From: Chloroflexota bacterium
Lineage (GTDB): Bacteria > Chloroflexota > UBA11872 > VXOZ01
DNA: 64,000 nt
Direction of reading: 5' to 3'
Assembly: GCA_958295775.1 (NCBI GenBank)
Contig: CATQHC010000002.1
Span: 448,915-512,914 of the forward strand
In this document: one piece after another, positions 1-64,000 of the stretch
How the letters are laid out: every line of letters begins with the position of its first letter
Numbering within the stretch: position 1 is the stretch's first letter
The notes under the pieces: model-generated
The model's input: the letters and a program-made list of their open reading frames with translations, nothing else
Told to the model about the DNA's origin: nothing
Databases searched by the model: none
Position numbers and translations under genes: made by a program

Positions 1-1346
1 AGCAACTCAGCAAAGAAGATCCTGCCGTCCGGCGCTGCCGCCAAAGCCACCGGCCATGCTGCATCTATTACTTTGCCTTCTGCCATAGCGATGCGGCGTG
101 TAAGTGCCGGCTGCCGAAAGCGCGGTGATACGTAGTCGCCGGACTGACCGTCGCGGACATAGACGTGGAGGTCAACTTGGCCGCCAGGGAGATCGGAGAC
201 GTGAGCAAAGAACCCACTACTCGTGAATGGCGGGTGATCGAGTGCCTGCGCGATATCAGGCCGATAGGCGCCGTAGGTTGCTTCCGTAAGAAACTTCCCG
301 GTCTCTCGCGGGCCGTTCCAGATTTCAACGGAACCGACGCCGGTCCCTTTATCACTACCGGGAATGACGACCCAGCCTTGCACGGTTACAGGTAGGCTAA
401 GCAGGTCGCTCTCGGCAGGCAAGTCGATGGTTCCGAGGTACCCCGGGAGTAGCGATCGGTGTGGTGTATTGGGCAGGAAATCCAGAGGTATGGTGGCCGT
501 AGCGGCAAGCGAGTTATTCTGGAAATATGCTAGGAGAAGCAGAGTATGGGCTCCGGCAGGCGCATCCTGGATGCTGAGGACAAACTCGCTCTGTAGGTCC
601 CGTGGTGAGGAATGTACCCGTGTTGTTGAACCGATTTGCGCGCCGTCAATCCATGCATCTATACGAGCGATTTTGAGGTCAGTGTCGCTGGGCTTTTCAA
701 CCGATCCTTCAAGTGCGAACGTGGTGCTCACACTGGCGCCGGCTGGGGGCGAGGAGATTGAAAGCCTGCCACAGGATGGTTGCCACGAAGAGGCTGTCAT
801 GCCTTCCGGAACTATAGTAATTGTGCTATAGAAAGGAGTCTCCACTATGTAACGCGCATCGCTGATGACTATCACACCGGGGCGCTTGGGCAAAACTAGC
901 ACCTCAGCTCGTCCATTAGGAGGTATGTTGAGGTCTAGGTCCTCATCGAAGAGTTCATAGACTCTGAGAGAATGCCATTCGTCCCCAGTTTCAACTACTA
1001 GCCGGTAAGGCCGGTTCTGTTCTAACACAATGTCGTTTGGCACGATGCGGTAGGGACGCTCGAGCATCTGGATGTTGATGACCTCGGGAGTAGGTACTGT
1101 GGGGTTAGCGGTTTCTCGCTCTACGCTAATGTGCGTATGACACGGTAGCCATGGCAGACTTGGTGCGAGCGCTTCGTTGGAAGATGCAATTGGCGTTCGC
1201 GATAATGTTTCGCTCGAGACCTCATCGGACTGTTCTTCCCCATTCCCACACGACACCAAGAGTGCGATGCCTATGGCCAGGACCAGAAAGAGGAAGGCCC
1301 TCTGTGGAACCCTGTGAGTAACTCTCTCGTCTTGTTTGCGCTCCAA
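1..1346 (-). CDS. Secreted lipoprotein with glucose/sorbosone-dehydrogenase-type propeller (3' end outside window)
   Basis: One uninterrupted reading frame runs from a TTG at 1346 to the left edge, so the C-terminal part is missing. The start is TTG because an in-frame TAA lies three codons upstream and no ATG or GTG precedes the signal peptide; GAGGA lies about 11 bases before it. The product has a lipoprotein signal peptide ending in LLVSC, an extracellular linker, a cupredoxin-like segment (PYRIVPNDIVLEQ), an Ig-like Gmad2-type segment, a second beta domain containing TGVGSVEIWNGPRETG, and the first strands of a propeller (AWPVALAAAPDGR). This domain order is the same in the two genes that follow at 1633-3870 and 4184-6482. 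A PQQ-dependent sugar oxidation role is inferred from the family of the downstream copies; the catalytic part of this copy is not in the window. Confidence 0.75.
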   Translation of the reverse strand, partial: MERKQDERVTHRVPQRAFLFLVLAIGIALLVSCGNGEEQSDEVSSETLSRTPIASSNEALAPSLPWLPCHTHISVERETANPTVPTPEVINIQMLERPYRIVPNDIVLEQNRPYRLVVETGDEWHSLRVYELFDEDLDLNIPPNGRAEVLVLPKRPGVIVISDARYIVETPFYSTITIVPEGMTASSWQPSCGRLSISSPPAGASVSTTFALEGSVEKPSDTDLKIARIDAWIDGAQIGSTTRVHSSPRDLQSEFVLSIQDAPAGAHTLLLLAYFQNNSLAATATIPLDFLPNTPHRSLLPGYLGTIDLPAESDLLSLPVTVQGWVVIPGSDKGTGVGSVEIWNGPRETGKFLTEATYGAYRPDIAQALDHPPFTSSGFFAHVSDLPGGQVDLHVYVRDGQSGDYVSPRFRQPALTRRIAMAEGKVIDAAWPVALAAAPDGRIFFAEL

Positions 1347-1632
1347 GTTACGTTAATTCCTCATCTTTTCTTGCTGCACTAGGCACGTCGTTCTGAGCCT
1401 TTTCATCGTTAGGAATGCAGAGCTCGCGTGGCATGGCTTCATAGTCTAGAGTCCGGAAATCTTGCTCACCTCGTACGAAATTTTCTGCTATAGATGTCTG
1501 CTTGCTTTCTGCAGCGTACTTCATTCTTTGGACACACGTGCTGGCGGAAATCTTAAATGCCCAATCAGATCGGGTGCCAGACCAAAACTCAAACCAATCT
1601 CACATGGATGGTGTTCTCGCACCAGCCTCGAT
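1347..1632. other. Intergenic spacer between lipoprotein paralogues
   Basis: These 286 bases separate two tandem minus-strand paralogues. I see no convincing gene, RNA or strong terminator. Short open frames here are low-complexity shadows of the neighbouring genes. Confidence 0.5.
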
Positions 1633-3870
1633 TCACTCTGCACTTTTGTCGTGCAAGTACAGGAGGTCGTCCAACTGCGCGCGGTAGATTGCGGATGGCG
1701 TGCTGTAGTAAAGCCACCCATCGCTGCCGTATGTGACGTCGAGCGCGCAGTTGGTCGACAGAACCAGCTTGCTGTCAACAGATTCATAGTCAGGCGCACT
1801 CAAACGCACGCCGCGCAAGAAGAAGTCGGTGAAGCCGCACAACAGCAAGAGATCTGGTTGCTCCGTAGTAAACGTCGCACCCGTCGGCGCGGTGGGCAAT
1901 TCGGGCCAGTTGCCGAAAACAGCAATCGGATCGATGAATCCCTCCGCTTGAGTCACGCCCATGTGGAGCGGCCAGCCATAGTTTTGCCCGGCTTCAACCT
2001 TATTCACCTCGTCAAAACCGGCCGGGCCATTCTCCGTGGCGAATAGGAATCCGGTGTTGGGCTGCACAGCCAGGCCAAAGACGTTACGAAAACCAATCGC
2101 GTACACAGGGGACGAAGGATCGGGATTGTCATTGGGAATCGAACCGTCAAGATTGTACCTGAGGATGGAGCCCGGCAATTGCGAAGGATCCTGGGAAAGC
2201 TCTCTAATCCAAATGTCGCCTATCGAAAGATACAACTTGCCATCGATTCCGAAGGCGATGCGCCCTCCATTATGGAATCCTTCTATTGCAAAAGGAAGAT
2301 CATCAAGTATCACGGTATAGTCTTGCCCAACATTGCCGACATCGCGGAAACGGACGACACGCTGCATGCGAGGAAGGTCGGTTTCCGCGTCCCGCACTAC
2401 ATACATGGCGTAGAGATAGGGCTCCTTTGGATAATTCGGATGGAGCGCAAGGCCGAGGAGACCGGTTTCTCGATGATACGTTACGTCTTCGAGCGTAGCG
2501 AAAGGCTTCGGCAGCACCTGACCGTCCTGCAAAACCATGATTCTTCCCGTAAGCAATTCAGCAAAGAAGAGTCTGCCGTCCGGCGCAGCCGCCAAGGCCA
2601 CCGGCCATGCCGCATCGGTGACTTTGCCCTCGGCAAGTGAAAACGTCTGAGTAAGTTCTGGCTGCCGGAAACGCGGCGACACATAGTCGCCGGTCTCACG
2701 ATCACGGACATAGAAGTGAAGAGTGACTTCCCCAGCGGGAAGGTTATCTAGCTGCGCGATAAAACCGCTGCTGGCAAGTGAGGGCTCGCCGAATTCTTCG
2801 GCAACATCGGATCGATAGAGACCGTATGCAGCTTCGGTGAGGAACTGACCCGTTTCGCGGGGGCCGTTCCAAATCTCAACGGCGCCAACGCCCGTACCCA
2901 GTTTGCTGCCGGGGACTACTGCCCAGCCCTGGACGGTGACGGGGAGGCTGAGAAGCTCGTTCTCTAGTGGCAGGTCGATGTTGCCGCGATAGCCCGGTAA
3001 AAAGCCGCCACTTGAATCACTTGGTAGGACGTTTAGTGGGACAATTGTCGTGGCGGTGAGGGTCCCATTCTGCAAGTAAGCCTTGAGAAGCAGAGTATGC
3101 GCTCCGGGCGCTAGTTCTGGAATGGCGAGAAAGAAGCTGCTGCCCGCGGCGCGGGCGCGGAAATCGCTGTGCGCAATGTAACTCTTAACGAACTGCTCTC
3201 TCGTCACTACTCCCACCTGCTGTCCATCGCTCCACGCCTCCACGCGGTCTATGTGCAAACTGGTGCCACTTGCCCGCGCAACTGAACCCTCAATGGCAAA
3301 TGGGGCGCCCAATTCAGCGTTAGGTGGCGGGGAATGAACCTGTATGTGTCCGCACAGTGAGTTCCATGTTGCGGCTGCAACTCCCTTCGGAACGACAGTT
3401 ATTGTGCTGATCAACTCGCTCTCCGGCATGCGGCGCCAGTTCTCGATAGGGAATATCCCAGGCTCAAGCGGTCGTACCAAGGCATCGATTTGGCCGCCGG
3501 GTGGTATCTCATAGTCCAGCCCCAGGGGAAGCACTCTAAAACCATGCGTCGCATTGCCTGCCTGTACGATCAGCCGATACTGGGTGTCCTGCTCCAGCAC
3601 GACATCGTTTGGCACAACTCGATAGGGATGTTCTCGCATCTGGATGAATATGGTTTCAGGTGTGGGGCTAGCTTCCGGTTCAACTGGGGCCTCAACTCTA
3701 GGACTAACGAAACAGGGCAGATCCGGTTGAACGGGCTGGGTCGAAGTGGGTGCGCCAACCTCCGGCAGAACTGATTCTGCCGGTCTCGGAGTTTCCTCGT
3801 CGCCGTTGCCGCAGGAGGCAATGAGAGCGATTCCAACCAAGAATGCGAACAATAAGATTGGTTTGCGCAT
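1633..3870 (-). CDS. PQQ-type glucose/sorbosone dehydrogenase lipoprotein, paralogue 2
   Basis: This 745-residue protein is predicted to be anchored on the cell surface. ATG at 3870 is preferred because GTGGAG lies just upstream and it is followed directly by a lipoprotein signal peptide (MRKPILLFAF...) with lipobox LIASC; the frame extends to a TTG at 3993 without a comparable ribosome site. Domains in order are a cupredoxin-like segment, an Ig-like domain, a beta domain with EIWNGPRETG, and a C-terminal six-bladed propeller of about 350 residues. The propeller carries the family motifs HNGGRIAFG, LYLSIGD, GSILRYNLDGSI and GFRNVFGLAVQP. In characterised relatives this fold binds PQQ and calcium and oxidises aldoses or related alcohols; the substrate here is unknown. 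It is flanked by two paralogues on the same strand, so tandem duplication is clear. Confidence 0.85.
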   Translation of the reverse strand: MRKPILLFAFLVGIALIASCGNGDEETPRPAESVLPEVGAPTSTQPVQPDLPCFVSPRVEAPVEPEASPTPETIFIQMREHPYRVVPNDVVLEQDTQYRLIVQAGNATHGFRVLPLGLDYEIPPGGQIDALVRPLEPGIFPIENWRRMPESELISTITVVPKGVAAATWNSLCGHIQVHSPPPNAELGAPFAIEGSVARASGTSLHIDRVEAWSDGQQVGVVTREQFVKSYIAHSDFRARAAGSSFFLAIPELAPGAHTLLLKAYLQNGTLTATTIVPLNVLPSDSSGGFLPGYRGNIDLPLENELLSLPVTVQGWAVVPGSKLGTGVGAVEIWNGPRETGQFLTEAAYGLYRSDVAEEFGEPSLASSGFIAQLDNLPAGEVTLHFYVRDRETGDYVSPRFRQPELTQTFSLAEGKVTDAAWPVALAAAPDGRLFFAELLTGRIMVLQDGQVLPKPFATLEDVTYHRETGLLGLALHPNYPKEPYLYAMYVVRDAETDLPRMQRVVRFRDVGNVGQDYTVILDDLPFAIEGFHNGGRIAFGIDGKLYLSIGDIWIRELSQDPSQLPGSILRYNLDGSIPNDNPDPSSPVYAIGFRNVFGLAVQPNTGFLFATENGPAGFDEVNKVEAGQNYGWPLHMGVTQAEGFIDPIAVFGNWPELPTAPTGATFTTEQPDLLLLCGFTDFFLRGVRLSAPDYESVDSKLVLSTNCALDVTYGSDGWLYYSTPSAIYRAQLDDLLYLHDKSAE

Positions 3871-4183
3871 TGTACTCCACAGAAGGCTGTGGCCCTGCGT
3901 GCCTGGCACGGCCCTAGGCTTCCATCGCCTATGTGTAACCACGAATTCTTCTTTTGCTTGTACTTCGCTCAATGGACTGCGATCTAAATCCAATAGCCAC
4001 GCTGCATAATAGAAGGTTCTCGTCGTGAAGTGCCTACTGTTTTAGTGCTAGATTCCACTCTTGCACTACCCAATAACTGACCATGCAATGGAACCCTAGA
4101 CTGGAGAGACCCTCAGTCTCTCTCCAACAATCGAAGAACCGGCGCCTTTGCAGACGAAACGCAGTGGACACTCTGGCTAATTC
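3871..4183. other. Intergenic spacer with an imperfect hairpin
   Basis: No gene is visible in this 313-base spacer. An 8-bp inverted repeat (TGGAGAGA at 4102-4109 with TCTCTCCA at 4119-4126) could fold after the end of paralogue 3. It lacks a U-run on the minus strand, so it is only a weak terminator candidate. The promoter of paralogue 2 should lie between it and 3870, but I cannot place it. Confidence 0.35.
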
Positions 4184-5599
4184 TCACTGTGCCGTTTCAT
4201 TTTCGTGTAAACGAAGGAGATCGTCCAGCCGCGCGCGGTAGATTGCGGAGATTGTGCTGTAGTAGAGCCATCCGTCAGTACTATAAGTGACGTCGAGCGC
4301 GCAGTTGGTGGAGAGCACCGTAGTGTTCTCCACGGAATCATAGTCAGCGCCACTCAAATGAACTGCACGCAGGTAGAAGTCATGGTAGGCACAAAAGAGC
4401 AAGAGATTGGGATGCTCGGCTGCAAAGGTGGCGCCGGTCGGTCCGATAGGCCGTTCGGGCCAATTGCCGTAGACAGCGATGGGGTCGGTATAGTCTCTGA
4501 CATTCGCCTTGCCCATTTGACCGGGCCAGCCGTAGTTTTCACCAGCTTCAATCTTATTGACCTCGTCGAAGCCTCCCGGTCCGTTGTCCGTGGCGTACAG
4601 ATCGCCAGTCTTAGGATGAAAGGCGAGGCCGAAGACATTGCGTAGACCGACCGCGTAGACTGGATAACCTGGGAAAGGATTGTCGTCGGGAATGGCGCCG
4701 TCAGGATTGAACCGCAGGATAGACCCCGCGGGATTGGTGTGGTCTTGGGCGAGTTCCATGGCGTTTGTGTCCCCAATTGAAAGATAGAGCTTGCCGTCAG
4801 GGCCGAAGGCAATGCGCCCGCCATTGTGCGTTGTTCCCGTAGTAGCGGGCAAATTATCCACGATTACCGTTCGATCTTCCCCGGTACCAGCAACATCGCG
4901 AAAGCGCACGACGCGCTGTCCACTGGGCAATCCAGTTGTGGGATCATTCACGACATACATGGCGTAGATGAAAGGTTCTTGAGGATAGTTCGGGTGAAGA
5001 GCAAGACCCAAGAACCCGGATTCTGCATGTGTTGAGACATCGTCAAGCGTAGCAAATGGCGATTGCAAGAGTTGCCCTTCTCGCACGATGCGGATGTTTC
5101 CCGTGAGGAGTTCAGCGTAGAAGAGCTTGCCGTCCGGCGCGGCGGCTAAGGCGACCGGCCAGGCAGCGTCCGTGACCTTGCCTTCCGCGAGTGCAATTGG
5201 TCGGGCTAACTCTGACTCAAGCAGGCGCGGCGCCAAGTACTCTCCACTTTGGCGGTCACGGACATAGACGCGAAGGTCTACTGCGCCTACAGGCAGGTCG
5301 GTAAGCCGGGCAAAAAACCCACTGGAGGCGAAGCGAAGTTCGCCGAGTGATTCAGCGACATCAGGGCGGTACAATCCGTAACTAGCCTCCGTGAGAAAGG
5401 TGCCGCTCTCTCGCGGACCGTTCCAGATTTCGACAGAGCCCACTCCGGTGCCGATCTTGCTCCGCGGATTAACTACCCACCCTTGAATGGTAACTGGCAA
5501 GCTATGTAAAGCGTCTACACCGGGCACATCGATGCTGCCGCGATAGCCTGGGATTACCCCCCCCCCCCCCCCCCCCGGCCGAAGCATCGCCGAGCACAT
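4184..5599 (-). pseudogene. 3' part of lipoprotein paralogue 3 (propeller half), out of frame with its start
   Basis: This frame encodes the EIWNGPRESG beta domain and a complete glucose/sorbosone-dehydrogenase propeller (HNGGRIAFGPDGKLY, LYLSIGDT, GSILRFNPDGAIP, GLRNVFGLAFHP). It lacks its own signal peptide. The upstream half of the same ancestral gene lies at 5502-6482 in another frame, and the two frames overlap across a run of 20 identical bases at 5557-5576. With 19 or 22 bases in the run the two halves would join into one protein of about 765 residues, close to the 745 of paralogue 2. As read, this half would be translated only by slippage or by internal initiation. It could be an off state of a phase-variable gene, a decayed gene or a sequencing error; the otherwise intact frame argues against old decay. 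Confidence 0.75.
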
Positions 5600-6482
5600 T
5601 TATGGGGAGTATTGACGTAGCAGCGACCATACCGCTCTGCAAGTAGGCCCTGAGGATCAGGGAATGTGAGCCAGGCAGCAAGGTTGAGACGGAGAGGAGG
5701 AAGTCACTGTAAAGGCCACGGCGCATGAATTCTTCTCTGCTGGTGACACCCACCAACTCTCCATTGCTCCAAGCCTCAACGCGCACTACAAACATTGTCT
5801 CAGGGCTATGCTGAAGCGTTACGTTGCCAACAACCCCTTGCACTATGAACGGTGTGCTCAGCCTTGCATTAGGATGTGGCGAACTAATCTGAAACTCAGC
5901 GCACAGCGGATGTCCCGATAGCTCTGACACTCCCTCTGGGATTACCGTAATGGTACTCCGAACTTCGCTCTCGCGAATGTGGCGGTTGTCTAGAATTGGA
6001 AAAATGCCAAGTCGATCGGGCTGCAATAACATGGTATGTTGGCCGCCAGGCGGCAAGAGAAGGTCTTCCTGCCAGATGTCTGACGCTAGAAGATGCCATT
6101 CATTGCCTGCGGAAATTACGAACTGATAGGCTCGATTTCTGTAGAGCACTATGTTTTTTGGGACGATGCGGTAAGGTCTTTCCAGTGCTTGAATCTCGAC
6201 GACCTCTGGGGTTGGAGAAGCGGTTGGGGCCACTTCTCTCGCCGGACGGATATCGACAAAGCAGGACAAGAATTCTTCTTCAGATGCGCGCGATGCATCC
6301 GTACTAGTCGGAGAAGAAACTGGGGTCGGATTCGCCTCACTACCATCGTCGCCGTTGCCGCAGGAGGCAAGTAACAAAACCACAATCAAGCAGAATAGAG
6401 TAAGGCCATACTCTGTTCTATGCTTCTGATTGTCTGTTACTTCCTGGATTGGCACGCTTCCTGTGCCGTCTGCCCAGACCAC
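5502..6482 (-). CDS. 5' part of lipoprotein paralogue 3, ending early after a poly-G tract
   Basis: The start is GTG at 6482, with TAGGAG nine bases upstream. The product begins with a signal peptide ending in lipobox LLASC, then a Ser/Thr/Pro-rich linker, the cupredoxin-like segment (ERPYRIVPKNIVLY) and the Ig-like domain (HPNARLSTPFIVQG). After seven glycines encoded by the homopolymer the frame continues into about 17 unrelated residues and stops. The result is a 326-residue secreted lipoprotein without the enzymatic propeller. Changing the tract by one base less or two more would restore the full gene. Its neighbours are the intact paralogue 2 and the window-edge paralogue 1, both on the same strand. 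Confidence 0.75.
   Translation of the reverse strand: MVWADGTGSVPIQEVTDNQKHRTEYGLTLFCLIVVLLLASCGNGDDGSEANPTPVSSPTSTDASRASEEEFLSCFVDIRPAREVAPTASPTPEVVEIQALERPYRIVPKNIVLYRNRAYQFVISAGNEWHLLASDIWQEDLLLPPGGQHTMLLQPDRLGIFPILDNRHIRESEVRSTITVIPEGVSELSGHPLCAEFQISSPHPNARLSTPFIVQGVVGNVTLQHSPETMFVVRVEAWSNGELVGVTSREEFMRRGLYSDFLLSVSTLLPGSHSLILRAYLQSGMVAATSILPINVLGDASAGGGGGGGNPRLSRQHRCARCRRFT
5557..5576. repeat. Homopolymeric C20 (G20 on the coding strand) inside paralogue 3
   Basis: Twenty consecutive C on the plus strand encode a glycine run on the minus strand, at the junction between the Ig-like domain and the EIWNGPRESG domain. Paralogue 2 has only a short Ser-Gly-Gly at the same place. Long poly-G tracts inside coding regions are the classic substrate of slipped-strand phase variation. 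They are also prone to sequencing error. Confidence 0.9.
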
Positions 6483-6799
6483 GTAAATCGGCTCCTACCG
6501 GTTACTGGGCGCACATCCATTGCACGTTCAGTCTCGTATACGATAGCCGGTGCGCGAGCGCCCCTTTTGACCCAGATCGACACTTCTCCTTAGAACCGTA
6601 CCGTGGGAAGTTTCGGCGCGCTCAATCGGAGTCAGCCCTCTGCGGCTCCACGCTGCCTTCTCTCGAGCCATCCGATCCTGAGGAAAGTAGATTGGCAAGA
6701 TGGCTCACCAAGCGCATTTGTAAGACCTGGGTCTATAAAACTCATCCACGCAGATGACAACTTGCTCGCTCTGAGCTCTTCCAAGAGAGAGCAACCGTG
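6483..6799. other. Intergenic region upstream of paralogue 3
   Basis: The 317 bases separate the start of paralogue 3 from the end of the C-N hydrolase gene. The only structures seen are the TAGGAG ribosome site for the GTG at 6482 and a 10-base palindrome TCGTATACGA at 6534-6543 that could be part of its promoter or operator. No gene is supported. Confidence 0.4.
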
Positions 6800-7729
6800 T
6801 CAAGAATCACGCGCATGCCCAAGCATCGGGCTATAGAGATCCGTTCTCCGGTCGAGCCAGGTGTGGTTTAGGTCGTTGCGGTGCTTGGCTCTGCGGGCGG
6901 AGGAGAGGTTCATTTCAGCGACGAGCACTTCTTCGCCGTCTTTGCTTGCAGGGCCGGCCAATGGAGTTCCCGCGGGATCGATGATGAGGCTGCAGCCAAG
7001 AAACTGGACGCCGCGTTCTTCACCCACGCGGTCGGCGCACGCCATGAACACTTGATTCATCGCGGCGTTGGCCAGAGCGACATAGTTCGCCTGGCAGTAC
7101 CCCTGCGCATCCCAGAGTCGGTCCGGGGTCATCATGCTCACCCAATTGGTCGGTACGCAAATCACGTCAGCGCCCTTGAGCGCCAGGATGCGGCTTGCCT
7201 CCGGAAAGCGTAAGTCGTAGCAGATGAGTATGCCAATGCGGCCAAACGGCAACTCGAACACAGGAAACCCTAAGTCTCCAGGCCTGTAATAGAGCTTCTC
7301 TTCATAGAAGAGATGTGTCTTGCGGTAGGTGCCAAGTATGCCGGAGGGACCAAGGACAAGGGCTGAGTTATAGAACTCCGTGTCGCTCACCCTCTCGCCA
7401 AACCCGGCGACAACGTAGGCGCCATACTCCTGCGCGAGCTGCTGCCAACTTGCCAATGCCGGGCTGTCTTCCGGTCGCTCTGCAAGCGAGCGCGCCTCAT
7501 TGCTGGAGAATACAACGTAACCGCTATTTGCCATTTCGGGAAGCACGATCAAGTCGGCGCCGTTATCAGCCGCCTCTCGTATCGCCCGCGCCCCTTTTTT
7601 GACGTTGGCAGGCATGTCGCCGAGCACCGGGGCGTACTGGCAAACGGCCGTGCGAATGAGGTTGCCCCGCTCCGAAACTGGAAGCGTGTCATCCTGAACG
7701 AGGGGGCTCCGCTCAAGTTCTGCGCGCAT
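6800..7729 (-). CDS. Carbon-nitrogen hydrolase (nitrilase superfamily)
   Basis: This 309-residue cytosolic enzyme has the full nitrilase-superfamily catalytic triad: Glu65 in LPEMA, Lys137 in YRKTHLF and Cys170 in LICYDLRFPE. The family hydrolyses or transfers amide C-N bonds in small molecules. The R/D-rich motif after Cys resembles branches acting on omega-amides or carbamoyl compounds, but the substrate cannot be read from sequence. The first roughly 22 residues precede the conserved core, so a later start is possible. The ATG at 7729 lies two bases after the dnaN stop codon, which indicates co-transcription and probably translational coupling with dnaN. No functional link between the two products is known. 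Confidence 0.88.
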   Translation of the reverse strand: MRAELERSPLVQDDTLPVSERGNLIRTAVCQYAPVLGDMPANVKKGARAIREAADNGADLIVLPEMANSGYVVFSSNEARSLAERPEDSPALASWQQLAQEYGAYVVAGFGERVSDTEFYNSALVLGPSGILGTYRKTHLFYEEKLYYRPGDLGFPVFELPFGRIGILICYDLRFPEASRILALKGADVICVPTNWVSMMTPDRLWDAQGYCQANYVALANAAMNQVFMACADRVGEERGVQFLGCSLIIDPAGTPLAGPASKDGEEVLVAEMNLSSARRAKHRNDLNHTWLDRRTDLYSPMLGHARDS

Positions 7730-7731
7730 TC

Positions 7732-8859
7732 TTAGCGAACCGTATGCATGGGCATGATCACATGTACATAGTCTGTGTCGTCGGTGGGGCGAATCACGCC
7801 TGGGCTGGTTGATCCCGCAAGTTCAATTCTTATTTCGGGTGAATTGATGGCGTTGATGCAATCAAGCAAGTAGCGGGCATTGAACGCGATGAGCGTTTCC
7901 TCCCCTTCAACGTGGGCCTCGAGGTCGGAGCGATTGTCGCCAAGCTCAGTGGCTGTGGCCGTAATCGTAACCGTACCTTTCTCGTCCTCAGGCGTAGCCT
8001 CCAGCTTGATTACGTTTGCCCCATCCCGCGCAAAAAACGATGCCATCCGTGTGGACTGCATAAGATCAGCCGTGGAGACCCGGATCTCCGTTTGGAAATC
8101 GGCAGGAACCATCTGCGTGTAATTGGGGAAAGTCCCTTCAATAAGACGCGAGACCAAGTGAACGTCACCGGTGCTGAAGATGACCTGGTTGCGGTTCTGC
8201 GTAAGGCGGATCTCAACTGGATGCTCGCTGTCACCCAGAATTCGGGAGAGTTCCGTCAGGCTGCGCGCGGGCACAATGAACTCAGTCTTCTCGCTCGCGC
8301 CGCTTTCGACGGCAAGGGTGCGCACTGCCATGCGAAAGCCGTCTGAAGCCACGAGCACGACCTTTTCCGCTTCGATGATCACTGCCACCCCTTGTAGATA
8401 CTGACGGGGATCATCGCTGGCCGCTGCCATGGCTACCTGCTCGATGCTTTCCCGCAACAGTGCGGCATCGATTACAAGCGTAGGATCACCCTCTCCTAGA
8501 GGGATTGGGGGAAACTCCTCCGCTGCAATTCCCTTGACGTTTGCCTGGTATCGGCCGCAATTGAGGTGGAGAGTGAGGTCTTCTTTGTCTAAGCCTAGGT
8601 CCACCCGTTCATTCGGCAGAGAGCCGACGAATTCACCGAGAAGCCGCGCGAGGACGGTAACTTCGCCTTCACTCTCAACTTTGCATCCTATCCAATGAAC
8701 TATCCCAATCTCCTGATTCATCGCAGAGAGCTTTAGACGCCCTTGATCGGTGGCAAGCAGAACGTTGCTGAGGACCGGCAATGGGCTGCGCGTGGCGACC
8801 GCCCGGCCAACTATCGCGAGGCCTTTGGCTAGGTTTTCCTGTAGACACGAAACTTTCAC
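7732..8859 (-). CDS. dnaN: DNA polymerase III subunit beta (sliding clamp)
   Basis: DnaN forms the ring that holds the replicative polymerase on DNA. The 375-residue product shows the usual three-domain length and conserved segments: an N-terminal VKVSCLQENLAKGL, then ATRSPLPVLSNVLL, VPARSLTELSRIL, LIEGTFPNY, and the C-terminal YVHVIMPMHTVR that builds the partner-binding pocket. GTG at 8859 is preferred as start because it places the family-typical MKVSC at the N-terminus and has GGTGGAG eight bases upstream; an in-frame ATG lies at 8889. dnaA and recF are not next to it, so this is not an obvious origin region. It is followed two bases later by a C-N hydrolase gene. Confidence 0.95.
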   Translation of the reverse strand: MKVSCLQENLAKGLAIVGRAVATRSPLPVLSNVLLATDQGRLKLSAMNQEIGIVHWIGCKVESEGEVTVLARLLGEFVGSLPNERVDLGLDKEDLTLHLNCGRYQANVKGIAAEEFPPIPLGEGDPTLVIDAALLRESIEQVAMAAASDDPRQYLQGVAVIIEAEKVVLVASDGFRMAVRTLAVESGASEKTEFIVPARSLTELSRILGDSEHPVEIRLTQNRNQVIFSTGDVHLVSRLIEGTFPNYTQMVPADFQTEIRVSTADLMQSTRMASFFARDGANVIKLEATPEDEKGTVTITATATELGDNRSDLEAHVEGEETLIAFNARYLLDCINAINSPEIRIELAGSTSPGVIRPTDDTDYVHVIMPMHTVR

Positions 8860-8946
8860 AATACGCGCTCCACCAACGCAAATTGACATGGATTACACAC
8901 GATAACACACTGCCGCCAATGTACCTTGGCGGCCTGTGAAACCCAT

Positions 8947-8973
8947 AGTATACTGGAGCCGACCAAGAGTCAA
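8947..8973 (-). promoter_or_regulatory. Candidate sigma-70-type promoter for dnaN
   Basis: Reading on the minus strand, TTGACT (8973-8968) is followed after 15 bases by TATACT (8952-8947), about 90 bases before the dnaN start. The boxes match five of six consensus positions each but the spacing is short. A 17-base alternative uses TACTAT as the -10. Confidence 0.4.
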
Positions 8974-9005
8974 CGAAAAGACAATGGCAACACGGCGATA
9001 CGGGG

Positions 9006-9371
9006 GTGCGCCCCGGCGGTGTGTCCGCGTCTTATTCGGAGCCAATTGAGAAGGAATGCTCGTTGCAGTCATTTCCACGGCGGACTACCCAGCGCCTGAT
9101 CAACGATCCTTCTCTTGCTTACGGACACATTTACGAACCCTTTGACGTTGTTGAGTCTAATATCGTGCTGCTGCAAGCAAGGTTGGCAACGTTCCCAAGG
9201 GCGCAACTCTCAATTTCGTTTCTTGAGCTGGAGTATACGAGCCTGCTCGACCGCTTGGAGGCTGCGGGAGAGACTGTAATTACGGCGTTCGCGCACCCCA
9301 TTATGCCCAAGGACATGTGGTTGACGTGCCAGTTGTCCCGCATCGAGAAGTTTCGTGAGGATGTGCGCTGA
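9006..9371 (+). CDS. Hypothetical protein
   Basis: I do not recognise this 121-residue product. It has no signal peptide or membrane segment. The sequence is of normal soluble composition with a helical-looking middle (NIVLLQARLATFP) and C-terminus. It is transcribed divergently from dnaN and its end overlaps the start of another small frame. The start is uncertain; ATG at 9006 has no clear Shine-Dalgarno and later GTG starts exist. It may not be a real gene. Confidence 0.4.
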   Translation: MRPGGVSASYSEPIEKECSLQSFPRRTTQRLINDPSLAYGHIYEPFDVVESNIVLLQARLATFPRAQLSISFLELEYTSLLDRLEAAGETVITAFAHPIMPKDMWLTCQLSRIEKFREDVR

Positions 9372-9552
9372 GCAGAATTCAGTGCACACACTGGGAGACT
9401 CAGAGTTATTTCCTGATAGCTGGAGACTTGAGGGGCTACCACCACTTTGTCCTGCCGATGTCGTTGGACTGCAAGCTCCAGAATTCTTGAATTACGCGGG
9501 CTTTCTAGAGGACCTTGGTGGCATTTGTGATCGACCGGCCAGTCTCTTTTGA
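9361..9552 (+). CDS. Small hypothetical protein
   Basis: A frame of about 63 residues (MCAEQNSVHTLGD...) starts inside the last codons of the preceding hypothetical gene, which would suggest translational coupling if both are real. The composition is acidic and leucine-rich with no recognised motif. Support is limited to position and plausible composition. Confidence 0.3.
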   Translation: MCAEQNSVHTLGDSELFPDSWRLEGLPPLCPADVVGLQAPEFLNYAGFLEDLGGICDRPASLF

Positions 9553-9615
9553 AGTTCGCTCCCCAGGACGGAAAAGGGGCTATGGCGTCCGGTCAACGCA
9601 GCGAGACACGGAGAC

Positions 9616-10029
9616 ATGTGCGTGCGAACTGCAGTGGACCATGAAGATCGCGTAGCGCAGCTAATTGCGTTGCGCTCGTGGGCAGTGGTAGGTGTCTCTC
9701 AGGACGCCCGGAAGTACGGTCACCGCGTCTTTCTTGCCCTGCATGGCTCGGGCTATCACGTGTGGGCGGTGAATCCGAAAGGAGGAGTTGTGGCGGGACA
9801 GAGGGTGTATCCCTCCCTGGCGGACTTGCCTGAAATTCCTCAAGTGGTTGCCACGGTGGTGCCGTCGCCGGTAACTGAGCAGATCGTCAGCGCGTGCATC
9901 GAGCTCGGCATTGAGCATATATGGATGCAGCCGGGCTCAGAGTCTGCCGCAGCTATCGCCACGGCCCAAGCGCATGGACTTACAGTGGTCGCCCAAGATT
10001 GCGCGATGGTGCGGAGAAAGCAATGGTGA
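9616..10029 (+). CDS. CoA-binding domain protein (YccU-like)
   Basis: The 137-residue product is a single Rossmann-like CoA-binding domain of the kind found alone in YccU-type proteins and fused in acyl-CoA synthetases. Visible motifs are SWAVVGVSQDARKYGHRVF (nucleotide loop), YHVWAVNPKGG, YPSLADLPEIP and the C-terminal GIEHIWMQPGSES with a conserved cysteine (QDCAMV). Its biochemical role is not established in the family. The stop overlaps the ATG of thiD by seven bases, so the two are probably one transcript, although no pathway link is known. Confidence 0.85.
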   Translation: MCVRTAVDHEDRVAQLIALRSWAVVGVSQDARKYGHRVFLALHGSGYHVWAVNPKGGVVAGQRVYPSLADLPEIPQVVATVVPSPVTEQIVSACIELGIEHIWMQPGSESAAAIATAQAHGLTVVAQDCAMVRRKQW

Positions 10030-10865
10030 AACGTGTCTTGACAATCGCGGGATCGGACTCCGGCGCCGGCGCCGGCTTGCAGGCAGACTTGAAGACGTTC
10101 TGTGTGCTTGGCGTGTACGGTAGTACGGTTGTCACAGCAGTCACCGCCCAGAACACCCGCGGCGTACAGGACTGGTTGGCGCTGCCTTCAGAACTGGTAG
10201 CAGCCCAAATCAAGTCTGTGCGTTCAGACATTGGCGCGGCTGCAATCAAAACCGGCATGTTGGCCAATGCTGAAATTATTGCCGTGGTCGCGGCATCAAT
10301 GAGATCAGATGTGCCGCGGGCGCTCGTCGTTGATCCGGTCATGTCCGCAAAAAGCGGCGATCCCCTTGTTGATGACTCCGCCGTGGCTGCATACCGGGAT
10401 GTACTGTTTCCCCTAGCAACCGTTGTGACGCCCAACCTTCCTGAAGTAGAGAGGCTCATCGGCAGAAGGGTGCGTGGAGACGCTGAAATGCGCCAGGCGG
10501 CTCAGGATATTGTTGGCTTGGGTTGCCAATCTGCGCTAATCAAGGGTGGGCACGCTGCCGGCTCCGCCCGCGATATCTTCTACGATGGTGAGGACTTCTA
10601 CGCATTTGAGGAAGAACGCGTAAATACGCAAAACGATCATGGCACAGGCTGCACGCTGGCTTCAGCCATCACAGCGTACCTCGCCCGCGGCTCTACCTTA
10701 CCCAACGCGGTTCGGGAAGCAAAAGAGTACCTTACCGGCGCTCTCCGGAACTCCTATGCGATTGGAGCCGGGCATAGTCCGGTCAACCACTTTTGGCGTG
10801 GGATTTCTCTGGAAACGGTCGAGACGAGCAACTCTGCTATCCAAGACCAGCCTGCCCAAGGCTAG
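10023..10865 (+). CDS. thiD: Hydroxymethylpyrimidine/phosphomethylpyrimidine kinase
   Basis: ThiD phosphorylates HMP and HMP-phosphate to HMP-diphosphate for thiamine synthesis. The 280-residue product has the ribokinase-fold signatures TIAGSDSGAGAGLQADLKT at the N-terminus, TAVTAQNTRGV, VVDPVMSAKSG and the C-terminal NDHGTGCTLASAIT holding the catalytic aspartate and anion hole. The ATG at 10023 overlaps the preceding stop. Translation could extend upstream in frame but without homology. The gene ends tail to tail with the M42 peptidase, overlapping it by four bases. Another thiamine gene, thiL, lies 1.6 kb away; no TPP riboswitch was seen. Confidence 0.94.
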   Translation: MVKRVLTIAGSDSGAGAGLQADLKTFCVLGVYGSTVVTAVTAQNTRGVQDWLALPSELVAAQIKSVRSDIGAAAIKTGMLANAEIIAVVAASMRSDVPRALVVDPVMSAKSGDPLVDDSAVAAYRDVLFPLATVVTPNLPEVERLIGRRVRGDAEMRQAAQDIVGLGCQSALIKGGHAAGSARDIFYDGEDFYAFEEERVNTQNDHGTGCTLASAITAYLARGSTLPNAVREAKEYLTGALRNSYAIGAGHSPVNHFWRGISLETVETSNSAIQDQPAQG

Positions 10866-11953
10866 CCGGCGAGGAATGCAAAGTCCTCACCAGGTGCCTG
10901 CTGCACCATTGCGACAACGAGCTGCAGTGTGGCGGTCACGTCCTCGAGATCAACGACCTCTATCGGAGAATGGGAATAGCGACGTGGGATGGTGACGGCA
11001 ATGGCCGGAATGCCGCTGCGCGAATAGTGGATCGCAGTTGCGTTGGTACTTCCGCCTTCCAAGATGGCCTCCTGGTAGGGAATGCCATGCTGCGAGGCCG
11101 TGCGCACAGCAAAGGCCAACACCGCCTTTGGTGTAATCATACCGCCATAGGAACTACTGCTTGCCGCCTGGAGTACCGGTCCCTTCCCCAGGGCAATGGG
11201 CAACTCGGTGTGAAACTTTACGTCAGGGGTGTCACCGCAGGGCACGGTGTCGATGGCAATAGCCAGGTGAGGCGCATAATTGTAGGCAGCGGGTCCGGCG
11301 CCGTGGAGCCCTGTCTCTTCCTGTACCGTAAATTGCGCTACCAGGCGCACCGGCAGAGGCTTGCTCACAAGCTGTCTTATTGCTTCGAGCAGAATTGCAC
11401 AGCCAGCCCGATCGTCGATAGCCTTGCCGCAAAGTCGATTCGAGTCTGCCATAGGCTCAACCTCGCTCACGTACGTAACCGGATCGCCGACGGCTACGCC
11501 CGCCGCTCTCACTTCAGCAGCCGAGGACAACCCAAGATCAACGTAGAGGTCCTTTACGGGCAACACTGTGCGTTGCTCTTCCGGCGACTGCAGGTGTCCG
11601 GCCTTTACCCCGATCACACCACGTAAACCGTTTACTGAGACTTTGCGCCCAACCAGCAAACTGTCGAGAATACCACCAACTTTGAAGATGCGTAGGAAGC
11701 CGTCGGGCTCGATGCTCCGCACCAAACAGCCGATTTCATCCGCATGAGCGTCCAATAGCACCATGGGCGCGTCCGCAGGGCCGCCGCAGTCAGCGAATAA
11801 ATTCCCCATGCGATCTATGCGAACCGACGAGGTTAGTGGACCTAAGCGCTCGGCCAAAGTGGCTATAACGGCTTGTTCCCGGCCTGAAGGTCCATGCTTT
11901 CCGGCAAGACAAGTGATCTCATCTCGAAGTCGGTCTTTCAATGTCTGTGACAT
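10862..11953 (-). CDS. M42 family metallopeptidase (glutamyl aminopeptidase type)
   Basis: This 363-residue enzyme belongs to the M42 tetrahedral aminopeptidases (FrvX/YsdC/PepA group), cytosolic dizinc peptidases that trim peptides released by proteolysis. Visible metal-site motifs are the HADEIG around residue 70, KAIDDRAGCAILLEA with the bridging Asp, QEETGLHGA with the catalytic Glu pair, AIDTVPCGD, and the C-terminal IPRRYSHSPIEVVDLED with the last histidine. The length is normal. It converges on thiD with a four-base overlap. No operon partner is visible. Confidence 0.9.
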   Translation of the reverse strand: MSQTLKDRLRDEITCLAGKHGPSGREQAVIATLAERLGPLTSSVRIDRMGNLFADCGGPADAPMVLLDAHADEIGCLVRSIEPDGFLRIFKVGGILDSLLVGRKVSVNGLRGVIGVKAGHLQSPEEQRTVLPVKDLYVDLGLSSAAEVRAAGVAVGDPVTYVSEVEPMADSNRLCGKAIDDRAGCAILLEAIRQLVSKPLPVRLVAQFTVQEETGLHGAGPAAYNYAPHLAIAIDTVPCGDTPDVKFHTELPIALGKGPVLQAASSSSYGGMITPKAVLAFAVRTASQHGIPYQEAILEGGSTNATAIHYSRSGIPAIAVTIPRRYSHSPIEVVDLEDVTATLQLVVAMVQQAPGEDFAFLAG

Positions 11954-12488
11954 GTGCGAGATTCTTCCTCTACATAAAATTCACATCAGCCCGAGAGGCT
12001 CTTTCGGCTTGAGCATGCCCACATGGGAATCGGGTATGCCCGGAATAACTGACTGCGGAACCCTTCGCCCGCTGTCAGTCCCAAACCCATGCAAGGCTGA
12101 CACTCTTGCGGTTGGCCCGGTTCTTGCGGGACGCAGTACGGTTCACGGCTGATCAATGGAAAACTCCAAAAGAACGAGACCCCCTAATTCATCGCGATCT
12201 CATGCTCCATTAGCCACCAATTTCATCAATTTCCAGCAGTAGTTCAAGATGGCGCATTCAGCGCCGCTAAAGCCAAACTGAGGGCATGGTAGCATAAGGT
12301 GACGGGCTGAGGCGCCGAGCGTTGACCCCGAGACTGAGTTGCCTTGACTGGCAAGGGGATGCGGTCTTTGGAACGGGAGCGTCGGTGGCATCAAATGTCT
12401 ACGGCAAGATGCTTGGCAGCGGCATGCAAGTTGCCCAGGCATGGCGCGCCTGCTATTCTGAACTCGGTTGTACGGGTAGTGAGGTACG
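11954..12488. other. Intergenic region between divergent M42 peptidase and thiL
   Basis: The 535 bases contain no supportable gene. An imperfect hairpin around 11990-12015 (AGCCCGA with TTCGGCT) and GAGG five bases before the thiL ATG are the only features I can point to. I looked for a thiamine-pyrophosphate riboswitch core and did not find one. Promoters for both flanking genes must lie here. Confidence 0.4.
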
Positions 12489-13514
12489 ATGGCCGAAACG
12501 CTTGAGGATATTGGCGAGTTTGGACTAATTAGCCGGATCGCGAAGACAGTCTACACGTCGTCAAACTTGGCGCTGGACTTTAGAGATGATGCGGCGCTGT
12601 GGCAGCAAGGGAGTGGCTGGCTGATTGCCACGACAGATGCGGTTGTCGAAGACGTTGACTTTCGGCTGAATACATTCAGTTGGGAGGATATCGGTTGGAA
12701 GGCACTCGCAGTAAACCTCAGCGACATTGCTGCAATGGGCGGTACGCCCCGCGGGGCGTTTGTCACGTTGTGCCTGCCTGCCACGTGTGAGACAGCCGCT
12801 GTCTCGGCGTTTTATAGGGGCATGTCCCTCTTGGCTGAAGAAACAGATACTCCAATATTAGGCGGCGACCTCTCTGCGAGCGCGCAATTGGTGGCCAACG
12901 TGGCAGTGATTGGTGAGGTGGAGAGCTCAGAACGAGTTCTGAAGCGTAAAGCGGCCCAAGTTGGCGATCAAATCGCGGTCACAGGAGTCTTGGGAAGCGC
13001 GGCGGCAGGACTTGCGCTCCTGGAGCGAGGCGACAGCGGAGACACGCCGCATGGGGCGCGGTTCATGGCCGCGCAACGGCGGCCCGCGCCCCGCCTGCGC
13101 GAAGGGCGGGCACTGGTTGACATGGGAGTTCGATGCGGCATGGACGTTAGCGACGGCCTGTCCGCAGACTTGAAGAAACTCTGCCTCGCGAGCGATGTGG
13201 CGGCGGAACTCAAGCTTGGCAGCATCCCTACCGATGCAAGTCTCGGAACAGTGTTTGGTGATTCATTCCGCGAGCGTGCCATCGGTGGTGGAGAAGACTT
13301 TGAACTGCTCTTCACCGCACCGCCAGCAGTGATGAACACGGTGGAAGCTTGGCTTTCATCCAATTCGCTGGCGCCTTGCACCGTAATCGGTGCAATTGTT
13401 CCCGGCCCCCATGGAGCCGTGGTTGTGCGCGATGTGCATGGAAGAGTGGTGCCCGTTTCCAACGAGGGCTTTGACCACTTTGGCACTGCTGCGGCCCCTT
13501 TGTCGGGCAATTGA
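12489..13514 (+). CDS. thiL: Thiamine-monophosphate kinase
   Basis: ThiL uses ATP to convert thiamine phosphate to the active diphosphate cofactor. The 341-residue product has the PurM/SelD-type fold with GEFGLISRI at the N-terminus, DDAALW, TTDAVVEDVDFRL (metal-binding aspartates), LAVNLSDIAAMGG, the GGDLSAS loop, and MDVSDGLSADL plus IGGGEDFELLFT near the end. Length is normal for the family. The start at 12489 is supported by GAGG. It is followed 12 bases later by tsaE, so the two are probably co-transcribed. Confidence 0.95.
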   Translation: MAETLEDIGEFGLISRIAKTVYTSSNLALDFRDDAALWQQGSGWLIATTDAVVEDVDFRLNTFSWEDIGWKALAVNLSDIAAMGGTPRGAFVTLCLPATCETAAVSAFYRGMSLLAEETDTPILGGDLSASAQLVANVAVIGEVESSERVLKRKAAQVGDQIAVTGVLGSAAAGLALLERGDSGDTPHGARFMAAQRRPAPRLREGRALVDMGVRCGMDVSDGLSADLKKLCLASDVAAELKLGSIPTDASLGTVFGDSFRERAIGGGEDFELLFTAPPAVMNTVEAWLSSNSLAPCTVIGAIVPGPHGAVVVRDVHGRVVPVSNEGFDHFGTAAAPLSGN

Positions 13515-13526
13515 GAGGATTCATTT

Positions 13527-14027
13527 GTGTCGACAAGCAAGAGTGTGGAACAGAAGCTCGATTGCATTAGTCACAGCGAGGCCCAAACACAGCGTCTCGG
13601 GTTGCGGCTAGGCACTTTGGTTTCTCCAGGGAGCGTTATCTTACTTGAAGGCACGATGGGATCGGGAAAGACCGTGTTCGCGCAGGGTGTTGCCCTTGGC
13701 TTGGAGGTGCGAGAGCAGGTCACTAGTCCATCGTATACGCTCATCAAGGAGTATCAGTCAGGCCGAATTCCTCTTTACCACATAGATCTCTACCGCGTCG
13801 GCTCAAACGAATCCCTTTGGGGTCTCGGCCTGGAAGAGTATCTCGAAGGCGGCGGAGTCTGCGTCATCGAATGGGCCCGCAAAGTGCGTGACTTCTTGCC
13901 GGAATCATGGCTCATGGTAAATATAGAAATCATGACGGATACAAAGCGTACCCTACACTTCGAGTCAGAGGGCGAGAGGTTTCTCAAGATTCTACATGAA
14001 TATCGCAGGCTGGCGTTTGGTTTCTGA
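13527..14027 (+). CDS. tsaE: tRNA t6A biosynthesis ATPase TsaE
   Basis: TsaE is the ATPase that drives the TsaB-TsaD complex making N6-threonylcarbamoyladenosine on ANN-decoding tRNAs. The 166-residue product has Walker A GTMGSGKT at about residues 42-49, TSPSYTLIKEY, the IDLYR motif, and GVCVIEWARKVRDFLP. GTG at 13527 is the start, with GAGAGG eight bases upstream. It sits between thiL and tsaB, and tsaD is close by, so the essential t6A set is clustered. Confidence 0.93.
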   Translation: MSTSKSVEQKLDCISHSEAQTQRLGLRLGTLVSPGSVILLEGTMGSGKTVFAQGVALGLEVREQVTSPSYTLIKEYQSGRIPLYHIDLYRVGSNESLWGLGLEEYLEGGGVCVIEWARKVRDFLPESWLMVNIEIMTDTKRTLHFESEGERFLKILHEYRRLAFGF

Positions 14028-14050
14028 TTTGCGAGATCTGAGCACTCAAT

Positions 14051-14851
14051 ATGCTTTTGGCGATTGACACGTCTACTCGTCAACTGGGAGTTGCGTTCTA
14101 TGCAAACGAACGCCTCTTAGGAGAGGTTAATTGGGTTGCGGGGTACCATGCTACCGAGCAGCTCATGGAGAGCATCCACCAACTGTGGACCAAGGTTGCC
14201 GAGAGCGGTCAGGCCCCAACAACTCCGGTGTCCAGTCCGCATGGGTCTTCAGCCGCGCCGCGGCAGGACTTTCCTACGGTTGCCCCGAGCAAGATCCCCA
14301 TCAGCGCGGTGGCTGTTGTTTCGGGTCCCGGATCGTTTTCCGGCCTGCGCGTCGGCATGGCAACGGCAAAGGGGTTCTGTCTCACGCTGGGTGTGCCGCT
14401 GATAGCGGTACCCACGTTGGACGCCATTGCTTATCCGCACTTGCTTTCGTCAAATAGGCACGTGTGCGCTCTGCTGGAAGCCGGACGTGGTGAGTATTAC
14501 GTAGGCTGGTATCGTTCCGTTGCCAAGAATTGGCGTCGTTTGGAAGACTACGCCATCATGAATATCTCCGATGTCAGCAAGAGAATCGTAAAACGAACCA
14601 TCATTTGCGGAGACATATCTGCAGAACACAAAGAACTGCTCCAAGAATCTGTTGATAAGAAACTATTAGCCTTTCCATCCGGCTTCTTTAGTAGCAGGCG
14701 GGCGGGATCAGTAGCCGTTCTTGGCGCCGATCACCTAGCTAAGGGCTATACAGTTGATCCGCTGACAGCGGAACCGGACTACTTGCGGAGACCGGCAGCC
14801 AAAGTCCCGCTCCATCGGGTGAACCCGATGATCGGTGAGCCCACGCCGTAG
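14051..14851 (+). CDS. tsaB: tRNA t6A biosynthesis protein TsaB
   Basis: TsaB is the inactive ASKHA-fold paralogue that pairs with TsaD. The 266-residue product begins with LAIDTSTRQLGVAFY and carries the conserved VSGPGSFSGLRVGMATAKG and GVPLIAVPTLDAIA segments. A stretch near residues 55-80 rich in Pro, Ser and Ala interrupts the usual spacing before the SGPGSF motif and looks like a flexible insertion. The C-terminal third is less conserved, ending with the usual AEPDYLR. It starts 23 bases after tsaE. Confidence 0.92.
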   Translation: MLLAIDTSTRQLGVAFYANERLLGEVNWVAGYHATEQLMESIHQLWTKVAESGQAPTTPVSSPHGSSAAPRQDFPTVAPSKIPISAVAVVSGPGSFSGLRVGMATAKGFCLTLGVPLIAVPTLDAIAYPHLLSSNRHVCALLEAGRGEYYVGWYRSVAKNWRRLEDYAIMNISDVSKRIVKRTIICGDISAEHKELLQESVDKKLLAFPSGFFSSRRAGSVAVLGADHLAKGYTVDPLTAEPDYLRRPAAKVPLHRVNPMIGEPTP

Positions 14852-15074
14852 CCGGTGAATTGGAAAACATCGCAGGCATGGCGAATGGGCCAAGGCACTT
14901 GATTCGTGACTAAGGTGGAAGCAATGGCATCCCATAGCTTTCACCTAAATTGTTACTCGATATAAGGCTGAAAGAGACGGGATTGGACCGTTGCGGCGAA
15001 TTGTGCAAAACAGTCTGCAGCGGATTAAATTGCAGGTTGCATCGCATGCTTGAAATAGATTGTAGGGCGGCGTG

Positions 15075-15809
15075 ATGGAACAACCAAAAGCCATCTCCGA
15101 TGGGCGTCCAGAGCCCCAACCCATGAATTTGCGAATTGAGCCAATGCAATTGGAGGATGTTGCAGAGGTGCGCAGTATCGAAGAAGCATCATTCAGCTTG
15201 CCATGGCCGCGCAACGCGTATCGTCGCGAGATAGTTGAGAACAGATTAGCGCGCTACTTTGTCATTCGTGACTTGGATGCGACTACGGATTCTGAGGAAA
15301 GCACCCACGGGCCGCTGTCCGAGAGAATGCGCACGAGAAGATTTCCTTTTTCTCTGCTGCCTTCAGTGGATATCGAACCGGACTGGCGGTATGGCAGACC
15401 GACTCTAGTCGCATACGGTGGCCTCTGGCTCATGGTGGATGAGGCGCACATCACGACAATTGCGTCACGACCGGACGTACGCGGCCAAAACATCGGCGAA
15501 TTGATGCTTACCGCGCTCATCGACGTCGCTATCGGCCTGGCGGCCCGCTGGGTGACGCTTGAAGTTCGCGTTTCAAACTCGCTCGCGCGCACACTGTACA
15601 AGAAATATTCGTTCCGCTCCACAGGCATTCGGCCGCGGTACTACAGCGATAATCAAGAGGATGCATTGGTGATGTGGAGTGAGGACGTCAATCTCGAGTC
15701 ATTCCAATGCTTGTTTCAGGAGCGCATAGCAGCACTTCGTCAGAAGCACACCTGGACAACCACGTACCCTGAAACTGGAGGATTCCTTGGCGATTCTGCT
15801 CGCGATTGA
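15075..15809 (+). CDS. rimI: GNAT N-acetyltransferase, RimI-like
   Basis: RimI acetylates the N-terminus of ribosomal protein S18 and perhaps others. The product is about 244 residues, longer than the usual 150. It has the GNAT start (LEDVAEVRSIEEASFSLPWP), the acetyl-CoA loop IASRPDVRGQNIGELML, and the RimI-type NSLARTLYKKYSFRSTGIRPRYYSDNQEDALVM. An insertion of about 45 residues separates the first strands (residues near 65-110), and a C-terminal tail of about 40 residues overlaps tsaD by 23 bases. GTG at 15072 directly precedes the ATG. The location between tsaB and tsaD is the common arrangement for rimI. Confidence 0.85.
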   Translation: MEQPKAISDGRPEPQPMNLRIEPMQLEDVAEVRSIEEASFSLPWPRNAYRREIVENRLARYFVIRDLDATTDSEESTHGPLSERMRTRRFPFSLLPSVDIEPDWRYGRPTLVAYGGLWLMVDEAHITTIASRPDVRGQNIGELMLTALIDVAIGLAARWVTLEVRVSNSLARTLYKKYSFRSTGIRPRYYSDNQEDALVMWSEDVNLESFQCLFQERIAALRQKHTWTTTYPETGGFLGDSARD

Positions 15810-16938
15810 GACATCGTGTGATGAGACTGCCGCAGCGGTCGTGGAAGACGGCCGTTACGTCCATTCCAACATCGTCGCCTCGCAAGTCGAAATTCACCAG
15901 AAGTATGGGGGAGTGGTGCCGGAACTCGCCTCGCGGCAGCACCTCAAGGCCATCATGCCGGTCGTTACGGAGGCTTTGGTTACGGCAGACGTGGGGTGGG
16001 AGGAACTTGACGGGATAGCGGTTACCCACGGCCCCGGGCTCACCGGCGCACTCTTAGTCGGTGTGAATTTTGCCAAGTCTCTTGCCTTTTCTCTTGACAT
16101 CCCATTGATTGGTGTGAACCATCTTGAGGGCCATGTGTACGCCGCCTGGCTATCTCGCTCGCGGCGGGTGCGCCAGGAGCGGGCGGACGATGAGATGCGT
16201 TTTCCCCTGCTTGCCTTGGTGGTTTCCGGCGGACACACCGAACTCGTGCTCATGCGCGGCCACGGGGACTATGGTCTCCTTGGCGCTACGCGCGATGACG
16301 CTGCCGGGGAGGCATTCGATAAGGTGGGACGAATTCTGGGCTTGCCCTACCCGGGAGGCCCGTCGGTGCAATTGGCCGCCGAACAGTTGTCGCGCTACGG
16401 CTTGCGGGGCAGGCGCAATATGGTCGATCTGCCGCGCGCCTGGATGCAAGGCACCTATGAGTTTAGCTTCAGTGGATTGAAGACCGCCGTACTGCGCTAC
16501 ATGCAGAGTCGCATGCGGGACCAAGACCTCTCAGAACCCTTGGTTACAACTCCTGGGGGAATGGTAAACATGGACGTGCCGCTCTATGTTGCGCAGGTTG
16601 CCGCGAGTTTCCAGCAGTCTGTGGCAGATGTCTTGGTGGCAAAGACTGTGGAGGCGGCAAGAGAATTCAAGGTCCAGATGATTCTTGTTGTCGGCGGCGT
16701 GGCAGCCAATAGCTTGCTGCGAGAGGAAATTCTTGCCCATGCCCCCGTGCCGGTACGTATTCCTGACCTTGCCTTCTGCACCGATAACGCCGCGATGATT
16801 GGCGCCTGCGGTTACTATCGCTTCCAGCAAGGGCTGGTGTCCGATATGACACTTGACGTGGACCCTGGCGCCCGCCTTGCGCCACCCTCAACGACCATCG
16901 AATCGGAAGGATATAGCGGCGCCGGTCGCAGGTCCTAA
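15787..16938 (+). CDS. tsaD: tRNA N6-adenosine threonylcarbamoyltransferase TsaD
   Basis: TsaD transfers threonylcarbamoyl to A37 of tRNA. The 383-residue product has AIETSCDETAAAVVEDG at the N-terminus, the iron-binding NHLEGHVYA with His112 and His116, LVVSGGHTELVLM, DAAGEAFDKVGRILGLPYPGGP, and LVVGGVAANSLLRE. The start is TTG at 15787 with GGAGG five bases upstream. The reading frame begins inside the end of rimI. The C-terminal 20 residues extend beyond the usual family end. This completes a tsaE-tsaB-rimI-tsaD cluster. Confidence 0.95.
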   Translation: MAILLAIETSCDETAAAVVEDGRYVHSNIVASQVEIHQKYGGVVPELASRQHLKAIMPVVTEALVTADVGWEELDGIAVTHGPGLTGALLVGVNFAKSLAFSLDIPLIGVNHLEGHVYAAWLSRSRRVRQERADDEMRFPLLALVVSGGHTELVLMRGHGDYGLLGATRDDAAGEAFDKVGRILGLPYPGGPSVQLAAEQLSRYGLRGRRNMVDLPRAWMQGTYEFSFSGLKTAVLRYMQSRMRDQDLSEPLVTTPGGMVNMDVPLYVAQVAASFQQSVADVLVAKTVEAAREFKVQMILVVGGVAANSLLREEILAHAPVPVRIPDLAFCTDNAAMIGACGYYRFQQGLVSDMTLDVDPGARLAPPSTTIESEGYSGAGRRS

Positions 16939-16948
16939 CCCTCACACT

Positions 16949-18232
16949 CTAGGCTGTCGCCACCGCCGGTTCTGCGATGTAGGGTATAGTCAGAGGCCCC
17001 ATGGGTAGTACACAGATGCGGGTTTCCGGTCCATACCGATCCAGCAAGGCGGCGACTGTTTCTTCAATCGAGCGGCACGGCTGTAGATGCGCGTCCCGAA
17101 TTGCTTGATCGGAGAGAGTCTCTGCGTAGAGATGCACTTCCGCCTTAAGCAGAATCTGCGCGAGAATCTGCGCTTCCCACTGATCGAATTGGGAGAAACC
17201 GGGACTGTTGATCAAGTCTAGGAGAGCGGAAGGCGTTGCCCTTTCCTGCAAAAGGTCCTCAAAGTGACCGTGGCCGATGCCCTCTGCACATTCCGCGGCA
17301 ATGACGATTGCTCCCCCTTGCTTCACTACCTGGTACGCGGCGGACATACCCTTTACGGCTTGGTACAGGTTGAGATCGAGCGGATAACCGCTATTTGTCG
17401 TGATCACAATGTCATAGGGCTCTGCAACGGGGCGCATGACAGAGCGACGGGCGAACGCACACCCTGCACTGTGCGACTGGAGCATTTCGCCGGCAAAGAT
17501 GCCCGTGATTTCCTTGCGTTTATTGATGGTCACGTTGAGGCTGAGATCAGGTGGGCAGAGACCGGCCGCCTCTCGCTGCTCACAATGGATGGGGTTATCA
17601 TCAAGGTGCCCCCAGGTCGCGCTGGGGTGGCCGATCATTTCCGCATTGTGGTTGTGCATGACTGAGTCCGCGCCGGCAATACCGGGCAGGATGAGTTTGG
17701 AACCCCCGCTGAAGCCCGCAAAGAAGTGCGGCTCAATGAAACCGGTAAGGATCTTGACCGAGGCATCCAGGTAGTGGGAGTTGATCCACACCGGACCGCC
17801 GGAGGATGTATCACCGAGGTAGCGTAGCTGGGACTTATCCGTCGAATCGTGGTTGACAATGCGGTAGTTCGCCACAATGTCATCCCCAAGCATGGCACAC
17901 AATTCAGCCTCGGTATTGGGACGATGCATGCCGGTCGCGTTGATGAGCACGATCTGAACGCGGGGCACGTGCGCAAGTTCGGCGAGGATCGCGGGCAGCA
18001 TGAGGTGATTTGGGGCCGGTCGCGTGATATCACAGAATACTATCGCAACGGTGTCTCCCGCTCCCGCCAATTCGCCAAGCGGCCCAATCCCTATCGGATC
18101 GCGCAACGCGTTGCGCAAGGCTTGATGAGGGTCCGCAACTCCCGGAAGATCCACGGGCTCTACAACATCCACGCACCCATGCGGCAGTGTTACCGTGAGT
18201 CCTGTGCGGCCGTAAGCTAGATCAACTTGCAT
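16949..18232 (-). CDS. LarA-type nickel-pincer racemase family protein
   Basis: The 427-residue protein belongs to the lactate racemase LarA (DUF2088) family. By motif alignment the residues known to matter in LarA appear present: Arg71 in DITRPAP, His103 in GMHRP, His169 in GFIEPHFFAGF, Lys179 in FSGGSKLILPG (the residue tethering the nickel-pincer nucleotide) and His193/195 in MHNHN. LarA homologues racemise or epimerise various 2-hydroxyacids, so the substrate is unknown. The cofactor-making genes larB, larC and larE are not nearby. It converges on tsaD and is divergent from thrS. Confidence 0.87.
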   Translation of the reverse strand: MQVDLAYGRTGLTVTLPHGCVDVVEPVDLPGVADPHQALRNALRDPIGIGPLGELAGAGDTVAIVFCDITRPAPNHLMLPAILAELAHVPRVQIVLINATGMHRPNTEAELCAMLGDDIVANYRIVNHDSTDKSQLRYLGDTSSGGPVWINSHYLDASVKILTGFIEPHFFAGFSGGSKLILPGIAGADSVMHNHNAEMIGHPSATWGHLDDNPIHCEQREAAGLCPPDLSLNVTINKRKEITGIFAGEMLQSHSAGCAFARRSVMRPVAEPYDIVITTNSGYPLDLNLYQAVKGMSAAYQVVKQGGAIVIAAECAEGIGHGHFEDLLQERATPSALLDLINSPGFSQFDQWEAQILAQILLKAEVHLYAETLSDQAIRDAHLQPCRSIEETVAALLDRYGPETRICVLPMGPLTIPYIAEPAVATA

Positions 18233-18693
18233 CGCAGGCGTTCGCTCACTTCATCTATCACAGCACAACCCTTCTGCTCGCCAATTGTAGCCACTTGTTT
18301 TCCCGACAGCAAGGCCGCTGTGCCTAGTCATCGGCACTCCGGCAAGCGATTGGCAAGCGCCCTGCGATGCCGCGAGACTACGTTGACAGCCAACGGCGGC
18401 TCCGGTAGCATTGATGAGTGTTCGACAGATTCCGATCGTTACGCGCTCGCGCATGCGTTTCTAGGAGATGGTTGGTAGTGTATCGTTTTTGTGGTTTTGC
18501 ACTTCCGCAACGATGCATTGCCCGCATCACCGCTCCAACGTACGCTTGCAGCAGGTGACGGGAGGATAAGAATACTCAGATTCGTAACTCTAGATTGCGG
18601 ATGACGGCCTCTCGTGTATGCCTGAAGCGAGGGGTTTTTTTATTTTGACGTATGCAAATGTAACCACGAACAGAGTGACCGGGAGAATTTCAC
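18233..18693. other. Divergent regulatory region between larA-like gene and thrS
   Basis: No protein gene of normal size is visible in these 461 bases. The 3' end holds a hairpin plus U-run directly upstream of thrS and a 15-codon frame (ATG 18601 to TGA 18646-18648) that runs through the hairpin. No T-box conserved core (AGGGTGGNACCGCG) was found. Confidence 0.45.
18608..18641 (+). terminator. Rho-independent terminator or attenuator in the thrS leader
   Basis: CCTCTCG (18608-18614) pairs with CGAGGGG (18628-18634) with one G-U pair, followed by seven T. It points toward thrS, whose start is 53 bases downstream, and no plus-strand gene lies just upstream. That makes attenuation of a thrS leader transcript more likely than termination of an upstream operon. 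Confidence 0.6.
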
Positions 18694-20481
18694 ATGCCGC
18701 AAACGAAAGCAGCGGGCAAAGAGCAAGCAGTTGAACGATTGCACACAATGCGCCACTCCGCAGCCCATGTGCTGGCGACGGCGATGCTTGAATACATACC
18801 TGAGGCCAAACTTACAATCGGCCCGGCAATTGACGACGGCTTCTACTACGATTTCGATCTTCCGCGAACGCTGACCCCGGACGACATCGAGGAGTTGAGC
18901 CAGCGCATGCAGCGCATAATCGGCCAAGATCAGCAGTTTGCCCACTCAATCATGCCGGTAGAAGAGGCCAAAGAGTTCTTTCGAACGCAGGGCCAAACAT
19001 ACAAGGTCGAGCTTATCGAAGACTTGGAGCGGGAGGCGCAGATTGAGACGGTAAGCATCTACCAGAATGGCGACTTCATAGATCTTTGTGAGGGTCCGCA
19101 CCTGGAATCAACAGGCGCTGTGGGCGCATTCAAGCTCCTCCGTACGGCCGGCGCCTACTGGCGGGGAGATGAGAACCGCCAGCAACTCCAGCGGGTGTAC
19201 GGCACGGCTTGGCAAACGGAGAAAGATCTCAGAAAGTATCTGAAATTCCTTGAGGAAGCTGAGAAACGCGATCACCGGCGTCTCGGCCGCGAGTTAGACC
19301 TCTTCAGCTTCACCGATGAAATCGGCCCTGGATTGGTGGTCTGGCACGCAAAGGGCGGACACGTGCGCAGTGTCATGGAAGACTATTGGCGTGAAAGCCA
19401 TCGGGCAGGCGGCTATGAATTCGTATATACGCCACATATCGGCAAGGCCAACCTCTGGCAGACGAGCGGCCACCTGAATTGGTTCGCAGAGAACATGTAC
19501 GCCCCTGTCGAGATTGACGAACAACAGTACTACCTGAAGCCGATGAACTGTCCTTTTCACATTCAGGTTTACAAGAGCCGCACGCGCAGTTACCGCGACC
19601 TACCGCTTCGCTACACAGAGACGGGGACCGTATATCGTTACGAGCGCTCGGGAGTGTTGCACGGGCTGTTGCGGGTACGCGGTTTTACCCAAGACGATGC
19701 CCACCTCTTCTGCCGGCCGGAACAGATGGATAGCGAATTGGTGCGCGTCCTGAAGTTCTGCCTGGAGATTCTCGAGACGTACGGCTTTGAAGACCTACAA
19801 TTGGAGCTAAGCACGTGGAAACAGGGCGAAACGAGCAAGTACGCAGGTGAGGCGGAGAATTGGGAGTTGGCCGAGGCTGGGCTGGTAAAGGCGCTTGACG
19901 AACTTGACCTTACCTACAAGCGCATGGAGGGCGAAGCCGCCTTCTATGGGCCAAAAGTGGACATAAAGATTGTCGATGTGCTGGGCCGCCCCTGGCAGCT
20001 TTCCACGATTCAGTTTGACTTCTGGCTGCCGCAGACCTTTGCGCTGGAGTACATTGGGGAAGACGGTTCTCCGCATCGTCCTTTCATGATTCACCGCGCC
20101 CTCTACGGTTCTATCGAACGTTTCTTTGGCATTCTGCTTGAGCACTATGGCGGTGCCTTTCCTGTGTGGCTGGCGCCCGTCCAGACGGTAATTATCCCAA
20201 TTGCCGACCGGCACAACGAGTATGCCCAGGAAGTTGCGGCCGCGCTCTCAGAGGCTGATATCCGTGTTGAAGTGGACACACGCTCCGAGCGTATGAATGC
20301 CAAGATACGCGATGCCCAGCTTCAGAAGATTCCGTACATGGCGGTGGTGGGAGACCGTGAAATCGAGGCGGGCGCCGTAAACGTGCGCGTACGTACCGGT
20401 GAGAATCGCGGCGCGCTGCCCATCGCGGAGTTTAGCGCAATGGTGCGCGACTGTGCTGCTTCACGCTCAGATTCCGTGTAG
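18694..20481 (+). CDS. thrS: Threonine-tRNA ligase, lacking the TGS domain
   Basis: ThrRS charges tRNA-Thr. The 595-residue product has the editing domain (RHSAAHVLATAML, GPAIDDGFYYDFDL, LCEGPHLESTG) and the class II catalytic core: motif 2 region YRYERSGVLHGLLRVRGFTQDDAH, zinc ligands Cys286, His337 and His467, motif 3 around HRALYGSIERFFGILLEHYGG, and the anticodon-binding domain at the end. Bacterial ThrRS usually starts with a TGS domain of about 60 residues; here the editing domain begins at residue 15, so TGS is absent. ATG at 18694 has GGGAG eight bases upstream. A hairpin with U-run in the leader suggests attenuation. Confidence 0.95.
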   Translation: MPQTKAAGKEQAVERLHTMRHSAAHVLATAMLEYIPEAKLTIGPAIDDGFYYDFDLPRTLTPDDIEELSQRMQRIIGQDQQFAHSIMPVEEAKEFFRTQGQTYKVELIEDLEREAQIETVSIYQNGDFIDLCEGPHLESTGAVGAFKLLRTAGAYWRGDENRQQLQRVYGTAWQTEKDLRKYLKFLEEAEKRDHRRLGRELDLFSFTDEIGPGLVVWHAKGGHVRSVMEDYWRESHRAGGYEFVYTPHIGKANLWQTSGHLNWFAENMYAPVEIDEQQYYLKPMNCPFHIQVYKSRTRSYRDLPLRYTETGTVYRYERSGVLHGLLRVRGFTQDDAHLFCRPEQMDSELVRVLKFCLEILETYGFEDLQLELSTWKQGETSKYAGEAENWELAEAGLVKALDELDLTYKRMEGEAAFYGPKVDIKIVDVLGRPWQLSTIQFDFWLPQTFALEYIGEDGSPHRPFMIHRALYGSIERFFGILLEHYGGAFPVWLAPVQTVIIPIADRHNEYAQEVAAALSEADIRVEVDTRSERMNAKIRDAQLQKIPYMAVVGDREIEAGAVNVRVRTGENRGALPIAEFSAMVRDCAASRSDSV

Positions 20482-20643
20482 CCTCATCTATTGCAGGCAG
20501 CCATTCCATATCTTAGGGACTCGTTCGTGGTACCCTTGAGAGTAGGAACTCTGCGCTGCGACATGTGCCCCTTACGCTAGACCACGTGCTCTTTCTCCCA
20601 GAAAGCATCTCATGTGCAGGTTTCTCCCCAGGAGGTTTTCTAC

Positions 20644-21414
20644 TTGCAGACAGTCACGCGGTTTGACTTTCACAGGTTTCACGGCCGGCTCAGACCGCTG
20701 AGCTATCTTTACGGTTTGCCAATCAGTCGCTACCTTGAGTACCCGTGGACCGCGAATGCGCTGCAACCGGTAGCCGGGCATTCTCTGCTTGATGTGGGAG
20801 CCAGTCGCTCTCCGCTCACGATCTTACTGGCACACCAGGGAGCCGAGGTCGTTGCGCTCGATCCGGACCCACTGGTAATGGACCTGCCGACCATGGCGAC
20901 CCGCGCGGGATTACCGGCAGCGGCGCGCAGCATCACGCCCCAATTGCATGATGCGCGCGCCATGCCGTTTGCGGATGGCCACTTTGATCGAGTTAGCTCG
21001 GTTTCTGTGCTTGAACACATCCCGGAGAATGGCGATAGCGAGGTCTCGCGTGAGATGGCGCGCGTGCTCGCCCCTGGTGGTCTGATGGCCCTCACATTGC
21101 CATTCGGCCTCGCGTATCGACCACCGGGGCCTGATCCTTCTCAGGAGCAGTTCCAGCGCATTTACGACGATGCGGCTCTGAATGAACGAGTCATTCGGCC
21201 TACGGGACTGAATGTAGTTAAGGTAGAGTACTTTGGCGTGCGCATGCCGCGCTTGTTTACCCTTCTCCAATCACCCACGAAATTATGGTTCACCCGCCTG
21301 CTACTCGGTTGGGTGAATGTCGTTACTCCATCACGAATTTGCGGGTTCTTGAACGAAGATGAGATGGAACACGCGGGCGGCGTCTGTCTGCTGCTGCGCA
21401 AGCCGAGTGCGTAA
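20644..21414 (+). CDS. Class I SAM-dependent methyltransferase
   Basis: The product of about 256 residues has the Rossmann methyltransferase motifs: LLDVGASRSPLTILLAHQGAEVVALDPDP (motif I with the acidic residue after strand 2), DARAMPFADGHFDRVSSVSVLEHI (motifs II/III) and MARVLAPGGLMALTLPFG. TTG at 20644 is preferred because AGGAGG lies eight bases upstream; an in-frame GTG at 20614 has no such site. No substrate can be assigned. The region after motif IV (FGVRMPRLFTLLQSPTKLWF) is not recognised. It is flanked by thrS and a SpoIID-domain gene on the same strand. Confidence 0.85.
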   Translation: MQTVTRFDFHRFHGRLRPLSYLYGLPISRYLEYPWTANALQPVAGHSLLDVGASRSPLTILLAHQGAEVVALDPDPLVMDLPTMATRAGLPAAARSITPQLHDARAMPFADGHFDRVSSVSVLEHIPENGDSEVSREMARVLAPGGLMALTLPFGLAYRPPGPDPSQEQFQRIYDDAALNERVIRPTGLNVVKVEYFGVRMPRLFTLLQSPTKLWFTRLLLGWVNVVTPSRICGFLNEDEMEHAGGVCLLLRKPSA

Positions 21415-21450
21415 CCAGCCAAGATTAGCGTACCGGAGGGCTACTTCTCT

Positions 21451-23379
21451 ATGATCTGCACCGATCGGAGTGCAATGCGCCGTTATTGGGTAGTCGCAGG
21501 GCTCACTCTCGTTCTGACAATTCTTGCTGCATTTTGGCCGCAATCGGTGTCGGCCACCGACCATACAATCCATTTCCCAGAGACCGGCATGTCGGTGTCA
21601 TTTGGCTTTAAGCGTTATTTCGAGCAGCGCGGTGGCTTGAACATCTTCGGTTATCCCATCACACCGGAGATTCAAGAAAACGGGTTCACCGTCCAGTACT
21701 TTCAGCGCGCGCGTTTCGAATACCATCCGGAGTACGCGGGAACACGTTACGAAGTTCAGCTTGGGCTGCTTGGCGATATCTTGACCAGCGGCCGCAACTT
21801 TCCCAAGGCAACGCCGCTTTCCAACACAGCGAATCAGAGGTACTTTCCCGAGACCGGTCATGTCGTGAGCGGCGCGTTCTTGCGTTTCTTCAACTCGCAC
21901 GGGGGCTTGGACATCTTTGGCTATCCCGTCTCCGAGGTAATCCAAGAGAATGGCAGAAGCGTCCAGTATTTTCAACGGTCTCGCTTCGAGTACCATCCAC
22001 AGCTACCGGAGATTTACCAGATTACGCTCGGGCTGCTTGGTGAGGAATTGGCGGAGAAGGTCGGACCGCGGGGGCAATTCTGGGTATCAGGACTGCCCGA
22101 TACGCTCATGACAAATCAGACAGTTACCGCACAGGTCGCGGTGCAGAATGTAGGCATCGGACGCTGGTGGGGGCAGGGGCCCAAAGCCGTCAGCGTTGGG
22201 TATCGCTGGCTTGATGCCACAGGGAATTCTGTCCTAGAGGGTCCACGAGTGTCACTTCCCGCTCTCGTGCTTGCCGGAAGTGTGGCCTCGTTGCAGATTT
22301 CTCTGAATACTCCTTCTCAGGGAGGCAACTATACGCTCCAATGGGACCTGTGGCAGGAAGGCCGCGGCTGGTCGGCGGTGCGCGATGCTTCCGCGGCAAC
22401 CCGTCAAGCGTTTGCCGTGCAGAGCCCGCTGCCTACGCCTACGCCGACGCCAGTGCCCACTGCCCAGCCGGTGGTTCCTGTGGCGAGCGGCGAGGACGGA
22501 ATGATCATCCGCGTGGGCATCTACTCTACCACCGAGCCACACATGCGGATTACTGGTAGCGGCGGCTTCCGCGTTGAGGATGAGAGTGGCGCAGCCGTGC
22601 GCAGATTTGAGGCCAATCAAGTCGTGACTGTGACGCATTTGCCGGCACTGTCGCGCTATCGATTGGCGGTGGATGATAGCAATGTCGCGGAAGTTGCAAA
22701 CTTTGCGCGTTTCATTGCCGAAGGCAATACCATATTGCAGGTGCTTGACTTGCCGCGCTATCAGCAATACCGGCAAGTGGTGGAGGTGCGCTATTCGTCA
22801 TACTCGGAGCGCTTGTGGGCAATCAATGAGGTGCCCATGGAATACTATGTAAAGGGTATCGGCGAAGAGCCGGAGTCATTCCCCGCTGAAGGGCTGAAAG
22901 CCGCCACGGTTGCCTATCGCACCTATGCGCATTCACACATGAATCCGCAGTGGCCCGGGCTTGGGTGCCTCTGCAATAAGGAACCGTTCGACATTGGCGC
23001 ATCCCATGCGTACGTGCCGCCGTACGTCGGTTCTCACCAGTGGTACTTGGGGTACTATCGCGAGACGCTGGGCAAGAACTTGGAAGCGGCTGCCAACGCG
23101 ACGCGGGGACAGTTCATGACGTATGACGGCAAAGTCATCCGCGCGGCCTACTACTCGCGCGCAGACGGGAGGACGCGGTCTTGGCAGGATGTGTGGGGCG
23201 GAGCTGGCTTCCCGTGGGCAGTCGGTGTGGCTGACCCTGTAAGCGAAGGGTCAACACTTCACGGGCATGGCGTGGGTATGCCCCTGCAAAGCACAAAGGT
23301 GCTTGCTGAGCAAGGCATGACTTACGACCAGATTCTCAAGATGTACTATACGGGAGTGTCGCTGACGAGGCTCTATTAA
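21451..23379 (+). CDS. Secreted SpoIID/LytB-domain protein with two surface repeats
   Basis: The 642-residue product has an N-terminal signal peptide, then two copies of a roughly 75-residue repeat (residues about 39-112 and 129-201, each with FPETG, GGLxIFGYP, VQYFQRxRFEYHP and LGLLG). Next come an NBR1-like Ig domain (about 207-325), a Pro/Thr linker, and a SpoIID/LytB domain (about 350-640) with YYVKGIGEEPESFPAEGLKAATVAYRTYA and GHGVGMPLQST. SpoIID proteins in endospore formers cleave peptidoglycan glycan strands; in other bacteria they are likely cell-wall-modifying amidase enhancers or lytic enzymes. The start is ATG 21451 or the ATG at 21475 (GGAG upstream). A hairpin terminator follows. 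Confidence 0.87.
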   Translation: MICTDRSAMRRYWVVAGLTLVLTILAAFWPQSVSATDHTIHFPETGMSVSFGFKRYFEQRGGLNIFGYPITPEIQENGFTVQYFQRARFEYHPEYAGTRYEVQLGLLGDILTSGRNFPKATPLSNTANQRYFPETGHVVSGAFLRFFNSHGGLDIFGYPVSEVIQENGRSVQYFQRSRFEYHPQLPEIYQITLGLLGEELAEKVGPRGQFWVSGLPDTLMTNQTVTAQVAVQNVGIGRWWGQGPKAVSVGYRWLDATGNSVLEGPRVSLPALVLAGSVASLQISLNTPSQGGNYTLQWDLWQEGRGWSAVRDASAATRQAFAVQSPLPTPTPTPVPTAQPVVPVASGEDGMIIRVGIYSTTEPHMRITGSGGFRVEDESGAAVRRFEANQVVTVTHLPALSRYRLAVDDSNVAEVANFARFIAEGNTILQVLDLPRYQQYRQVVEVRYSSYSERLWAINEVPMEYYVKGIGEEPESFPAEGLKAATVAYRTYAHSHMNPQWPGLGCLCNKEPFDIGASHAYVPPYVGSHQWYLGYYRETLGKNLEAAANATRGQFMTYDGKVIRAAYYSRADGRTRSWQDVWGGAGFPWAVGVADPVSEGSTLHGHGVGMPLQSTKVLAEQGMTYDQILKMYYTGVSLTRLY

Positions 23380-23592
23380 CGGCAGCGGCTAAGCTCAGGC
23401 CGCGTGATGCTCCAGGTCTGGCGAAAAGTCAGACGAGATAGGGACGAGCCAATCCGTCTCAAGAAGTAAAGGCTAGGGCCAATGGGCACTATGGATTGGT
23501 CTGCGTAAAAGTGACCGAACAATGCGGAAGGCGAGACTCAGTGCAGCCCGTCTTACGTAGCGCGTTGCTGTACTTCGCGTAGGCAAAGCGGC

Positions 23593-23622
23593 GAAGCCGG
23601 TCTCACAACTGAGACCGGCTTC
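23593..23622. terminator. Strong hairpin between convergent genes
   Basis: A perfect 12-bp stem (GAAGCCGGTCTC with GAGACCGGCTTC) closes on a six-base loop ACAACT, between the convergent SpoIID gene and the propeller lipoprotein gene. The flanking U-tracts are weak (CTTTGTTT on plus), but position and stability fit a bidirectional terminator. Confidence 0.7.
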
Positions 23623-23659
23623 TGCCTTTGTTTGCCGATTTATTCTGATCGCGGCCGGC

Positions 23660-24856
23660 TTACAACTGCCTGATTGCTATGCCGTGGTAGTCCAGCGCCG
23701 GCAGTTCGCCTTCATCTGTAAGTTCACCTTGAATCAGGATGTCCACGACCTGCCTGGTCTCCACCGCCACAACCACCACGGCGGGCAGTTCGCCGGCGCC
23801 GGACATAGCGCCGGCATCCGTTGGTCCGCCACCCCGCAAAAGGATGAACGCGAAGACACCATCAGGTGAAAAGGCCAGGAGGTCCGGCGCTTCCCCGACA
23901 AAGGGTATCCGCTCGATGAAGTCGTTGTACTCGGTGCTAATAATGCCGACGTTGCCGGTCCAGCGGTTGGTAATCCAGATCTCGGAGCCGTCAGGCGTCA
24001 GCGCCATGCCGTGCGCCTCGGCGCCACGGGTTGCGTCCTTGGCGATAACCTCATGCGTTGCGGTATCAAACACGTAGAAGAGGCTCTTCGCGTCCCGCGA
24101 GCCCCCGGTGACGAACATCTTGGTGCCATCGGGCGAGAGGACGCTCATCAGATTGACCTTGACCTCTTGCGGCGAGTACGCCTTGACCAAGGTAAAAGTC
24201 TCCAAATCCAGTATGACCAACCCGCCATTGGCAAGGGCAGGACCCAGCGTCACGTATGCGTAGCGCCCGTCTCGGGTGAACGCTGACGAGATCGGATTGG
24301 CGGAGGGGAACTCGTCTGCCCGGGCCTTGACGAGCGGATCCTCCGCAATCTTCAAGGTGCGGCCTACGGAGAAGGTCTCCGATGCGTGGTCCGACACAAT
24401 CTCCACCAGTTCCCCACTCTTGATTACGGAGACGAGAACGCCGCTGTCGTCCGGATAGATGTCCGCGGCATGGCTCGCTGGACCCGTGTCAAATGTGGCA
24501 ATCACCTGCCGATCTTCTGCCCTGACGACGGCGGTGTTGCCGGAAACCGTGCTGGCTATCCACGCATACTTGGAGTCGCTCGTAAAGTTGATCCAGTGTG
24601 TTCTCTCCAAGCCTGCTTCAGAGAGGTCGACTGTCTCCACTACCTCTAGCTGCGGGTTGATGATGTGGATAATGTTGTTGGTCTGGTCCATGGCCCAGAC
24701 TTCGTATTTGGCCGTGGAAACGGGTGCCTCCGGCTGTATGACGTACGTGCCACAGGCGGCAGTCATGAAGGCCAAAACAAGGATGGCAAGAAATGACGCA
24801 AGCTGACGGCGGCAACTCGCCAGCACGGGATTTGCGGTAATATCAATCGAGTTCAA
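23660..24856 (-). CDS. YncE-like beta-propeller lipoprotein
   Basis: The 398-residue product has a lipoprotein signal peptide ending in FMTAACG and then about seven YVTN/WD-type propeller blades, seen as repeated segments such as HWINFTSDSKYAWI, SSAFTRDGRYAYVTLG, SVLSPDGTKMFVTGG, GMALTPDGSEIWITNR and LLAFSPDGVFAFILL. Such proteins often bind ligands or partner proteins outside the membrane; no catalytic residues are recognised. The start is TTG at 24856 with AAGGAG nine bases upstream. It lies downstream of the sulfurtransferase and Act operon on the same strand but separated by about 100 bases. Confidence 0.85.
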   Translation of the reverse strand: MNSIDITANPVLASCRRQLASFLAILVLAFMTAACGTYVIQPEAPVSTAKYEVWAMDQTNNIIHIINPQLEVVETVDLSEAGLERTHWINFTSDSKYAWIASTVSGNTAVVRAEDRQVIATFDTGPASHAADIYPDDSGVLVSVIKSGELVEIVSDHASETFSVGRTLKIAEDPLVKARADEFPSANPISSAFTRDGRYAYVTLGPALANGGLVILDLETFTLVKAYSPQEVKVNLMSVLSPDGTKMFVTGGSRDAKSLFYVFDTATHEVIAKDATRGAEAHGMALTPDGSEIWITNRWTGNVGIISTEYNDFIERIPFVGEAPDLLAFSPDGVFAFILLRGGGPTDAGAMSGAGELPAVVVVAVETRQVVDILIQGELTDEGELPALDYHGIAIRQL

Positions 24857-24952
24857 CGCTCTGTTCTCCTTATTCGTCTGCGAGAGTTACTCTGTGTACA
24901 TTTCAGTCGACGGTCCAAGCGCACTTCGTCGATCAGTTTTGTCTAGTGCCCG

Positions 24953-25792
24953 CTACTTCTCGATGGGCACCGCGATCATGCTGCCCCACTCCGTCCACGA
25001 GCCATCGTAGTTGCGCACGTCCGGATAGCCCAAGAGATACTTGAGAACGAACCAGGTGTGAGAGGAGCGTTCCCCGATCCGGCAGTACGTCACGATCTCC
25101 TTGTCCGGCACAATGCCTTTGCCGCCGTAGATTGCACTCAATTCTTCAGGCGACTTGAATGTGCCGTCATCGGCCACTGCCGACGCCCAGGGGATATTGG
25201 CCGCCCCGGGAATGTGGCCGCCGCGCTGGGCGGTTTCCGGCAAGCCGGGAGGCGCCAAGATTTCGCCGGTGAACTCCTGTGGCGAGCGCACGTCTACCAT
25301 ACCGACGCTGGGGTTGCCCAAGCGTGCCTGTACATCGCCCTGGAAGACCCGCAAGGCGGTGTCCGCGTCTTGAGCGCTGTAAGCAGCTTGCGCGACATCA
25401 GGAATATCTGACGTGAGGGGTCGGCCCTCATCCTCCCACTTTACGCGCCCGCCGTTCATCAAGCGCGCGTCCTTGTGCCCGTAAATCTTGAGAATCCAGA
25501 GGGCGAAGGCTGCAAACCAGTTGTTATTGTCGCCATAGAGCACCACGGTAGTGTCCGGCGTGATGCCACTCTGGCCCAGCAGCCGCTCAAGGTCTTCTTT
25601 GCCAATGAGGTCCCGGCGCACCGGATCGTTGAGGTCGGACTGCCAGCCCCAATCGATCGCGCCGGCGATGTGGCCGGTCTCATATGCGGTTGTGTCCACG
25701 TCCACCTCGACGAGCCGAACGTTCGCATCGTTGCCGTGCGCAGCGACCCAATCTGTGGAAACAAGGACATCAGAATTTGGATAATCAGCCAT
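24953..25792 (-). CDS. Thiosulfate sulfurtransferase, two-domain rhodanese (CysA/SseA type)
   Basis: This 279-residue enzyme has two rhodanese domains. The first is inactive (no cysteine in the loop around NNNWFAAFALWIL). The second carries the catalytic Cys237 in YCRIGERSSHTW, the loop form typical of mycobacterial CysA2/SseA-type enzymes. It transfers sulfane sulfur from thiosulfate or a similar donor to thiol or cyanide acceptors. ATG at 25792 has AAGGAG upstream. It has no signal peptide and is cytosolic. The gene lies between the Act operon and a propeller lipoprotein gene; linkage to respiration is not shown. Confidence 0.9.
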   Translation of the reverse strand: MADYPNSDVLVSTDWVAAHGNDANVRLVEVDVDTTAYETGHIAGAIDWGWQSDLNDPVRRDLIGKEDLERLLGQSGITPDTTVVLYGDNNNWFAAFALWILKIYGHKDARLMNGGRVKWEDEGRPLTSDIPDVAQAAYSAQDADTALRVFQGDVQARLGNPSVGMVDVRSPQEFTGEILAPPGLPETAQRGGHIPGAANIPWASAVADDGTFKSPEELSAIYGGKGIVPDKEIVTYCRIGERSSHTWFVLKYLLGYPDVRNYDGSWTEWGSMIAVPIEK

Positions 25793-26225
25793 ATTTTCTA
25801 CTCCTTAACGCGGGTGAATACCATTAAGTTGACCAAGTCGCTCTACATAGTAGCAATTGACCCATGGGCTGTCAAGCGACAGACCGCCTGGGAAGAATTA
25901 GCGCCTTGCTTTGGTATCGTTGCAGGTAGGAAAGGCGAACTGAGATTGCAGGAACGCACTATCGCTCTGAGCGGCCGGCCTGTGGAATTGGGTCTCGCAG
26001 CTTGCCCCTAGCCTGACCGGTGCAGACGCTTGAAATTGGCGTCAAACACCTAGCTAAGGCCGCCTTGGGATTTGTCCTGCACTGCTTGGCACGTAAACGG
26101 AGGTCACCCCAGGTGCAGGTCTATGAACACAGAAAGGGCGCCGTGTGGCGCCCTCATCTATTGCTTGGATAGGGAGTCTGCGGGTCATGCCGACCGGAGT
26201 AGGCAGCCTTGCGCCGCGCTCCCGG
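25793..26225. other. Intergenic region downstream of the Act operon
   Basis: No gene is supported in these 433 bases. They hold the terminator hairpin at 26136-26153 and, presumably, the promoter of the sulfurtransferase gene next to its AAGGAG site. Confidence 0.45.
26131..26153 (-). terminator. Terminator of the Act operon
   Basis: On the minus strand a perfect 7-bp GC-rich stem (GGGCGCC with GGCGCCC, loop ACAC) is followed by TTTCT, 70 bases after the last act gene. Confidence 0.7.
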
Positions 26226-26513
26226 CTAGATCCACTTACGCGGATAGATTTCTAAGTAAACAGAAATAGTTTCCCAGGTCGTGTAGTAGAGAAACAACGC
26301 GAGCAGGAGTGAAACGACTGCGGAAACATAGAACACAGGGCGCAAGCGCGCGAACCCTTGGGGGAGGTCTCTGGTGCCCACCAAGGACGGAATGATGGCA
26401 TGTGCGAGCAGGAAGGACACGGCCATTGCGACCATCATGAAGAGCGCGAACCAGAAATATATGAGCCCGGTGCCTATCTCGTCCCAGATGGGCAGTGCCA
26501 AAGCATGGTCCAT
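26226..26513 (-). CDS. Small two-helix membrane protein of the Act operon
   Basis: This 95-residue protein has two predicted membrane helices (GLIYFWFALFMMVAMAVSFLL and VFYVSAVVSLLLALFLYY). It is the last gene of the alternative complex III operon, starting 20 bases after the cytochrome gene stop, so it is likely a small structural subunit of the complex or of its oxidase partner. I cannot equate it with a specific Act letter. Confidence 0.7.
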   Translation of the reverse strand: MDHALALPIWDEIGTGLIYFWFALFMMVAMAVSFLLAHAIIPSLVGTRDLPQGFARLRPVFYVSAVVSLLLALFLYYTTWETISVYLEIYPRKWI

Positions 26514-26532
26514 GTAACGCTATCTCCTATCG

Positions 26533-27093
26533 CTAGCCACTTGCCTGCAGTGAACGTATGAAGAGAATTAATTCCCAGCGCTCTTCAGGGGTCAGTAAAT
26601 TGCCAAATGAAGGCATATTGCCTAAGCCGTTGCCCAGGATCCAGTAGATTTCTCCATCCTGGCGTTCTCGAACCCGGTCGGACTGTAACTCAACCGGCAT
26701 TGGATCAAAGTAAGCGCCGACTAAGCCGTCGCCTCGCCCTTCCGGTCCATGACAGTGCTTGCAATTCGTCTCGAAGAGTATCTTCGCAGACTCAAGACGC
26801 GTCGGTGTACTCTCCAAAGGATTTGCGACTTCTGCGGCCTCAACGAAACCGTAAGTTCGCTCTTTGCCCGTCACCGGCACAGAATCAGGAGGAGGCAAAC
26901 GTCTGGGCGGCTCTTGAAGTCGATAGGACTGCTGATAGTGCATTTCGGGAAACACATCCCAGAGGTAGCCATTACACGACGTCAGCAGCCCGGTCATAAG
27001 AATGCCGAGGACAACAGACGGCGCCAACCAGCGCGGACGCACAATGTCACGCATGGAGCGGAACAGGCCATGTGTCTCCAGCCGGTCTCGCAT
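26533..27093 (-). CDS. actE: ActE-like monohaem cytochrome c subunit (lipoprotein)
   Basis: The 186-residue product has a signal peptide with lipobox LLTSC, one haem c site CKHCH, and a distal Met ligand in NMPSFG, in the order of a class I cytochrome c domain. In alternative complex III this subunit is thought to hand electrons from the complex to the oxidase or a soluble carrier. The start (ATG 27093) is five bases after the actD stop, so they are co-translated. A second in-frame ATG (MRDIVRPRW) is possible. Confidence 0.88.
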   Translation of the reverse strand: MRDRLETHGLFRSMRDIVRPRWLAPSVVLGILMTGLLTSCNGYLWDVFPEMHYQQSYRLQEPPRRLPPPDSVPVTGKERTYGFVEAAEVANPLESTPTRLESAKILFETNCKHCHGPEGRGDGLVGAYFDPMPVELQSDRVRERQDGEIYWILGNGLGNMPSFGNLLTPEERWELILFIRSLQASG

Positions 27094-27098
27094 TGGAG

Positions 27099-27611
27099 TC
27101 AGCTCCGTCCTTGGTGTTTCACTTCTTCGGCGCCCGCTTCGGTAAGGGTGCTTTGCGCTGTGTCGGCTTGGGCGTCATCGTCGCAACGCACCACCAAGCC
27201 AACATAGCCCTCGGTGATACGAGAGTCATAGAGATCATTCGAAAGGTTAGGGAGACGCGATTCAAATATCACGCCCATGATGGTGAAAATAAGGGCGCCC
27301 AACATCGTGCCTTCATACATGATGATGAACATCGGTGGAATGCCGAGGATCGGCTTTCCGGCAGTAATGAGTGGATAGGAAATCTGCGTGCCTGCCGTTA
27401 CCATCAAGCCGACCGCAAAACCGATCATCGCGCCGCCAAGCGGAAATATGAACAATCGATGATCACCGGAGTCCTCGCCAAAGGCGCCTTCCGGATAGGG
27501 GGCGCCCGTCAGTACTTCGTAGTCTGTCGGGCCAAACCCCGAGGCCTGGAGACGGTCCGCGGCGTCTGCCGCGGTGTCCGCCGATTGGAATAGTCCCAGA
27601 ACACTGGGCAT
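27099..27611 (-). CDS. actD: ActD-like subunit (DUF3341)
   Basis: This 170-residue protein starts with the DUF3341 pattern (VLGLFQSADTAADAADRLQASGF) and has two membrane helices (IFPLGGAMIGFAVGLMVTAG and PPMFIIMYEGTMLGALIFTIMGVI). DUF3341 is the ActD membrane subunit of alternative complex III. ATG 27611 has GGGAGG five bases upstream. It lies between actC and actE in the usual order. Confidence 0.9.
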   Translation of the reverse strand: MPSVLGLFQSADTAADAADRLQASGFGPTDYEVLTGAPYPEGAFGEDSGDHRLFIFPLGGAMIGFAVGLMVTAGTQISYPLITAGKPILGIPPMFIIMYEGTMLGALIFTIMGVIFESRLPNLSNDLYDSRITEGYVGLVVRCDDDAQADTAQSTLTEAGAEEVKHQGRS

Positions 27612-27621
27612 AGTTGCCTCC

Positions 27622-28989
27622 CTATTCTCTCACTATTGCGGGCAAGCGTAACTTGCCGATGCGAAATTCGCGTTTCCAGATATGTCCCTCTTTCTCTTCC
27701 CAGATGGGAATTACGGGGAATATCTTGGAGAACAATAACAGTAACAATCCTACGTTGGCGAAAGAGAAAATGACCAGCGATATCTCGACGAGGCTGGCTG
27801 AGTAATCACCCCAGGCAAACGCATCGGGATGCCGCCGCTGCAGCGTTGGCACAATGATGAGGAAGCGCTCCAACCACATGCCGATGTTTACGACAAGAGA
27901 CGTGATTAACATGATGCCGATATTCCGGCGAAATCTCCTGAACATCCAAATCGGCACCGGCAAGAAGACGTTGCAGGTAATCATCAAGAGGAACAAGTAG
28001 AGGTACGGCGGCGAAAGCCGCAGTTTCATTACTTCGTATTCCGCTTCTTCCTTGCTCAGCAAGGCGAAGACAACATCTATGAAATAGAAGTACGCCCAAG
28101 CCAAAGCGACAACAATGAGCAGACGCCCAATCATGTCGAAGTGTTCGGGGCGAATGTAGTCATGCAGGCGGAACAGGGAGCGCATTACGGCCATGAGGGC
28201 GATTACGGCTGCCACCCCTGACAGCACCGCACCCACCACGAAATAGGGTGCAAAGATGTGCACGTGCCAGCCTGGAACTAGCGACATGCCGAAGTCCCAA
28301 GACACGATACTGTGCACGGATACAAACACCGGCAAGATCAGCGCAGATAGCAGTAGACCTGTCGCGTTGAGGAGTTTCCACTGCCGTGCGTTTCCACGCC
28401 AGCCAAGGCAAAGAACGCCGTACAAAGAACGCCGCCAACCCGTGGTCTTGTCGCGGGCTAAGGCCAAGTCCGGGATGAGGGCGGCGTAGACAAACAGGAT
28501 GCTGCCTGTGAGGTACGTAAAGATCGCGCTTGGGTCCCACACCAGCGGCGAACGCACATCGGGCCAGATACCGCGCACGAAGTCATAGGGAAATGCCCAG
28601 TAAAGCGTGCGCCAAGGTCGACCCGTATGCAGCACTACAAAGAGTGCCGCAGTCAACAGCGAGAACACGGTCATGACCTCGGCCGCGCGCACTACCGGAC
28701 GACGCCACTCAGCAGCGGTTAGCCGCAGAATGGCTGAGATCATAGTTCCGGCGTGGCTGATACCCACCCAGAACACGAAATTGATGATGAAGAATCCCCA
28801 AAAGACCGGATGATTTAGTCCAGTCACACCCAGACCATAGGTAACGAGCAGAGTCGCTGCGACTACACCAAGCCCTACCAAGCCCATCAAGATCAGCAGC
28901 AGCACATAGAACACCAACGGCGTCTCTAGTACTGAGCGCATCAGGTCTCGATTAATCTGAATAGGGGTGAGCCGGGGGCGCTCATGCAT
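27622..28989 (-). CDS. actC: ActC-like quinol-oxidising membrane subunit (NrfD family)
   Basis: The 455-residue integral membrane protein has about ten helices and the NrfD/PsrC signature of ActC, including NHPVFWGFFIINFVFWVGISHAGTMISAI. ActC is believed to carry the quinol site of alternative complex III. The C-terminal tail is cytoplasmic and charged (EEKEGHIWKREFRIGK). It starts 59 bases after the other NrfD-like subunit and ends 10 bases before actD. It is the closer of the two NrfD proteins to canonical ActC. Confidence 0.9.
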   Translation of the reverse strand: MHERPRLTPIQINRDLMRSVLETPLVFYVLLLILMGLVGLGVVAATLLVTYGLGVTGLNHPVFWGFFIINFVFWVGISHAGTMISAILRLTAAEWRRPVVRAAEVMTVFSLLTAALFVVLHTGRPWRTLYWAFPYDFVRGIWPDVRSPLVWDPSAIFTYLTGSILFVYAALIPDLALARDKTTGWRRSLYGVLCLGWRGNARQWKLLNATGLLLSALILPVFVSVHSIVSWDFGMSLVPGWHVHIFAPYFVVGAVLSGVAAVIALMAVMRSLFRLHDYIRPEHFDMIGRLLIVVALAWAYFYFIDVVFALLSKEEAEYEVMKLRLSPPYLYLFLLMITCNVFLPVPIWMFRRFRRNIGIMLITSLVVNIGMWLERFLIIVPTLQRRHPDAFAWGDYSASLVEISLVIFSFANVGLLLLLFSKIFPVIPIWEEKEGHIWKREFRIGKLRLPAIVRE

Positions 28990-29048
28990 CGGCTCTCAAC
29001 TCCTTCATCTGCATCCCTCCAGAGTGTCGCGGCAGCGAACGAGATGTC

Positions 29049-30422
29049 TTACTGCGGTTTGATAACATACGGAACCTCAGTCTTGAGGAAACGCTCGTGA
29101 CGGCGCAATATGACGCCCTCTTGCATTTCCCAATTCGACAGCGGGCCCAAGGCCTTGATAGCCCACGTCACCAAGAGAATCGCACCGGCCAAGCCGCCAA
29201 CGATAATGAGTATGTCCGGCAGACCCGGCCACGGCACTGCAATGGCCTCGTGCAACTCATGGTCCAGTGGGTCTTGTGTCACAAGATACGTAGGCACGTA
29301 GTCAATTATCCGTTGAATGAATATGCCAAAGAGCGAAAGGGCTGCAACTATGGTTGGGCCAGCGACGCTCTTGCGCCAGGGATTCCACATCAATATGAGC
29401 AATGGCAACAGGAAACAGCAGAAGAATGCGGTGACGAAAAGCCACGTATTCTCGCCAAAACTGCGCATGTCAATGGTGACGATGGTTTCCCGCGGGACAC
29501 GTCCGTACCACGTCGTAAGAAAGTCCGACCACCAGTGATATGCCCAGGCAAGATTGAGCGCCAGCATAATCTTGGCTACATTCCAAAACTGATCAACGGT
29601 GATGTAGCGCTGCAGGCCATAGAACCGTCGGATCAAGGCCATGACAACGATGGTCGTCGCCGTTGCCGCCAGCAAACCGTTGATGCTATAGAATGCCGGG
29701 AACATCGAACTCTTCCAGCCCGGTACGAGCGTCATCACGTAGTCGAGACTGATAATAGACTGCACAAAAATAAAGTTCATCACATAGCAACCGCCCAACA
29801 CAGCCAAGCCAATTCGATGGACCTTCCACTGCTTGGGCGTGCCTATGAACGATCCCGATAATAGCCGTGCCAGCCGATGCGTTCCGCCGCTTTGTACGCG
29901 CAGAGCGGCGAGATCCGGCAAGGCTTGCACCCACAAGAATGCGAACCCGTTGACAACCAGCATTAGGACGAAGATCGTGTCATAGAAGTGCGGCGCACCC
30001 CACGGCCAGTCGAACCATATCGTCGTGCGCACTGCGCTGGAAGGCACGAGCCACAGCAGTGGGATAAAGAGCAGCACGTTCAGCAATCCCGCTACCGCCA
30101 CTACCTGTGCTGCACGCACGAGCGGCCCATGCCAACGGGCGCGGGCGAGGCGCGGCACAAAAGCAACTATCGGCGCCGCTTGCCCCACGGTGAACAGGAA
30201 GCCAAACACGGCGGCATAGTAGCCCCACGGCCCGCGGTCTTCCAGGCCTGCGCCAAGCCGTATAGAAAAGCCGACTACCCCTCCGACAAAGAGCAGCAAG
30301 AGGATGAGCAACGTGGCCCGGTAGGTGCCACTGCTCCCTAATGCCCGACTAAAGATGTCACGCGCTATTTCTGCCGGAGTTGGCAGCGGCTCCAGCGTGT
30401 GCTGGTGCTGTCTCGCTTGCAT
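29049..30422 (-). CDS. actF: Second NrfD-family membrane subunit of the Act complex (ActF-like)
   Basis: This protein of about 457 residues has ten predicted helices and NrfD-family features (PIVAFVPRLARARWHGPLVRAA, FIFVQSIISLDYVMTLVPGWKSSMF, RFYGLQRYITVDQFWNVAKIML). It is related to ActC and probably fills the ActF role. ATG 30422 has GAAGAAGG nine bases upstream; a TTG lies at 30431. Either start overlaps the preceding Fe-S gene by about 65-74 bases, which is long for this operon. Its place before actC differs from the usual actABCDEF order. Confidence 0.82.
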   Translation of the reverse strand: MQARQHQHTLEPLPTPAEIARDIFSRALGSSGTYRATLLILLLLFVGGVVGFSIRLGAGLEDRGPWGYYAAVFGFLFTVGQAAPIVAFVPRLARARWHGPLVRAAQVVAVAGLLNVLLFIPLLWLVPSSAVRTTIWFDWPWGAPHFYDTIFVLMLVVNGFAFLWVQALPDLAALRVQSGGTHRLARLLSGSFIGTPKQWKVHRIGLAVLGGCYVMNFIFVQSIISLDYVMTLVPGWKSSMFPAFYSINGLLAATATTIVVMALIRRFYGLQRYITVDQFWNVAKIMLALNLAWAYHWWSDFLTTWYGRVPRETIVTIDMRSFGENTWLFVTAFFCCFLLPLLILMWNPWRKSVAGPTIVAALSLFGIFIQRIIDYVPTYLVTQDPLDHELHEAIAVPWPGLPDILIIVGGLAGAILLVTWAIKALGPLSNWEMQEGVILRRHERFLKTEVPYVIKPQ

Positions 30423-31164
30423 GCGGATCAACCTTCTTCAAGTAGATCACATTGGTGTCAGTGCCAAGGTTTTCAAGTACACGGTAGTGTCGCTTATTCT
30501 CAGCCAACTTCGCGACACGTGAATTCTCATCCTCAAGATTGCCGAATACGAGGGTATCGGTGGGACAAGCCTGCACGCAGGCCGGCGCCACGTCACCGTC
30601 CTGCAATTCTTCATCTGCGTGTCGTCGTTCCCATTCGCTCTTGCGGATACGCTGCACGCAAAACGTGCACTTCTCCATGATGCCCTTGGTGCGAACCGTT
30701 ACGTTTGGGTTTAGGTATTCCCGCTGCTCTTCTTCCAGGTCGCGTTCCCAGAAGTTAAAGAAACGGGCATGGTACGGGCAATTGTTGGCGCAGTAGCGCG
30801 TCCCAATGCAGCGGTTGTACACCTGTACGTTCAGACCCTCTCGGTTGTGGTAGGTCGCATACACGGGACACACCGGCTCGCAGGGAGCGTTATTGCAGTG
30901 CTGGCAGAACATAGGCAGGAATCGCGCCTTGACGTTGGGATATTCGCCCTCCCAATAGCGCTCGATGCGAATCCAATTCATCGCCCGTTGCTGGAGCACG
31001 ACGTCTTCGAGATTCAACGCAATGTTGTTCTCGGCATGGCAGGCGACAACACAGGCCTGGCAACCGGTACAGCGGTCAAGATCCACCACCATACCCCAGC
31101 GCCGACCAATGCTCGTTACCGGCTTGCTCGTGTCTTGTTCTTGTCCTTCTGCGGCCTGTCTCAA
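30358..31164 (-). CDS. actB: Four-cluster ferredoxin-type subunit (C-terminal half of ActB)
   Basis: The 268-residue protein has the ActB iron-sulfur domain with cysteine groups RCTGCQACVVAC, HCNNAPCEPVC, RCIGTRYCANNCPYHARFF and KCTFCVQRI plus a late ACVQACPTDTLVF, enough for about four clusters. In most alternative complex III operons this domain is fused to a molybdopterin-oxidoreductase-like part in one ActB; here it is a separate gene. The start is TTG at 31164 with GGGGAG upstream, 21 bases after the large subunit stop. Confidence 0.88.
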   Translation of the reverse strand: MRQAAEGQEQDTSKPVTSIGRRWGMVVDLDRCTGCQACVVACHAENNIALNLEDVVLQQRAMNWIRIERYWEGEYPNVKARFLPMFCQHCNNAPCEPVCPVYATYHNREGLNVQVYNRCIGTRYCANNCPYHARFFNFWERDLEEEQREYLNPNVTVRTKGIMEKCTFCVQRIRKSEWERRHADEELQDGDVAPACVQACPTDTLVFGNLEDENSRVAKLAENKRHYRVLENLGTDTNVIYLKKVDPHASETAPAHAGAAANSGRNSA

Positions 31165-31185
31165 CGCCGTCTCTCCCCGCTCCTA

Positions 31186-33444
31186 TTAGGACTCGTTTGT
31201 AATCTGGAAAGTCTTCTCATCGGGCATCTGCACCGGCGCGGTGATACCCTCTATGCGCGGCAGGCGGGTCCGGCGACCGGTTGCCGCGATCCGAACCCGC
31301 GTCGCTGACCAGGCAAGCGCGCCCGTTTGCTCCTGCACGACCGGCGCCAAAATGCGCAGAGGGTTGTCCCCACGATTTTCGGCATACCGACCAAGCTGTT
31401 CGTGACCCTGCCCTAGCGGCACACTAACCACACCTTCGCCAATGCCAGGGTAGGGGTAGACTGGAGCCAACATTGAGCCGGCCACAGATGTTAGCCGCAC
31501 GATGTCGTTTTCTTGTATGCCCAGGGCCTCCATCGTCTTCGGGCTCAAGGCAATCCAGGTTCCCCAGACACCGGTTGTCATGGGGTCAGAGGTTGATTGC
31601 AGCCATGGTGACGCCGCCAAACTGCCGCTGCCGTCTCCCAAGAGCACAGAAGGCGTTACCACGAGATGGTACGGGTAAGCCTGAGCATCGCTGCTGAAGT
31701 CCGGTTCTGCAACCTGCAAACTTGAGAGGTCCGGTGCAGCGGGACTCACACTCTCCGCCGGGACCCACCAGCCGCCGCGCTGCAGCACCGACAACCAGAA
31801 CACTTCCGGATCGTCGCTTGTTACCGAGCCCTCGCCGCGTGCCTGCAGTTCATCAACACTCGCGCGAATCGCATCTCTCATCGATTCCCAGGGCAGGGCT
31901 TCGGTGAGTGGCCCTCCGAGCGTTTGCGCCAAACCAAGCAGCACGTCGGCAAATGCGCGCGTCCCGGCTGCGCCGTCGAATTCCTGGTGATATGGCCGGA
32001 CGACGGGTTGCTGAATGCCAAGCGTGGCATACTCGGCGCCAAGCGGCGGCACGCTCGTACCCCAACTTTCCAAGAAATGGTGATCAGGCAGAATCAAGTC
32101 AGCCAGTGCCGTGGTCTCGTCCAGAACATTCGAAAAACTTACAATGTACGGTATCCTGCCCAGCACACTGGCGGCATTCAAGACGCCAGGGAGTCCGAAC
32201 ACGGGATTGGCGCCATGGACCAAGAGCACTTGCGGTACTTGGCCGTTGTCTACCTCGTTAAGGAACGTTTCCCAGTCTTGGAAGGATGTCACCGGCGCTT
32301 CGGCGGGTATGTCCTCAAGGGGCGACGGCGCATTAAGAAGCACCCCACCCTTCTGGCGCACGTTGTTTTTCAGCAAATTGAGGGCAAAGATGGCGGTCAT
32401 ATTGAAGAGCCCGTTGGTATGGCCGGCGGCGCTGCCACCGCCCATGGCGACGGCGGTTGGCGCAGCGGCAAAGTCATGGGCGACCCGCTGGATAACCTCT
32501 GCCGGCACGCCCGTGGCATCAGCAACCTGCTCGGCCGCATAGGCCTCCAGATTGCCCTCGCCGCCCGTTAGGGGTTGCAGCGCGGCGGGCACCGCCCTGC
32601 CGTCGAGAATTGCATGCGCGATGCTCAGCGCCAGGATGCCCTCTGTACCGGGGTTTATAGGATGCCATTCGTCGGCGTTGGCCGCTGTCATGGTCAGGTG
32701 TGTATCGAAATGCGCAAACGTTCCCCGCGATCGGCCCGCTCCTTGCCGGAAGTTGCCGTACGCCCGGCCGTAATGCACCGGCGAATCGCCACCTTCGAGA
32801 AAATCGCCGCCAATGGAAAGCAAGTAGGACGTATTTGCTATATCAAACTGCGGCACGCGAGTTGTTCCAAATACCAGCGAACTGGCCTGCCGCACCGCGG
32901 CTTTTTCAAGCGGTTCGTAAGTGAGCCAGCGCGCGCCAATATTCTGGGTGAACCGCTCGAGAATCATACCCAAGTGCCCATTTACGGGCTCCGTAATCAT
33001 GACGATGCCACCGTTGCTCGCAGCACTTAGCTTTTCCTGAAACTCAGGCAACACCTCATCCCAGCGCATGAACCGGTAGCGACTGGAATCGCGTTTGCGC
33101 CTCGGCACCATGGGGTTGGGGATTCGGTCGGGGTTGTAAAGCGTTTGGAGCGCAGCTTGAGTTCGCGCAGAAGTCTTGCCGCGGTTTAAAGGATAATCCG
33201 GATTGCCTTCGATTTTGCGGGCGCGGCCGCTCTTTACCCGCACGATTACGCCGCTGCCGTCGCCGGAATCCTGACAGATGCTGGCATACCAGGCGTCCAA
33301 CCCGGTCACCGTATCCTCCGGTATATCCACCGGGCTTTGAATGTGGAACTCTCGCTCCGGCGTGCCGCAGCCCGCAAAGGCAACTGCCGCACCCATTCCG
33401 ATGCCCGATGTACCGGCTAATTTCAGGACGTCACGTCGTCGCAT
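31186..33444 (-). CDS. actB: Molybdopterin-oxidoreductase-like subunit (N-terminal half of ActB)
   Basis: The 752-residue protein has a twin-arginine signal (MRRRDVLKLAG) that also carries a lipobox-like FAGCG, then a molybdopterin-oxidoreductase fold (GNPDYPLNRGKTSARTQAALQTLYNPDRI, LLVHGANPVFGLP, ALGIQENDIVRLTS). In alternative complex III this part has lost the Mo cofactor and serves a structural or electron-routing role. ATG 33444 has GAGGAG upstream. It is normally fused to the iron-sulfur half encoded just downstream. Confidence 0.88.
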   Translation of the reverse strand: MRRRDVLKLAGTSGIGMGAAVAFAGCGTPEREFHIQSPVDIPEDTVTGLDAWYASICQDSGDGSGVIVRVKSGRARKIEGNPDYPLNRGKTSARTQAALQTLYNPDRIPNPMVPRRKRDSSRYRFMRWDEVLPEFQEKLSAASNGGIVMITEPVNGHLGMILERFTQNIGARWLTYEPLEKAAVRQASSLVFGTTRVPQFDIANTSYLLSIGGDFLEGGDSPVHYGRAYGNFRQGAGRSRGTFAHFDTHLTMTAANADEWHPINPGTEGILALSIAHAILDGRAVPAALQPLTGGEGNLEAYAAEQVADATGVPAEVIQRVAHDFAAAPTAVAMGGGSAAGHTNGLFNMTAIFALNLLKNNVRQKGGVLLNAPSPLEDIPAEAPVTSFQDWETFLNEVDNGQVPQVLLVHGANPVFGLPGVLNAASVLGRIPYIVSFSNVLDETTALADLILPDHHFLESWGTSVPPLGAEYATLGIQQPVVRPYHQEFDGAAGTRAFADVLLGLAQTLGGPLTEALPWESMRDAIRASVDELQARGEGSVTSDDPEVFWLSVLQRGGWWVPAESVSPAAPDLSSLQVAEPDFSSDAQAYPYHLVVTPSVLLGDGSGSLAASPWLQSTSDPMTTGVWGTWIALSPKTMEALGIQENDIVRLTSVAGSMLAPVYPYPGIGEGVVSVPLGQGHEQLGRYAENRGDNPLRILAPVVQEQTGALAWSATRVRIAATGRRTRLPRIEGITAPVQMPDEKTFQITNES

Positions 33445-33453
33445 CGTTCTCCT

Positions 33454-33993
33454 CTAGCGATGACAGATCGTGCAGTCTGTCGGCGCATTGTTCTCACGGT
33501 GACAACCTACGCAGTCACCCATGTTCAGCGAGCGCACCTGCTTCACTCGTTCCATCGAACCGACGTCACCATGGCACGTCGCACAATCGAAACCTGCTTT
33601 GATGTGCGCAGCATGGACAAAACGCACGTGGTCCGGCATTACATGCACGCGGACCCAGTCGATGGGTTCCCGATTCTCCCAGTGCGCTTGCAGTTTCGCA
33701 ATTTCGGCAACGTGCAAAGGATTAGTAACCTTTGGGTTCTCGCCGTTAATGACCTTATGGCAGATCATGCACTGCTCTACAGCCGGAATGGTAGCCTCGG
33801 CGCCGGTCTCTACGTTGCGGTGACAAAACTGACAGTCGATGTCATTCTGCTCAACGTGCACCGAGTGCATAAACTCGATTGGTTGTTCCGGGCCTTCAGC
33901 GCTCAGGGTCAACCAAGCAACGGCGCCCATGATGACGAGCCCAAACACGACTACTAGCGCGCCAATGGTGATGCGCATGGCGCCAGCGGTCAT
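33454..33993 (-). CDS. actA: ActA-like pentahaem cytochrome c
   Basis: The 179-residue product has one N-terminal membrane anchor (ITIGALVVVFGLVIMGAVAWL) and five haem c sites: CQFCH, CMICH, CATCH, CVGCH and CTICH. This is the pentahaem ActA arrangement that collects electrons in alternative complex III. ATG 33993 has GAGGAG seven bases upstream. It is the first gene of an eight-gene minus-strand operon. Confidence 0.92.
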   Translation of the reverse strand: MTAGAMRITIGALVVVFGLVIMGAVAWLTLSAEGPEQPIEFMHSVHVEQNDIDCQFCHRNVETGAEATIPAVEQCMICHKVINGENPKVTNPLHVAEIAKLQAHWENREPIDWVRVHVMPDHVRFVHAAHIKAGFDCATCHGDVGSMERVKQVRSLNMGDCVGCHRENNAPTDCTICHR

Positions 33994-34619
33994 AGCCAGT
34001 CTCCTCGCATGCAGGACGTAAAACCAGGATTGCTCCGCTCTTGTTTTGCGGAGCGAGAGGTGGATTCAACCATCACGTATAACACTTGTCTGGAGTAACT
34101 ACGGACATTAAACTCCCCGGCAGGACGCCAGGGTGGTCAACTTGCGACAATGTCTGGTCTAGCCGATCCGTCACGAACTGGTGCTCTCTCCAAGGAATGT
34201 GTTGTACTCTCAACGTCGGTACACTGCCGCTCGGTCAAGATTCACAACTTCGTTTCTGCGCGCACCTCGGTCTATTATACTGATGGCTGCACAAGATGCA
34301 AATGAACCGAAAGCTAGCCCCGATAGCGCCAAGAAAGGCACAGAAAAGCTACTATACGACTGGCAAATTGGGACTTCAAACCGCGAGAGTTCCCCGCAAA
34401 CCGCGCAGCGAACAACGACTAGTAAACTAGCACAATTCAGTACCGGATGACAACCTCTTGGCGACCCGGAGTCTTACCGGAAATTACTTGCATTGAGGAA
34501 ACCTGTTTCGGTGAAATAGTGTGCATTGGTGATTAGCGGTCGGCGTCGCGTGCCCACTTTGATTCATGTCCCATTCGCTGCTGGAACAGAAAATTCAATT
34601 CTGAAGGAAAGGATTATTC
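33994..34619. other. Divergent promoter region between the Act operon and the sulfatase gene
   Basis: No convincing gene is present in these 626 bases. A 7-bp perfect inverted repeat (GCTCCGC at 34032-34038, GCGGAGC at 34048-34054) lies about 40 bases before actA and could be a leader hairpin or operator. A short plus-strand frame near 34280-34450 has poor composition and no ribosome site, and I do not support it as a gene. Confidence 0.45.
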
Positions 34620-36167
34620 ATGCCTGACACTCGACCAAATCTCTTGCTCATTATGTGCGATCAACTGCGCTTCGATGCCCTGCGCGCCGCCGGCAACGAA
34701 TGGATTCAGACGCCCAACCTCGACCGCTTGTGCGCAGAGGGCGTGCGCTTTGCAAACGGTTACACCGAGTCTCCCGTATGTGTCTCGGCGCGCGCGATCT
34801 GCATGACAGGGCAGCTTCCGCAACACACCGGCATCTACGATAACGGCTATCCCCTCCCCGCGGACCAGCCTACATTGATGTCTCGCTTGCGCGCCGCGGG
34901 ATACTTCACGCAGGCTATCGGCAAGATGCACTTTTCTCCGGTGCGCGAAAATCATGGCTTTGACCGCATGTGGTTGAGCGAGGAGGTGCCGCGCCGGGTC
35001 GAAGACGACGAGTTCCTACAGAACGTATTGGCAGCCGGCTACGGCCACGTGGAAGAGCCGCATGGCATTCGGCACGAGCTTTACTACATTCCTCAGGTTT
35101 CCCAATTGCCCGAACATCTACACACCACGGCATGGACGGCGCGGCGCACCATCGACTTTATCGAGGAGCGCGCCCATGAAGCTGCGCCGTTCTTCTGTTG
35201 GACCTCGTTCATCAAGCCGCACCCCCCGTTCGATCCGCCGTCGCCTTGGCACCGGCTCTACCGCAGCACCGACATGCCCTTGCCGGTGCGCAGCCAGAAT
35301 GAAATCGCCTGGCATACGTGGTTTCAGCGGAGTCAGAATCGCAGCAAGTGGATGGACCTCTTTCCCGATGACAACCTGCTGCGCACAATGAAGGCTTACT
35401 ACTTTTCTTGCGTTTCGTTCGTCGATAGCTGGGTTGGCGAAATCCTGGAAGCCCTGGAAGCGACGAAACAGCGGGAAAACACCTTGATTGTGTTTGTGGC
35501 CGATCACGGCGAGTTTCTTGGCGATCACTTTTCATTTGGCAAACGCAACTTCCATGAGCCCGCCTGCCATATACCCTACATTCTCTCGTGGCCGGGAACG
35601 TTGCCGCAAGGTCAGGTGCGCGCGCACCTGGTCGGCTTGCAGGACGTTACGCCCACCATGACTGCTGCCGCAGGTTTGAATGAGCAGAATTCGGCGTTTG
35701 ACGGCAATTCACTGCTCGCGGCAGCACAAGACGGTGACGCACAGGGGAGGCCTTACCTTTTCGGCCAGATTAAGGAAAAGGAACAAGGCATGTATTGCGC
35801 GATGAATAGCGAGTGGAAATACATCTACAGTGCGCCGGACCGCATGGAGATACTGTTCAACTACCGTGACGGCGGCAATGAACTGGTCAGCCATGCCCAC
35901 GAACCGGGTCTCTCCGAGGTGAAGCGGGAGTTGAAAGAAGCGCTTTTCGCCCACTTCCGCGCAACGCCGTACACAGATCCGCTGGACGGCGATGACTGGG
36001 CGCTCTACCCGCAACCGACCCACGCCTGGCTCCGATTAGATGAGATGGCAGACAAGGAGATGGTTGGACGCGGTTGGCAGTATGCCCGCTGGACGCAGAG
36101 CTATCCCGTGGATGCCCGACAACGCGCCCAATGGCAGAATTACCAATTCAAGGGCGAAGCAGAGTGA
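34620..36167 (+). CDS. Sulfatase family protein
   Basis: The 515-residue protein is a type I sulfatase or phosphonate-monoester-hydrolase-like member of the alkaline phosphatase superfamily. Metal-site motifs seen are CDQLRFDA at the N-terminus and VADHGEFLGDH. The formylglycine core at residues 54-58 is CVSAR, where the usual pattern is C-x-P/A-x-R, so position 3 is Ser. It has no signal peptide and is probably cytosolic, like choline-sulfatase-type enzymes. The start at 34620 has AAGGAAAGG upstream. It overlaps the next small gene by four bases. Confidence 0.86.
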   Translation: MPDTRPNLLLIMCDQLRFDALRAAGNEWIQTPNLDRLCAEGVRFANGYTESPVCVSARAICMTGQLPQHTGIYDNGYPLPADQPTLMSRLRAAGYFTQAIGKMHFSPVRENHGFDRMWLSEEVPRRVEDDEFLQNVLAAGYGHVEEPHGIRHELYYIPQVSQLPEHLHTTAWTARRTIDFIEERAHEAAPFFCWTSFIKPHPPFDPPSPWHRLYRSTDMPLPVRSQNEIAWHTWFQRSQNRSKWMDLFPDDNLLRTMKAYYFSCVSFVDSWVGEILEALEATKQRENTLIVFVADHGEFLGDHFSFGKRNFHEPACHIPYILSWPGTLPQGQVRAHLVGLQDVTPTMTAAAGLNEQNSAFDGNSLLAAAQDGDAQGRPYLFGQIKEKEQGMYCAMNSEWKYIYSAPDRMEILFNYRDGGNELVSHAHEPGLSEVKRELKEALFAHFRATPYTDPLDGDDWALYPQPTHAWLRLDEMADKEMVGRGWQYARWTQSYPVDARQRAQWQNYQFKGEAE

Positions 36168-36529
36168 ACGTAGGAAACGTCTTACGCTATCGGGTGCTGC
36201 CGCTCGTCGTTGCATTCGCCCTGGTCTTTCTCTTCATTTTCGTGCTCGTGCGATTGGCAGGTTCGGGTGAGGACCTCGTAGCAGAACGCGAACGCGCGGT
36301 CGCGCAGGCGCAAGCGCTCTACGCGCAGCAGAAGGCGGACGGCGTGGATTTTTCCAAGGGACCGTGTCTCGCAGAGGAGTTAATTGCAGGTTGGGCTGCC
36401 GACATCGTACACGTGCCGCGAACAGCAGAAGACGACTTGCCTGAGAATCAGTGCCAGTCATATCGCGCCGGAAAGTCGTTTCGGCTTGTGGAGCTCGACC
36501 CGGACGGCAACTTAATCCGCGCGCAGTAG
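36164..36529 (+). CDS. Small membrane-anchored protein of unknown function
   Basis: The GTG at 36164 overlaps the sulfatase stop in a GTGA junction, so translation is probably coupled. The 121-residue product has one N-terminal membrane segment (LPLVVAFALVFLFIFVLVRLA), an Ala/Gln-rich helix (RERAVAQAQALYAQQ), and a small C-terminal domain with two cysteines (PCLAEELIAGW, NQCQSYRAGKS) ending in VELDPDGNLIRAQ. I do not recognise a family. The frame also extends upstream into the sulfatase but without a ribosome site. Confidence 0.7.
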   Translation: MNVGNVLRYRVLPLVVAFALVFLFIFVLVRLAGSGEDLVAERERAVAQAQALYAQQKADGVDFSKGPCLAEELIAGWAADIVHVPRTAEDDLPENQCQSYRAGKSFRLVELDPDGNLIRAQ

Positions 36530-36724
36530 CAAGGAAGTCAAGCAGGTGGGTGGCAATACAATGCCGCCAGCCAGAATACGTCCGCGCCCCTACACGTATC
36601 CTGACGGCGGCATTCCGTTGCAGGCAAGTCTACTCACAGAGTTGCCTCTCCGGCAAGTCAGCGCCCACTCCCTTAGTCGTGAGCGCACCAAATGCGAGAA
36701 TAGAGATTCCAATTTAGCGCGCGC

Positions 36725-37543
36725 CTAGGCGCTGGCTATGATGGTATCCAGGCTGGTGCTAATGTCCAGCAGGCTCTTCTCGGGAAAACTGTCATGGAGG
36801 GGAATCTCGGCGGACAGATAATCGTCATAGCCAATCGAGCGCAATGACGCCCGCACTGCCTTCCAGTCTACGTCACCTTGCAAGAGAGTCACAAATCCGT
36901 GCCGGTTGCCAACATCCACCTTGAAGTCTTTGACGTGCACCTTCTTGATGCGGTGAGCGACGATTTCAATCCAGTGCTGCGGAATCGCCCAACCCAGGAA
37001 GTTGCCAACGTCGAAGTAGCAGCCCACATACGGGCTGTTCACTTCGTCAATCAGGTTGCGCATCTCCAGCGGCGATAGCAGGAACTTATTCCAGACGTTC
37101 TCTACCGCTACGGCAATCTGCAGGTCTTCGGCAATGGGTGCGACCTGCTTCAATCCTTCGAGCGTACCTTCGTAGGCAATGTCGTAGCGCACGTCCTCGC
37201 TGATAGTGCCGGGGACGACCAGCAGGCTGGTGCCGCCCAGGATCTTCACGACCCGCAGGGCACTGGCGATATTCTCTACGCCCTGCCTAAGCTGGTCCTT
37301 GTCCACTGTAGTTAGCGGCGCGCTGCGAATCGGCTGCCCGCCCATGAGGCCGTGAATCTCAACGGTCTGCTCCGCGTAGTCGCGCAAGCGCTTGAGGTCA
37401 TCCTCCGACGTGCTCGTAGTGATCTCGGCGTCCATAGTGAGACTTGGCTCGATGCCTTCGAACCCAGCCGCTTTCGCCATTGCCATTGCGTCTCTCAGTG
37501 GAAAGCCACTGCCAAAACAGTTGCCGCAAACAGCCTTCTTCAT
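36725..37543 (-). CDS. Sugar phosphate isomerase/epimerase-like TIM barrel
   Basis: The product of about 272 residues is a xylose-isomerase-like TIM barrel (AP endonuclease family 2 fold). Typical pieces are GFEGIEPSLT at the N-terminus, VAVENVWNKFLLSP with a metal-binding Glu, GCYFDVGNF with a metal-binding Asp, IKKVHVKDFK, GDVDWKAVRASLRSIGYDDYLSAEIPL. The family includes hydroxypyruvate isomerases, tagatose epimerases and inositol catabolic enzymes; the substrate here is unknown. ATG 37543 is chosen over an in-frame GTG at 37552. It is divergent from two amidohydrolase-family genes. Confidence 0.85.
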   Translation of the reverse strand: MKKAVCGNCFGSGFPLRDAMAMAKAAGFEGIEPSLTMDAEITTSTSEDDLKRLRDYAEQTVEIHGLMGGQPIRSAPLTTVDKDQLRQGVENIASALRVVKILGGTSLLVVPGTISEDVRYDIAYEGTLEGLKQVAPIAEDLQIAVAVENVWNKFLLSPLEMRNLIDEVNSPYVGCYFDVGNFLGWAIPQHWIEIVAHRIKKVHVKDFKVDVGNRHGFVTLLQGDVDWKAVRASLRSIGYDDYLSAEIPLHDSFPEKSLLDISTSLDTIIASA

Positions 37544-37729
37544 GGTTTCCACTCACCTTTCTCAATTGAACGCCAAGCACATTTAGACTAACGAGTGACA
37601 CGCTGCCATCCGCACGTTGCGCATTACTGAACAACACCTGCACTCTAGTATACCGGAACTGCCCGCGGGCACGTGATTGCGCTGCGAGGAAGGCTCTGCT
37701 AGCCTGTTCACACAAGGAGATGGGCTGCA

Positions 37730-38467
37730 ATGATAATCGACGCACATGTGCACGTGGGCGTTTCCACCGCCTACAACTTCAGTGCGAACGCCGACGATCT
37801 GCTGCGGCTGGCGGACGAAAACGGCATCGATAAGCTATTTGTCACGGACTTTACGGCGCTGGTGCACGACATGCGTGAAGGGAATGACACCTTGGGTAAG
37901 GCAATACGCCGGCATCCGGATAGGCTGTTGGGGTACGTGAGCATTCCTACGATGAACTTCGACAACGGCGCCCTTGAAGAAATCGATCGCTGCGTGCATG
38001 AGTATGGCATGCGGGGCATAAAGATCTACTCGTATCCAATGATCCCGCTTGTGCGGCCTTCCGTCTTTCCGGTTTTGGAGCGGGCAGCCTCGCATCGGAT
38101 GCCCATCTTAGCGCATTCGACGGGCGAAGAGTGCGAGGTGATGGCCTCACGCGTGCCGGAGGCTTTTCTCATGATGGCGCATTCAGGCAACACTGCGCTG
38201 GCTCGCGGCGACTGGTTGCGCGCCGTGCAAGCCGCGGAACGCAATCCGTCATTGCTGCTCGAGACCGCCAGCAGTGCCGTAAACAACGGGTCACTGGAAT
38301 ACACGATCAGTCGTATTGGCGCTGAGCGCGTAATCTTCGGTACGGACATGCCGTTGTTGGAAGTGAGCGTGCAAATGGCGCGCGTCAGCGGCGCCGCGAT
38401 CAGCCAGGCCGAAAAAGACCTCATATTCGGTGGCAACATGGCACGCATGCTGGCGTGCAAGGCATAG
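37730..38467 (+). CDS. Amidohydrolase-family metal-dependent hydrolase
   Basis: The 245-residue TIM barrel belongs to the amidohydrolase 2 branch (decarboxylases and lactonases). It keeps all expected metal and catalytic residues: His6 and His8 in DAHVHVG, His129 in ILAHSTGEE, His151 in MMAHSGN, and Asp206 in FGTDMPLLE. The reaction is unknown. It is followed 21 bases later by a related gene that lacks these residues, so the pair may form a heteromeric enzyme. Confidence 0.88.
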   Translation: MIIDAHVHVGVSTAYNFSANADDLLRLADENGIDKLFVTDFTALVHDMREGNDTLGKAIRRHPDRLLGYVSIPTMNFDNGALEEIDRCVHEYGMRGIKIYSYPMIPLVRPSVFPVLERAASHRMPILAHSTGEECEVMASRVPEAFLMMAHSGNTALARGDWLRAVQAAERNPSLLLETASSAVNNGSLEYTISRIGAERVIFGTDMPLLEVSVQMARVSGAAISQAEKDLIFGGNMARMLACKA

Positions 38468-38488
38468 CCGCGTAGAGGTGGACGCACA

Positions 38489-39241
38489 ATGACAGTTTGG
38501 GATGTTTCGGGGTTTGTCGGCGCTTGGGGCTACTGGCCGCTCAAAGAGCGCACTGCGTCCGATGTAGTTGCGCTCATGGATGCAAATGGCATCGAGCGTG
38601 CCGTGGTGGGCTCGACGCGGGCGTTGCAGTCCGATTGGCGTCTTGGCAACGACGATGTGCTTGCAGCGGCCGCAAGTTCCGCCGGCCGTCTCATTCCCTT
38701 TGTCACAATCGATAGCACTTTACCCGCGAACGCCGACTTGCTCAGCGATTACGCGGCGGTTGGCGCGAAAGGGGTGCGCTGCTATCCCAGCATGCACTAC
38801 AACACCACGCCGCAGCAGCTCGAGCCCCTGTGCGCGGCTGCCCAGGCGAATGGGTTAGTGGTGACGTTGGTAATGCGCCCCATCATGGACTGGTCGTTCG
38901 CTGTTGCCGCCGTGGGCCCATTCGAATACCTCTTTACGCAATATCCGGAAGTGCAGTTCGTGCTGCACGGCATGAATTACGGTGAAGAGACGTGGAACGG
39001 CATTCGCCTAAACAATAAGCATCCCAACGTCTGGTTGGAGACTTCATGCCTGCAGGGGCTGGGCGGCATTGCCCAGTTGGTTGCGCAAGCTGATACGGAC
39101 CGGATTCTGCTGGGTGTCGGCATCCCGCTGCAGTATCCGGCCTGCGGCATCGCCAAGCTGGAAAAGGCGGGCATCTCCGCTAGCGCCAGGGAAGCAATTG
39201 CGCACCTCAATGCCAGACGCCTCTTCGCCGCTGCAAGATAG
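38489..39241 (+). CDS. Degenerate amidohydrolase-family protein
   Basis: The 250-residue product has the same fold and length as its upstream neighbour. The HxH is replaced by DVSGFVG, the first barrel histidine is absent (VTLVMRP), and the catalytic aspartate is replaced in LLGVGIPLQYP. One histidine remains in FVLHGMN. This looks like a pseudoenzyme or a subunit with another metal set. It is co-transcribed with the intact paralogue, from which it probably arose by duplication. Confidence 0.82.
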   Translation: MTVWDVSGFVGAWGYWPLKERTASDVVALMDANGIERAVVGSTRALQSDWRLGNDDVLAAAASSAGRLIPFVTIDSTLPANADLLSDYAAVGAKGVRCYPSMHYNTTPQQLEPLCAAAQANGLVVTLVMRPIMDWSFAVAAVGPFEYLFTQYPEVQFVLHGMNYGEETWNGIRLNNKHPNVWLETSCLQGLGGIAQLVAQADTDRILLGVGIPLQYPACGIAKLEKAGISASAREAIAHLNARRLFAAAR

Positions 39242-39389
39242 CTGCGTAACCGACAGGCTGGCTTGACAGCGCGCCGCACAATTTCCTGCTCCCTCGCAAA
39301 TTGCTCTGGGCTCTGCACCCGTAACGGTTGCTGCAGAGACTTCGAACAGCAATTGGTCCCAGACCGCTGTCTCGCTCTCACACTGCCAC

Positions 39390-42134
39390 TCAAGGCAGTG
39401 TCATGCTTCTCCCGCGCGTGAGTGATTTCACGAGAAGGTACTCGGTTAAATCTCGCATGAATTTCGTAGCAACGCGGATAACATTCCAGTTCTGCAGCGT
39501 CTCCATTGGCGTAGATCTGGTTTTCTCGGCAGGAGCGAGGTAGTGGACGCGGAGTAGTGATTTCAACTCAACCCACTCCAAGATTCCGTAGAAGATGGCG
39601 GGGCCGGTGGGAACTGCCAGAGCATGGGGATCAAGCCTGATATAGCTTGATGAGACCACATAGATGGCTCTTCCCGTGAAGTCGCTCGTTTGAGAAATGG
39701 TCGCCTCTGCGCTCACCCGCGTACCGGTTGGCGCGCGTTCAACTATGGCCTGCAAGAAAGGAATGGCCCGTGGTTGCTGGGTTCCCGGCAAGTGCGCGAT
39801 GCTCGTTTCGAGCGTGGGATAGAAGTCTATCTGTGTGCTGCTCCGAGAGCCAAGGGCAGCAAAGCCTATGCGGCTGCCGCTGGGTGGAGAACGGCCGCTC
39901 ACATCCAGGTGCAACACTGCGCCGCCGCACTTGTCGGCGATGAAGACCCGGGTCTCTTCCGGCAGCAGCCTGACCTCCGAGACGGTGCCGCTTACGCGCA
40001 CATGTCGCGGCGGGGCGAGAGTAGGAATGTCGGTAATGCACCGCAGGACCACTGCCGTAGGGGTGGGCGGCGGAGGCGAGGGAGTCGCCGTTGGACGCGG
40101 GCTAGGCTGCGGCGACGGAGTAGCCAGCGGAATTACCGTCGGCGGTACTGCAGTGGGCAGCGGCGTGGGAGAGGGTAAAGGGCTTGGCGATGGGCTTGGA
40201 GTTGGCGGAATTAAGGGAACGGCGGTGGGCAGCGGTGTCGCCGTTGGGACTGGCCTGATTGGGGTTGGCGTGGGAGACGGCGGAACCGTTCCCGGCGAAG
40301 GTGCATCAGGCATGAGCGCGTCGGGCGTCCTTGCGTCAGTACCCTCGCTGAAGACACGCCGGAGTGACTGACCGCCCGCTGCAGACGGAAAACTCCCGTG
40401 GAGACCCAAATAGCCATCGGGATCATGCCCATAGGCAACGGCGTCGATTACTTCACCGTTATCCCCAATTAGAGCGACAGTTGCACCTGAGTTGGCGAGC
40501 GCCCACGAGAATCGCGATACGCCGCGATCGTGGGGCAGGTTGCGCACGTCCGCCGTATCCTCGTAGCCCGATCCTGACGCGCGCGCTTCAAAGCTTGGCG
40601 GAAAACCGAACCTCTCCGCGAATTGGCGGGCATTTTTGGCGATGACAAAGACATCGCCCGGGGACAGTATGTTGTCAGAGGGGAAGCCATAGGCTACCGG
40701 ATTGCCGGCTTGCGCCCCTTTGATCAGTATGCGCACGCGGGCCAGGTGCGCTAGCACGGGCCCCTGATTTTGGATTTCGATGAACTCGTCGCCTTCCGTG
40801 CGGGGCGCCTGACCGTCGTAGTAGACTTCCGTGATGCGCAGGAATTGTGGCAGAGGCGGCGTGGGCCGGGGTATAGGAGTGGGCGGCGGCGGCCTCGGTA
40901 CAGGTCTTGCAGTAGGTGCCGGCAGAGGCGTGGGCGTTGGCGCCACGTTTGACGCATCTTTGGTCGGATGAGTGATAGGCAGCCAGTCACCGGTACCATC
41001 CGGGACTCGGGCTATTCCCAGTTTTCCTTCTGGAAATGCCTCGTCAACCATTGCCACTGTCGCGTCCTCTGAGTCAGTGAGAAGGAGTACGACGCGCCTA
41101 TCGCTTAAGAAAATTGGGAATGGCAGGCAGCCTTGAGGAGCGGGCGCGTTTGCTCTGCACTCTTCCACCACCAAGAAACCCTTGGCGCTGATGTAAGTCT
41201 CGACTGGAAGTGGATATTCAGCGCTGCCGGGGCCGCCTCCAGCCTGGAGGTACCAGCAAGAAACATCCACGCGCTCTGAATGGCCGTTGTACAGCTCCAC
41301 CCAGCCAGTCCGCTCAATTGAAGTGCTGGGTACGATTTCATTGAAGAAGACGGGGTTGCCGGTTGCGGTCGCACAGATACTTGGTGTTGGTGTCGGTGAG
41401 GGTGTCAGTACAGGAGAGGGAGTTGGCATTGCGATAGGAGTTGGAACTGGACCCGGCGATGGAGAAGGGGAAGGCGGAGGGCTTGGCGTACTCGAAGGTG
41501 TTGGTGACGGCGTGGGAGACGGAGTTGGCGTGGGTGTGGGCGTGGGAGATGGCGTAGGCGTAGGTGATGGTGTAGGTGTGGGCGACGGTGTAGGAGAAGG
41601 CGATGGGGTTGGTGTAGGCGAGGGTGTTGGTGTAGGTGTAGGATTCGGCGCTCCCTTGCTATGTGTGGAGACTTCCTGCCAGTTATTCGATCCATCCGGT
41701 ATCCGCGCGAAGGCAACACCGTCATTGCCTACTGCATAGTCGATCTGATCAACTTCACTGTATGCAAAGGTATCGAGGTTAAGTGCGCGCAATCGCAGGC
41801 TGCCCGTATTTCCCAATACTAGCGAAGTTTGGCTCCGTTCAAGTACCAGAAAACTACCCGGTGCAATGGACGTGTCAATACCGAAATCGTAGGCCATTTC
41901 GTCAGAGCCGCTGCCATACACAAGCTGCCAAAAACTCAGGCTAATGGCGGCATTGCTCGTGTTATAGAGCTCGACCCAACTCGAGGCCTCGCCGGCAGCG
42001 TCCGGAAAAACTTCATTGATGACCACGGAGTCATCAGCGCTTGCGGTTGCAAAAGAGAAGCGCAAGGCCACCGCCATTGCGACCAACAGGCGAACGCAAG
42101 TACAGAGATACCTTCGCCAAGCCACCTTTGGCAA
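39390..42134 (-). CDS. Secreted protein with three lamin-tail domains and Pro/Thr/Ser stalks
   Basis: The 914-residue product begins with a signal peptide ([18 protein letters not shown]). Three lamin-tail (LTD) domains follow at about 37-160, 262-392 and 430-595, with motifs such as [19 protein letters not shown] and VFFNEIVPS, separated by low-complexity stalks of Pro, Thr and Ser (about 163-253, 398-428 and 612-693). The C-terminal part (about 697-914) looks like an OB-fold-like beta domain ([27 protein letters not shown]). LTD domains are common in secreted bacterial proteins, often near nucleases or adhesins, but no enzymatic motif is seen. The start is TTG 42134, three bases after AGGAG, which is short; the true start could differ. 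Confidence 0.85.
41376..41648 (-). repeat. Low-complexity repeat encoding the first Pro/Thr/Ser stalk
   Basis: A roughly 270-base stretch on the minus strand encodes mainly PT and PS dipeptides between LTD domains 1 and 2. On the plus strand it reads as a G/T-rich run of imperfect GGxGTxGG units. It is part of the reading frame, not a CRISPR or a mobile repeat. Confidence 0.8.
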
Positions 42135-42532
42135 AGTCTCCTAACCGGTGTCGCACGCTCTTCACTTGCACATAGAACGAAGTTTGGCTTTTTCCTTGAG
42201 TCAAGGTCTGGGTTTTCTTGGCTGAATGCAACGGAGCAGCGCCTAGTCAATAGAACCCTTCTCTTGAAGGGAGTTGCCCAGAGATCGACTTGAATTTACT
42301 CGTGTTGCAAAAACTTCAATTACTATAGAAAAACGTGCGCCTACCTAATAGTACGTATGTGCAGAACTATAATATATACGTACTATATTAAATGCCAAGT
42401 GACCACCATGGGTGTCACGATAGTTGGACGAAGGTCGAGCTGAAAGTCGACATTAACTAGAATTCAGCGAGAGAGAAAGTGAATGACTCTCAGCCCGGAA
42501 ACAGTCTCAATTCCTGACGGACAGCAACCGAT
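42135..42532. other. AT-rich intergenic region with an inverted repeat
   Basis: This 398-base gap is upstream of the lamin-tail gene on the minus strand and downstream of the MutL partner gene. Around 42300-42400 it is markedly AT-rich against a G+C-rich background and contains the inverted repeat at 42348-42386. No gene is supported. Confidence 0.5.
42348..42386. repeat. 11-bp perfect inverted repeat in an AT-rich spacer
   Basis: ATAGTACGTAT (42348-42358) is repeated in inverted orientation as ATACGTACTAT (42376-42386) with a 17-base spacer. The arms contain the self-complementary core TACGTA. The location upstream of the lamin-tail gene suggests an operator, but no regulator gene is nearby. 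Confidence 0.6.
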
Positions 42533-43621
42533 TTACATCAGCCACTCTAGCTCGGAGATAGGCACGCTGGCGCGGCGTTCCTCGGCGTCTATAGTCTCCG
42601 CGGCGGGGAGCCGCAGACCGGAAGGTACAGCCAAGGGGAAGGGCAGGAACGCATCCAAGCGCGCTTCGCCCGGTTCCATGGACATACCGGCGCTCTTGAG
42701 CCGTGATCCCGGCCCAAACCGCGTCCAGGCGTCTTTGGGCGCGAGCGAGCGGATTGGCAGAACCAGCAGAAAGACATGCAGGTCGGGCCGCGCAACCACC
42801 GTTGCCCAGGCGACCGGCTGCGCCGTGAGCAGTTCCCAGAGCGTGTCGGTCATAGTCTGCTCGCCGAAACCCTCGGTAAGGAAGAGCGGCGGCCCCTTCC
42901 ACGTATGCATGGACGGGCGCGCCAGCGGATCCATGCCCAGCGCGGCCATGTCTTTGCGCGCGGCGGAGGGCGCCACGACACCGGCAGCTTGGAGCTGAGT
43001 CGCGCGGCGCATGACGTCTACGGTCGCGGGTTCACGGGAAACGAGAATGAGGCGTTCTTCAGTTTCCGGCGTCTGCGAGAGGACCGTCGTCAGATTGCCG
43101 GAGGCTTCGCCGCCAACCCCGTAAATGCCGCGCACAACCACGGCTTCCGCTTCGATAACGGCCTCTCGCGGCGGCACAACGTCGATGACGCTGCCGTACA
43201 GGCCGGCCGGCAAGGCGATTTCCTGGCTATCTCCTTCGAACCAAGCAAGGCCGCTGCGCGACGAGAATCCGCCAATGTGACCTGTGAATGGCGCAAGTAC
43301 CGTGCGCGTACGCAGACCCAAGAGGCGGCGGTGGGTCGCGATGAGCGCACCTTCCGCGCAGCGCTCGCCAGGAGCTACAACCAGCGACTCTTCGACGCGC
43401 CCCGGCGCTATACCCAGCATGCTAGCCACATCGACTGCCGTTCGTTGCGGCGAGAGCGTACACGTGCCGACGACTGTGCCGGGTTCTACTTTGTCACCTG
43501 GCTGTACTAAAAGCTCCCCATCAGCGGGCAACACGCGGCGCAATTGCAGAAGGTAGCGGCCGATTTGCGGTGTTGGCGTAGGAGGATTCGCAGTCCCGCG
43601 CAGGGCAAGCATCGTCGCCAT
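42533..43621 (-). CDS. MutL-associated barrel-sandwich protein of unknown function
   Basis: ATG at 43621 comes two bases after the mutL stop codon, so the genes are tightly coupled. The 362-residue product is not a known enzyme to me. Its N-terminal half has biotinyl/lipoyl-like beta segments (ELLVQPGDKVEPGTVVGTC, VVAPGERCAEGALIATHR, VLAPFTGHIGG) suggesting a barrel-sandwich hybrid, followed by VIDVVPPREAVIEAEAVVVRGIYGVGGE. The second half carries three short alpha/beta segments (ERLILVSREPATVDVMRRA and others) and ends in ISELEWLM. It has no signal peptide. A role linked to MutL is inferred from coupling only. Confidence 0.8.
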   Translation of the reverse strand: MATMLALRGTANPPTPTPQIGRYLLQLRRVLPADGELLVQPGDKVEPGTVVGTCTLSPQRTAVDVASMLGIAPGRVEESLVVAPGERCAEGALIATHRRLLGLRTRTVLAPFTGHIGGFSSRSGLAWFEGDSQEIALPAGLYGSVIDVVPPREAVIEAEAVVVRGIYGVGGEASGNLTTVLSQTPETEERLILVSREPATVDVMRRATQLQAAGVVAPSAARKDMAALGMDPLARPSMHTWKGPPLFLTEGFGEQTMTDTLWELLTAQPVAWATVVARPDLHVFLLVLPIRSLAPKDAWTRFGPGSRLKSAGMSMEPGEARLDAFLPFPLAVPSGLRLPAAETIDAEERRASVPISELEWLM

Positions 43622-43623
43622 GG

Positions 43624-45360
43624 CTAATTCGATCTCCCAGAGAATGACAACGTTGGATACGCGCCGGTAGTTTGCATCCACTCAAGTATCTTGGCCTGCC
43701 GCTTGTCTCTGTTTGTGTCAAGGTCGATGGGGCGCCCGCGCACGTCCAAGATTAGCCCTAGTACTCCGCCGAATAGGCTCGCCCGAGGTTCGGCGCCCCG
43801 TCCGCGTCCCACACCGAGGTCGAGCCGCGTTGCCGGCCATACCTCCAACTTGGACCCGGCGCCGCCTTCCCAGTCGACGACCTGCATCGCCCCAAAATTT
43901 ACTTGGAGTTCCTCAGCGAAACGGGAAGGCATGCCCGCGCGTAAGCTCAGAGCCGGTCGATTTTCCGCCATGCGACCTATCGGGGAGATGCCAACGCCCA
44001 AACTCAGGAGTATGTCTTGCTCTATGAAGGGGTTTCCAGCTTCGATCGCTTCGTCCAACATGAGGACGGGCAGTGCACCGGCGCGGTCCAGGGCAAATTG
44101 GGTAAAGCCCGTCGGTTGCACGGAATCGAGCATCATGATTACGGACTGTATGAGCCGCGGAGCGCCCCCCAAGGTCGCGCCACAGCCAATGATGACATCC
44201 GCCGCGGCGCAGGGAGCTGCGCGCTGCCCGCTTATGGTTTGGTCGTCTATGAGTTCAACCACACTGCGCAGAGCCTCCCGCGCGAAGGCGTGTTCCAATA
44301 CGAGATTCTCCACTGTGGTCGGTAGCGCGGCAGGATGGGCGAGACGGTGCAGAAGATAGTCGTCAATGCGGTTTTCATCCAGGTCGTAGGGCAGCCAACG
44401 TTCTATGGCCTCGCGACCGGTTTCCATGAGAATATTCTGCGGACTACGCAATGATCCAAATCCATCTAGGGAGACTTTGCGCAGGTGTCCGTCCGGCAAA
44501 CTAGAAACTGCCGCCGCATGACTTGCGCCGTAATCTAGGGAAAGCACATGGATGCTGTAGCGGCGCGCGAGTTGCTGGGTGACGTGGCTAAGCACCTCTT
44601 GATAGTCGACCGGATCGGCGCCGGCCCAGTCGCTCAGACCACTGTAATTTGGCAGACGTTGCCGGCGTCTTTCCTTTGCCAGAGATCGTATGAACTCTTC
44701 AAGGGACTCAAGCGTTTCACTGGGAGATTGGTCCGGCTCCATGACCATGTGATGAAGCGTGGCGCGCTCTCCAATGAATGTGCGCAAGAACTGCGCGTGC
44801 GTGCCGGAGCCTACAAAGACCACCGTGAGGTCCCACGCATTGCGATGCGTATGCAGGACGCTGCGAACGATTTCACCAATCCGCGCTATATCTACTTCCC
44901 AGTCTTTTCTTGCATCGTTGCCGAGAACGATCAGCGCATCCAGCGGCGACTCGATGAGCCTTTGGTATACGAACTGAAATGCGTCAGGCGGCCGGTTGTT
45001 GAGATCGAATATGTCTATTGGCGTGATTGGCAATGCCTGCATCGATTCAAGCACGGCATCGAGAGTTGGGCTGCTGCCCAAGCTTAGAACGCTCGTTACC
45101 ACGGTGAGACCGACGCTGGTAACCGCTACTCTTCTTACGGCCTCCTGGCTGGCCGACCAGCCGGTTGTCCGCTCCAGTTCCGTAAGGGCGCGTGAAAGAC
45201 CGAGCATTGGGTCGGAGATTGGAGGATCAACCGTGCTCGGCACCCGTGCCGCGCCAGCCAAACGGTACTCGCCCTCTACGCGCTCCAATAAGGAGACACG
45301 TGTACTGAGGGTGCCAATATCTGCCACGAGGGTAGGAGAGGACTCCGCAGTCTCAGCCAT
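43624..45360 (-). CDS. Glutamate mutase L (MutL-type, actin-like ATPase fold)
   Basis: The 578-residue protein resembles MutL of coenzyme-B12 glutamate mutase operons, an ASKHA-fold protein, not the mismatch-repair MutL. Motifs include LVADIGTLSTRVSLLERV at the N-terminus, LSLDYGASHAAAVSSL (a second phosphate loop), and IIGCGATLGGAPRLIQSV. ATG 45360 is chosen as start because homology begins there; the frame stays open upstream through the tRNA-Ser gene, which cannot be translated sequence. No ribosome site is seen, so a leaderless message is possible. No mutase subunit gene lies in the window. Confidence 0.82.
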   Translation of the reverse strand: MAETAESSPTLVADIGTLSTRVSLLERVEGEYRLAGAARVPSTVDPPISDPMLGLSRALTELERTTGWSASQEAVRRVAVTSVGLTVVTSVLSLGSSPTLDAVLESMQALPITPIDIFDLNNRPPDAFQFVYQRLIESPLDALIVLGNDARKDWEVDIARIGEIVRSVLHTHRNAWDLTVVFVGSGTHAQFLRTFIGERATLHHMVMEPDQSPSETLESLEEFIRSLAKERRRQRLPNYSGLSDWAGADPVDYQEVLSHVTQQLARRYSIHVLSLDYGASHAAAVSSLPDGHLRKVSLDGFGSLRSPQNILMETGREAIERWLPYDLDENRIDDYLLHRLAHPAALPTTVENLVLEHAFAREALRSVVELIDDQTISGQRAAPCAAADVIIGCGATLGGAPRLIQSVIMMLDSVQPTGFTQFALDRAGALPVLMLDEAIEAGNPFIEQDILLSLGVGISPIGRMAENRPALSLRAGMPSRFAEELQVNFGAMQVVDWEGGAGSKLEVWPATRLDLGVGRGRGAEPRASLFGGVLGLILDVRGRPIDLDTNRDKRQAKILEWMQTTGAYPTLSFSGRSN

Positions 45361-45527
45361 GCAATAGCTTATATGCGTGAAGGGTTGCGTACTTGCAGCG
45401 TCACTGTACATGCCATGGTAGTTTTGCCAAGAGCCGTCTGTCAACTCGCCATAATAGAAAGACCACTGCCGGCATGGGCCGGGCGCGGCGGACTTTGGCA
45501 TGGTGCAATCCGTCTTTGACGCTGCCG

Positions 45528-45563
45528 CTATCGCACTGATAGAATTCAAGAGAGATGCGATAG
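45528..45563. repeat. 8-bp inverted repeat upstream of tRNA-Ser and mutL
   Basis: CTATCGCA (45528-45535) and TGCGATAG (45556-45563) form a perfect inverted repeat with a 20-base spacer in the divergent region between mutL and tRNA-Ser. It could be an operator; nothing else supports it. Confidence 0.4.
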
Positions 45564-45669
45564 ATTTGGCGTTGTTGAGGCCGGTAGTAGCAGTCCTGTT
45601 AGGGCATCTTCCCCTAGTTGAATTGGTTGGAAACGGGCTCGCGCTACTCGTTTCTCGCATAGCCGCCAT

Positions 45670-45760
45670 GGAGAGGTAGCCAAGTGGACGAAGGCGCTCG
45701 CCTGGAGAGCGAGTAGGCGCCACCAGCGCCTCGTGGGTTCGAATCCCACCCTCTCCGCCA
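45670..45760 (+). tRNA. tRNA-Ser (anticodon GGA)
   Basis: A 7-bp acceptor stem GGAGAGG/CCTCTCC, an anticodon stem CTCGC/GCGAG with loop CTGGAGA (anticodon GGA at 45704-45706), a long class II variable arm, a T arm GTGGG-TTCGAAT-CCCAC, discriminator G and an encoded CCA are all present. It reads UCC and UCU codons. It lies 244 bases upstream of gltX on the same strand. Confidence 0.97.
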
Positions 45761-46004
45761 CTAAATCGCTCCAAGGATTTTCGCAGTCGCGTCACCCGCT
45801 GGGCGGCCCTAGCGCTAAGGTGGCTTGCCAAAGATGCCCGCCCGTTACGGCCATTGAACGCCTGGATGAGTGGAGAACCTCGAACGGGAGTGCAAGTACC
45901 GTTACTGCAAAGTGACCGGCAGTTGTATCGAAAAGAGACTCTCTTGGACAAACAGGTTTGAGTGCAATCTCTACTAGCAAGGACAGAGGATTGGAGTAAC
46001 GATC

Positions 46005-47468
46005 ATGGCGAGCCCTGTCCGTGTGCGCATTGCGCCCAGCCCCACCGGCAATCTCCACGTCGGCAATGCCCGCACGGCACTCTACAATTACCTCTTTGCC
46101 CGCCAAACCGACGGCGTGTTCATCCTGCGCATCGACGATACGGACGCGAAGCGCTCTTCCGATGAGGACATCGACGGTGTCATTCGTGGCTTCCGCTGGC
46201 TGGGCTTGGATTGGGACGAGGGGTATGCCGCCGACGGCGACTATGGGCCTTACCGTCAGAGCGAAAGACAAGATCTCTACCGGTCCCATATGGAGAAACT
46301 GCTGGCGGAAGGTCATGCCTACCGATGTTGGTGTACACCGGAAGAGCTTGACGTCTTGCGTAAACAGGCCCAACGGGAGCGTCGTCCGTTTCGCTACCCA
46401 CAGACCTGTCTCAACCTCTCGGCTGCAGAGCGGTCGGCACACGAACGCTCCGGTGACCCATTCGTGATCCGATTTCTGTCTCCACGTGAGGGTTCTGTCG
46501 ACTTTGTTGATCTTGTCCGAGGCGACTTGAGCGTGGAGGCCGCGGAGCTCGACGATCTCGTTATCGTGCGCACTGACGGCACGCCGACCTACAATTTTGC
46601 CTCGGTCATTGACGATAGCTTGATGAAAATCACGCACGTGATCCGCGGCGCCGATCATCTTTACAACACGCATCGACAGCTTCCGATTGCTCAGGCCTTG
46701 GGGTTCGACCTGCCGGCCTTCGCGCACCTGCCGCTGCTTACCAATCCTGACCGCACCAAGCTTGGCAAGCGCTCCGGAGCGGTGTTTGTGGGTGATTATG
46801 CCGCGCAGGGGTATTTGCCGGAGGCGGTCGTAAACTTCCTCGCCCTGCTCGGTTGGAATCCCGGCGATACGCAGGAGATTTTCAGTCTCGATGAATTGGT
46901 TGAAGCGTTTAGCTTGGATCGTGTCAATAGAGCAAATGCGGTCTTTGAACTGCAGAAGCTTTTTTGGCTCAATGGCGTGTATATCAGAAGCATGTCTGTG
47001 GCAGACTTGACTGACCGCAGCATTCCATTTCTGGCGGACGCTGGGACTGTTGACCCGGACCAAGTCGACTTGGACTACCTTCGCGGCGCGGTTGCCCTGG
47101 AGCAGGAGCGCCTCAAGACCCTTACAGAGGCGCCTGCTGCGCTAGACTTCTTCTTTGATGCGGAGGTAACACCGGACCCGAAGCATCTTGTCGCAAAGAA
47201 ACAGACACCTGAGGCTTCTTTGCGCGCGTTGGAGCTGGTGCTCACGAGGCTGCAAGCAATGCCCGCATGGAACCACGACTCGATCGAGACGTGTCTGCGT
47301 GGTATTGCAGCCGAGCTTGGCTGGAAGGCGGGACAGCTTTTCATGCCTATTCGTGTGGCTATTACGGGCAAGACCGCAACGCCACCGCTATTCGAGACGA
47401 TGGAGGTGCTCGGCTCCACCCGCACGCTCGCAAGAGTGAAGTCGGCAATTGAGGTGCTGGCAGCGTAG
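46005..47468 (+). CDS. gltX: Glutamate-tRNA ligase
   Basis: GluRS charges tRNA-Glu, and in many bacteria tRNA-Gln as well. The 487-residue class I synthetase has the HIGH-type motif HVGNARTAL near residue 18, RIDDTDAKRS, the KMSKS-type motif KLGKR at 252-256, and a normal-length anticodon-binding C-terminal region. A cysteine group CWC around residue 108-110 is in the position of the zinc-binding motif. The start ATG is at 46005. Whether a GatCAB amidotransferase is needed cannot be judged from this window. Confidence 0.95.
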   Translation: MASPVRVRIAPSPTGNLHVGNARTALYNYLFARQTDGVFILRIDDTDAKRSSDEDIDGVIRGFRWLGLDWDEGYAADGDYGPYRQSERQDLYRSHMEKLLAEGHAYRCWCTPEELDVLRKQAQRERRPFRYPQTCLNLSAAERSAHERSGDPFVIRFLSPREGSVDFVDLVRGDLSVEAAELDDLVIVRTDGTPTYNFASVIDDSLMKITHVIRGADHLYNTHRQLPIAQALGFDLPAFAHLPLLTNPDRTKLGKRSGAVFVGDYAAQGYLPEAVVNFLALLGWNPGDTQEIFSLDELVEAFSLDRVNRANAVFELQKLFWLNGVYIRSMSVADLTDRSIPFLADAGTVDPDQVDLDYLRGAVALEQERLKTLTEAPAALDFFFDAEVTPDPKHLVAKKQTPEASLRALELVLTRLQAMPAWNHDSIETCLRGIAAELGWKAGQLFMPIRVAITGKTATPPLFETMEVLGSTRTLARVKSAIEVLAA

Positions 47469-47780
47469 TCGACCGAGCATGCGAGAGTGGTCGGACGTTC
47501 TGAGTAGGCGCGGGCAGAAAGCCAATGTATTCTGCTGCACCACGCGTCTGAACGCAGGTTCAGGAGCGTCGCGACGAAGGGCTTGTTCGGTGGAAACGAG
47601 CATGAAACACTTGGATCGTCCTTGGCAACAAATGGCCAATTGATTTACAACTGACCCTCTGCACAGTGACGAAAGAGCTGGCGGTAACTCCTTCACAGCC
47701 TACATGCAAGCGAATCGACCTCTCGAATTCTACTGCGCAATAGTTTGAAAAAGACACGGGACGAGGAAAGCCGGCAAGAG
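47469..47780. other. Intergenic region between gltX and C-N hydrolase
   Basis: I see no gene or structured element in these 312 bases. The only alternative reading is a TTG start at 47745 that would add 12 residues to the next gene. Confidence 0.45.
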
Positions 47781-48605
47781 ATGTTTACCTCGATCAAGGT
47801 TGCTGCAATCTCCATGCTGCCCAAGAAGTGGGACAAGCCGCACAATGCCGAGAAAATGGAGCAACTTATACGACAAGCGGCTGCGCATGGGCCTGAAGTC
47901 GTCGTAACTATCGAGGGTGCTCTTGAGGGCTACGTCGTCTACGACGTCATAGAGGGGCGCCGCACTGCCGACGAAATGCTGGAGATTGCCGAACCTCTTG
48001 AAGGCCCGTATGCAACGCATTTTCGCCAACTCGCGGCGTCACTTGACATATGTCTATGCTTTGGGTTTGCCGAACGCGTGGAGGACGAAATCTATAATAC
48101 CGTCATATTCATCGACTCCGCCGGAGAGATCTGCGGCACGTACCAGAAGAGCCAGTTTGCCGAAGGCACCCATCCGTCATGGCATTTCAATCGGATCGGC
48201 AAGAAGCTCCGGGCGTTCGATACGCCCTTTGGCCGCGCCGGCGTGCTGATCTGCAATGACCGCTGGAATCCCCTCATCGCCCGCTCTATCGTGCTTGACG
48301 GGGCGCAAGTCCTCTATATTCCGACGTTTGGCAATAAGAGTAAGGCGCAGAACCAGGCAGTGCTAGCGCGCGCTCGCGAAAACGGGGTCCCGATTGTTCA
48401 GGCGAACGTCGGCCAGAACCTGATTGTGAACAAGGGTGAAATGATCGCGTATGCACGCGGTTACGACAAGATAACCCTAGCGACTGTGGACATCCCGGTT
48501 GCGGCATCGACTGCTGCTGCCCGCGACGCTGAGCGAACATATCTGCAACACCAGGGCCCAGAGATGGAGAAGCGCTACCGCGCGACGATGGCCAAGCGTG
48601 GCTAG
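47781..48605 (+). CDS. Carbon-nitrogen hydrolase (nitrilase superfamily), second copy
   Basis: The 274-residue product has the triad Glu45 in VTIEGALEG, Lys123 in TYQKSQF and Cys158 in LICNDRWNP. The context around Cys (ICNDRWNPLIARSI) differs from the copy at 6800-7729, so these are different branches and not recent duplicates. The substrate is unknown. ATG 47781 is favoured for homology; a TTG at 47745 is in frame. It is convergent with the RidA-family gene. Confidence 0.86.
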   Translation: MFTSIKVAAISMLPKKWDKPHNAEKMEQLIRQAAAHGPEVVVTIEGALEGYVVYDVIEGRRTADEMLEIAEPLEGPYATHFRQLAASLDICLCFGFAERVEDEIYNTVIFIDSAGEICGTYQKSQFAEGTHPSWHFNRIGKKLRAFDTPFGRAGVLICNDRWNPLIARSIVLDGAQVLYIPTFGNKSKAQNQAVLARARENGVPIVQANVGQNLIVNKGEMIAYARGYDKITLATVDIPVAASTAAARDAERTYLQHQGPEMEKRYRATMAKRG

Positions 48606-48635
48606 TCCGAGTCTGGGTAGCGCCGCCACTGAGAG

Positions 48636-49016
48636 TCAGTCATCGAGGACGGCCGTTGCTTCCACCTCGATGAGAATGTCGTTCATTTGGACACCTACGG
48701 TCGTGCGCGCCGGGGGATACTCGCCGAAGAACGTCTTGTAGACCGCGTCCATTTCCGAAAAGTCGTTGATGTCGGCGAGGTAAACATTAACTTTCACAAC
48801 ATTTCGTATGTCCCCGCCATGTCCCTCTACGATGTTCTTAATGTTCTGCAGAGTGAGTTGGCACTGTTCCGTAAGAGTCTCACCTGTAATTTCGCCGGTT
48901 TGAGGGTCGAGTGGGCCCTGTCCCGCAATGAACAGCAAATTGCCCGCACGTACAGCTTGTGAATATGTTCCCGCGGGTCGCGGCCCTTTGGGACTGTAGA
49001 GACGATCGACGCGCAT
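48636..49016 (-). CDS. RidA (YjgF/YER057c/UK114) family protein
   Basis: The 126-residue protein is a trimeric RidA-type domain with PKGPRPAGTYSQAVRAGNLLFIAGQGPLDP, VVKVNVYLADINDF and the catalytic-pocket Arg and Glu in PPARTTVGVQ and IEVEATAVL. RidA proteins hydrolyse reactive enamines and imines from PLP enzymes. ATG 49016 is preferred over the frame start at 49070 because AAAGGAG lies eight bases upstream and family homology starts there. Confidence 0.9.
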   Translation of the reverse strand: MRVDRLYSPKGPRPAGTYSQAVRAGNLLFIAGQGPLDPQTGEITGETLTEQCQLTLQNIKNIVEGHGGDIRNVVKVNVYLADINDFSEMDAVYKTFFGEYPPARTTVGVQMNDILIEVEATAVLDD

Positions 49017-49321
49017 AGAGCGTTCTCCTTTCACGTTTGCAATGGGTAAGTCAAAACTCTTGGCTGTCACGATGCGAGGAACAGTGTATCACAGAGAGAG
49101 ACGCTCCTGGAGATTGGATTTTGTGGTGAAACGCAAGAGAATTGAGCTACTTCAATGTGCGTGTCTACCCTGAGGAGAACCAATACGCGTAGACAAGCTG
49201 ACAAGCGGCACTTATGTTAGAATGTATTGGACACAGCATGACCGGTACCCCTACTCGGTAGGAATACCGGTCCCGTCCAACTCTTCTTGGTCTTCGTACT
49301 GACCCGCAATGTCATTCATGG
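49017..49321. other. Leader region of the mre operon
   Basis: This 305-base gap between the divergent ridA-like gene and mreB contains the extended hairpin at 49240-49272. A -10-like TAGAAT is seen at about 49217-49223 without a well-spaced -35. No gene is supported. Confidence 0.4.
49240..49272 (+). promoter_or_regulatory. Extended hairpin in the mreB leader
   Basis: GACCGGTA pairs with TACCGGTC, and inside it CCTAC pairs with GTAGG around a TCG loop, separated by short internal bulges. The structure lies about 60-100 bases before mreB with no U-run after it, so an RNA regulatory hairpin or mRNA stabiliser is more likely than a terminator. Confidence 0.5.
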
Positions 49322-49336
49322 GTGTGGGTTTCAAAA

Positions 49337-50434
49337 ATGGCGGCTTCTTCCTGGCGTTCTAGTATTCTCGGTCCATTCAGTTCGTTCCTCGGGCTCTTTT
49401 CCCAAGATCTAGGGATTGACTTAGGCACGGCCAACTTGCTTGTGTATGCCCGCGACAAAGGCGTGGTAGTTTCCGAGCCTTCAGTTGTCGCTATGGATCT
49501 GCGGTCAAAGCGAGTCCTCGCCGTGGGCGTGGAAGCAAAGCGAATGGTTGGCCGCACACCGTCCAATATTGTCGCGGTGCGACCGCTCAAGGATGGGGTA
49601 ATCGCTGACTTTGAGACGGTTGAAACCATGCTGCGCTATGTAATCAATCGCGTACACACAACCATTCAGCTTGTCCCGCGTCCGCGAGTCATTGTTGGAA
49701 TTCCCAGCGGCGTAACGGAAGTCGAAAAGCGCGCAGTGCAAGATGCTGCGATTAATGCGGGCGCGCGTGAAGCCTACTTGATCGAAGAGCCAATGGCGGC
49801 CGCGATCGGGGCGGGGCTGCCTGTCGATGAACCTGCCGGCAACATGATTGTGGATATTGGGGGCGGCACTACGGAAGTTGCAGTAATCTCTTTGGGCGGA
49901 ATTGTGGTAAGGCGTTCGGTTCGCATAGCGGGAGATGAAATTGACCAAACAATTACTGACTATGCCCGCCAGGCATATGACCTCCTCATAGGCGAACGTA
50001 CTGCTGAAGAATCAAAGATGGCGATTGGCTACGCACACGCATTCCCGGACGAACAGGACAACACCTTTGAAATGCGGGGCCGGGATATGCTTTCTGGTCT
50101 TCCCAAGACTGTGCTGATTACCCAGGCAGAGATGCGTGAAGCCATTGAAGGGCCTGTCCATGACATTGTTGAAGCAGTGAAGATATCGGTCGAGGAGACT
50201 CCGCCGGAATTGCTGAGTGATGTTGTCGACCGCGGCATCGTGCTTACCGGTGGCGGCGCATTCCTCGGAGGAATTGATAAACGGATTTCCGAAGAGACGC
50301 TTGTTCCGGTGGTGGTAGCGGAAAACGCTCTCACCTGCGTTGCACTTGGAACCGGAGAGTGCCTCAACGACATAGAATCCTACCAGAAGCTCTTCGTTTC
50401 CGACGCACGTGAGTACGCGCATGTACCCACCTAA
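49337..50434 (+). CDS. mreB: Rod shape-determining protein MreB
   Basis: MreB is the actin homologue that guides the elongation machinery. Motifs of the actin fold are clear: DLGIDLGTANLLVY (phosphate 1), GIPSGVTEVEKRAVQDAA, EEPMAAAIGAG, VDIGGGTTEVAVISLGG (phosphate 2) and IVLTGGGAFLGGID (adenosine). The length of about 365 residues is a little more than the usual 340. The start could be ATG 49337 or the GTG at 49322. It begins the mreB-mreC-mreD-pbp2-rodA set. Confidence 0.95.
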   Translation: MAASSWRSSILGPFSSFLGLFSQDLGIDLGTANLLVYARDKGVVVSEPSVVAMDLRSKRVLAVGVEAKRMVGRTPSNIVAVRPLKDGVIADFETVETMLRYVINRVHTTIQLVPRPRVIVGIPSGVTEVEKRAVQDAAINAGAREAYLIEEPMAAAIGAGLPVDEPAGNMIVDIGGGTTEVAVISLGGIVVRRSVRIAGDEIDQTITDYARQAYDLLIGERTAEESKMAIGYAHAFPDEQDNTFEMRGRDMLSGLPKTVLITQAEMREAIEGPVHDIVEAVKISVEETPPELLSDVVDRGIVLTGGGAFLGGIDKRISEETLVPVVVAENALTCVALGTGECLNDIESYQKLFVSDAREYAHVPT

Positions 50435-50458
50435 ACCTGGTGGGCTGGCTAAGACGTA

Positions 50459-51325
50459 ATGCGTGACTTCAATGTTCAACCGAGAGCCTTGGCCCTAAGG
50501 CTCGTTCTGCTAATTGTTGCCGCGGTTCTGCTTGTATTCCTCTCGCGCCAGGGCTGGCTGCGTCCCGTGGAAAGCGCAGTGGCATTCGTCGCGGTGCCCA
50601 TTCAACGCGCCCTCGATACGACGACCGGAGCGGCAGCATATGTGCTGGGCTCCTTCCAAGAGACTCGCGACCTCCGTGAAGAGAATGCCGCGCTGCGCAC
50701 AGATGTAGAAAGACTCCTGCGAGAAGTCATAAGTCTACGTGGGGCGGAAATCGAAAACCGGACTCTCCGCGAGCAACTGGGGTACGTCCAAACAACTTCG
50801 GAGTGGAGTTTCATCTCTGCTCAGGTGATCGGCAGAGATCCCACCAACCTGTTAGACGTCATCATCATCGATCGCGGCAGTAACAGTGGAATAGAAAGTG
50901 GCATGGTCGTAGTGACCCATCTTGGCCTCGTAGGCAAGATCACCGGGGTCTCATCGCATTGGTCCAAGGTGCGGCTCGTAACCAGCCCCACCAGCGCCGT
51001 AAACGTTGTTGTGCAAGGCGGTCCCCGGCGCACGTTCGGCATTGTCTACGGTAACCCTGAAGGCAATCTGCAGATGCGCTATATTCTGCAGACCGAAGAG
51101 CTTAATCTGCGGGACATTGTGGTTACAAGCGGCATGGGCGGAGGGCTGCCCAAAGACTTTGTGCTGGGCAAGGTCATTCACGTTCAGCAAGAGGACTACG
51201 AGGTATTCCAAACGGCAGAGATCGAACCTTTTGTAGACTTCTCGCAATTGGAACATGTGATGGTCGTTGCTAATTTTGTGCCACTGCCGATCGAGGAACG
51301 GGATTTTGCGGGGCCGGCGCAATGA
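50459..51325 (+). CDS. mreC: Rod shape-determining protein MreC
   Basis: MreC is a bitopic membrane protein linking MreB to the periplasmic wall enzymes. The 288-residue product has one N-terminal membrane helix (LVLLIVAAVLLVFLSR), a coiled-coil region (RDLREENAALRTDVERLLREVISLR), and a C-terminal double beta-barrel with IGRDPTNLLDVIIIDRGSNSGI and VTSPTSAVNVVV. It starts 25 bases after mreB and overlaps mreD by four bases. Confidence 0.94.
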   Translation: MRDFNVQPRALALRLVLLIVAAVLLVFLSRQGWLRPVESAVAFVAVPIQRALDTTTGAAAYVLGSFQETRDLREENAALRTDVERLLREVISLRGAEIENRTLREQLGYVQTTSEWSFISAQVIGRDPTNLLDVIIIDRGSNSGIESGMVVVTHLGLVGKITGVSSHWSKVRLVTSPTSAVNVVVQGGPRRTFGIVYGNPEGNLQMRYILQTEELNLRDIVVTSGMGGGLPKDFVLGKVIHVQQEDYEVFQTAEIEPFVDFSQLEHVMVVANFVPLPIEERDFAGPAQ

Positions 51326-51837
51326 ACGATGTGTCTCGCCCTGCCATCGTTATACTTATGATCGTGGCCGCTCTGTTGCAAGCAAGCGTCGTGTGGCACT
51401 TCCCCCTCTTTGGAATCGTGTGGCTGCCCATGTTGCAGATTGTCACCTTGGTGGCGCTTTGGTATGGCCCGGCCGGCGGCGCCGGTTGGGGGTTTGTAGG
51501 CGGGCTCCTACTCGATGCCTTCTCTGAAGCCCATTGGGGCCTAAGCGCGCTTGCCCTTACAATAGCGGGATTTGTCGGTGGATTTGCCATCAGCATCGTG
51601 CAGCCGAATCGGATAGTCGTTTCGGCAGTTACTACGCTCTGGGTAGCTTTTGTGTATTTCGTCCTCCTTGGCGCACTGCTCATTACATTTGATTACAGAT
51701 TTGCATTTGGCGATATGCTCCTGCAGATGGCACTGCCAACAGCGCTAATCAATGCACTCTTCGCCCCGCTGGTCGTCTTGGCAGGATTTCGCTTGCTTGA
51801 GATTGCCTCAGGGAACCCCAGCGCCAGGATGCGATAG
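51322..51837 (+). CDS. mreD: Rod shape-determining protein MreD
   Basis: The 171-residue protein has about five membrane helices (PAIVILMIVAALLQASVVW, LPMLQIVTLVALWYG, GWGFVGGLLLDAFSEA, LTTLWVAFVYFVLLGAL, ALPTALINALFAPLVVL) and the MreD-type WG(x)GGLLLD element. It completes the MreBCD set. Its ATG overlaps the mreC stop (ATGA). Confidence 0.9.
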   Translation: MNDVSRPAIVILMIVAALLQASVVWHFPLFGIVWLPMLQIVTLVALWYGPAGGAGWGFVGGLLLDAFSEAHWGLSALALTIAGFVGGFAISIVQPNRIVVSAVTTLWVAFVYFVLLGALLITFDYRFAFGDMLLQMALPTALINALFAPLVVLAGFRLLEIASGNPSARMR

Positions 51838-51840
51838 CGC

Positions 51841-51916
51841 TCACCAGGAGGCGACAAAGTTCTCCACAAGGCTATGATGTTCGCCAGGAGGCCAACATGC
51901 TCGCCGGGAGGCGACG
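51841..51916 (+). repeat. Three reiterated Shine-Dalgarno-like units before pbp2
   Basis: The units start at 51841 (TCACCAGGAGGCGACA), 51881 (TCGCCAGGAGGCCAAC) and 51901 (TCGCCGGGAGGCGACG), the last directly before the pbp2 ATG at 51917. Each contains a GGAGG or AGGAGG core. The spacings are 40 and 20 bases. Confidence 0.75.
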
Positions 51917-53770
51917 ATGAATGAAGTGAAGCGCCGGCTCACACGGCGCGAGGTAATTCGCTTTTACCTTCTGAGAATCGTCCTGATTCTCTCCTTTCTC
52001 GCTCTTGTGGCCCGCCTTTGGTATATCCAGATTGTAAGAGGTTCGGAGTTTCGCGATCAGGCAGTGAACAACAGCCTGAGAGTGTTGTCCATCAAGCCGC
52101 TTCGTGGTGTCATCTATGATCGCTACGACCGAAGAGTTGCCATAAATGCCCCCAGCTTCAGTGTGGTTGCGCGCATGATCGACTTGCCCCGCGACGAGAT
52201 GGAAAATGTAGCGCGGCGGCTGTCGGCACTGCTGGAGATTCCTCCGCCAATTCTCATGGAACGCATGGCTGAAGGATTACAGAGCCCCTATCAACCGACC
52301 ATCCTGGAGCGAGATGTATCTCGCCATGTTGCTCTTATCATTGAAGAAGAGAATCCGTTCCTCCCCGGCATCTCTGCCGAGAGCAGACCAATCCGCGAAT
52401 ATCCAATTGGCGATAGCAATGGCCACATCCTGGGGTACGTGGGCCCAATTCCCAATGAGCGAACTGAGTTCTATTTGAGTCGCGGGTACGAACGGGACGA
52501 CCAGGTTGGGATCGCTGGGATTGAATCCGTCTATGAGTCAGAGCTCCAAGGAGAAAAGGGACAAAGGAATGCGGAGGTCAACGCGTATGGACGTACCGTA
52601 CGTGTTCTCGATGAGACACCGCCCCGCCCCGGAAAGAACCTCACTTTGGGACTGGACTTGCAGCTTCAGGAAGCGGTCACGGAAATGCTGCAAGAAGGCC
52701 TTGACGCTTCAGGAGCGCCATCTGGCGCGGTGGTCGCGCTTGACGTAGCAACCGGAGCGGTGCGCACTCTTGTGAGCCTGCCCGGCTACGACAACAATCT
52801 GTTTGCCCGTTCTATTTCGCAAGAAGACTATGCGACGCTGGCCAACGATCCATCGCGGCCCTTGGTCAACCAGGTGATCGGGGGTCTCTACCCACCGGCC
52901 TCGACCTTCAAGCTCGTGAGCATGGCCGAGTGGCTCGAGAGCCACAACATGGACTTGAACAAAGAGTTCGAGTGCCGGGGCAGCCTAATACTCGCCGGCG
53001 GTTGGGAGTTCGGATGCTGGAAGCGCAGCGGACACGGCCTGATGAATGCCTATGAGGGTCTGGTGAACTCCTGTGACGTCTTCTTCTACAACTTGGTTGG
53101 CGGCAATCCCTACACGGGTTTCGAAGGAATCGGACCGGAAGCTCTCGCGCGCGCGGCTACATCTTGTGGCTTTGGGCAGATCTCTGGGATTGACTTGCCT
53201 GGCGAGCAGAATGGGCTTATCCCCACACCGGAACGCAAACAGCGGGTAAAGAATGAGCGTTGGTACCAAGGCGACTCATATAATACAGCCATTGGGCAGG
53301 GCGATGTACTGTCGACGCCGCTGCAACTTGCGAATTTGTCCGCCGCTATTGCAAACGGCGGGAAATTGATGTATCCTAGGATTGCCGCTGAAGTGCGAAG
53401 TGCCGATGGCTTACTGGTGGAACAATTTGAACCCAGGGTGGCACGCCAGTTGCCATACTCTTCGGAAGTGCTTGCGGTAATTCGCAACGCAATGCGCGAC
53501 GTGGTGGTGCGCGGCACGGCAATACGAATTGCATCCAATCCGTTTGGAATTGCCGGGAAGACCGGTACGGCAGAGTTTCCGGGCCCACGCAGTGAAGAGG
53601 GCTACCTGCCGACCCATGCCTTGTTTACGGGGTTTGCACCGTTTGAAGAACCTGAAATCGCCTTTGCGGTAGTCCTCTATGATGCTGGTGAGGGTTCCGA
53701 ATTTGCTGCCCCGATTGCAGACAAGATGACCCGCTTCTATTTCGAGTCTGCCGGGAGTGCCAGGCAATAG
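51917..53770 (+). CDS. mrdA: Peptidoglycan transpeptidase PBP2 (elongation type)
   Basis: PBP2 cross-links peptidoglycan during lateral growth, paired with RodA. The 617-residue class B penicillin-binding protein has one N-terminal helix (FYLLRIVLILSFLALVARLWYIQ), a dimerisation domain (GHILGYVGPI), and the transpeptidase motifs Ser329-TFK (PPASTFKLVSM), SCD at about 385 (VNSCDVFFYN) and KTG at 548 (GKTGTAEF). Translation starts at ATG 51917 after the third GGAGG unit. The gene ends one base before rodA. Confidence 0.95.
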   Translation: MNEVKRRLTRREVIRFYLLRIVLILSFLALVARLWYIQIVRGSEFRDQAVNNSLRVLSIKPLRGVIYDRYDRRVAINAPSFSVVARMIDLPRDEMENVARRLSALLEIPPPILMERMAEGLQSPYQPTILERDVSRHVALIIEEENPFLPGISAESRPIREYPIGDSNGHILGYVGPIPNERTEFYLSRGYERDDQVGIAGIESVYESELQGEKGQRNAEVNAYGRTVRVLDETPPRPGKNLTLGLDLQLQEAVTEMLQEGLDASGAPSGAVVALDVATGAVRTLVSLPGYDNNLFARSISQEDYATLANDPSRPLVNQVIGGLYPPASTFKLVSMAEWLESHNMDLNKEFECRGSLILAGGWEFGCWKRSGHGLMNAYEGLVNSCDVFFYNLVGGNPYTGFEGIGPEALARAATSCGFGQISGIDLPGEQNGLIPTPERKQRVKNERWYQGDSYNTAIGQGDVLSTPLQLANLSAAIANGGKLMYPRIAAEVRSADGLLVEQFEPRVARQLPYSSEVLAVIRNAMRDVVVRGTAIRIASNPFGIAGKTGTAEFPGPRSEEGYLPTHALFTGFAPFEEPEIAFAVVLYDAGEGSEFAAPIADKMTRFYFESAGSARQ

Positions 53771-53771
53771 C

Positions 53772-54956
53772 ATGATTGCCATACGTAAGTGGAAGCTGTA
53801 CGATTACTGGCTCACCTTAGCTGCGCTTCTCTTGGCTGGTATGGGAATTGTCCTCATCCGCAGCGCTACACTCTTGGACTCTGGGACGTCTGTAGACGTT
53901 ATAAAGCAAAGCGTCTTCTTGGGCATGGGTGTAGTAATCTTGGCCATAGCGCCCAAGCTCAATTATCGTTGGCTAGGCACTTTGGCTTGGATCGGTTACG
54001 GCACTTCTGTCGCGCTCTTGCTTGCGGTGCTCTACGTTGGGGTGTCAATTGGCGGGTCGCAGCGATGGTTCTTAGTCGGTCCTTTCTCTCTACAACCCTC
54101 TGAATTTGCAAAAATCGCCCTTATCGTGGTGTTGGCGCACTTCTTGAGTGCGGGACAGCGCCGGATTGAGGACATTCGCTTCTTCTTGGGTTCCATAGTT
54201 ATTACTGCGGTACCCGCATTCTTGGTGTATAGAGAGCCCGATCTCGGCACCACGCTAATGTTCCTCGGCATTTGGGGAGTTATGGTCTTCATGGCAGGCG
54301 TTCCGTTCCGCTATCTGATTGGCGTGGCGGTCGGCCTGTTGGCTGCCGTTTCGTTGCAGCTCATTCGAATAAAGGACTATATGTGGGAGCGCGTGACAAC
54401 CTTCCTCGATCCCTCGGCAGACCCCTTCGGCGCAGGCTACAACATGCTACAGGCGCAAATCAGCGTTGGGGCGGGAGAACTCTGGGGGCGAGGGCTATTT
54501 CAGGGGTCGCAAACTCAACTTGAGTACTTGCGCGTGCAGCATAAAGACTTTGTCTTTGCAGTGCTCGCCGAGGAACTTGGATTTGTCGGCAGCATGCTCG
54601 TGCTCGCGTTGTTTGCGGTGCTTCTCTTTCGGGCTTCCTTGATCGCAACAAACGCCCGCGACCACTTCGGTCAGAACTTGGCAGTTGGGGTGACAACCAT
54701 CATCTTCTTACAGACATTTGTCAACGTGGGAATGATCATTGGCTTGCTGCCGGTCACCGGAATTCCGTTGCCGTTTCTCTCCTACGGCGGCAGCGCGCTG
54801 ATAACTACGTTCATCGGCATCGCACTGCTGCAGAGTATCGCAGTGCACAGCCGGGTAAAAACGTATGCGATGCCGCCCGTCTTCCGGGTTTCGGCGCGGG
54901 AGCGGCTGCGCGTGTTGCCGTGGAAGATACAGTCCGCCGAACACAACAATCGGTAG
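53772..54956 (+). CDS. rodA: Peptidoglycan glycosyltransferase RodA (SEDS family)
   Basis: RodA polymerises glycan strands for elongation. The product of about 394 residues has ten predicted helices and SEDS motifs (SATLLDSGTSVDVIKQ, GGSQRWFLVGPFSLQPSEFAKIALIV, YREPDLGTTLMFLG, HKDFVFAVLAEELGF, PLPFLSYGGSALITTFIGIAL). ATG 53772 follows the pbp2 stop by one base; a GTG at 53757 is also in frame. It ends the elongasome operon. Confidence 0.94.
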   Translation: MIAIRKWKLYDYWLTLAALLLAGMGIVLIRSATLLDSGTSVDVIKQSVFLGMGVVILAIAPKLNYRWLGTLAWIGYGTSVALLLAVLYVGVSIGGSQRWFLVGPFSLQPSEFAKIALIVVLAHFLSAGQRRIEDIRFFLGSIVITAVPAFLVYREPDLGTTLMFLGIWGVMVFMAGVPFRYLIGVAVGLLAAVSLQLIRIKDYMWERVTTFLDPSADPFGAGYNMLQAQISVGAGELWGRGLFQGSQTQLEYLRVQHKDFVFAVLAEELGFVGSMLVLALFAVLLFRASLIATNARDHFGQNLAVGVTTIIFLQTFVNVGMIIGLLPVTGIPLPFLSYGGSALITTFIGIALLQSIAVHSRVKTYAMPPVFRVSARERLRVLPWKIQSAEHNNR

Positions 54957-55070
54957 GGTAAGAGCACCTCAAGCTGCGGGCTCCCACTTCGGACCTACCC
55001 CTGTTACCCGCTCACCCATGCCTGCATGACATTTTTACCAGCATGGGTCCGCCTTCAACTTACCCTTGCG

Positions 55071-56051
55071 CTAGTTGCTTTCCAGCACCTCAGGATTGAG
55101 GACTGTGGGAGGGCGGTCGCCGGACAGCGCGGCCAGTATGTTATTCGCAGCAAGTTCAGACATGTCGCTGCGCGTATTGAAGCTGGCACTGGCAATATGG
55201 GGGGCTACCAGGCAGTTGTCCAGCGTGAGCAGCGGGTCGTCCATTGGAATTGGCTCAGGCTCGGTAACGTCAAGCCCCGCCGCCCAGATATCACCCGACT
55301 TAAGCGCAGTATAGAGAGCCCGCGGGTCCACGATCGCGCCGCGCGCAGTGTTGATGAGTACGGCCGAACTCTTCATCTTGGCCAGCTCACTTGTGCTTAT
55401 CAAGTGGTGCGTCGCCGGCATATACGGCACGTGCAGGCTAACAAAGTCGGATTCATTGAGGACCGTATCAAAGTCGGCATACTCGATGCCGAGTTCTTGC
55501 TCCAGGTCTTCCCGGCGCACCACGTCATTGTAGGTTACGCGCATTGAAAAGCCCTGACCGCGCCGGGCCATCTCCGTGCCAATGCGTCCCAAACCGATCA
55601 AACCGAGCGTGGCGTGATGGATGTCCTGCCCCATGAGCAAGAGCGGTCCCCACGTCTCCCACTTGCCGGCATGCACAAACTCATGCGCCTCACGAATGCG
55701 GCGGGCGGCGGCCATGAGCAGTGTGAAGGCAAAGTCAGCCGTCGTGTCGGTGAGCACGCCTGGTGTGTTGCTTGCCATTACGCCCCGCTTAGTGCACTCC
55801 TCGACGTCGATGTTGTCGAAGCCGACTGCCATGTTGGCGAAGATTTTCGCCTGCTTGGCGACGTCCAACGTCTCGGCATCGATCTTATCCGTCAGCAAAC
55901 AGAGCACGGCATCCGCGTCGGCAACCGCTTCCAGGAATTCTGCTCGCGGCATTACGTCGTCGCTATCCCAGATTCCCACGTCACAGGACTGCTGGAGTAG
56001 CGCAACTCCCGACTCTGGTATCCGACGCGTCACATAGACTTTAGGCTGCAT
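55071..56051 (-). CDS. D-2-hydroxyacid dehydrogenase (glyoxylate/hydroxypyruvate reductase type)
   Basis: The 326-residue NAD(P)-dependent dehydrogenase has the Rossmann loop TLGLIGLGRIGTEMARRG and the catalytic Arg, Glu and His in NTARGAIVD, EPEPIPMDD and VAPHIASAS. The N-terminus MQPKVYVTRRIPESGVALL matches glyoxylate reductases. The physiological substrate is uncertain. It shares its strand with the TIM-barrel gene upstream of it, 34 bases away, which suggests a small operon. Confidence 0.9.
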   Translation of the reverse strand: MQPKVYVTRRIPESGVALLQQSCDVGIWDSDDVMPRAEFLEAVADADAVLCLLTDKIDAETLDVAKQAKIFANMAVGFDNIDVEECTKRGVMASNTPGVLTDTTADFAFTLLMAAARRIREAHEFVHAGKWETWGPLLLMGQDIHHATLGLIGLGRIGTEMARRGQGFSMRVTYNDVVRREDLEQELGIEYADFDTVLNESDFVSLHVPYMPATHHLISTSELAKMKSSAVLINTARGAIVDPRALYTALKSGDIWAAGLDVTEPEPIPMDDPLLTLDNCLVAPHIASASFNTRSDMSELAANNILAALSGDRPPTVLNPEVLESN

Positions 56052-56085
56052 TGTTTCTTTACTCTTTCCTATTACTCAAACTTGC

Positions 56086-57021
56086 CTACAACTGTGCCCA
56101 GGCTGCCTGAAACGTCCGCTTAGCATTCGCCATGACAGACAGGGAATCTTCGCCAGGTGCGGGTTTCAGTTCAAAGGTGCAAAGAGGTTTCTCCGTCGGC
56201 GCCTCTTTATCAAAGTAACCGATTTCAAACAGCGTACGGAGAAACTCCGCGAGTTCTGCGGTGTCGTTTTCGCCGTCCTCGTGGCCGAACCGGGGATGTT
56301 GATCCCCGTAGAGCGCGTGCCCCGGTTTCTTTATGCAACTGCCGAGATGAATGTGCCCGAGGTATTCTCGCGCCGCGGAGAGTGTCGCCTGCGGCGTTTC
56401 GCCCAACAGGGGGAGATGTCCCTGGTCCACTAAGAGTCCAAAGTTGCCGCACTGCGCGCGGACAGCTTTGCAAAGCGGCAGCGTATCTTCAATCGGCCCG
56501 ACGAGACTCTTCTTGTCCACGTCCCGGTCGAATTGTTCCAACGATATCCAGAGCGTATAATCCGTGCGCTGCTGCTCCGCGTAGAAGCAGATCTCCTTTA
56601 GGGACTCTGTAAATGCAGCTAAGGCTTGCTGCTTATATTCTTCTCCAGGAAATGACGAAGGACCGTCAAAAATTCCGAGCACGCGGGTGCCCATCGCATA
56701 GGCCTCATCTACCGCCTGCTTAATCCGCGTCACCGCGCCTTGGCGGTGCGAGTCATCCAGGCTTGCGAGATTCAGCTGGTTACGCAGAAGGATGGGCTGC
56801 ACACCGAAGCCAAGATTGAGCTTTGTCGTAGCGCTCAGGGCCTTTGCCTCTTTGGCAACCGCGGGATCTTCTATGTGAGTAATCTCCGCAACTTGAAAGA
56901 AGTCGTCCGTTGTAAGATGCCGCAAGGATTCAATAATCGGTCCATCACCACCCATCACCTCTGGAAAGAGCATGAAATGCACGAATCCCAGGTGCATATA
57001 GTGGCTCCAATGTCTTTCCAT
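56086..57021 (-). CDS. Sugar phosphate isomerase/epimerase-like TIM barrel, second copy
   Basis: The 311-residue protein resembles the xylose-isomerase-like superfamily. Visible pieces are VLGIFDGPSSFPGEEYKQQ, the metal-type Glu in WISLEQFDRD, an Asp/Gln in LLVDQGHLP, GHIHLGSCI and the C-terminal FELKPAPGEDS. It differs clearly from the copy at 36725-37543. The reaction is unknown. It lies 34 bases upstream of a hydroxyacid dehydrogenase gene on the same strand, which would fit a small carbohydrate or hydroxyacid pathway. Confidence 0.78.
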   Translation of the reverse strand: MERHWSHYMHLGFVHFMLFPEVMGGDGPIIESLRHLTTDDFFQVAEITHIEDPAVAKEAKALSATTKLNLGFGVQPILLRNQLNLASLDDSHRQGAVTRIKQAVDEAYAMGTRVLGIFDGPSSFPGEEYKQQALAAFTESLKEICFYAEQQRTDYTLWISLEQFDRDVDKKSLVGPIEDTLPLCKAVRAQCGNFGLLVDQGHLPLLGETPQATLSAAREYLGHIHLGSCIKKPGHALYGDQHPRFGHEDGENDTAELAEFLRTLFEIGYFDKEAPTEKPLCTFELKPAPGEDSLSVMANAKRTFQAAWAQL

Positions 57022-57144
57022 GCTGGCTCAGTTCCTCCATCCTGTAAGTTGGCTGGTTTGGCTCGTGGCAAGTGTATCAATGGTCTCATCGACTGTCAAA
57101 GCACGGGAATCGCCCTGTATACGCTATAGCGGCTGCAGGGAGAC

Positions 57145-58209
57145 TCACTCCGCGGCCGCCAGTTGCGCCTTAAGGTAGTCAATGGGCGCAACCGGTGTGG
57201 GATCTACGCCGTTGAGGATTGCCAGGTAGTAGCTCACGTAGTCACCCAACAGAATTGCATTGAGTTGCTGCGCCAAAGGTGTCGGGCCTTGAACAGTCAC
57301 CGTTCTGTTCGCAATCCCTGCGGCATCGAGAAGCTCTCCGGTTACTTGTAGCCTGATACGCGTGCGCTCGTGGTAGAGCAATGACGCAAGTTGCACGACG
57401 CAGACTGCGCCGGTGTGGTCGGCCGGAAAGCGATAGCCCACCACGGTATTGTGATTTGCCTCGGGCAACTGTTCGAATTCCGCCCACTGCTTACTGTTTT
57501 CGTTCAGTTGAGTTTTCCACCGTCGCGCCACTTCTCCTAAAAACTCAGAGCCGTAGATACTCACTATGCGCCCGTGAAGCGCGCGCGCCAGTTGCTTGGC
57601 GGGGTTTCGGCGTTCAGGTACGTCTAGCGCAAAGAATTCTGCTTGCGCGGCGACAAACTCGATAGATTCTGAGATGACCGCGGCAGGGCACGTGATGATA
57701 CTGAGCGAGGTTAGCGCATGGATGATCGGCAGGTAGAGATGCGGCAGGGCGGCGCGGGGTTGACTTGCCGCCTGAATTGAATAGCACGGAACTCCCGCAG
57801 CGTGTGCGCGCTCTAACAACGCCCCTCCGCTCGCGATAGCGATGAGGTGTGCATTCACTTGAAAGGCGGCAGTGAATGCCGAAAGGGTCTCCTCGGTATT
57901 GCCGGAAAAGCTGATGGCGATAACCAGCGTCTTGCGGTCGACATGCCCTGGAACGCAGTACCCGCGAACAACCTCAATTGGCACGGAAGCAGAAGCCGCT
58001 CCGAGCGTACGCGCGAGATCGCCGCTGATGGCCGACCCTCCCATGCCGAGGATCACTACCGAATTAGCCGAACCGTAGCCTCGGGGCAAAGAGACCTCTT
58101 GCGCCTGCTCCCAAGCGGTTGTGCAGGCGGCAGGGAATCCCGCTATCTGACCCGCCATGTTGTCTGAGTCAAGCTGAGCTATCGAACGCTCGTCGTCGAG
58201 GATGGTCAT
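57145..58209 (-). CDS. Bifunctional phosphoglucose/phosphomannose isomerase
   Basis: This 354-residue two-SIS-domain enzyme interconverts fructose 6-phosphate with glucose or mannose 6-phosphate. Motifs are ILGMGGSAISGDL, ISFSGNTEETLSAF, and ENSKQWAEFEQLPEANHNTVVG with the catalytic Glu and His. It is the short, archaeal-like PGI/PMI type, not the long classical PGI. The gene starts 12 bases after the R3H/AAA ATPase gene on the same strand. Confidence 0.9.
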   Translation of the reverse strand: MTILDDERSIAQLDSDNMAGQIAGFPAACTTAWEQAQEVSLPRGYGSANSVVILGMGGSAISGDLARTLGAASASVPIEVVRGYCVPGHVDRKTLVIAISFSGNTEETLSAFTAAFQVNAHLIAIASGGALLERAHAAGVPCYSIQAASQPRAALPHLYLPIIHALTSLSIITCPAAVISESIEFVAAQAEFFALDVPERRNPAKQLARALHGRIVSIYGSEFLGEVARRWKTQLNENSKQWAEFEQLPEANHNTVVGYRFPADHTGAVCVVQLASLLYHERTRIRLQVTGELLDAAGIANRTVTVQGPTPLAQQLNAILLGDYVSYYLAILNGVDPTPVAPIDYLKAQLAAAE

Positions 58210-58221
58210 GCGATTCTGAGA

Positions 58222-59895
58222 TTAAGGCTTGTGAATGCGCACCCAGCGGTTCGGTTCCTTGCCGAAGCTTCGGGAACCAAGTTTGAACTTCTGGGCTAGC
58301 TCGTGTTGGAGACGGCGAATGTAGGAATTTGCCGGAGGTAAGTCGACCGGATGCGAGGTGTGCAAGGTCTCTTGCACTGCCGCTTCGGCAAGGCGCATAT
58401 CTTCGGTCTCGCGCGATTGCTGCCGGGTATCAAGATCAAAGATGCTGGCCAGGCTTTGGTTGATTTGTGATTGCGCATTGCTCCGCAGCACAAATAGTGG
58501 GATCTGCTTCTGTTCTGCTTGTTGCAGGGGGCCTGTTCGCTGGCGGTAGTAGCTCTTGAGCGTAAGCACCACGTCGGCCTCGTCAAGGTCTTCGGTTACC
58601 CACGCGGGCACACCCAAGTGTCGTGCGCCATCTTCCAACCGCTTGCGGCTGACTCCGAACGGGAAGATTGTTATTGGGTTTCGCGGCGGCTGCTCATCGT
58701 TTTCATCACTTGCCCAATGCTCCGGTAGCGGAGCAACCTCGGGTGCACGCATCCGTCCATTGGTCTGTGATTCCGGTCGCTCCTTGTGTGGCGCCTTCTT
58801 TCCCTCTCTGGGGTCCCATAACTCCTGCGAACGCAAACCTTGCGGAGGCGAAATGGAGTGACGGGTGGACTCAATCCTGTTGTCTTTGCCGCGCACTCGC
58901 TCTTCCACCGCAATTGGGCGGCCCCGCAGAAGACTATCAATAGTCTCTGCGACATCGTGGTGAATGACCATGTGGTGCCAGCCCTTGATCTCCACCAAAG
59001 TGTGGAAAGTGGGCGGCGCCTTCCGCTCCAAAACGGACTTCTGCGAGCGTCGCCGCCGGGCTTCTTCATCGCTGAGTGTGACTGACTGAATGCCTCCGAT
59101 CAGATCGGAAAGCGTTGGATTTTGCATCAAGTTGGTCAGGGTGTTGCCGTGCGCGGTACCGACAAGCTGTACGCCTCGTTCGGCAATGGTGCGGGCTGCG
59201 GCCGCCTCCAACTCAGTGCCAATCTCATCGATGACGATCACTTCCGGCATATGGTTTTCAACCGCCTCGATCATGACCTTGTGCTGGTCAGTGGAACTTG
59301 GCACCTGCATGCGCCGGGCGCGACCGATGCCGGCATGCGCAATGTCGCCGTCACCGGCAATTTCGTTAGAGGTGTCTACGACGATGACACGCTTGCGGGA
59401 CTCATCGGCAAGAACGCGGGCTACATCGCGCAAGAGTGTCGTCTTCCCCACGCCCGGGCTTCCCAGCAGCAGCAAACTCTTTCCCGACTCAACGAGATCG
59501 CGAATAATCTCGATAGTCCCAAAGACAGCCCGGCCAATTCGGCACGTCAAGCCTACGATGTCCCCCGTTCGGTTGCGGATAGCTGAAATCCGATGGAGTG
59601 TGCGGGGAATGCCGGACCGGTTGTCTTCCGTGAATATGCCCAGCCGAGAAACTACGAGGGCAATATCATCTGCCGTAATTTCCCTGTCGTCGAGGATGGC
59701 CTCGCGCTTGAGGAAGCGAGCTTCCGGCTTACGTCCGAGATCAAAGACTATTTCAAGCAGATCGGACGCGTCATCAATTGCCTCTAGAGAACCTCGGATC
59801 CGCGGCGGCATGATTCTAACGAGGGCCCCAATGTCATCCGTAACCTGAATCTCTGTCTCTGTCAATGGCAGCCCCGCCGTTACCGGATCATCCAT
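58222..59895 (-). CDS. R3H-domain AAA ATPase (Ycf45/SpoIIIAA-like)
   Basis: The product of about 557 residues has an N-terminal domain ([32 protein letters not shown]), a central P-loop ATPase with Walker A GSPGVGKT (about 145-152) and Walker [11 protein letters not shown] (about 219-227), a long variable linker with many charged residues, and a C-terminal R3H nucleic-acid-binding domain ([16 protein letters not shown]). Cyanobacterial and plastid Ycf45 share this plan. Its function is not established. ATG 59895 is preferred over the open frame to 59964, with GAGG upstream. Confidence 0.85.
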
Positions 59896-60023
59896 GCGCA
59901 CACGCCTCTTGTACCGCTGCAGCGGCACTACCCGAGATTTCGGACAATTGTGGAGGGTACCCACCGCCTCTTTCGCAGAAGGAGCACATTATCGCACCAG
60001 AGCCATGATACCATGCACGGCCC

Positions 60024-60944
60024 CTAGAGTACCGCGCCGACTATGCCGCCATAGCCGCGGAGGAATTCGGCTCCGGGCTGTGCCCGCTTACCTGCAAGTT
60101 GCACTTCTTCCAAAACTACAATGCCGGCGCCGGCTACTACGGCTAGCTCCTTGCAATGTAGCACCACGGTTCCCGGCGCTACTTCGGCAGAAACCGAGAG
60201 TGGCCGCGCGCGGAAGATCTTCAGTTGCCTGCCACGCCAGTACGTAATCGCGCCCGGCCAAGGCTGCATGGCCCGCACGTGGCGACATATCGCCTCCGCC
60301 CCTTGGTCCCATTGCACAATCCCATCATCCTTCTGTAGCAGCGGAGCGTATGTGGCTTTGGATTCATCTTGACGATGCGGCTTGAGACGTCCCTCGACCC
60401 ACTCGGTCATTGTCGGCAAGAGGAGGTCGGCGCCGTGCTGAGCCAAGGCGGCTGTCAATGTCGCTGTCGTCTCTTCACCGGTAAGCGGCAGTGAGTGTTG
60501 CCGTAGGATTGGACCGGTGTCGAGACCCTCATCCATCTGCATGATGGTAACGCCCGTCTCAGCGTCGCCGGCGAGAATGGCGGCTGTTACCGGCGCGGCG
60601 CCCCGATGCCGCGGCAAGAGAGAAGCGTGGACGTTTAGGCAACCGTGAGTTGCAGCGTTGAGAATCGCCGGCGGCAGAATTTTGCCGTAGGCCGCAACCA
60701 CGATGACATCTGCTGCAAGCGCTTTCAACTCCGCCGCCACGGCTGCTCCGCGCAGGGAGCGGGGTTGTTCTACCTTGAGACCAAGTTCCCTGGCCGCGAG
60801 CTTAATCGGCGACATTTGGGGCTTGCGGCCGCGCCCTGCCGGACGGTCCGCTTGTGTAACCACCAAGGCAATCTCATGGCAGCGGGCAAGAGCGTGCAGG
60901 CTGGGTACGGCGAATGCGGCTGTACCGCAGAAGATTACACGCAT
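60024..60944 (-). CDS. fmt: Methionyl-tRNA formyltransferase
   Basis: Fmt formylates initiator Met-tRNA. The 306-residue product has the formyl-transfer core LNVHASLLPRHRGAAPV with Asn and His and the catalytic Asp in MDEGLDTGPIL, and the N-terminal RVIFCGTAAFAVPSLHAL. Length is normal. It lies nine bases downstream of def, as in many bacteria. Confidence 0.95.
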   Translation of the reverse strand: MRVIFCGTAAFAVPSLHALARCHEIALVVTQADRPAGRGRKPQMSPIKLAARELGLKVEQPRSLRGAAVAAELKALAADVIVVAAYGKILPPAILNAATHGCLNVHASLLPRHRGAAPVTAAILAGDAETGVTIMQMDEGLDTGPILRQHSLPLTGEETTATLTAALAQHGADLLLPTMTEWVEGRLKPHRQDESKATYAPLLQKDDGIVQWDQGAEAICRHVRAMQPWPGAITYWRGRQLKIFRARPLSVSAEVAPGTVVLHCKELAVVAGAGIVVLEEVQLAGKRAQPGAEFLRGYGGIVGAVL

Positions 60945-60953
60945 ACGGGATTC

Positions 60954-61457
60954 CTAAGAATCGTCCAAATCAGAATCTTCCTCAGATTCCGGTTCAACGC
61001 GGCGAATTTGCTCGGGGTCTTCGATGTAATCCAAGAATAGCTGGCCGTTTAAATGGTCGATTTCGTGCTGGAACACGCGGGCCAGCAAGTCAGTCGCGCG
61101 GATGCGCACCTGTTTCCATTCCAGCGACCGTCCCTTTACGACGACACTTTGGAAGCGCTCCACTGGTCCGTAGTAAGAAGCGTAAGAAAGGCACCCTTCT
61201 TCGTCCAGAATTGTCTCGTCAGAGGTCTTGACGATTTCAGGATTGAGCAGCGCCATCCGGACGTCATCGGCATCCACGACGATTACGCGCAGTGAGACCC
61301 CAATTTGCGGTGCGGCCAATCCGACTCCCGATGCAGCATCCATCGAGGCGAACATCTTGTCCGTGAGTTGCCGCAATCCCCGCATGCCTTTGGACACAGG
61401 CTTGGCTTTTGCCCGCAAGATGTCATTGCCAATTTGCAGAATGCTCTGGGTGTTCAC
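60954..61457 (-). CDS. def: Peptide deformylase
   Basis: Def removes the N-formyl group from nascent proteins. The three motifs are complete: GVGLAAPQIG, EEGCLSY with the metal Cys, and QHEIDHLNG with the two metal His and catalytic Glu. GTG 61457 places the usual N-terminus (ILQIGNDILRAKAKPV) right after the start; the frame is open to an ATG at 61523 overlapping priA, and a TTG at 61472 is another option. The acidic C-terminal tail (ESEEDSDLDDS) is unusual. Confidence 0.93.
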   Translation of the reverse strand: MNTQSILQIGNDILRAKAKPVSKGMRGLRQLTDKMFASMDAASGVGLAAPQIGVSLRVIVVDADDVRMALLNPEIVKTSDETILDEEGCLSYASYYGPVERFQSVVVKGRSLEWKQVRIRATDLLARVFQHEIDHLNGQLFLDYIEDPEQIRRVEPESEEDSDLDDS

Positions 61458-61486
61458 GAGTAGTCTACTCAACCGGAAGTCTAAGC

Positions 61487-63892
61487 CTAAAGGACGCTCA
61501 CTGGGTCGACATCGATAGTCCACCCTGGCGGAACATGAGTCAGAAGACTATGAATGCCCTGCCCACGCACCATCACGTGCCAGCGATAGAGGCCGCGCAC
61601 ACGCTCGGGAAACGCGGGCGCCGGACCCAAAAGCTCCACCGCAGTCTGTTCGGGGACGATTGCCTCCTGTAAGCATTGTACCAAAGCAACTGCAGCTTCT
61701 GTGGCGCGTTCGCGGTTGCGGTCTTGATAGAGCAGCGACGCCAGTTCGACGCTTGGCGGAAACGCGCCCTCGCGTTCTTCCATACTCTTGCGGTAGAACC
61801 ACAAATACCGTCCAACCTTTAGGGCGCGCAGCGGCAGACTCTCCGGTGTGTATGTTTGGATGAGGAACTCAGCCTCTGATGCCGCAGCCAAGAAGCCGGT
61901 GCGCCGCAGGAGTTGGAACGTGCGTTCAGCGGCGCGATAGTCCGGCAAGTGAAGCGCCGTATCCGCAGACACAACCGCATAGAGGCCCACGGGCAGCGGC
62001 TCAACGAGCACAGCCGCGGTACCTACTAGAATGTCCAGCTTTTTCGCGTGGAGGTCGGCAACCGGCCTAGTTCCTTCCTGTGCGGTCTTTACGTCGCGGT
62101 CCCAGCGGGCAATGCGAGCATCAGGAAAGATGCGTTGCATCTCAAGTTCTACGTTTTGCGAGCCGATACCTCTGAAGCGCAGTTTCGTTTCACACCGCGG
62201 ACAGTGCGTCGGAATGGGCGATTCCGAACCGCAGCGATGGCAGCGCATGACACCGCTTACTCGATGTTGCACCAGCGGCACACTGCAGTTTTGACACTCG
62301 ACAACGTATCCGCACTTTGGGCAGAGCGCATGAGTAGAGGCGCCCCGCCGATTTTGCAGCAGGACGGCAGGCCGACCATCTGCAAGCGTGCGGGTGAGAG
62401 CGTCTTTGAGTTCACGGCTGATGATCTGCCGTGGCCCGACGTGGCGCGCGACACGCATGTCGACTATGCGGGCAGTAGGCGAAACATCGGTAGCGCGCAC
62501 AAATTCAGCTCTCTCGCTTTCCACCTCCGCGTACGTCGTCACGCGCGGCGTATGAGAGAAGAGCAGCAGGTTGGCAGCAAAGTCTTCAGCGAGCCATCGG
62601 GCTACAGTGACTGCGTGAAATCGTGGGTTTTCGGAGTTCTTATGGGCGTCGTCGTGCTCGCCGTCTATCAGTATCAGGCCGAGCTTGCGGAAGGGAAGCA
62701 ATACCGCGGCGCGTGTGCCGACGACTACGACCGCTTCACCGGTTTCAACGCGCTCCCACACGGTCCGGCGCCGTGCCGCGCCCAACACGCCGTGCCAAGT
62801 TAGCACACGATTGGGAAAGATTGCCTCTAGCGTCTCCTCAATGCGCCGGACTGCATGGGAACTGGGAGCCAGCAGCAGGACTTGGGTACCTGACTCCAGC
62901 GCCCGCGCGGCCGCGCGCACATAGAGCTTCCAAGGTTGCGTATCTGTCATAACTACCAGCGAGCGCAGACGACGGTCGTCCTTGGGACTAGACATAAATG
63001 AAGAAATGGACTCCCATGCCGCCGCCTCCACCGGCGAATGGGGGTCTGGCATCGCAGCCGGCTTCAAACTGTCTATCTCATGGTGATGCGCCTCACTGAA
63101 GCGTACGAGCCCTTTTTCTGCCAGTGTGCGCAGCGGGAGCACGTTCGCCCCGGTTTCTGTCAACAACTGGCGCACCGGGACGCTTCGGCCCAATCTCTCC
63201 AATGCCTGCAAGAGCTTTCGCTGCGACCGGGTCCTACGCAGGAGCGGCTTTGCCTCTTGGGTGGTGGACAAGGCTTCTACCCACTGGTCTCTCAAGGGCG
63301 GCGGCTGGCGGGGTTGCAGTGCCGCGCGGAGATGCACTGCACCAAACTGCTCCAGCCGGCGTTGCATGCGCTTGAATACGGTTGCCCCTGTGATCTGCTT
63401 CAACCGCTCGTGTTCGACTTCACCCTCACCCCGCAACGTTTCGAGAAAGAGCCGCTCGTTTCGTGTGGTTGCCACGTCCTCCGGTAGTTGGACGAGCGGG
63501 TCTAGTCTGGACCACCGCTTCACACGATCCCGCATGCCCGGCGGGAGCATGGGACCAATCACTCTAATTGGCGCCGCGAGGTAGTAGCGTGCGATTCTGC
63601 GGGCTAACGCAATCTGATTGGGGGTAAGGAGCGCGCTTTCGGCGACGACGTCCATGATTTCGCGCACATCCGCCACGGGCGTCGTCTCCACGCCGGCAAC
63701 CACCAGGCCCTCGACAATGCGATTACCAAAGCCCACCAGCACCATGACACCGGGAGCCACGCGCTCGCGTAGATGATCGGGAATTGCATAGTGATAGGTC
63801 TGGCCCGCAGGAACGTTGCGCACGTCCACTGCAATCTCGGCGTACGGGGTAGCAAGTGGGGTAACGCTCACCCGCGCGGGGAAATCCGACAC
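61487..63892 (-). CDS. priA: Primosomal protein N' without Walker A motif
   Basis: PriA reloads the replisome at stalled forks. The 801-residue product has the N-terminal 3'-end-binding domain (VRNVPAGQTYHYAIPDHLRER), VGTRAAVLLPF, LLQNRRGAS, and eight zinc-binding cysteines at about 524, 527, 533, 536, 551, 554, 564 and 567 (CPKCGYVVECQNC, CHRCG, CPRC). The expected helicase Walker A (GVTGSGKT) is replaced by VVMTDTQPWKLYV near 313-325, and DEEH by DGEH at 410-413, so helicase activity is probably lost, as reported for actinobacterial PriA. GTG 63892 overlaps gmk by 25 bases. Confidence 0.92.
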   Translation of the reverse strand: MSDFPARVSVTPLATPYAEIAVDVRNVPAGQTYHYAIPDHLRERVAPGVMVLVGFGNRIVEGLVVAGVETTPVADVREIMDVVAESALLTPNQIALARRIARYYLAAPIRVIGPMLPPGMRDRVKRWSRLDPLVQLPEDVATTRNERLFLETLRGEGEVEHERLKQITGATVFKRMQRRLEQFGAVHLRAALQPRQPPPLRDQWVEALSTTQEAKPLLRRTRSQRKLLQALERLGRSVPVRQLLTETGANVLPLRTLAEKGLVRFSEAHHHEIDSLKPAAMPDPHSPVEAAAWESISSFMSSPKDDRRLRSLVVMTDTQPWKLYVRAAARALESGTQVLLLAPSSHAVRRIEETLEAIFPNRVLTWHGVLGAARRRTVWERVETGEAVVVVGTRAAVLLPFRKLGLILIDGEHDDAHKNSENPRFHAVTVARWLAEDFAANLLLFSHTPRVTTYAEVESERAEFVRATDVSPTARIVDMRVARHVGPRQIISRELKDALTRTLADGRPAVLLQNRRGASTHALCPKCGYVVECQNCSVPLVQHRVSGVMRCHRCGSESPIPTHCPRCETKLRFRGIGSQNVELEMQRIFPDARIARWDRDVKTAQEGTRPVADLHAKKLDILVGTAAVLVEPLPVGLYAVVSADTALHLPDYRAAERTFQLLRRTGFLAAASEAEFLIQTYTPESLPLRALKVGRYLWFYRKSMEEREGAFPPSVELASLLYQDRNRERATEAAVALVQCLQEAIVPEQTAVELLGPAPAFPERVRGLYRWHVMVRGQGIHSLLTHVPPGWTIDVDPVSVL

Positions 63893-64000
63893 TTTTCCGC
63901 AGTGATGATGGCGCTCACTTGGCTGATCGCCCGGTCAATGTGGCCGGTCTGGTTGACGACGTAGTAATCAAACTGGGGAATTGCAGCGAGTTCCTCAAGC
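63868..64000 (-). CDS. gmk: Guanylate kinase, C-terminal end only
   Basis: The last 44 codons of a minus-strand gene enter from the right edge. They read ...LEELAAIPQFDYYVVNQ...AISQVSAIITAEKCRISPRG, which matches the C-terminal helix region of guanylate kinase (FDYVVVN, followed by an AE-type helix). A gmk-priA-def-fmt order is common in bacteria and supports this. The stop codon lies inside the 5' end of priA. The rest of the gene is outside the window. Confidence 0.75.
   Translation of the reverse strand, partial: LEELAAIPQFDYYVVNQTGHIDRAISQVSAIITAEKCRISPRG

Follow-up and report, generated by a model that had tools for sequence, protein, structure and literature searches.

Slippage-driven poly-G on/off switches are known mostly from pathogens. 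Does a run of twenty G residues in the middle of a lipoprotein gene of a Chloroflexota bacterium work as such a switch, or is the run miscounted, or is the gene decaying? An earlier sequence-only reading of the window (the whole 64 kb stretch of DNA analysed here) had proposed a phase-variable surface enzyme at this position. We examined the tract and its two gene halves, their gene family, and the other homopolymer tracts of the genome and of related genomes.

A G20 tract at the junction of two gene halves

The bases 5557-5576 are exactly C20 on the plus strand, that is G20 on the coding minus strand. This is the sole G/C run longer than six bases in the window. Shuffled versions of the window contained on average 0.18 ten-base G matches, and the chance expectation for G/C runs of at least 20 bases is ~3e-6 for the whole genome. 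The features of the locus are:

5557..5576, minus strand: G20 homopolymer (C20 on the plus strand) in the coding region, in the linker of two beta domains (from the sequence and the length simulation).
5502..6482, minus strand: upstream half, with an LLASC lipobox signal peptide, weak cupredoxin-like and Ig-like beta domains, the glycine run and, after it, residues read out of frame (GTG start at 6482; 326 aa at the assembled length).
6492..6496, minus strand: AGGAG, a Shine-Dalgarno-like motif 9 nt ahead of the GTG start at 6482 (from the sequence).
4184..5556, minus strand: downstream half, with the second Ig-like beta domain and a GSDH (glucose/sorbosone dehydrogenase) propeller, without its own signal peptide (PF07995, E=1.2e-58).
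1633..3993, minus strand: paralogue 2, intact, of 786 aa; it probably starts at an ATG near 3870 and contains no G/C run of six or more bases.
1..1304, minus strand: third intact copy, of which the 5' part lies in the window (whole gene at G000:C2:448011-450218, 3' end before the window).
6800..7729, minus strand: carbon-nitrogen hydrolase (nitrilase) gene, which flanks the array and marks the insertion site in relatives.

At the assembled length of 20, the upstream frame encodes 326 residues and meets a stop shortly past the tract, while the downstream part is open in a different frame to 4184 (as a listed ORF it spans 4184-5599, 471 aa, with an ATG at 5599). When tract lengths of 10-26 were simulated, only 10, 13, 16, 19, 22 and 25 joined the halves into one protein of 762-767 aa, with 765 aa at length 19 and 766 aa at length 22. 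At all the other lengths, which are not 3n+1, the product ended at 306-328 aa. The claims that the tract lies exactly at the junction of two otherwise intact halves, and that a tract of 19 or 22 bases would yield a single protein of about 765 residues, were thereby borne out, with both frames open and the coordinates correct. Each half shows full-length homology with six intact paralogues and with two further homologues. The joined product had been likened to paralogue 2, and the intact paralogues (744-793 aa) can indeed be aligned with it over the whole length. A collapsed assembly repeat, which had been named as a possible refutation, is ruled out at the tract flanks, since the paralogues are only ~57-66% identical in protein.

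The lipoprotein family and its insertion site

In the family proteins, a lipobox precedes a weak cupredoxin-like match, a pair of Ig-like beta domains and the C-terminal GSDH propeller. The domain layout of the upstream half was taken from a predicted structure of paralogue 2, which has a mean pLDDT of 57 and is usable for the N-terminal domains only. In this model the tract position corresponds to a low-confidence coil at residues 327-330, between beta domains that end at 322 and start at 336. The six glycines encoded by the tract are placed in this coil, separating beta domains two and three. The cupredoxin-like match was obtained for paralogue 2 only and is below the Pfam cut-off (E=0.0056).

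As expected for a bacterial lipoprotein, the upstream half has, by inspection, an LLASC-type lipobox after a hydrophobic core, and its Cys is invariant in the family alignment. The C-terminal half scored 199 bits with PF07995 (cut-off 25). With TIGR03606, the glucose/sorbosone family PQQ-dependent dehydrogenase, the score was 120 bits; since this is below the curated NCBIfam cut-off of 434.55, no assignment to that subfamily is made. The family profile matches the solved structures 2ism, 3a9g and 2g8s and soluble quinoprotein glucose dehydrogenase. The propeller motifs His-x-Gly-Gly-Arg and Arg-Asn are retained, which we take to be the catalytic and PQQ-contacting residues as in quinoprotein glucose dehydrogenase, a role that is predicted here. 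Taken together, the lipobox and the GSDH domain suggest that the product is a surface enzyme. The long form has a flexible glycine linker, and the short form is cut off ahead of the third beta domain, which it loses together with the propeller. This short product had been described as an Ig-only lipoprotein. The lipobox and one Ig-like beta domain are there, but, going by the match in paralogue 2, a weak cupredoxin-like domain belongs to it too, so the product is not Ig-only.

The genome (G000) holds seven family copies in two clusters, at C2:339.5-346.9 kb and C2:445-455.3 kb. The second cluster is an insertion between the nitrilase gene and a DapA-like gene (named by inspection). This site carries four copies here; in a search of same-genus genomes for orthologues of the tract, it carried one in the relative G034 and none in G001, G003 and G004, where the nitrilase gene is followed directly by the DapA-like gene and the nitrilases are 84-87% identical. 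A single copy was found in G002, at another location. The complete architecture was found in only three of the 400 phylum genomes (G000, G002 and G034), and the family is narrowly distributed and lineage-specific. Scanning genome contigs for further homologues returned none with a single protein and only distant GSDH matches with the family alignment. In alignments, neighbouring copies showed no linker tract and the G20 tract was absent from the G002 and G034 homologues, including the G034 copy at the nitrilase site; other species are without the tract or without the gene.

Homopolymer tracts in the genome and in its relatives

Tracts in the 3.42 Mb genome were found by pattern searches. G/C runs of at least seven bases are depleted (34 observed, ~300 expected from dinucleotides). 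Ten runs reach nine bases or more (20, 17, 13, 13, 12, 10, 10, 9, 9 and 9), and five are of at least 12 bases where 0.25 are expected. The two longest, 20 and 17, are both inside the GSDH lipoprotein clusters, which together cover 0.52% of the genome; a post hoc test puts the probability at ~3e-5.

The C17 (G000:C2:341883-341899, coding strand) is positioned just upstream of the family copy C2:339508. The frame of this copy is open back to the tract. Between tract and signal peptide, no ATG, GTG or TTG occurs in this frame other than within the signal core, and the sole usable starts are thus cut off from the signal peptide by C17. Two ATGs upstream of C17 join the frame at tract lengths of 15, 16, 18 and 19, and not at the assembled 17. 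A sigma-70 scan around C17 gave only one match, away from the tract. Two genes outside the family are also split. A C10 at G000:C3:361361 leaves a SAM methyltransferase gene divided over two frames. Its neighbours are GT2 and membrane glycosyltransferase-like genes, and its orthologues in G002 and G034 are just 47% and 36% identical, too little to be informative. At G000:C5:191078 (minus strand), a G9 breaks the gene of a small secreted protein, whose signal peptide is clear. The runs of 12 and 13 bases seem to lie between genes. Surface or modification genes are thus touched at several loci, by C17, C10 and G9 besides G20, as read from the assembled lengths. Models of MutS1 and MutL were matched above cut-off, which does not fit a mismatch-repair-deficient, hypermutable genome. 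With mutS and mutL present, loss of mismatch repair is ruled out as the cause of the tracts.

In the same class, many-contig, short-read-like MAGs contain spurious poly-G and poly-C at N-gaps and contig ends, by which homopolymer surveys can be misled. Their poly-G counts (up to 95) arise largely at such positions and were dropped as support, and tract evidence from relatives was restricted to the cleaner genomes G007, G009 and G025. In G007 (10 contigs), a G12 at G007:C2:2154 interrupts the gene of an N6_N4 DNA methylase that carries an HNH domain at its C-terminal end, and both halves match Pfam; this is possibly a phase-variable restriction-modification gene. In G009 (one contig), a G21 at G009:C1:904302 is in frame within a 635-residue protein that weakly matches the PADLOC candidate defence family PDC-M33A. 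In G025, tracts of 12 and 15 bases are in frame in two predicted polytopic membrane proteins.

These loci might together form a multi-locus poly-G phasome with mismatch repair kept, comprising the family lipoproteins, the glycan-locus methyltransferase and the secreted protein, and in relatives the DNA methyltransferase and the membrane or defence-like genes. We put this forward tentatively, with the odds somewhat against it.

A putative slipped-strand switch and its alternatives

The best reading, which we hold to be probable though far from secure, is that G20 is a slipped-strand phase-variation (contingency) site in a GSDH-propeller lipoprotein gene. Through replication slippage the tract would gain or lose one base, or a few. 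Lengths of 3n+1, such as 19 and 22, would give the full, propeller-bearing lipoprotein of ~765 residues. At any other length, the assembled 20 among them, translation would end just past the tract and leave a short lipoprotein of 306-328 aa without the propeller. The family copy C2:339508 would probably be switched likewise by its C17, at the start codon. In such a gene the tract would be unstable in length and its changes reversible, and the product would be expressed and exposed at the surface. Three marks of a contingency locus were found: a long mononucleotide tract inside the coding region, beyond the chance expectation per genome; a length change that restores one frame between intact halves, as judged by the paralogue alignment; and, going by the assembled lengths, more than one such locus in the genome, in surface or modification genes. 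The phase-variable switch proposed earlier thus fits the anatomy and was strengthened by the genome-wide tracts (20 and 17 in one family, and two more split genes) and by those of class relatives in a DNA methyltransferase and in membrane or defence-like genes; the switching itself stays a prediction.

Slipped-strand mispairing is established for shorter G tracts, and G10-G13 tracts of C. jejuni slip at ~2e-3 to 4e-3 per division (PMC8224891). Since C. jejuni tracts are seldom longer than 13 (PMC8224891), G20 is unusually long, which counts against the switch. MutS and MutL are present and slippage rates may therefore be lower than in Campylobacter. Their presence also counts against the switch, as does the absence of the tract from the G002 and G034 homologues.

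The strongest rival is homopolymer miscounting, in which an error of assembly or basecalling hides a true tract that is in frame (e.g. 19 or 22) in virtually every cell, the gene being an ordinary one for the full-length lipoprotein with its glycine linker. Of the errors in nanopore assemblies, homopolymer indels are the most difficult to purge, and Illumina and HiFi are affected too (PMC11232133). Miscounting takes this rank because all three runs of at least nine bases that have coding sequence to either side are frameshifted and two of them, C10 and G9, are one base short; each of these two splits would be cured by one extra base, and undercalling would look alike. The spurious poly-G of the many-contig relatives points the same way. 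However, at least nine seven-base runs within long ORFs stay in frame, which argues that the assembly is sound at short runs, and the tracts of 12, 15 and 21 bases in G025 and G009 were assembled in frame. Random error would also not explain why the two longest runs fall in a single family, a miscount would leave the tract itself in place, and a real tract of about 20 bases is expected to be unstable even when it is miscounted. On balance we regard a miscount as unlikely, though it has to be taken seriously.

Decay and transcriptional slippage are less likely. In a recent non-adaptive inactivation, the tract would have grown and shifted the frame of a redundant copy, so that decay is beginning and no switch is under selection. 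The genome has six other copies, and the copy number at the insertion site varies between genomes (0, 1 and 4), so one copy may be dispensable. Against this, no additional stop or frameshift was found in ~765 codons of the tract gene, and neither half has an accelerated branch. The terminal branch of the N half is 0.62 (intact copies 0.40-0.76) and that of the C half 0.26 (intact copies 0.15-0.34). As both are within the range of the intact copies, neither half has been long adrift, and with no stops present an old pseudogene is ruled out. In codon score, the C half (0.136) matches paralogue 2 (0.131). Loss of a redundant copy also does not account for the long 5' tract of the second copy, C2:339508, or for the split genes outside the family. 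We consider a recent inactivation quite improbable. Programmed transcriptional slippage, in which RNA polymerase would slip on G20 and mixed mRNAs from a fixed out-of-frame gene would always yield both proteins, is very improbable: long homopolymers are known slippage sites, but the described cases are mostly A or T runs (PMC3711429; PMC2831843), the tract is absent from homologues, and DNA slippage is expected at such a tract anyway.

If the slipped-strand switch is true, tract-switched surface and modification genes exist in a lineage without known disease. The mechanism is an established one, and the novelty would lie in the lineage and in the multi-locus pattern. In the open-access literature, outside which most subscription journals fall, we found no paper that describes phase variation by tracts in Chloroflexi, and neither Chloroflexus nor Dehalococcoides is named in the main text of a 2010 homopolymer survey of 99 genomes.

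Compared with GSDH proteins (PF07995; PQQ aldose-sugar-dehydrogenase-like, PDB 2ism, 3a9g and 2g8s), the tract gene shares the C-terminal propeller with its H-x-G-G-R and R-N motifs. Here, however, the propeller follows in one chain on a lipoprotein signal, a weak cupredoxin-like domain and two Ig-like domains, and the enzyme activity is predicted. The methylase split at G12 in the class relative resembles the poly-G DNA methyltransferases of the phasevarion type. It differs in carrying an HNH domain, belongs to another genome than that of the window and is known from sequence alone. The closest parallels to the window locus are C. jejuni, with 12-29 genes carrying G7-G13 tracts, and Neisseria (hmbR/hpuA). 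There too the length of a G tract within the ORF sets a full or a truncated product, and several loci per genome concern predicted surface-structure and methyltransferase genes. Unlike those systems, the present locus comes from an uncultured lineage that is not known as a pathogen and is known from its assembled sequence. Its tract of 20 is longer than usual and lies mid-gene in an interdomain linker, so that even the off form would be a lipoprotein.
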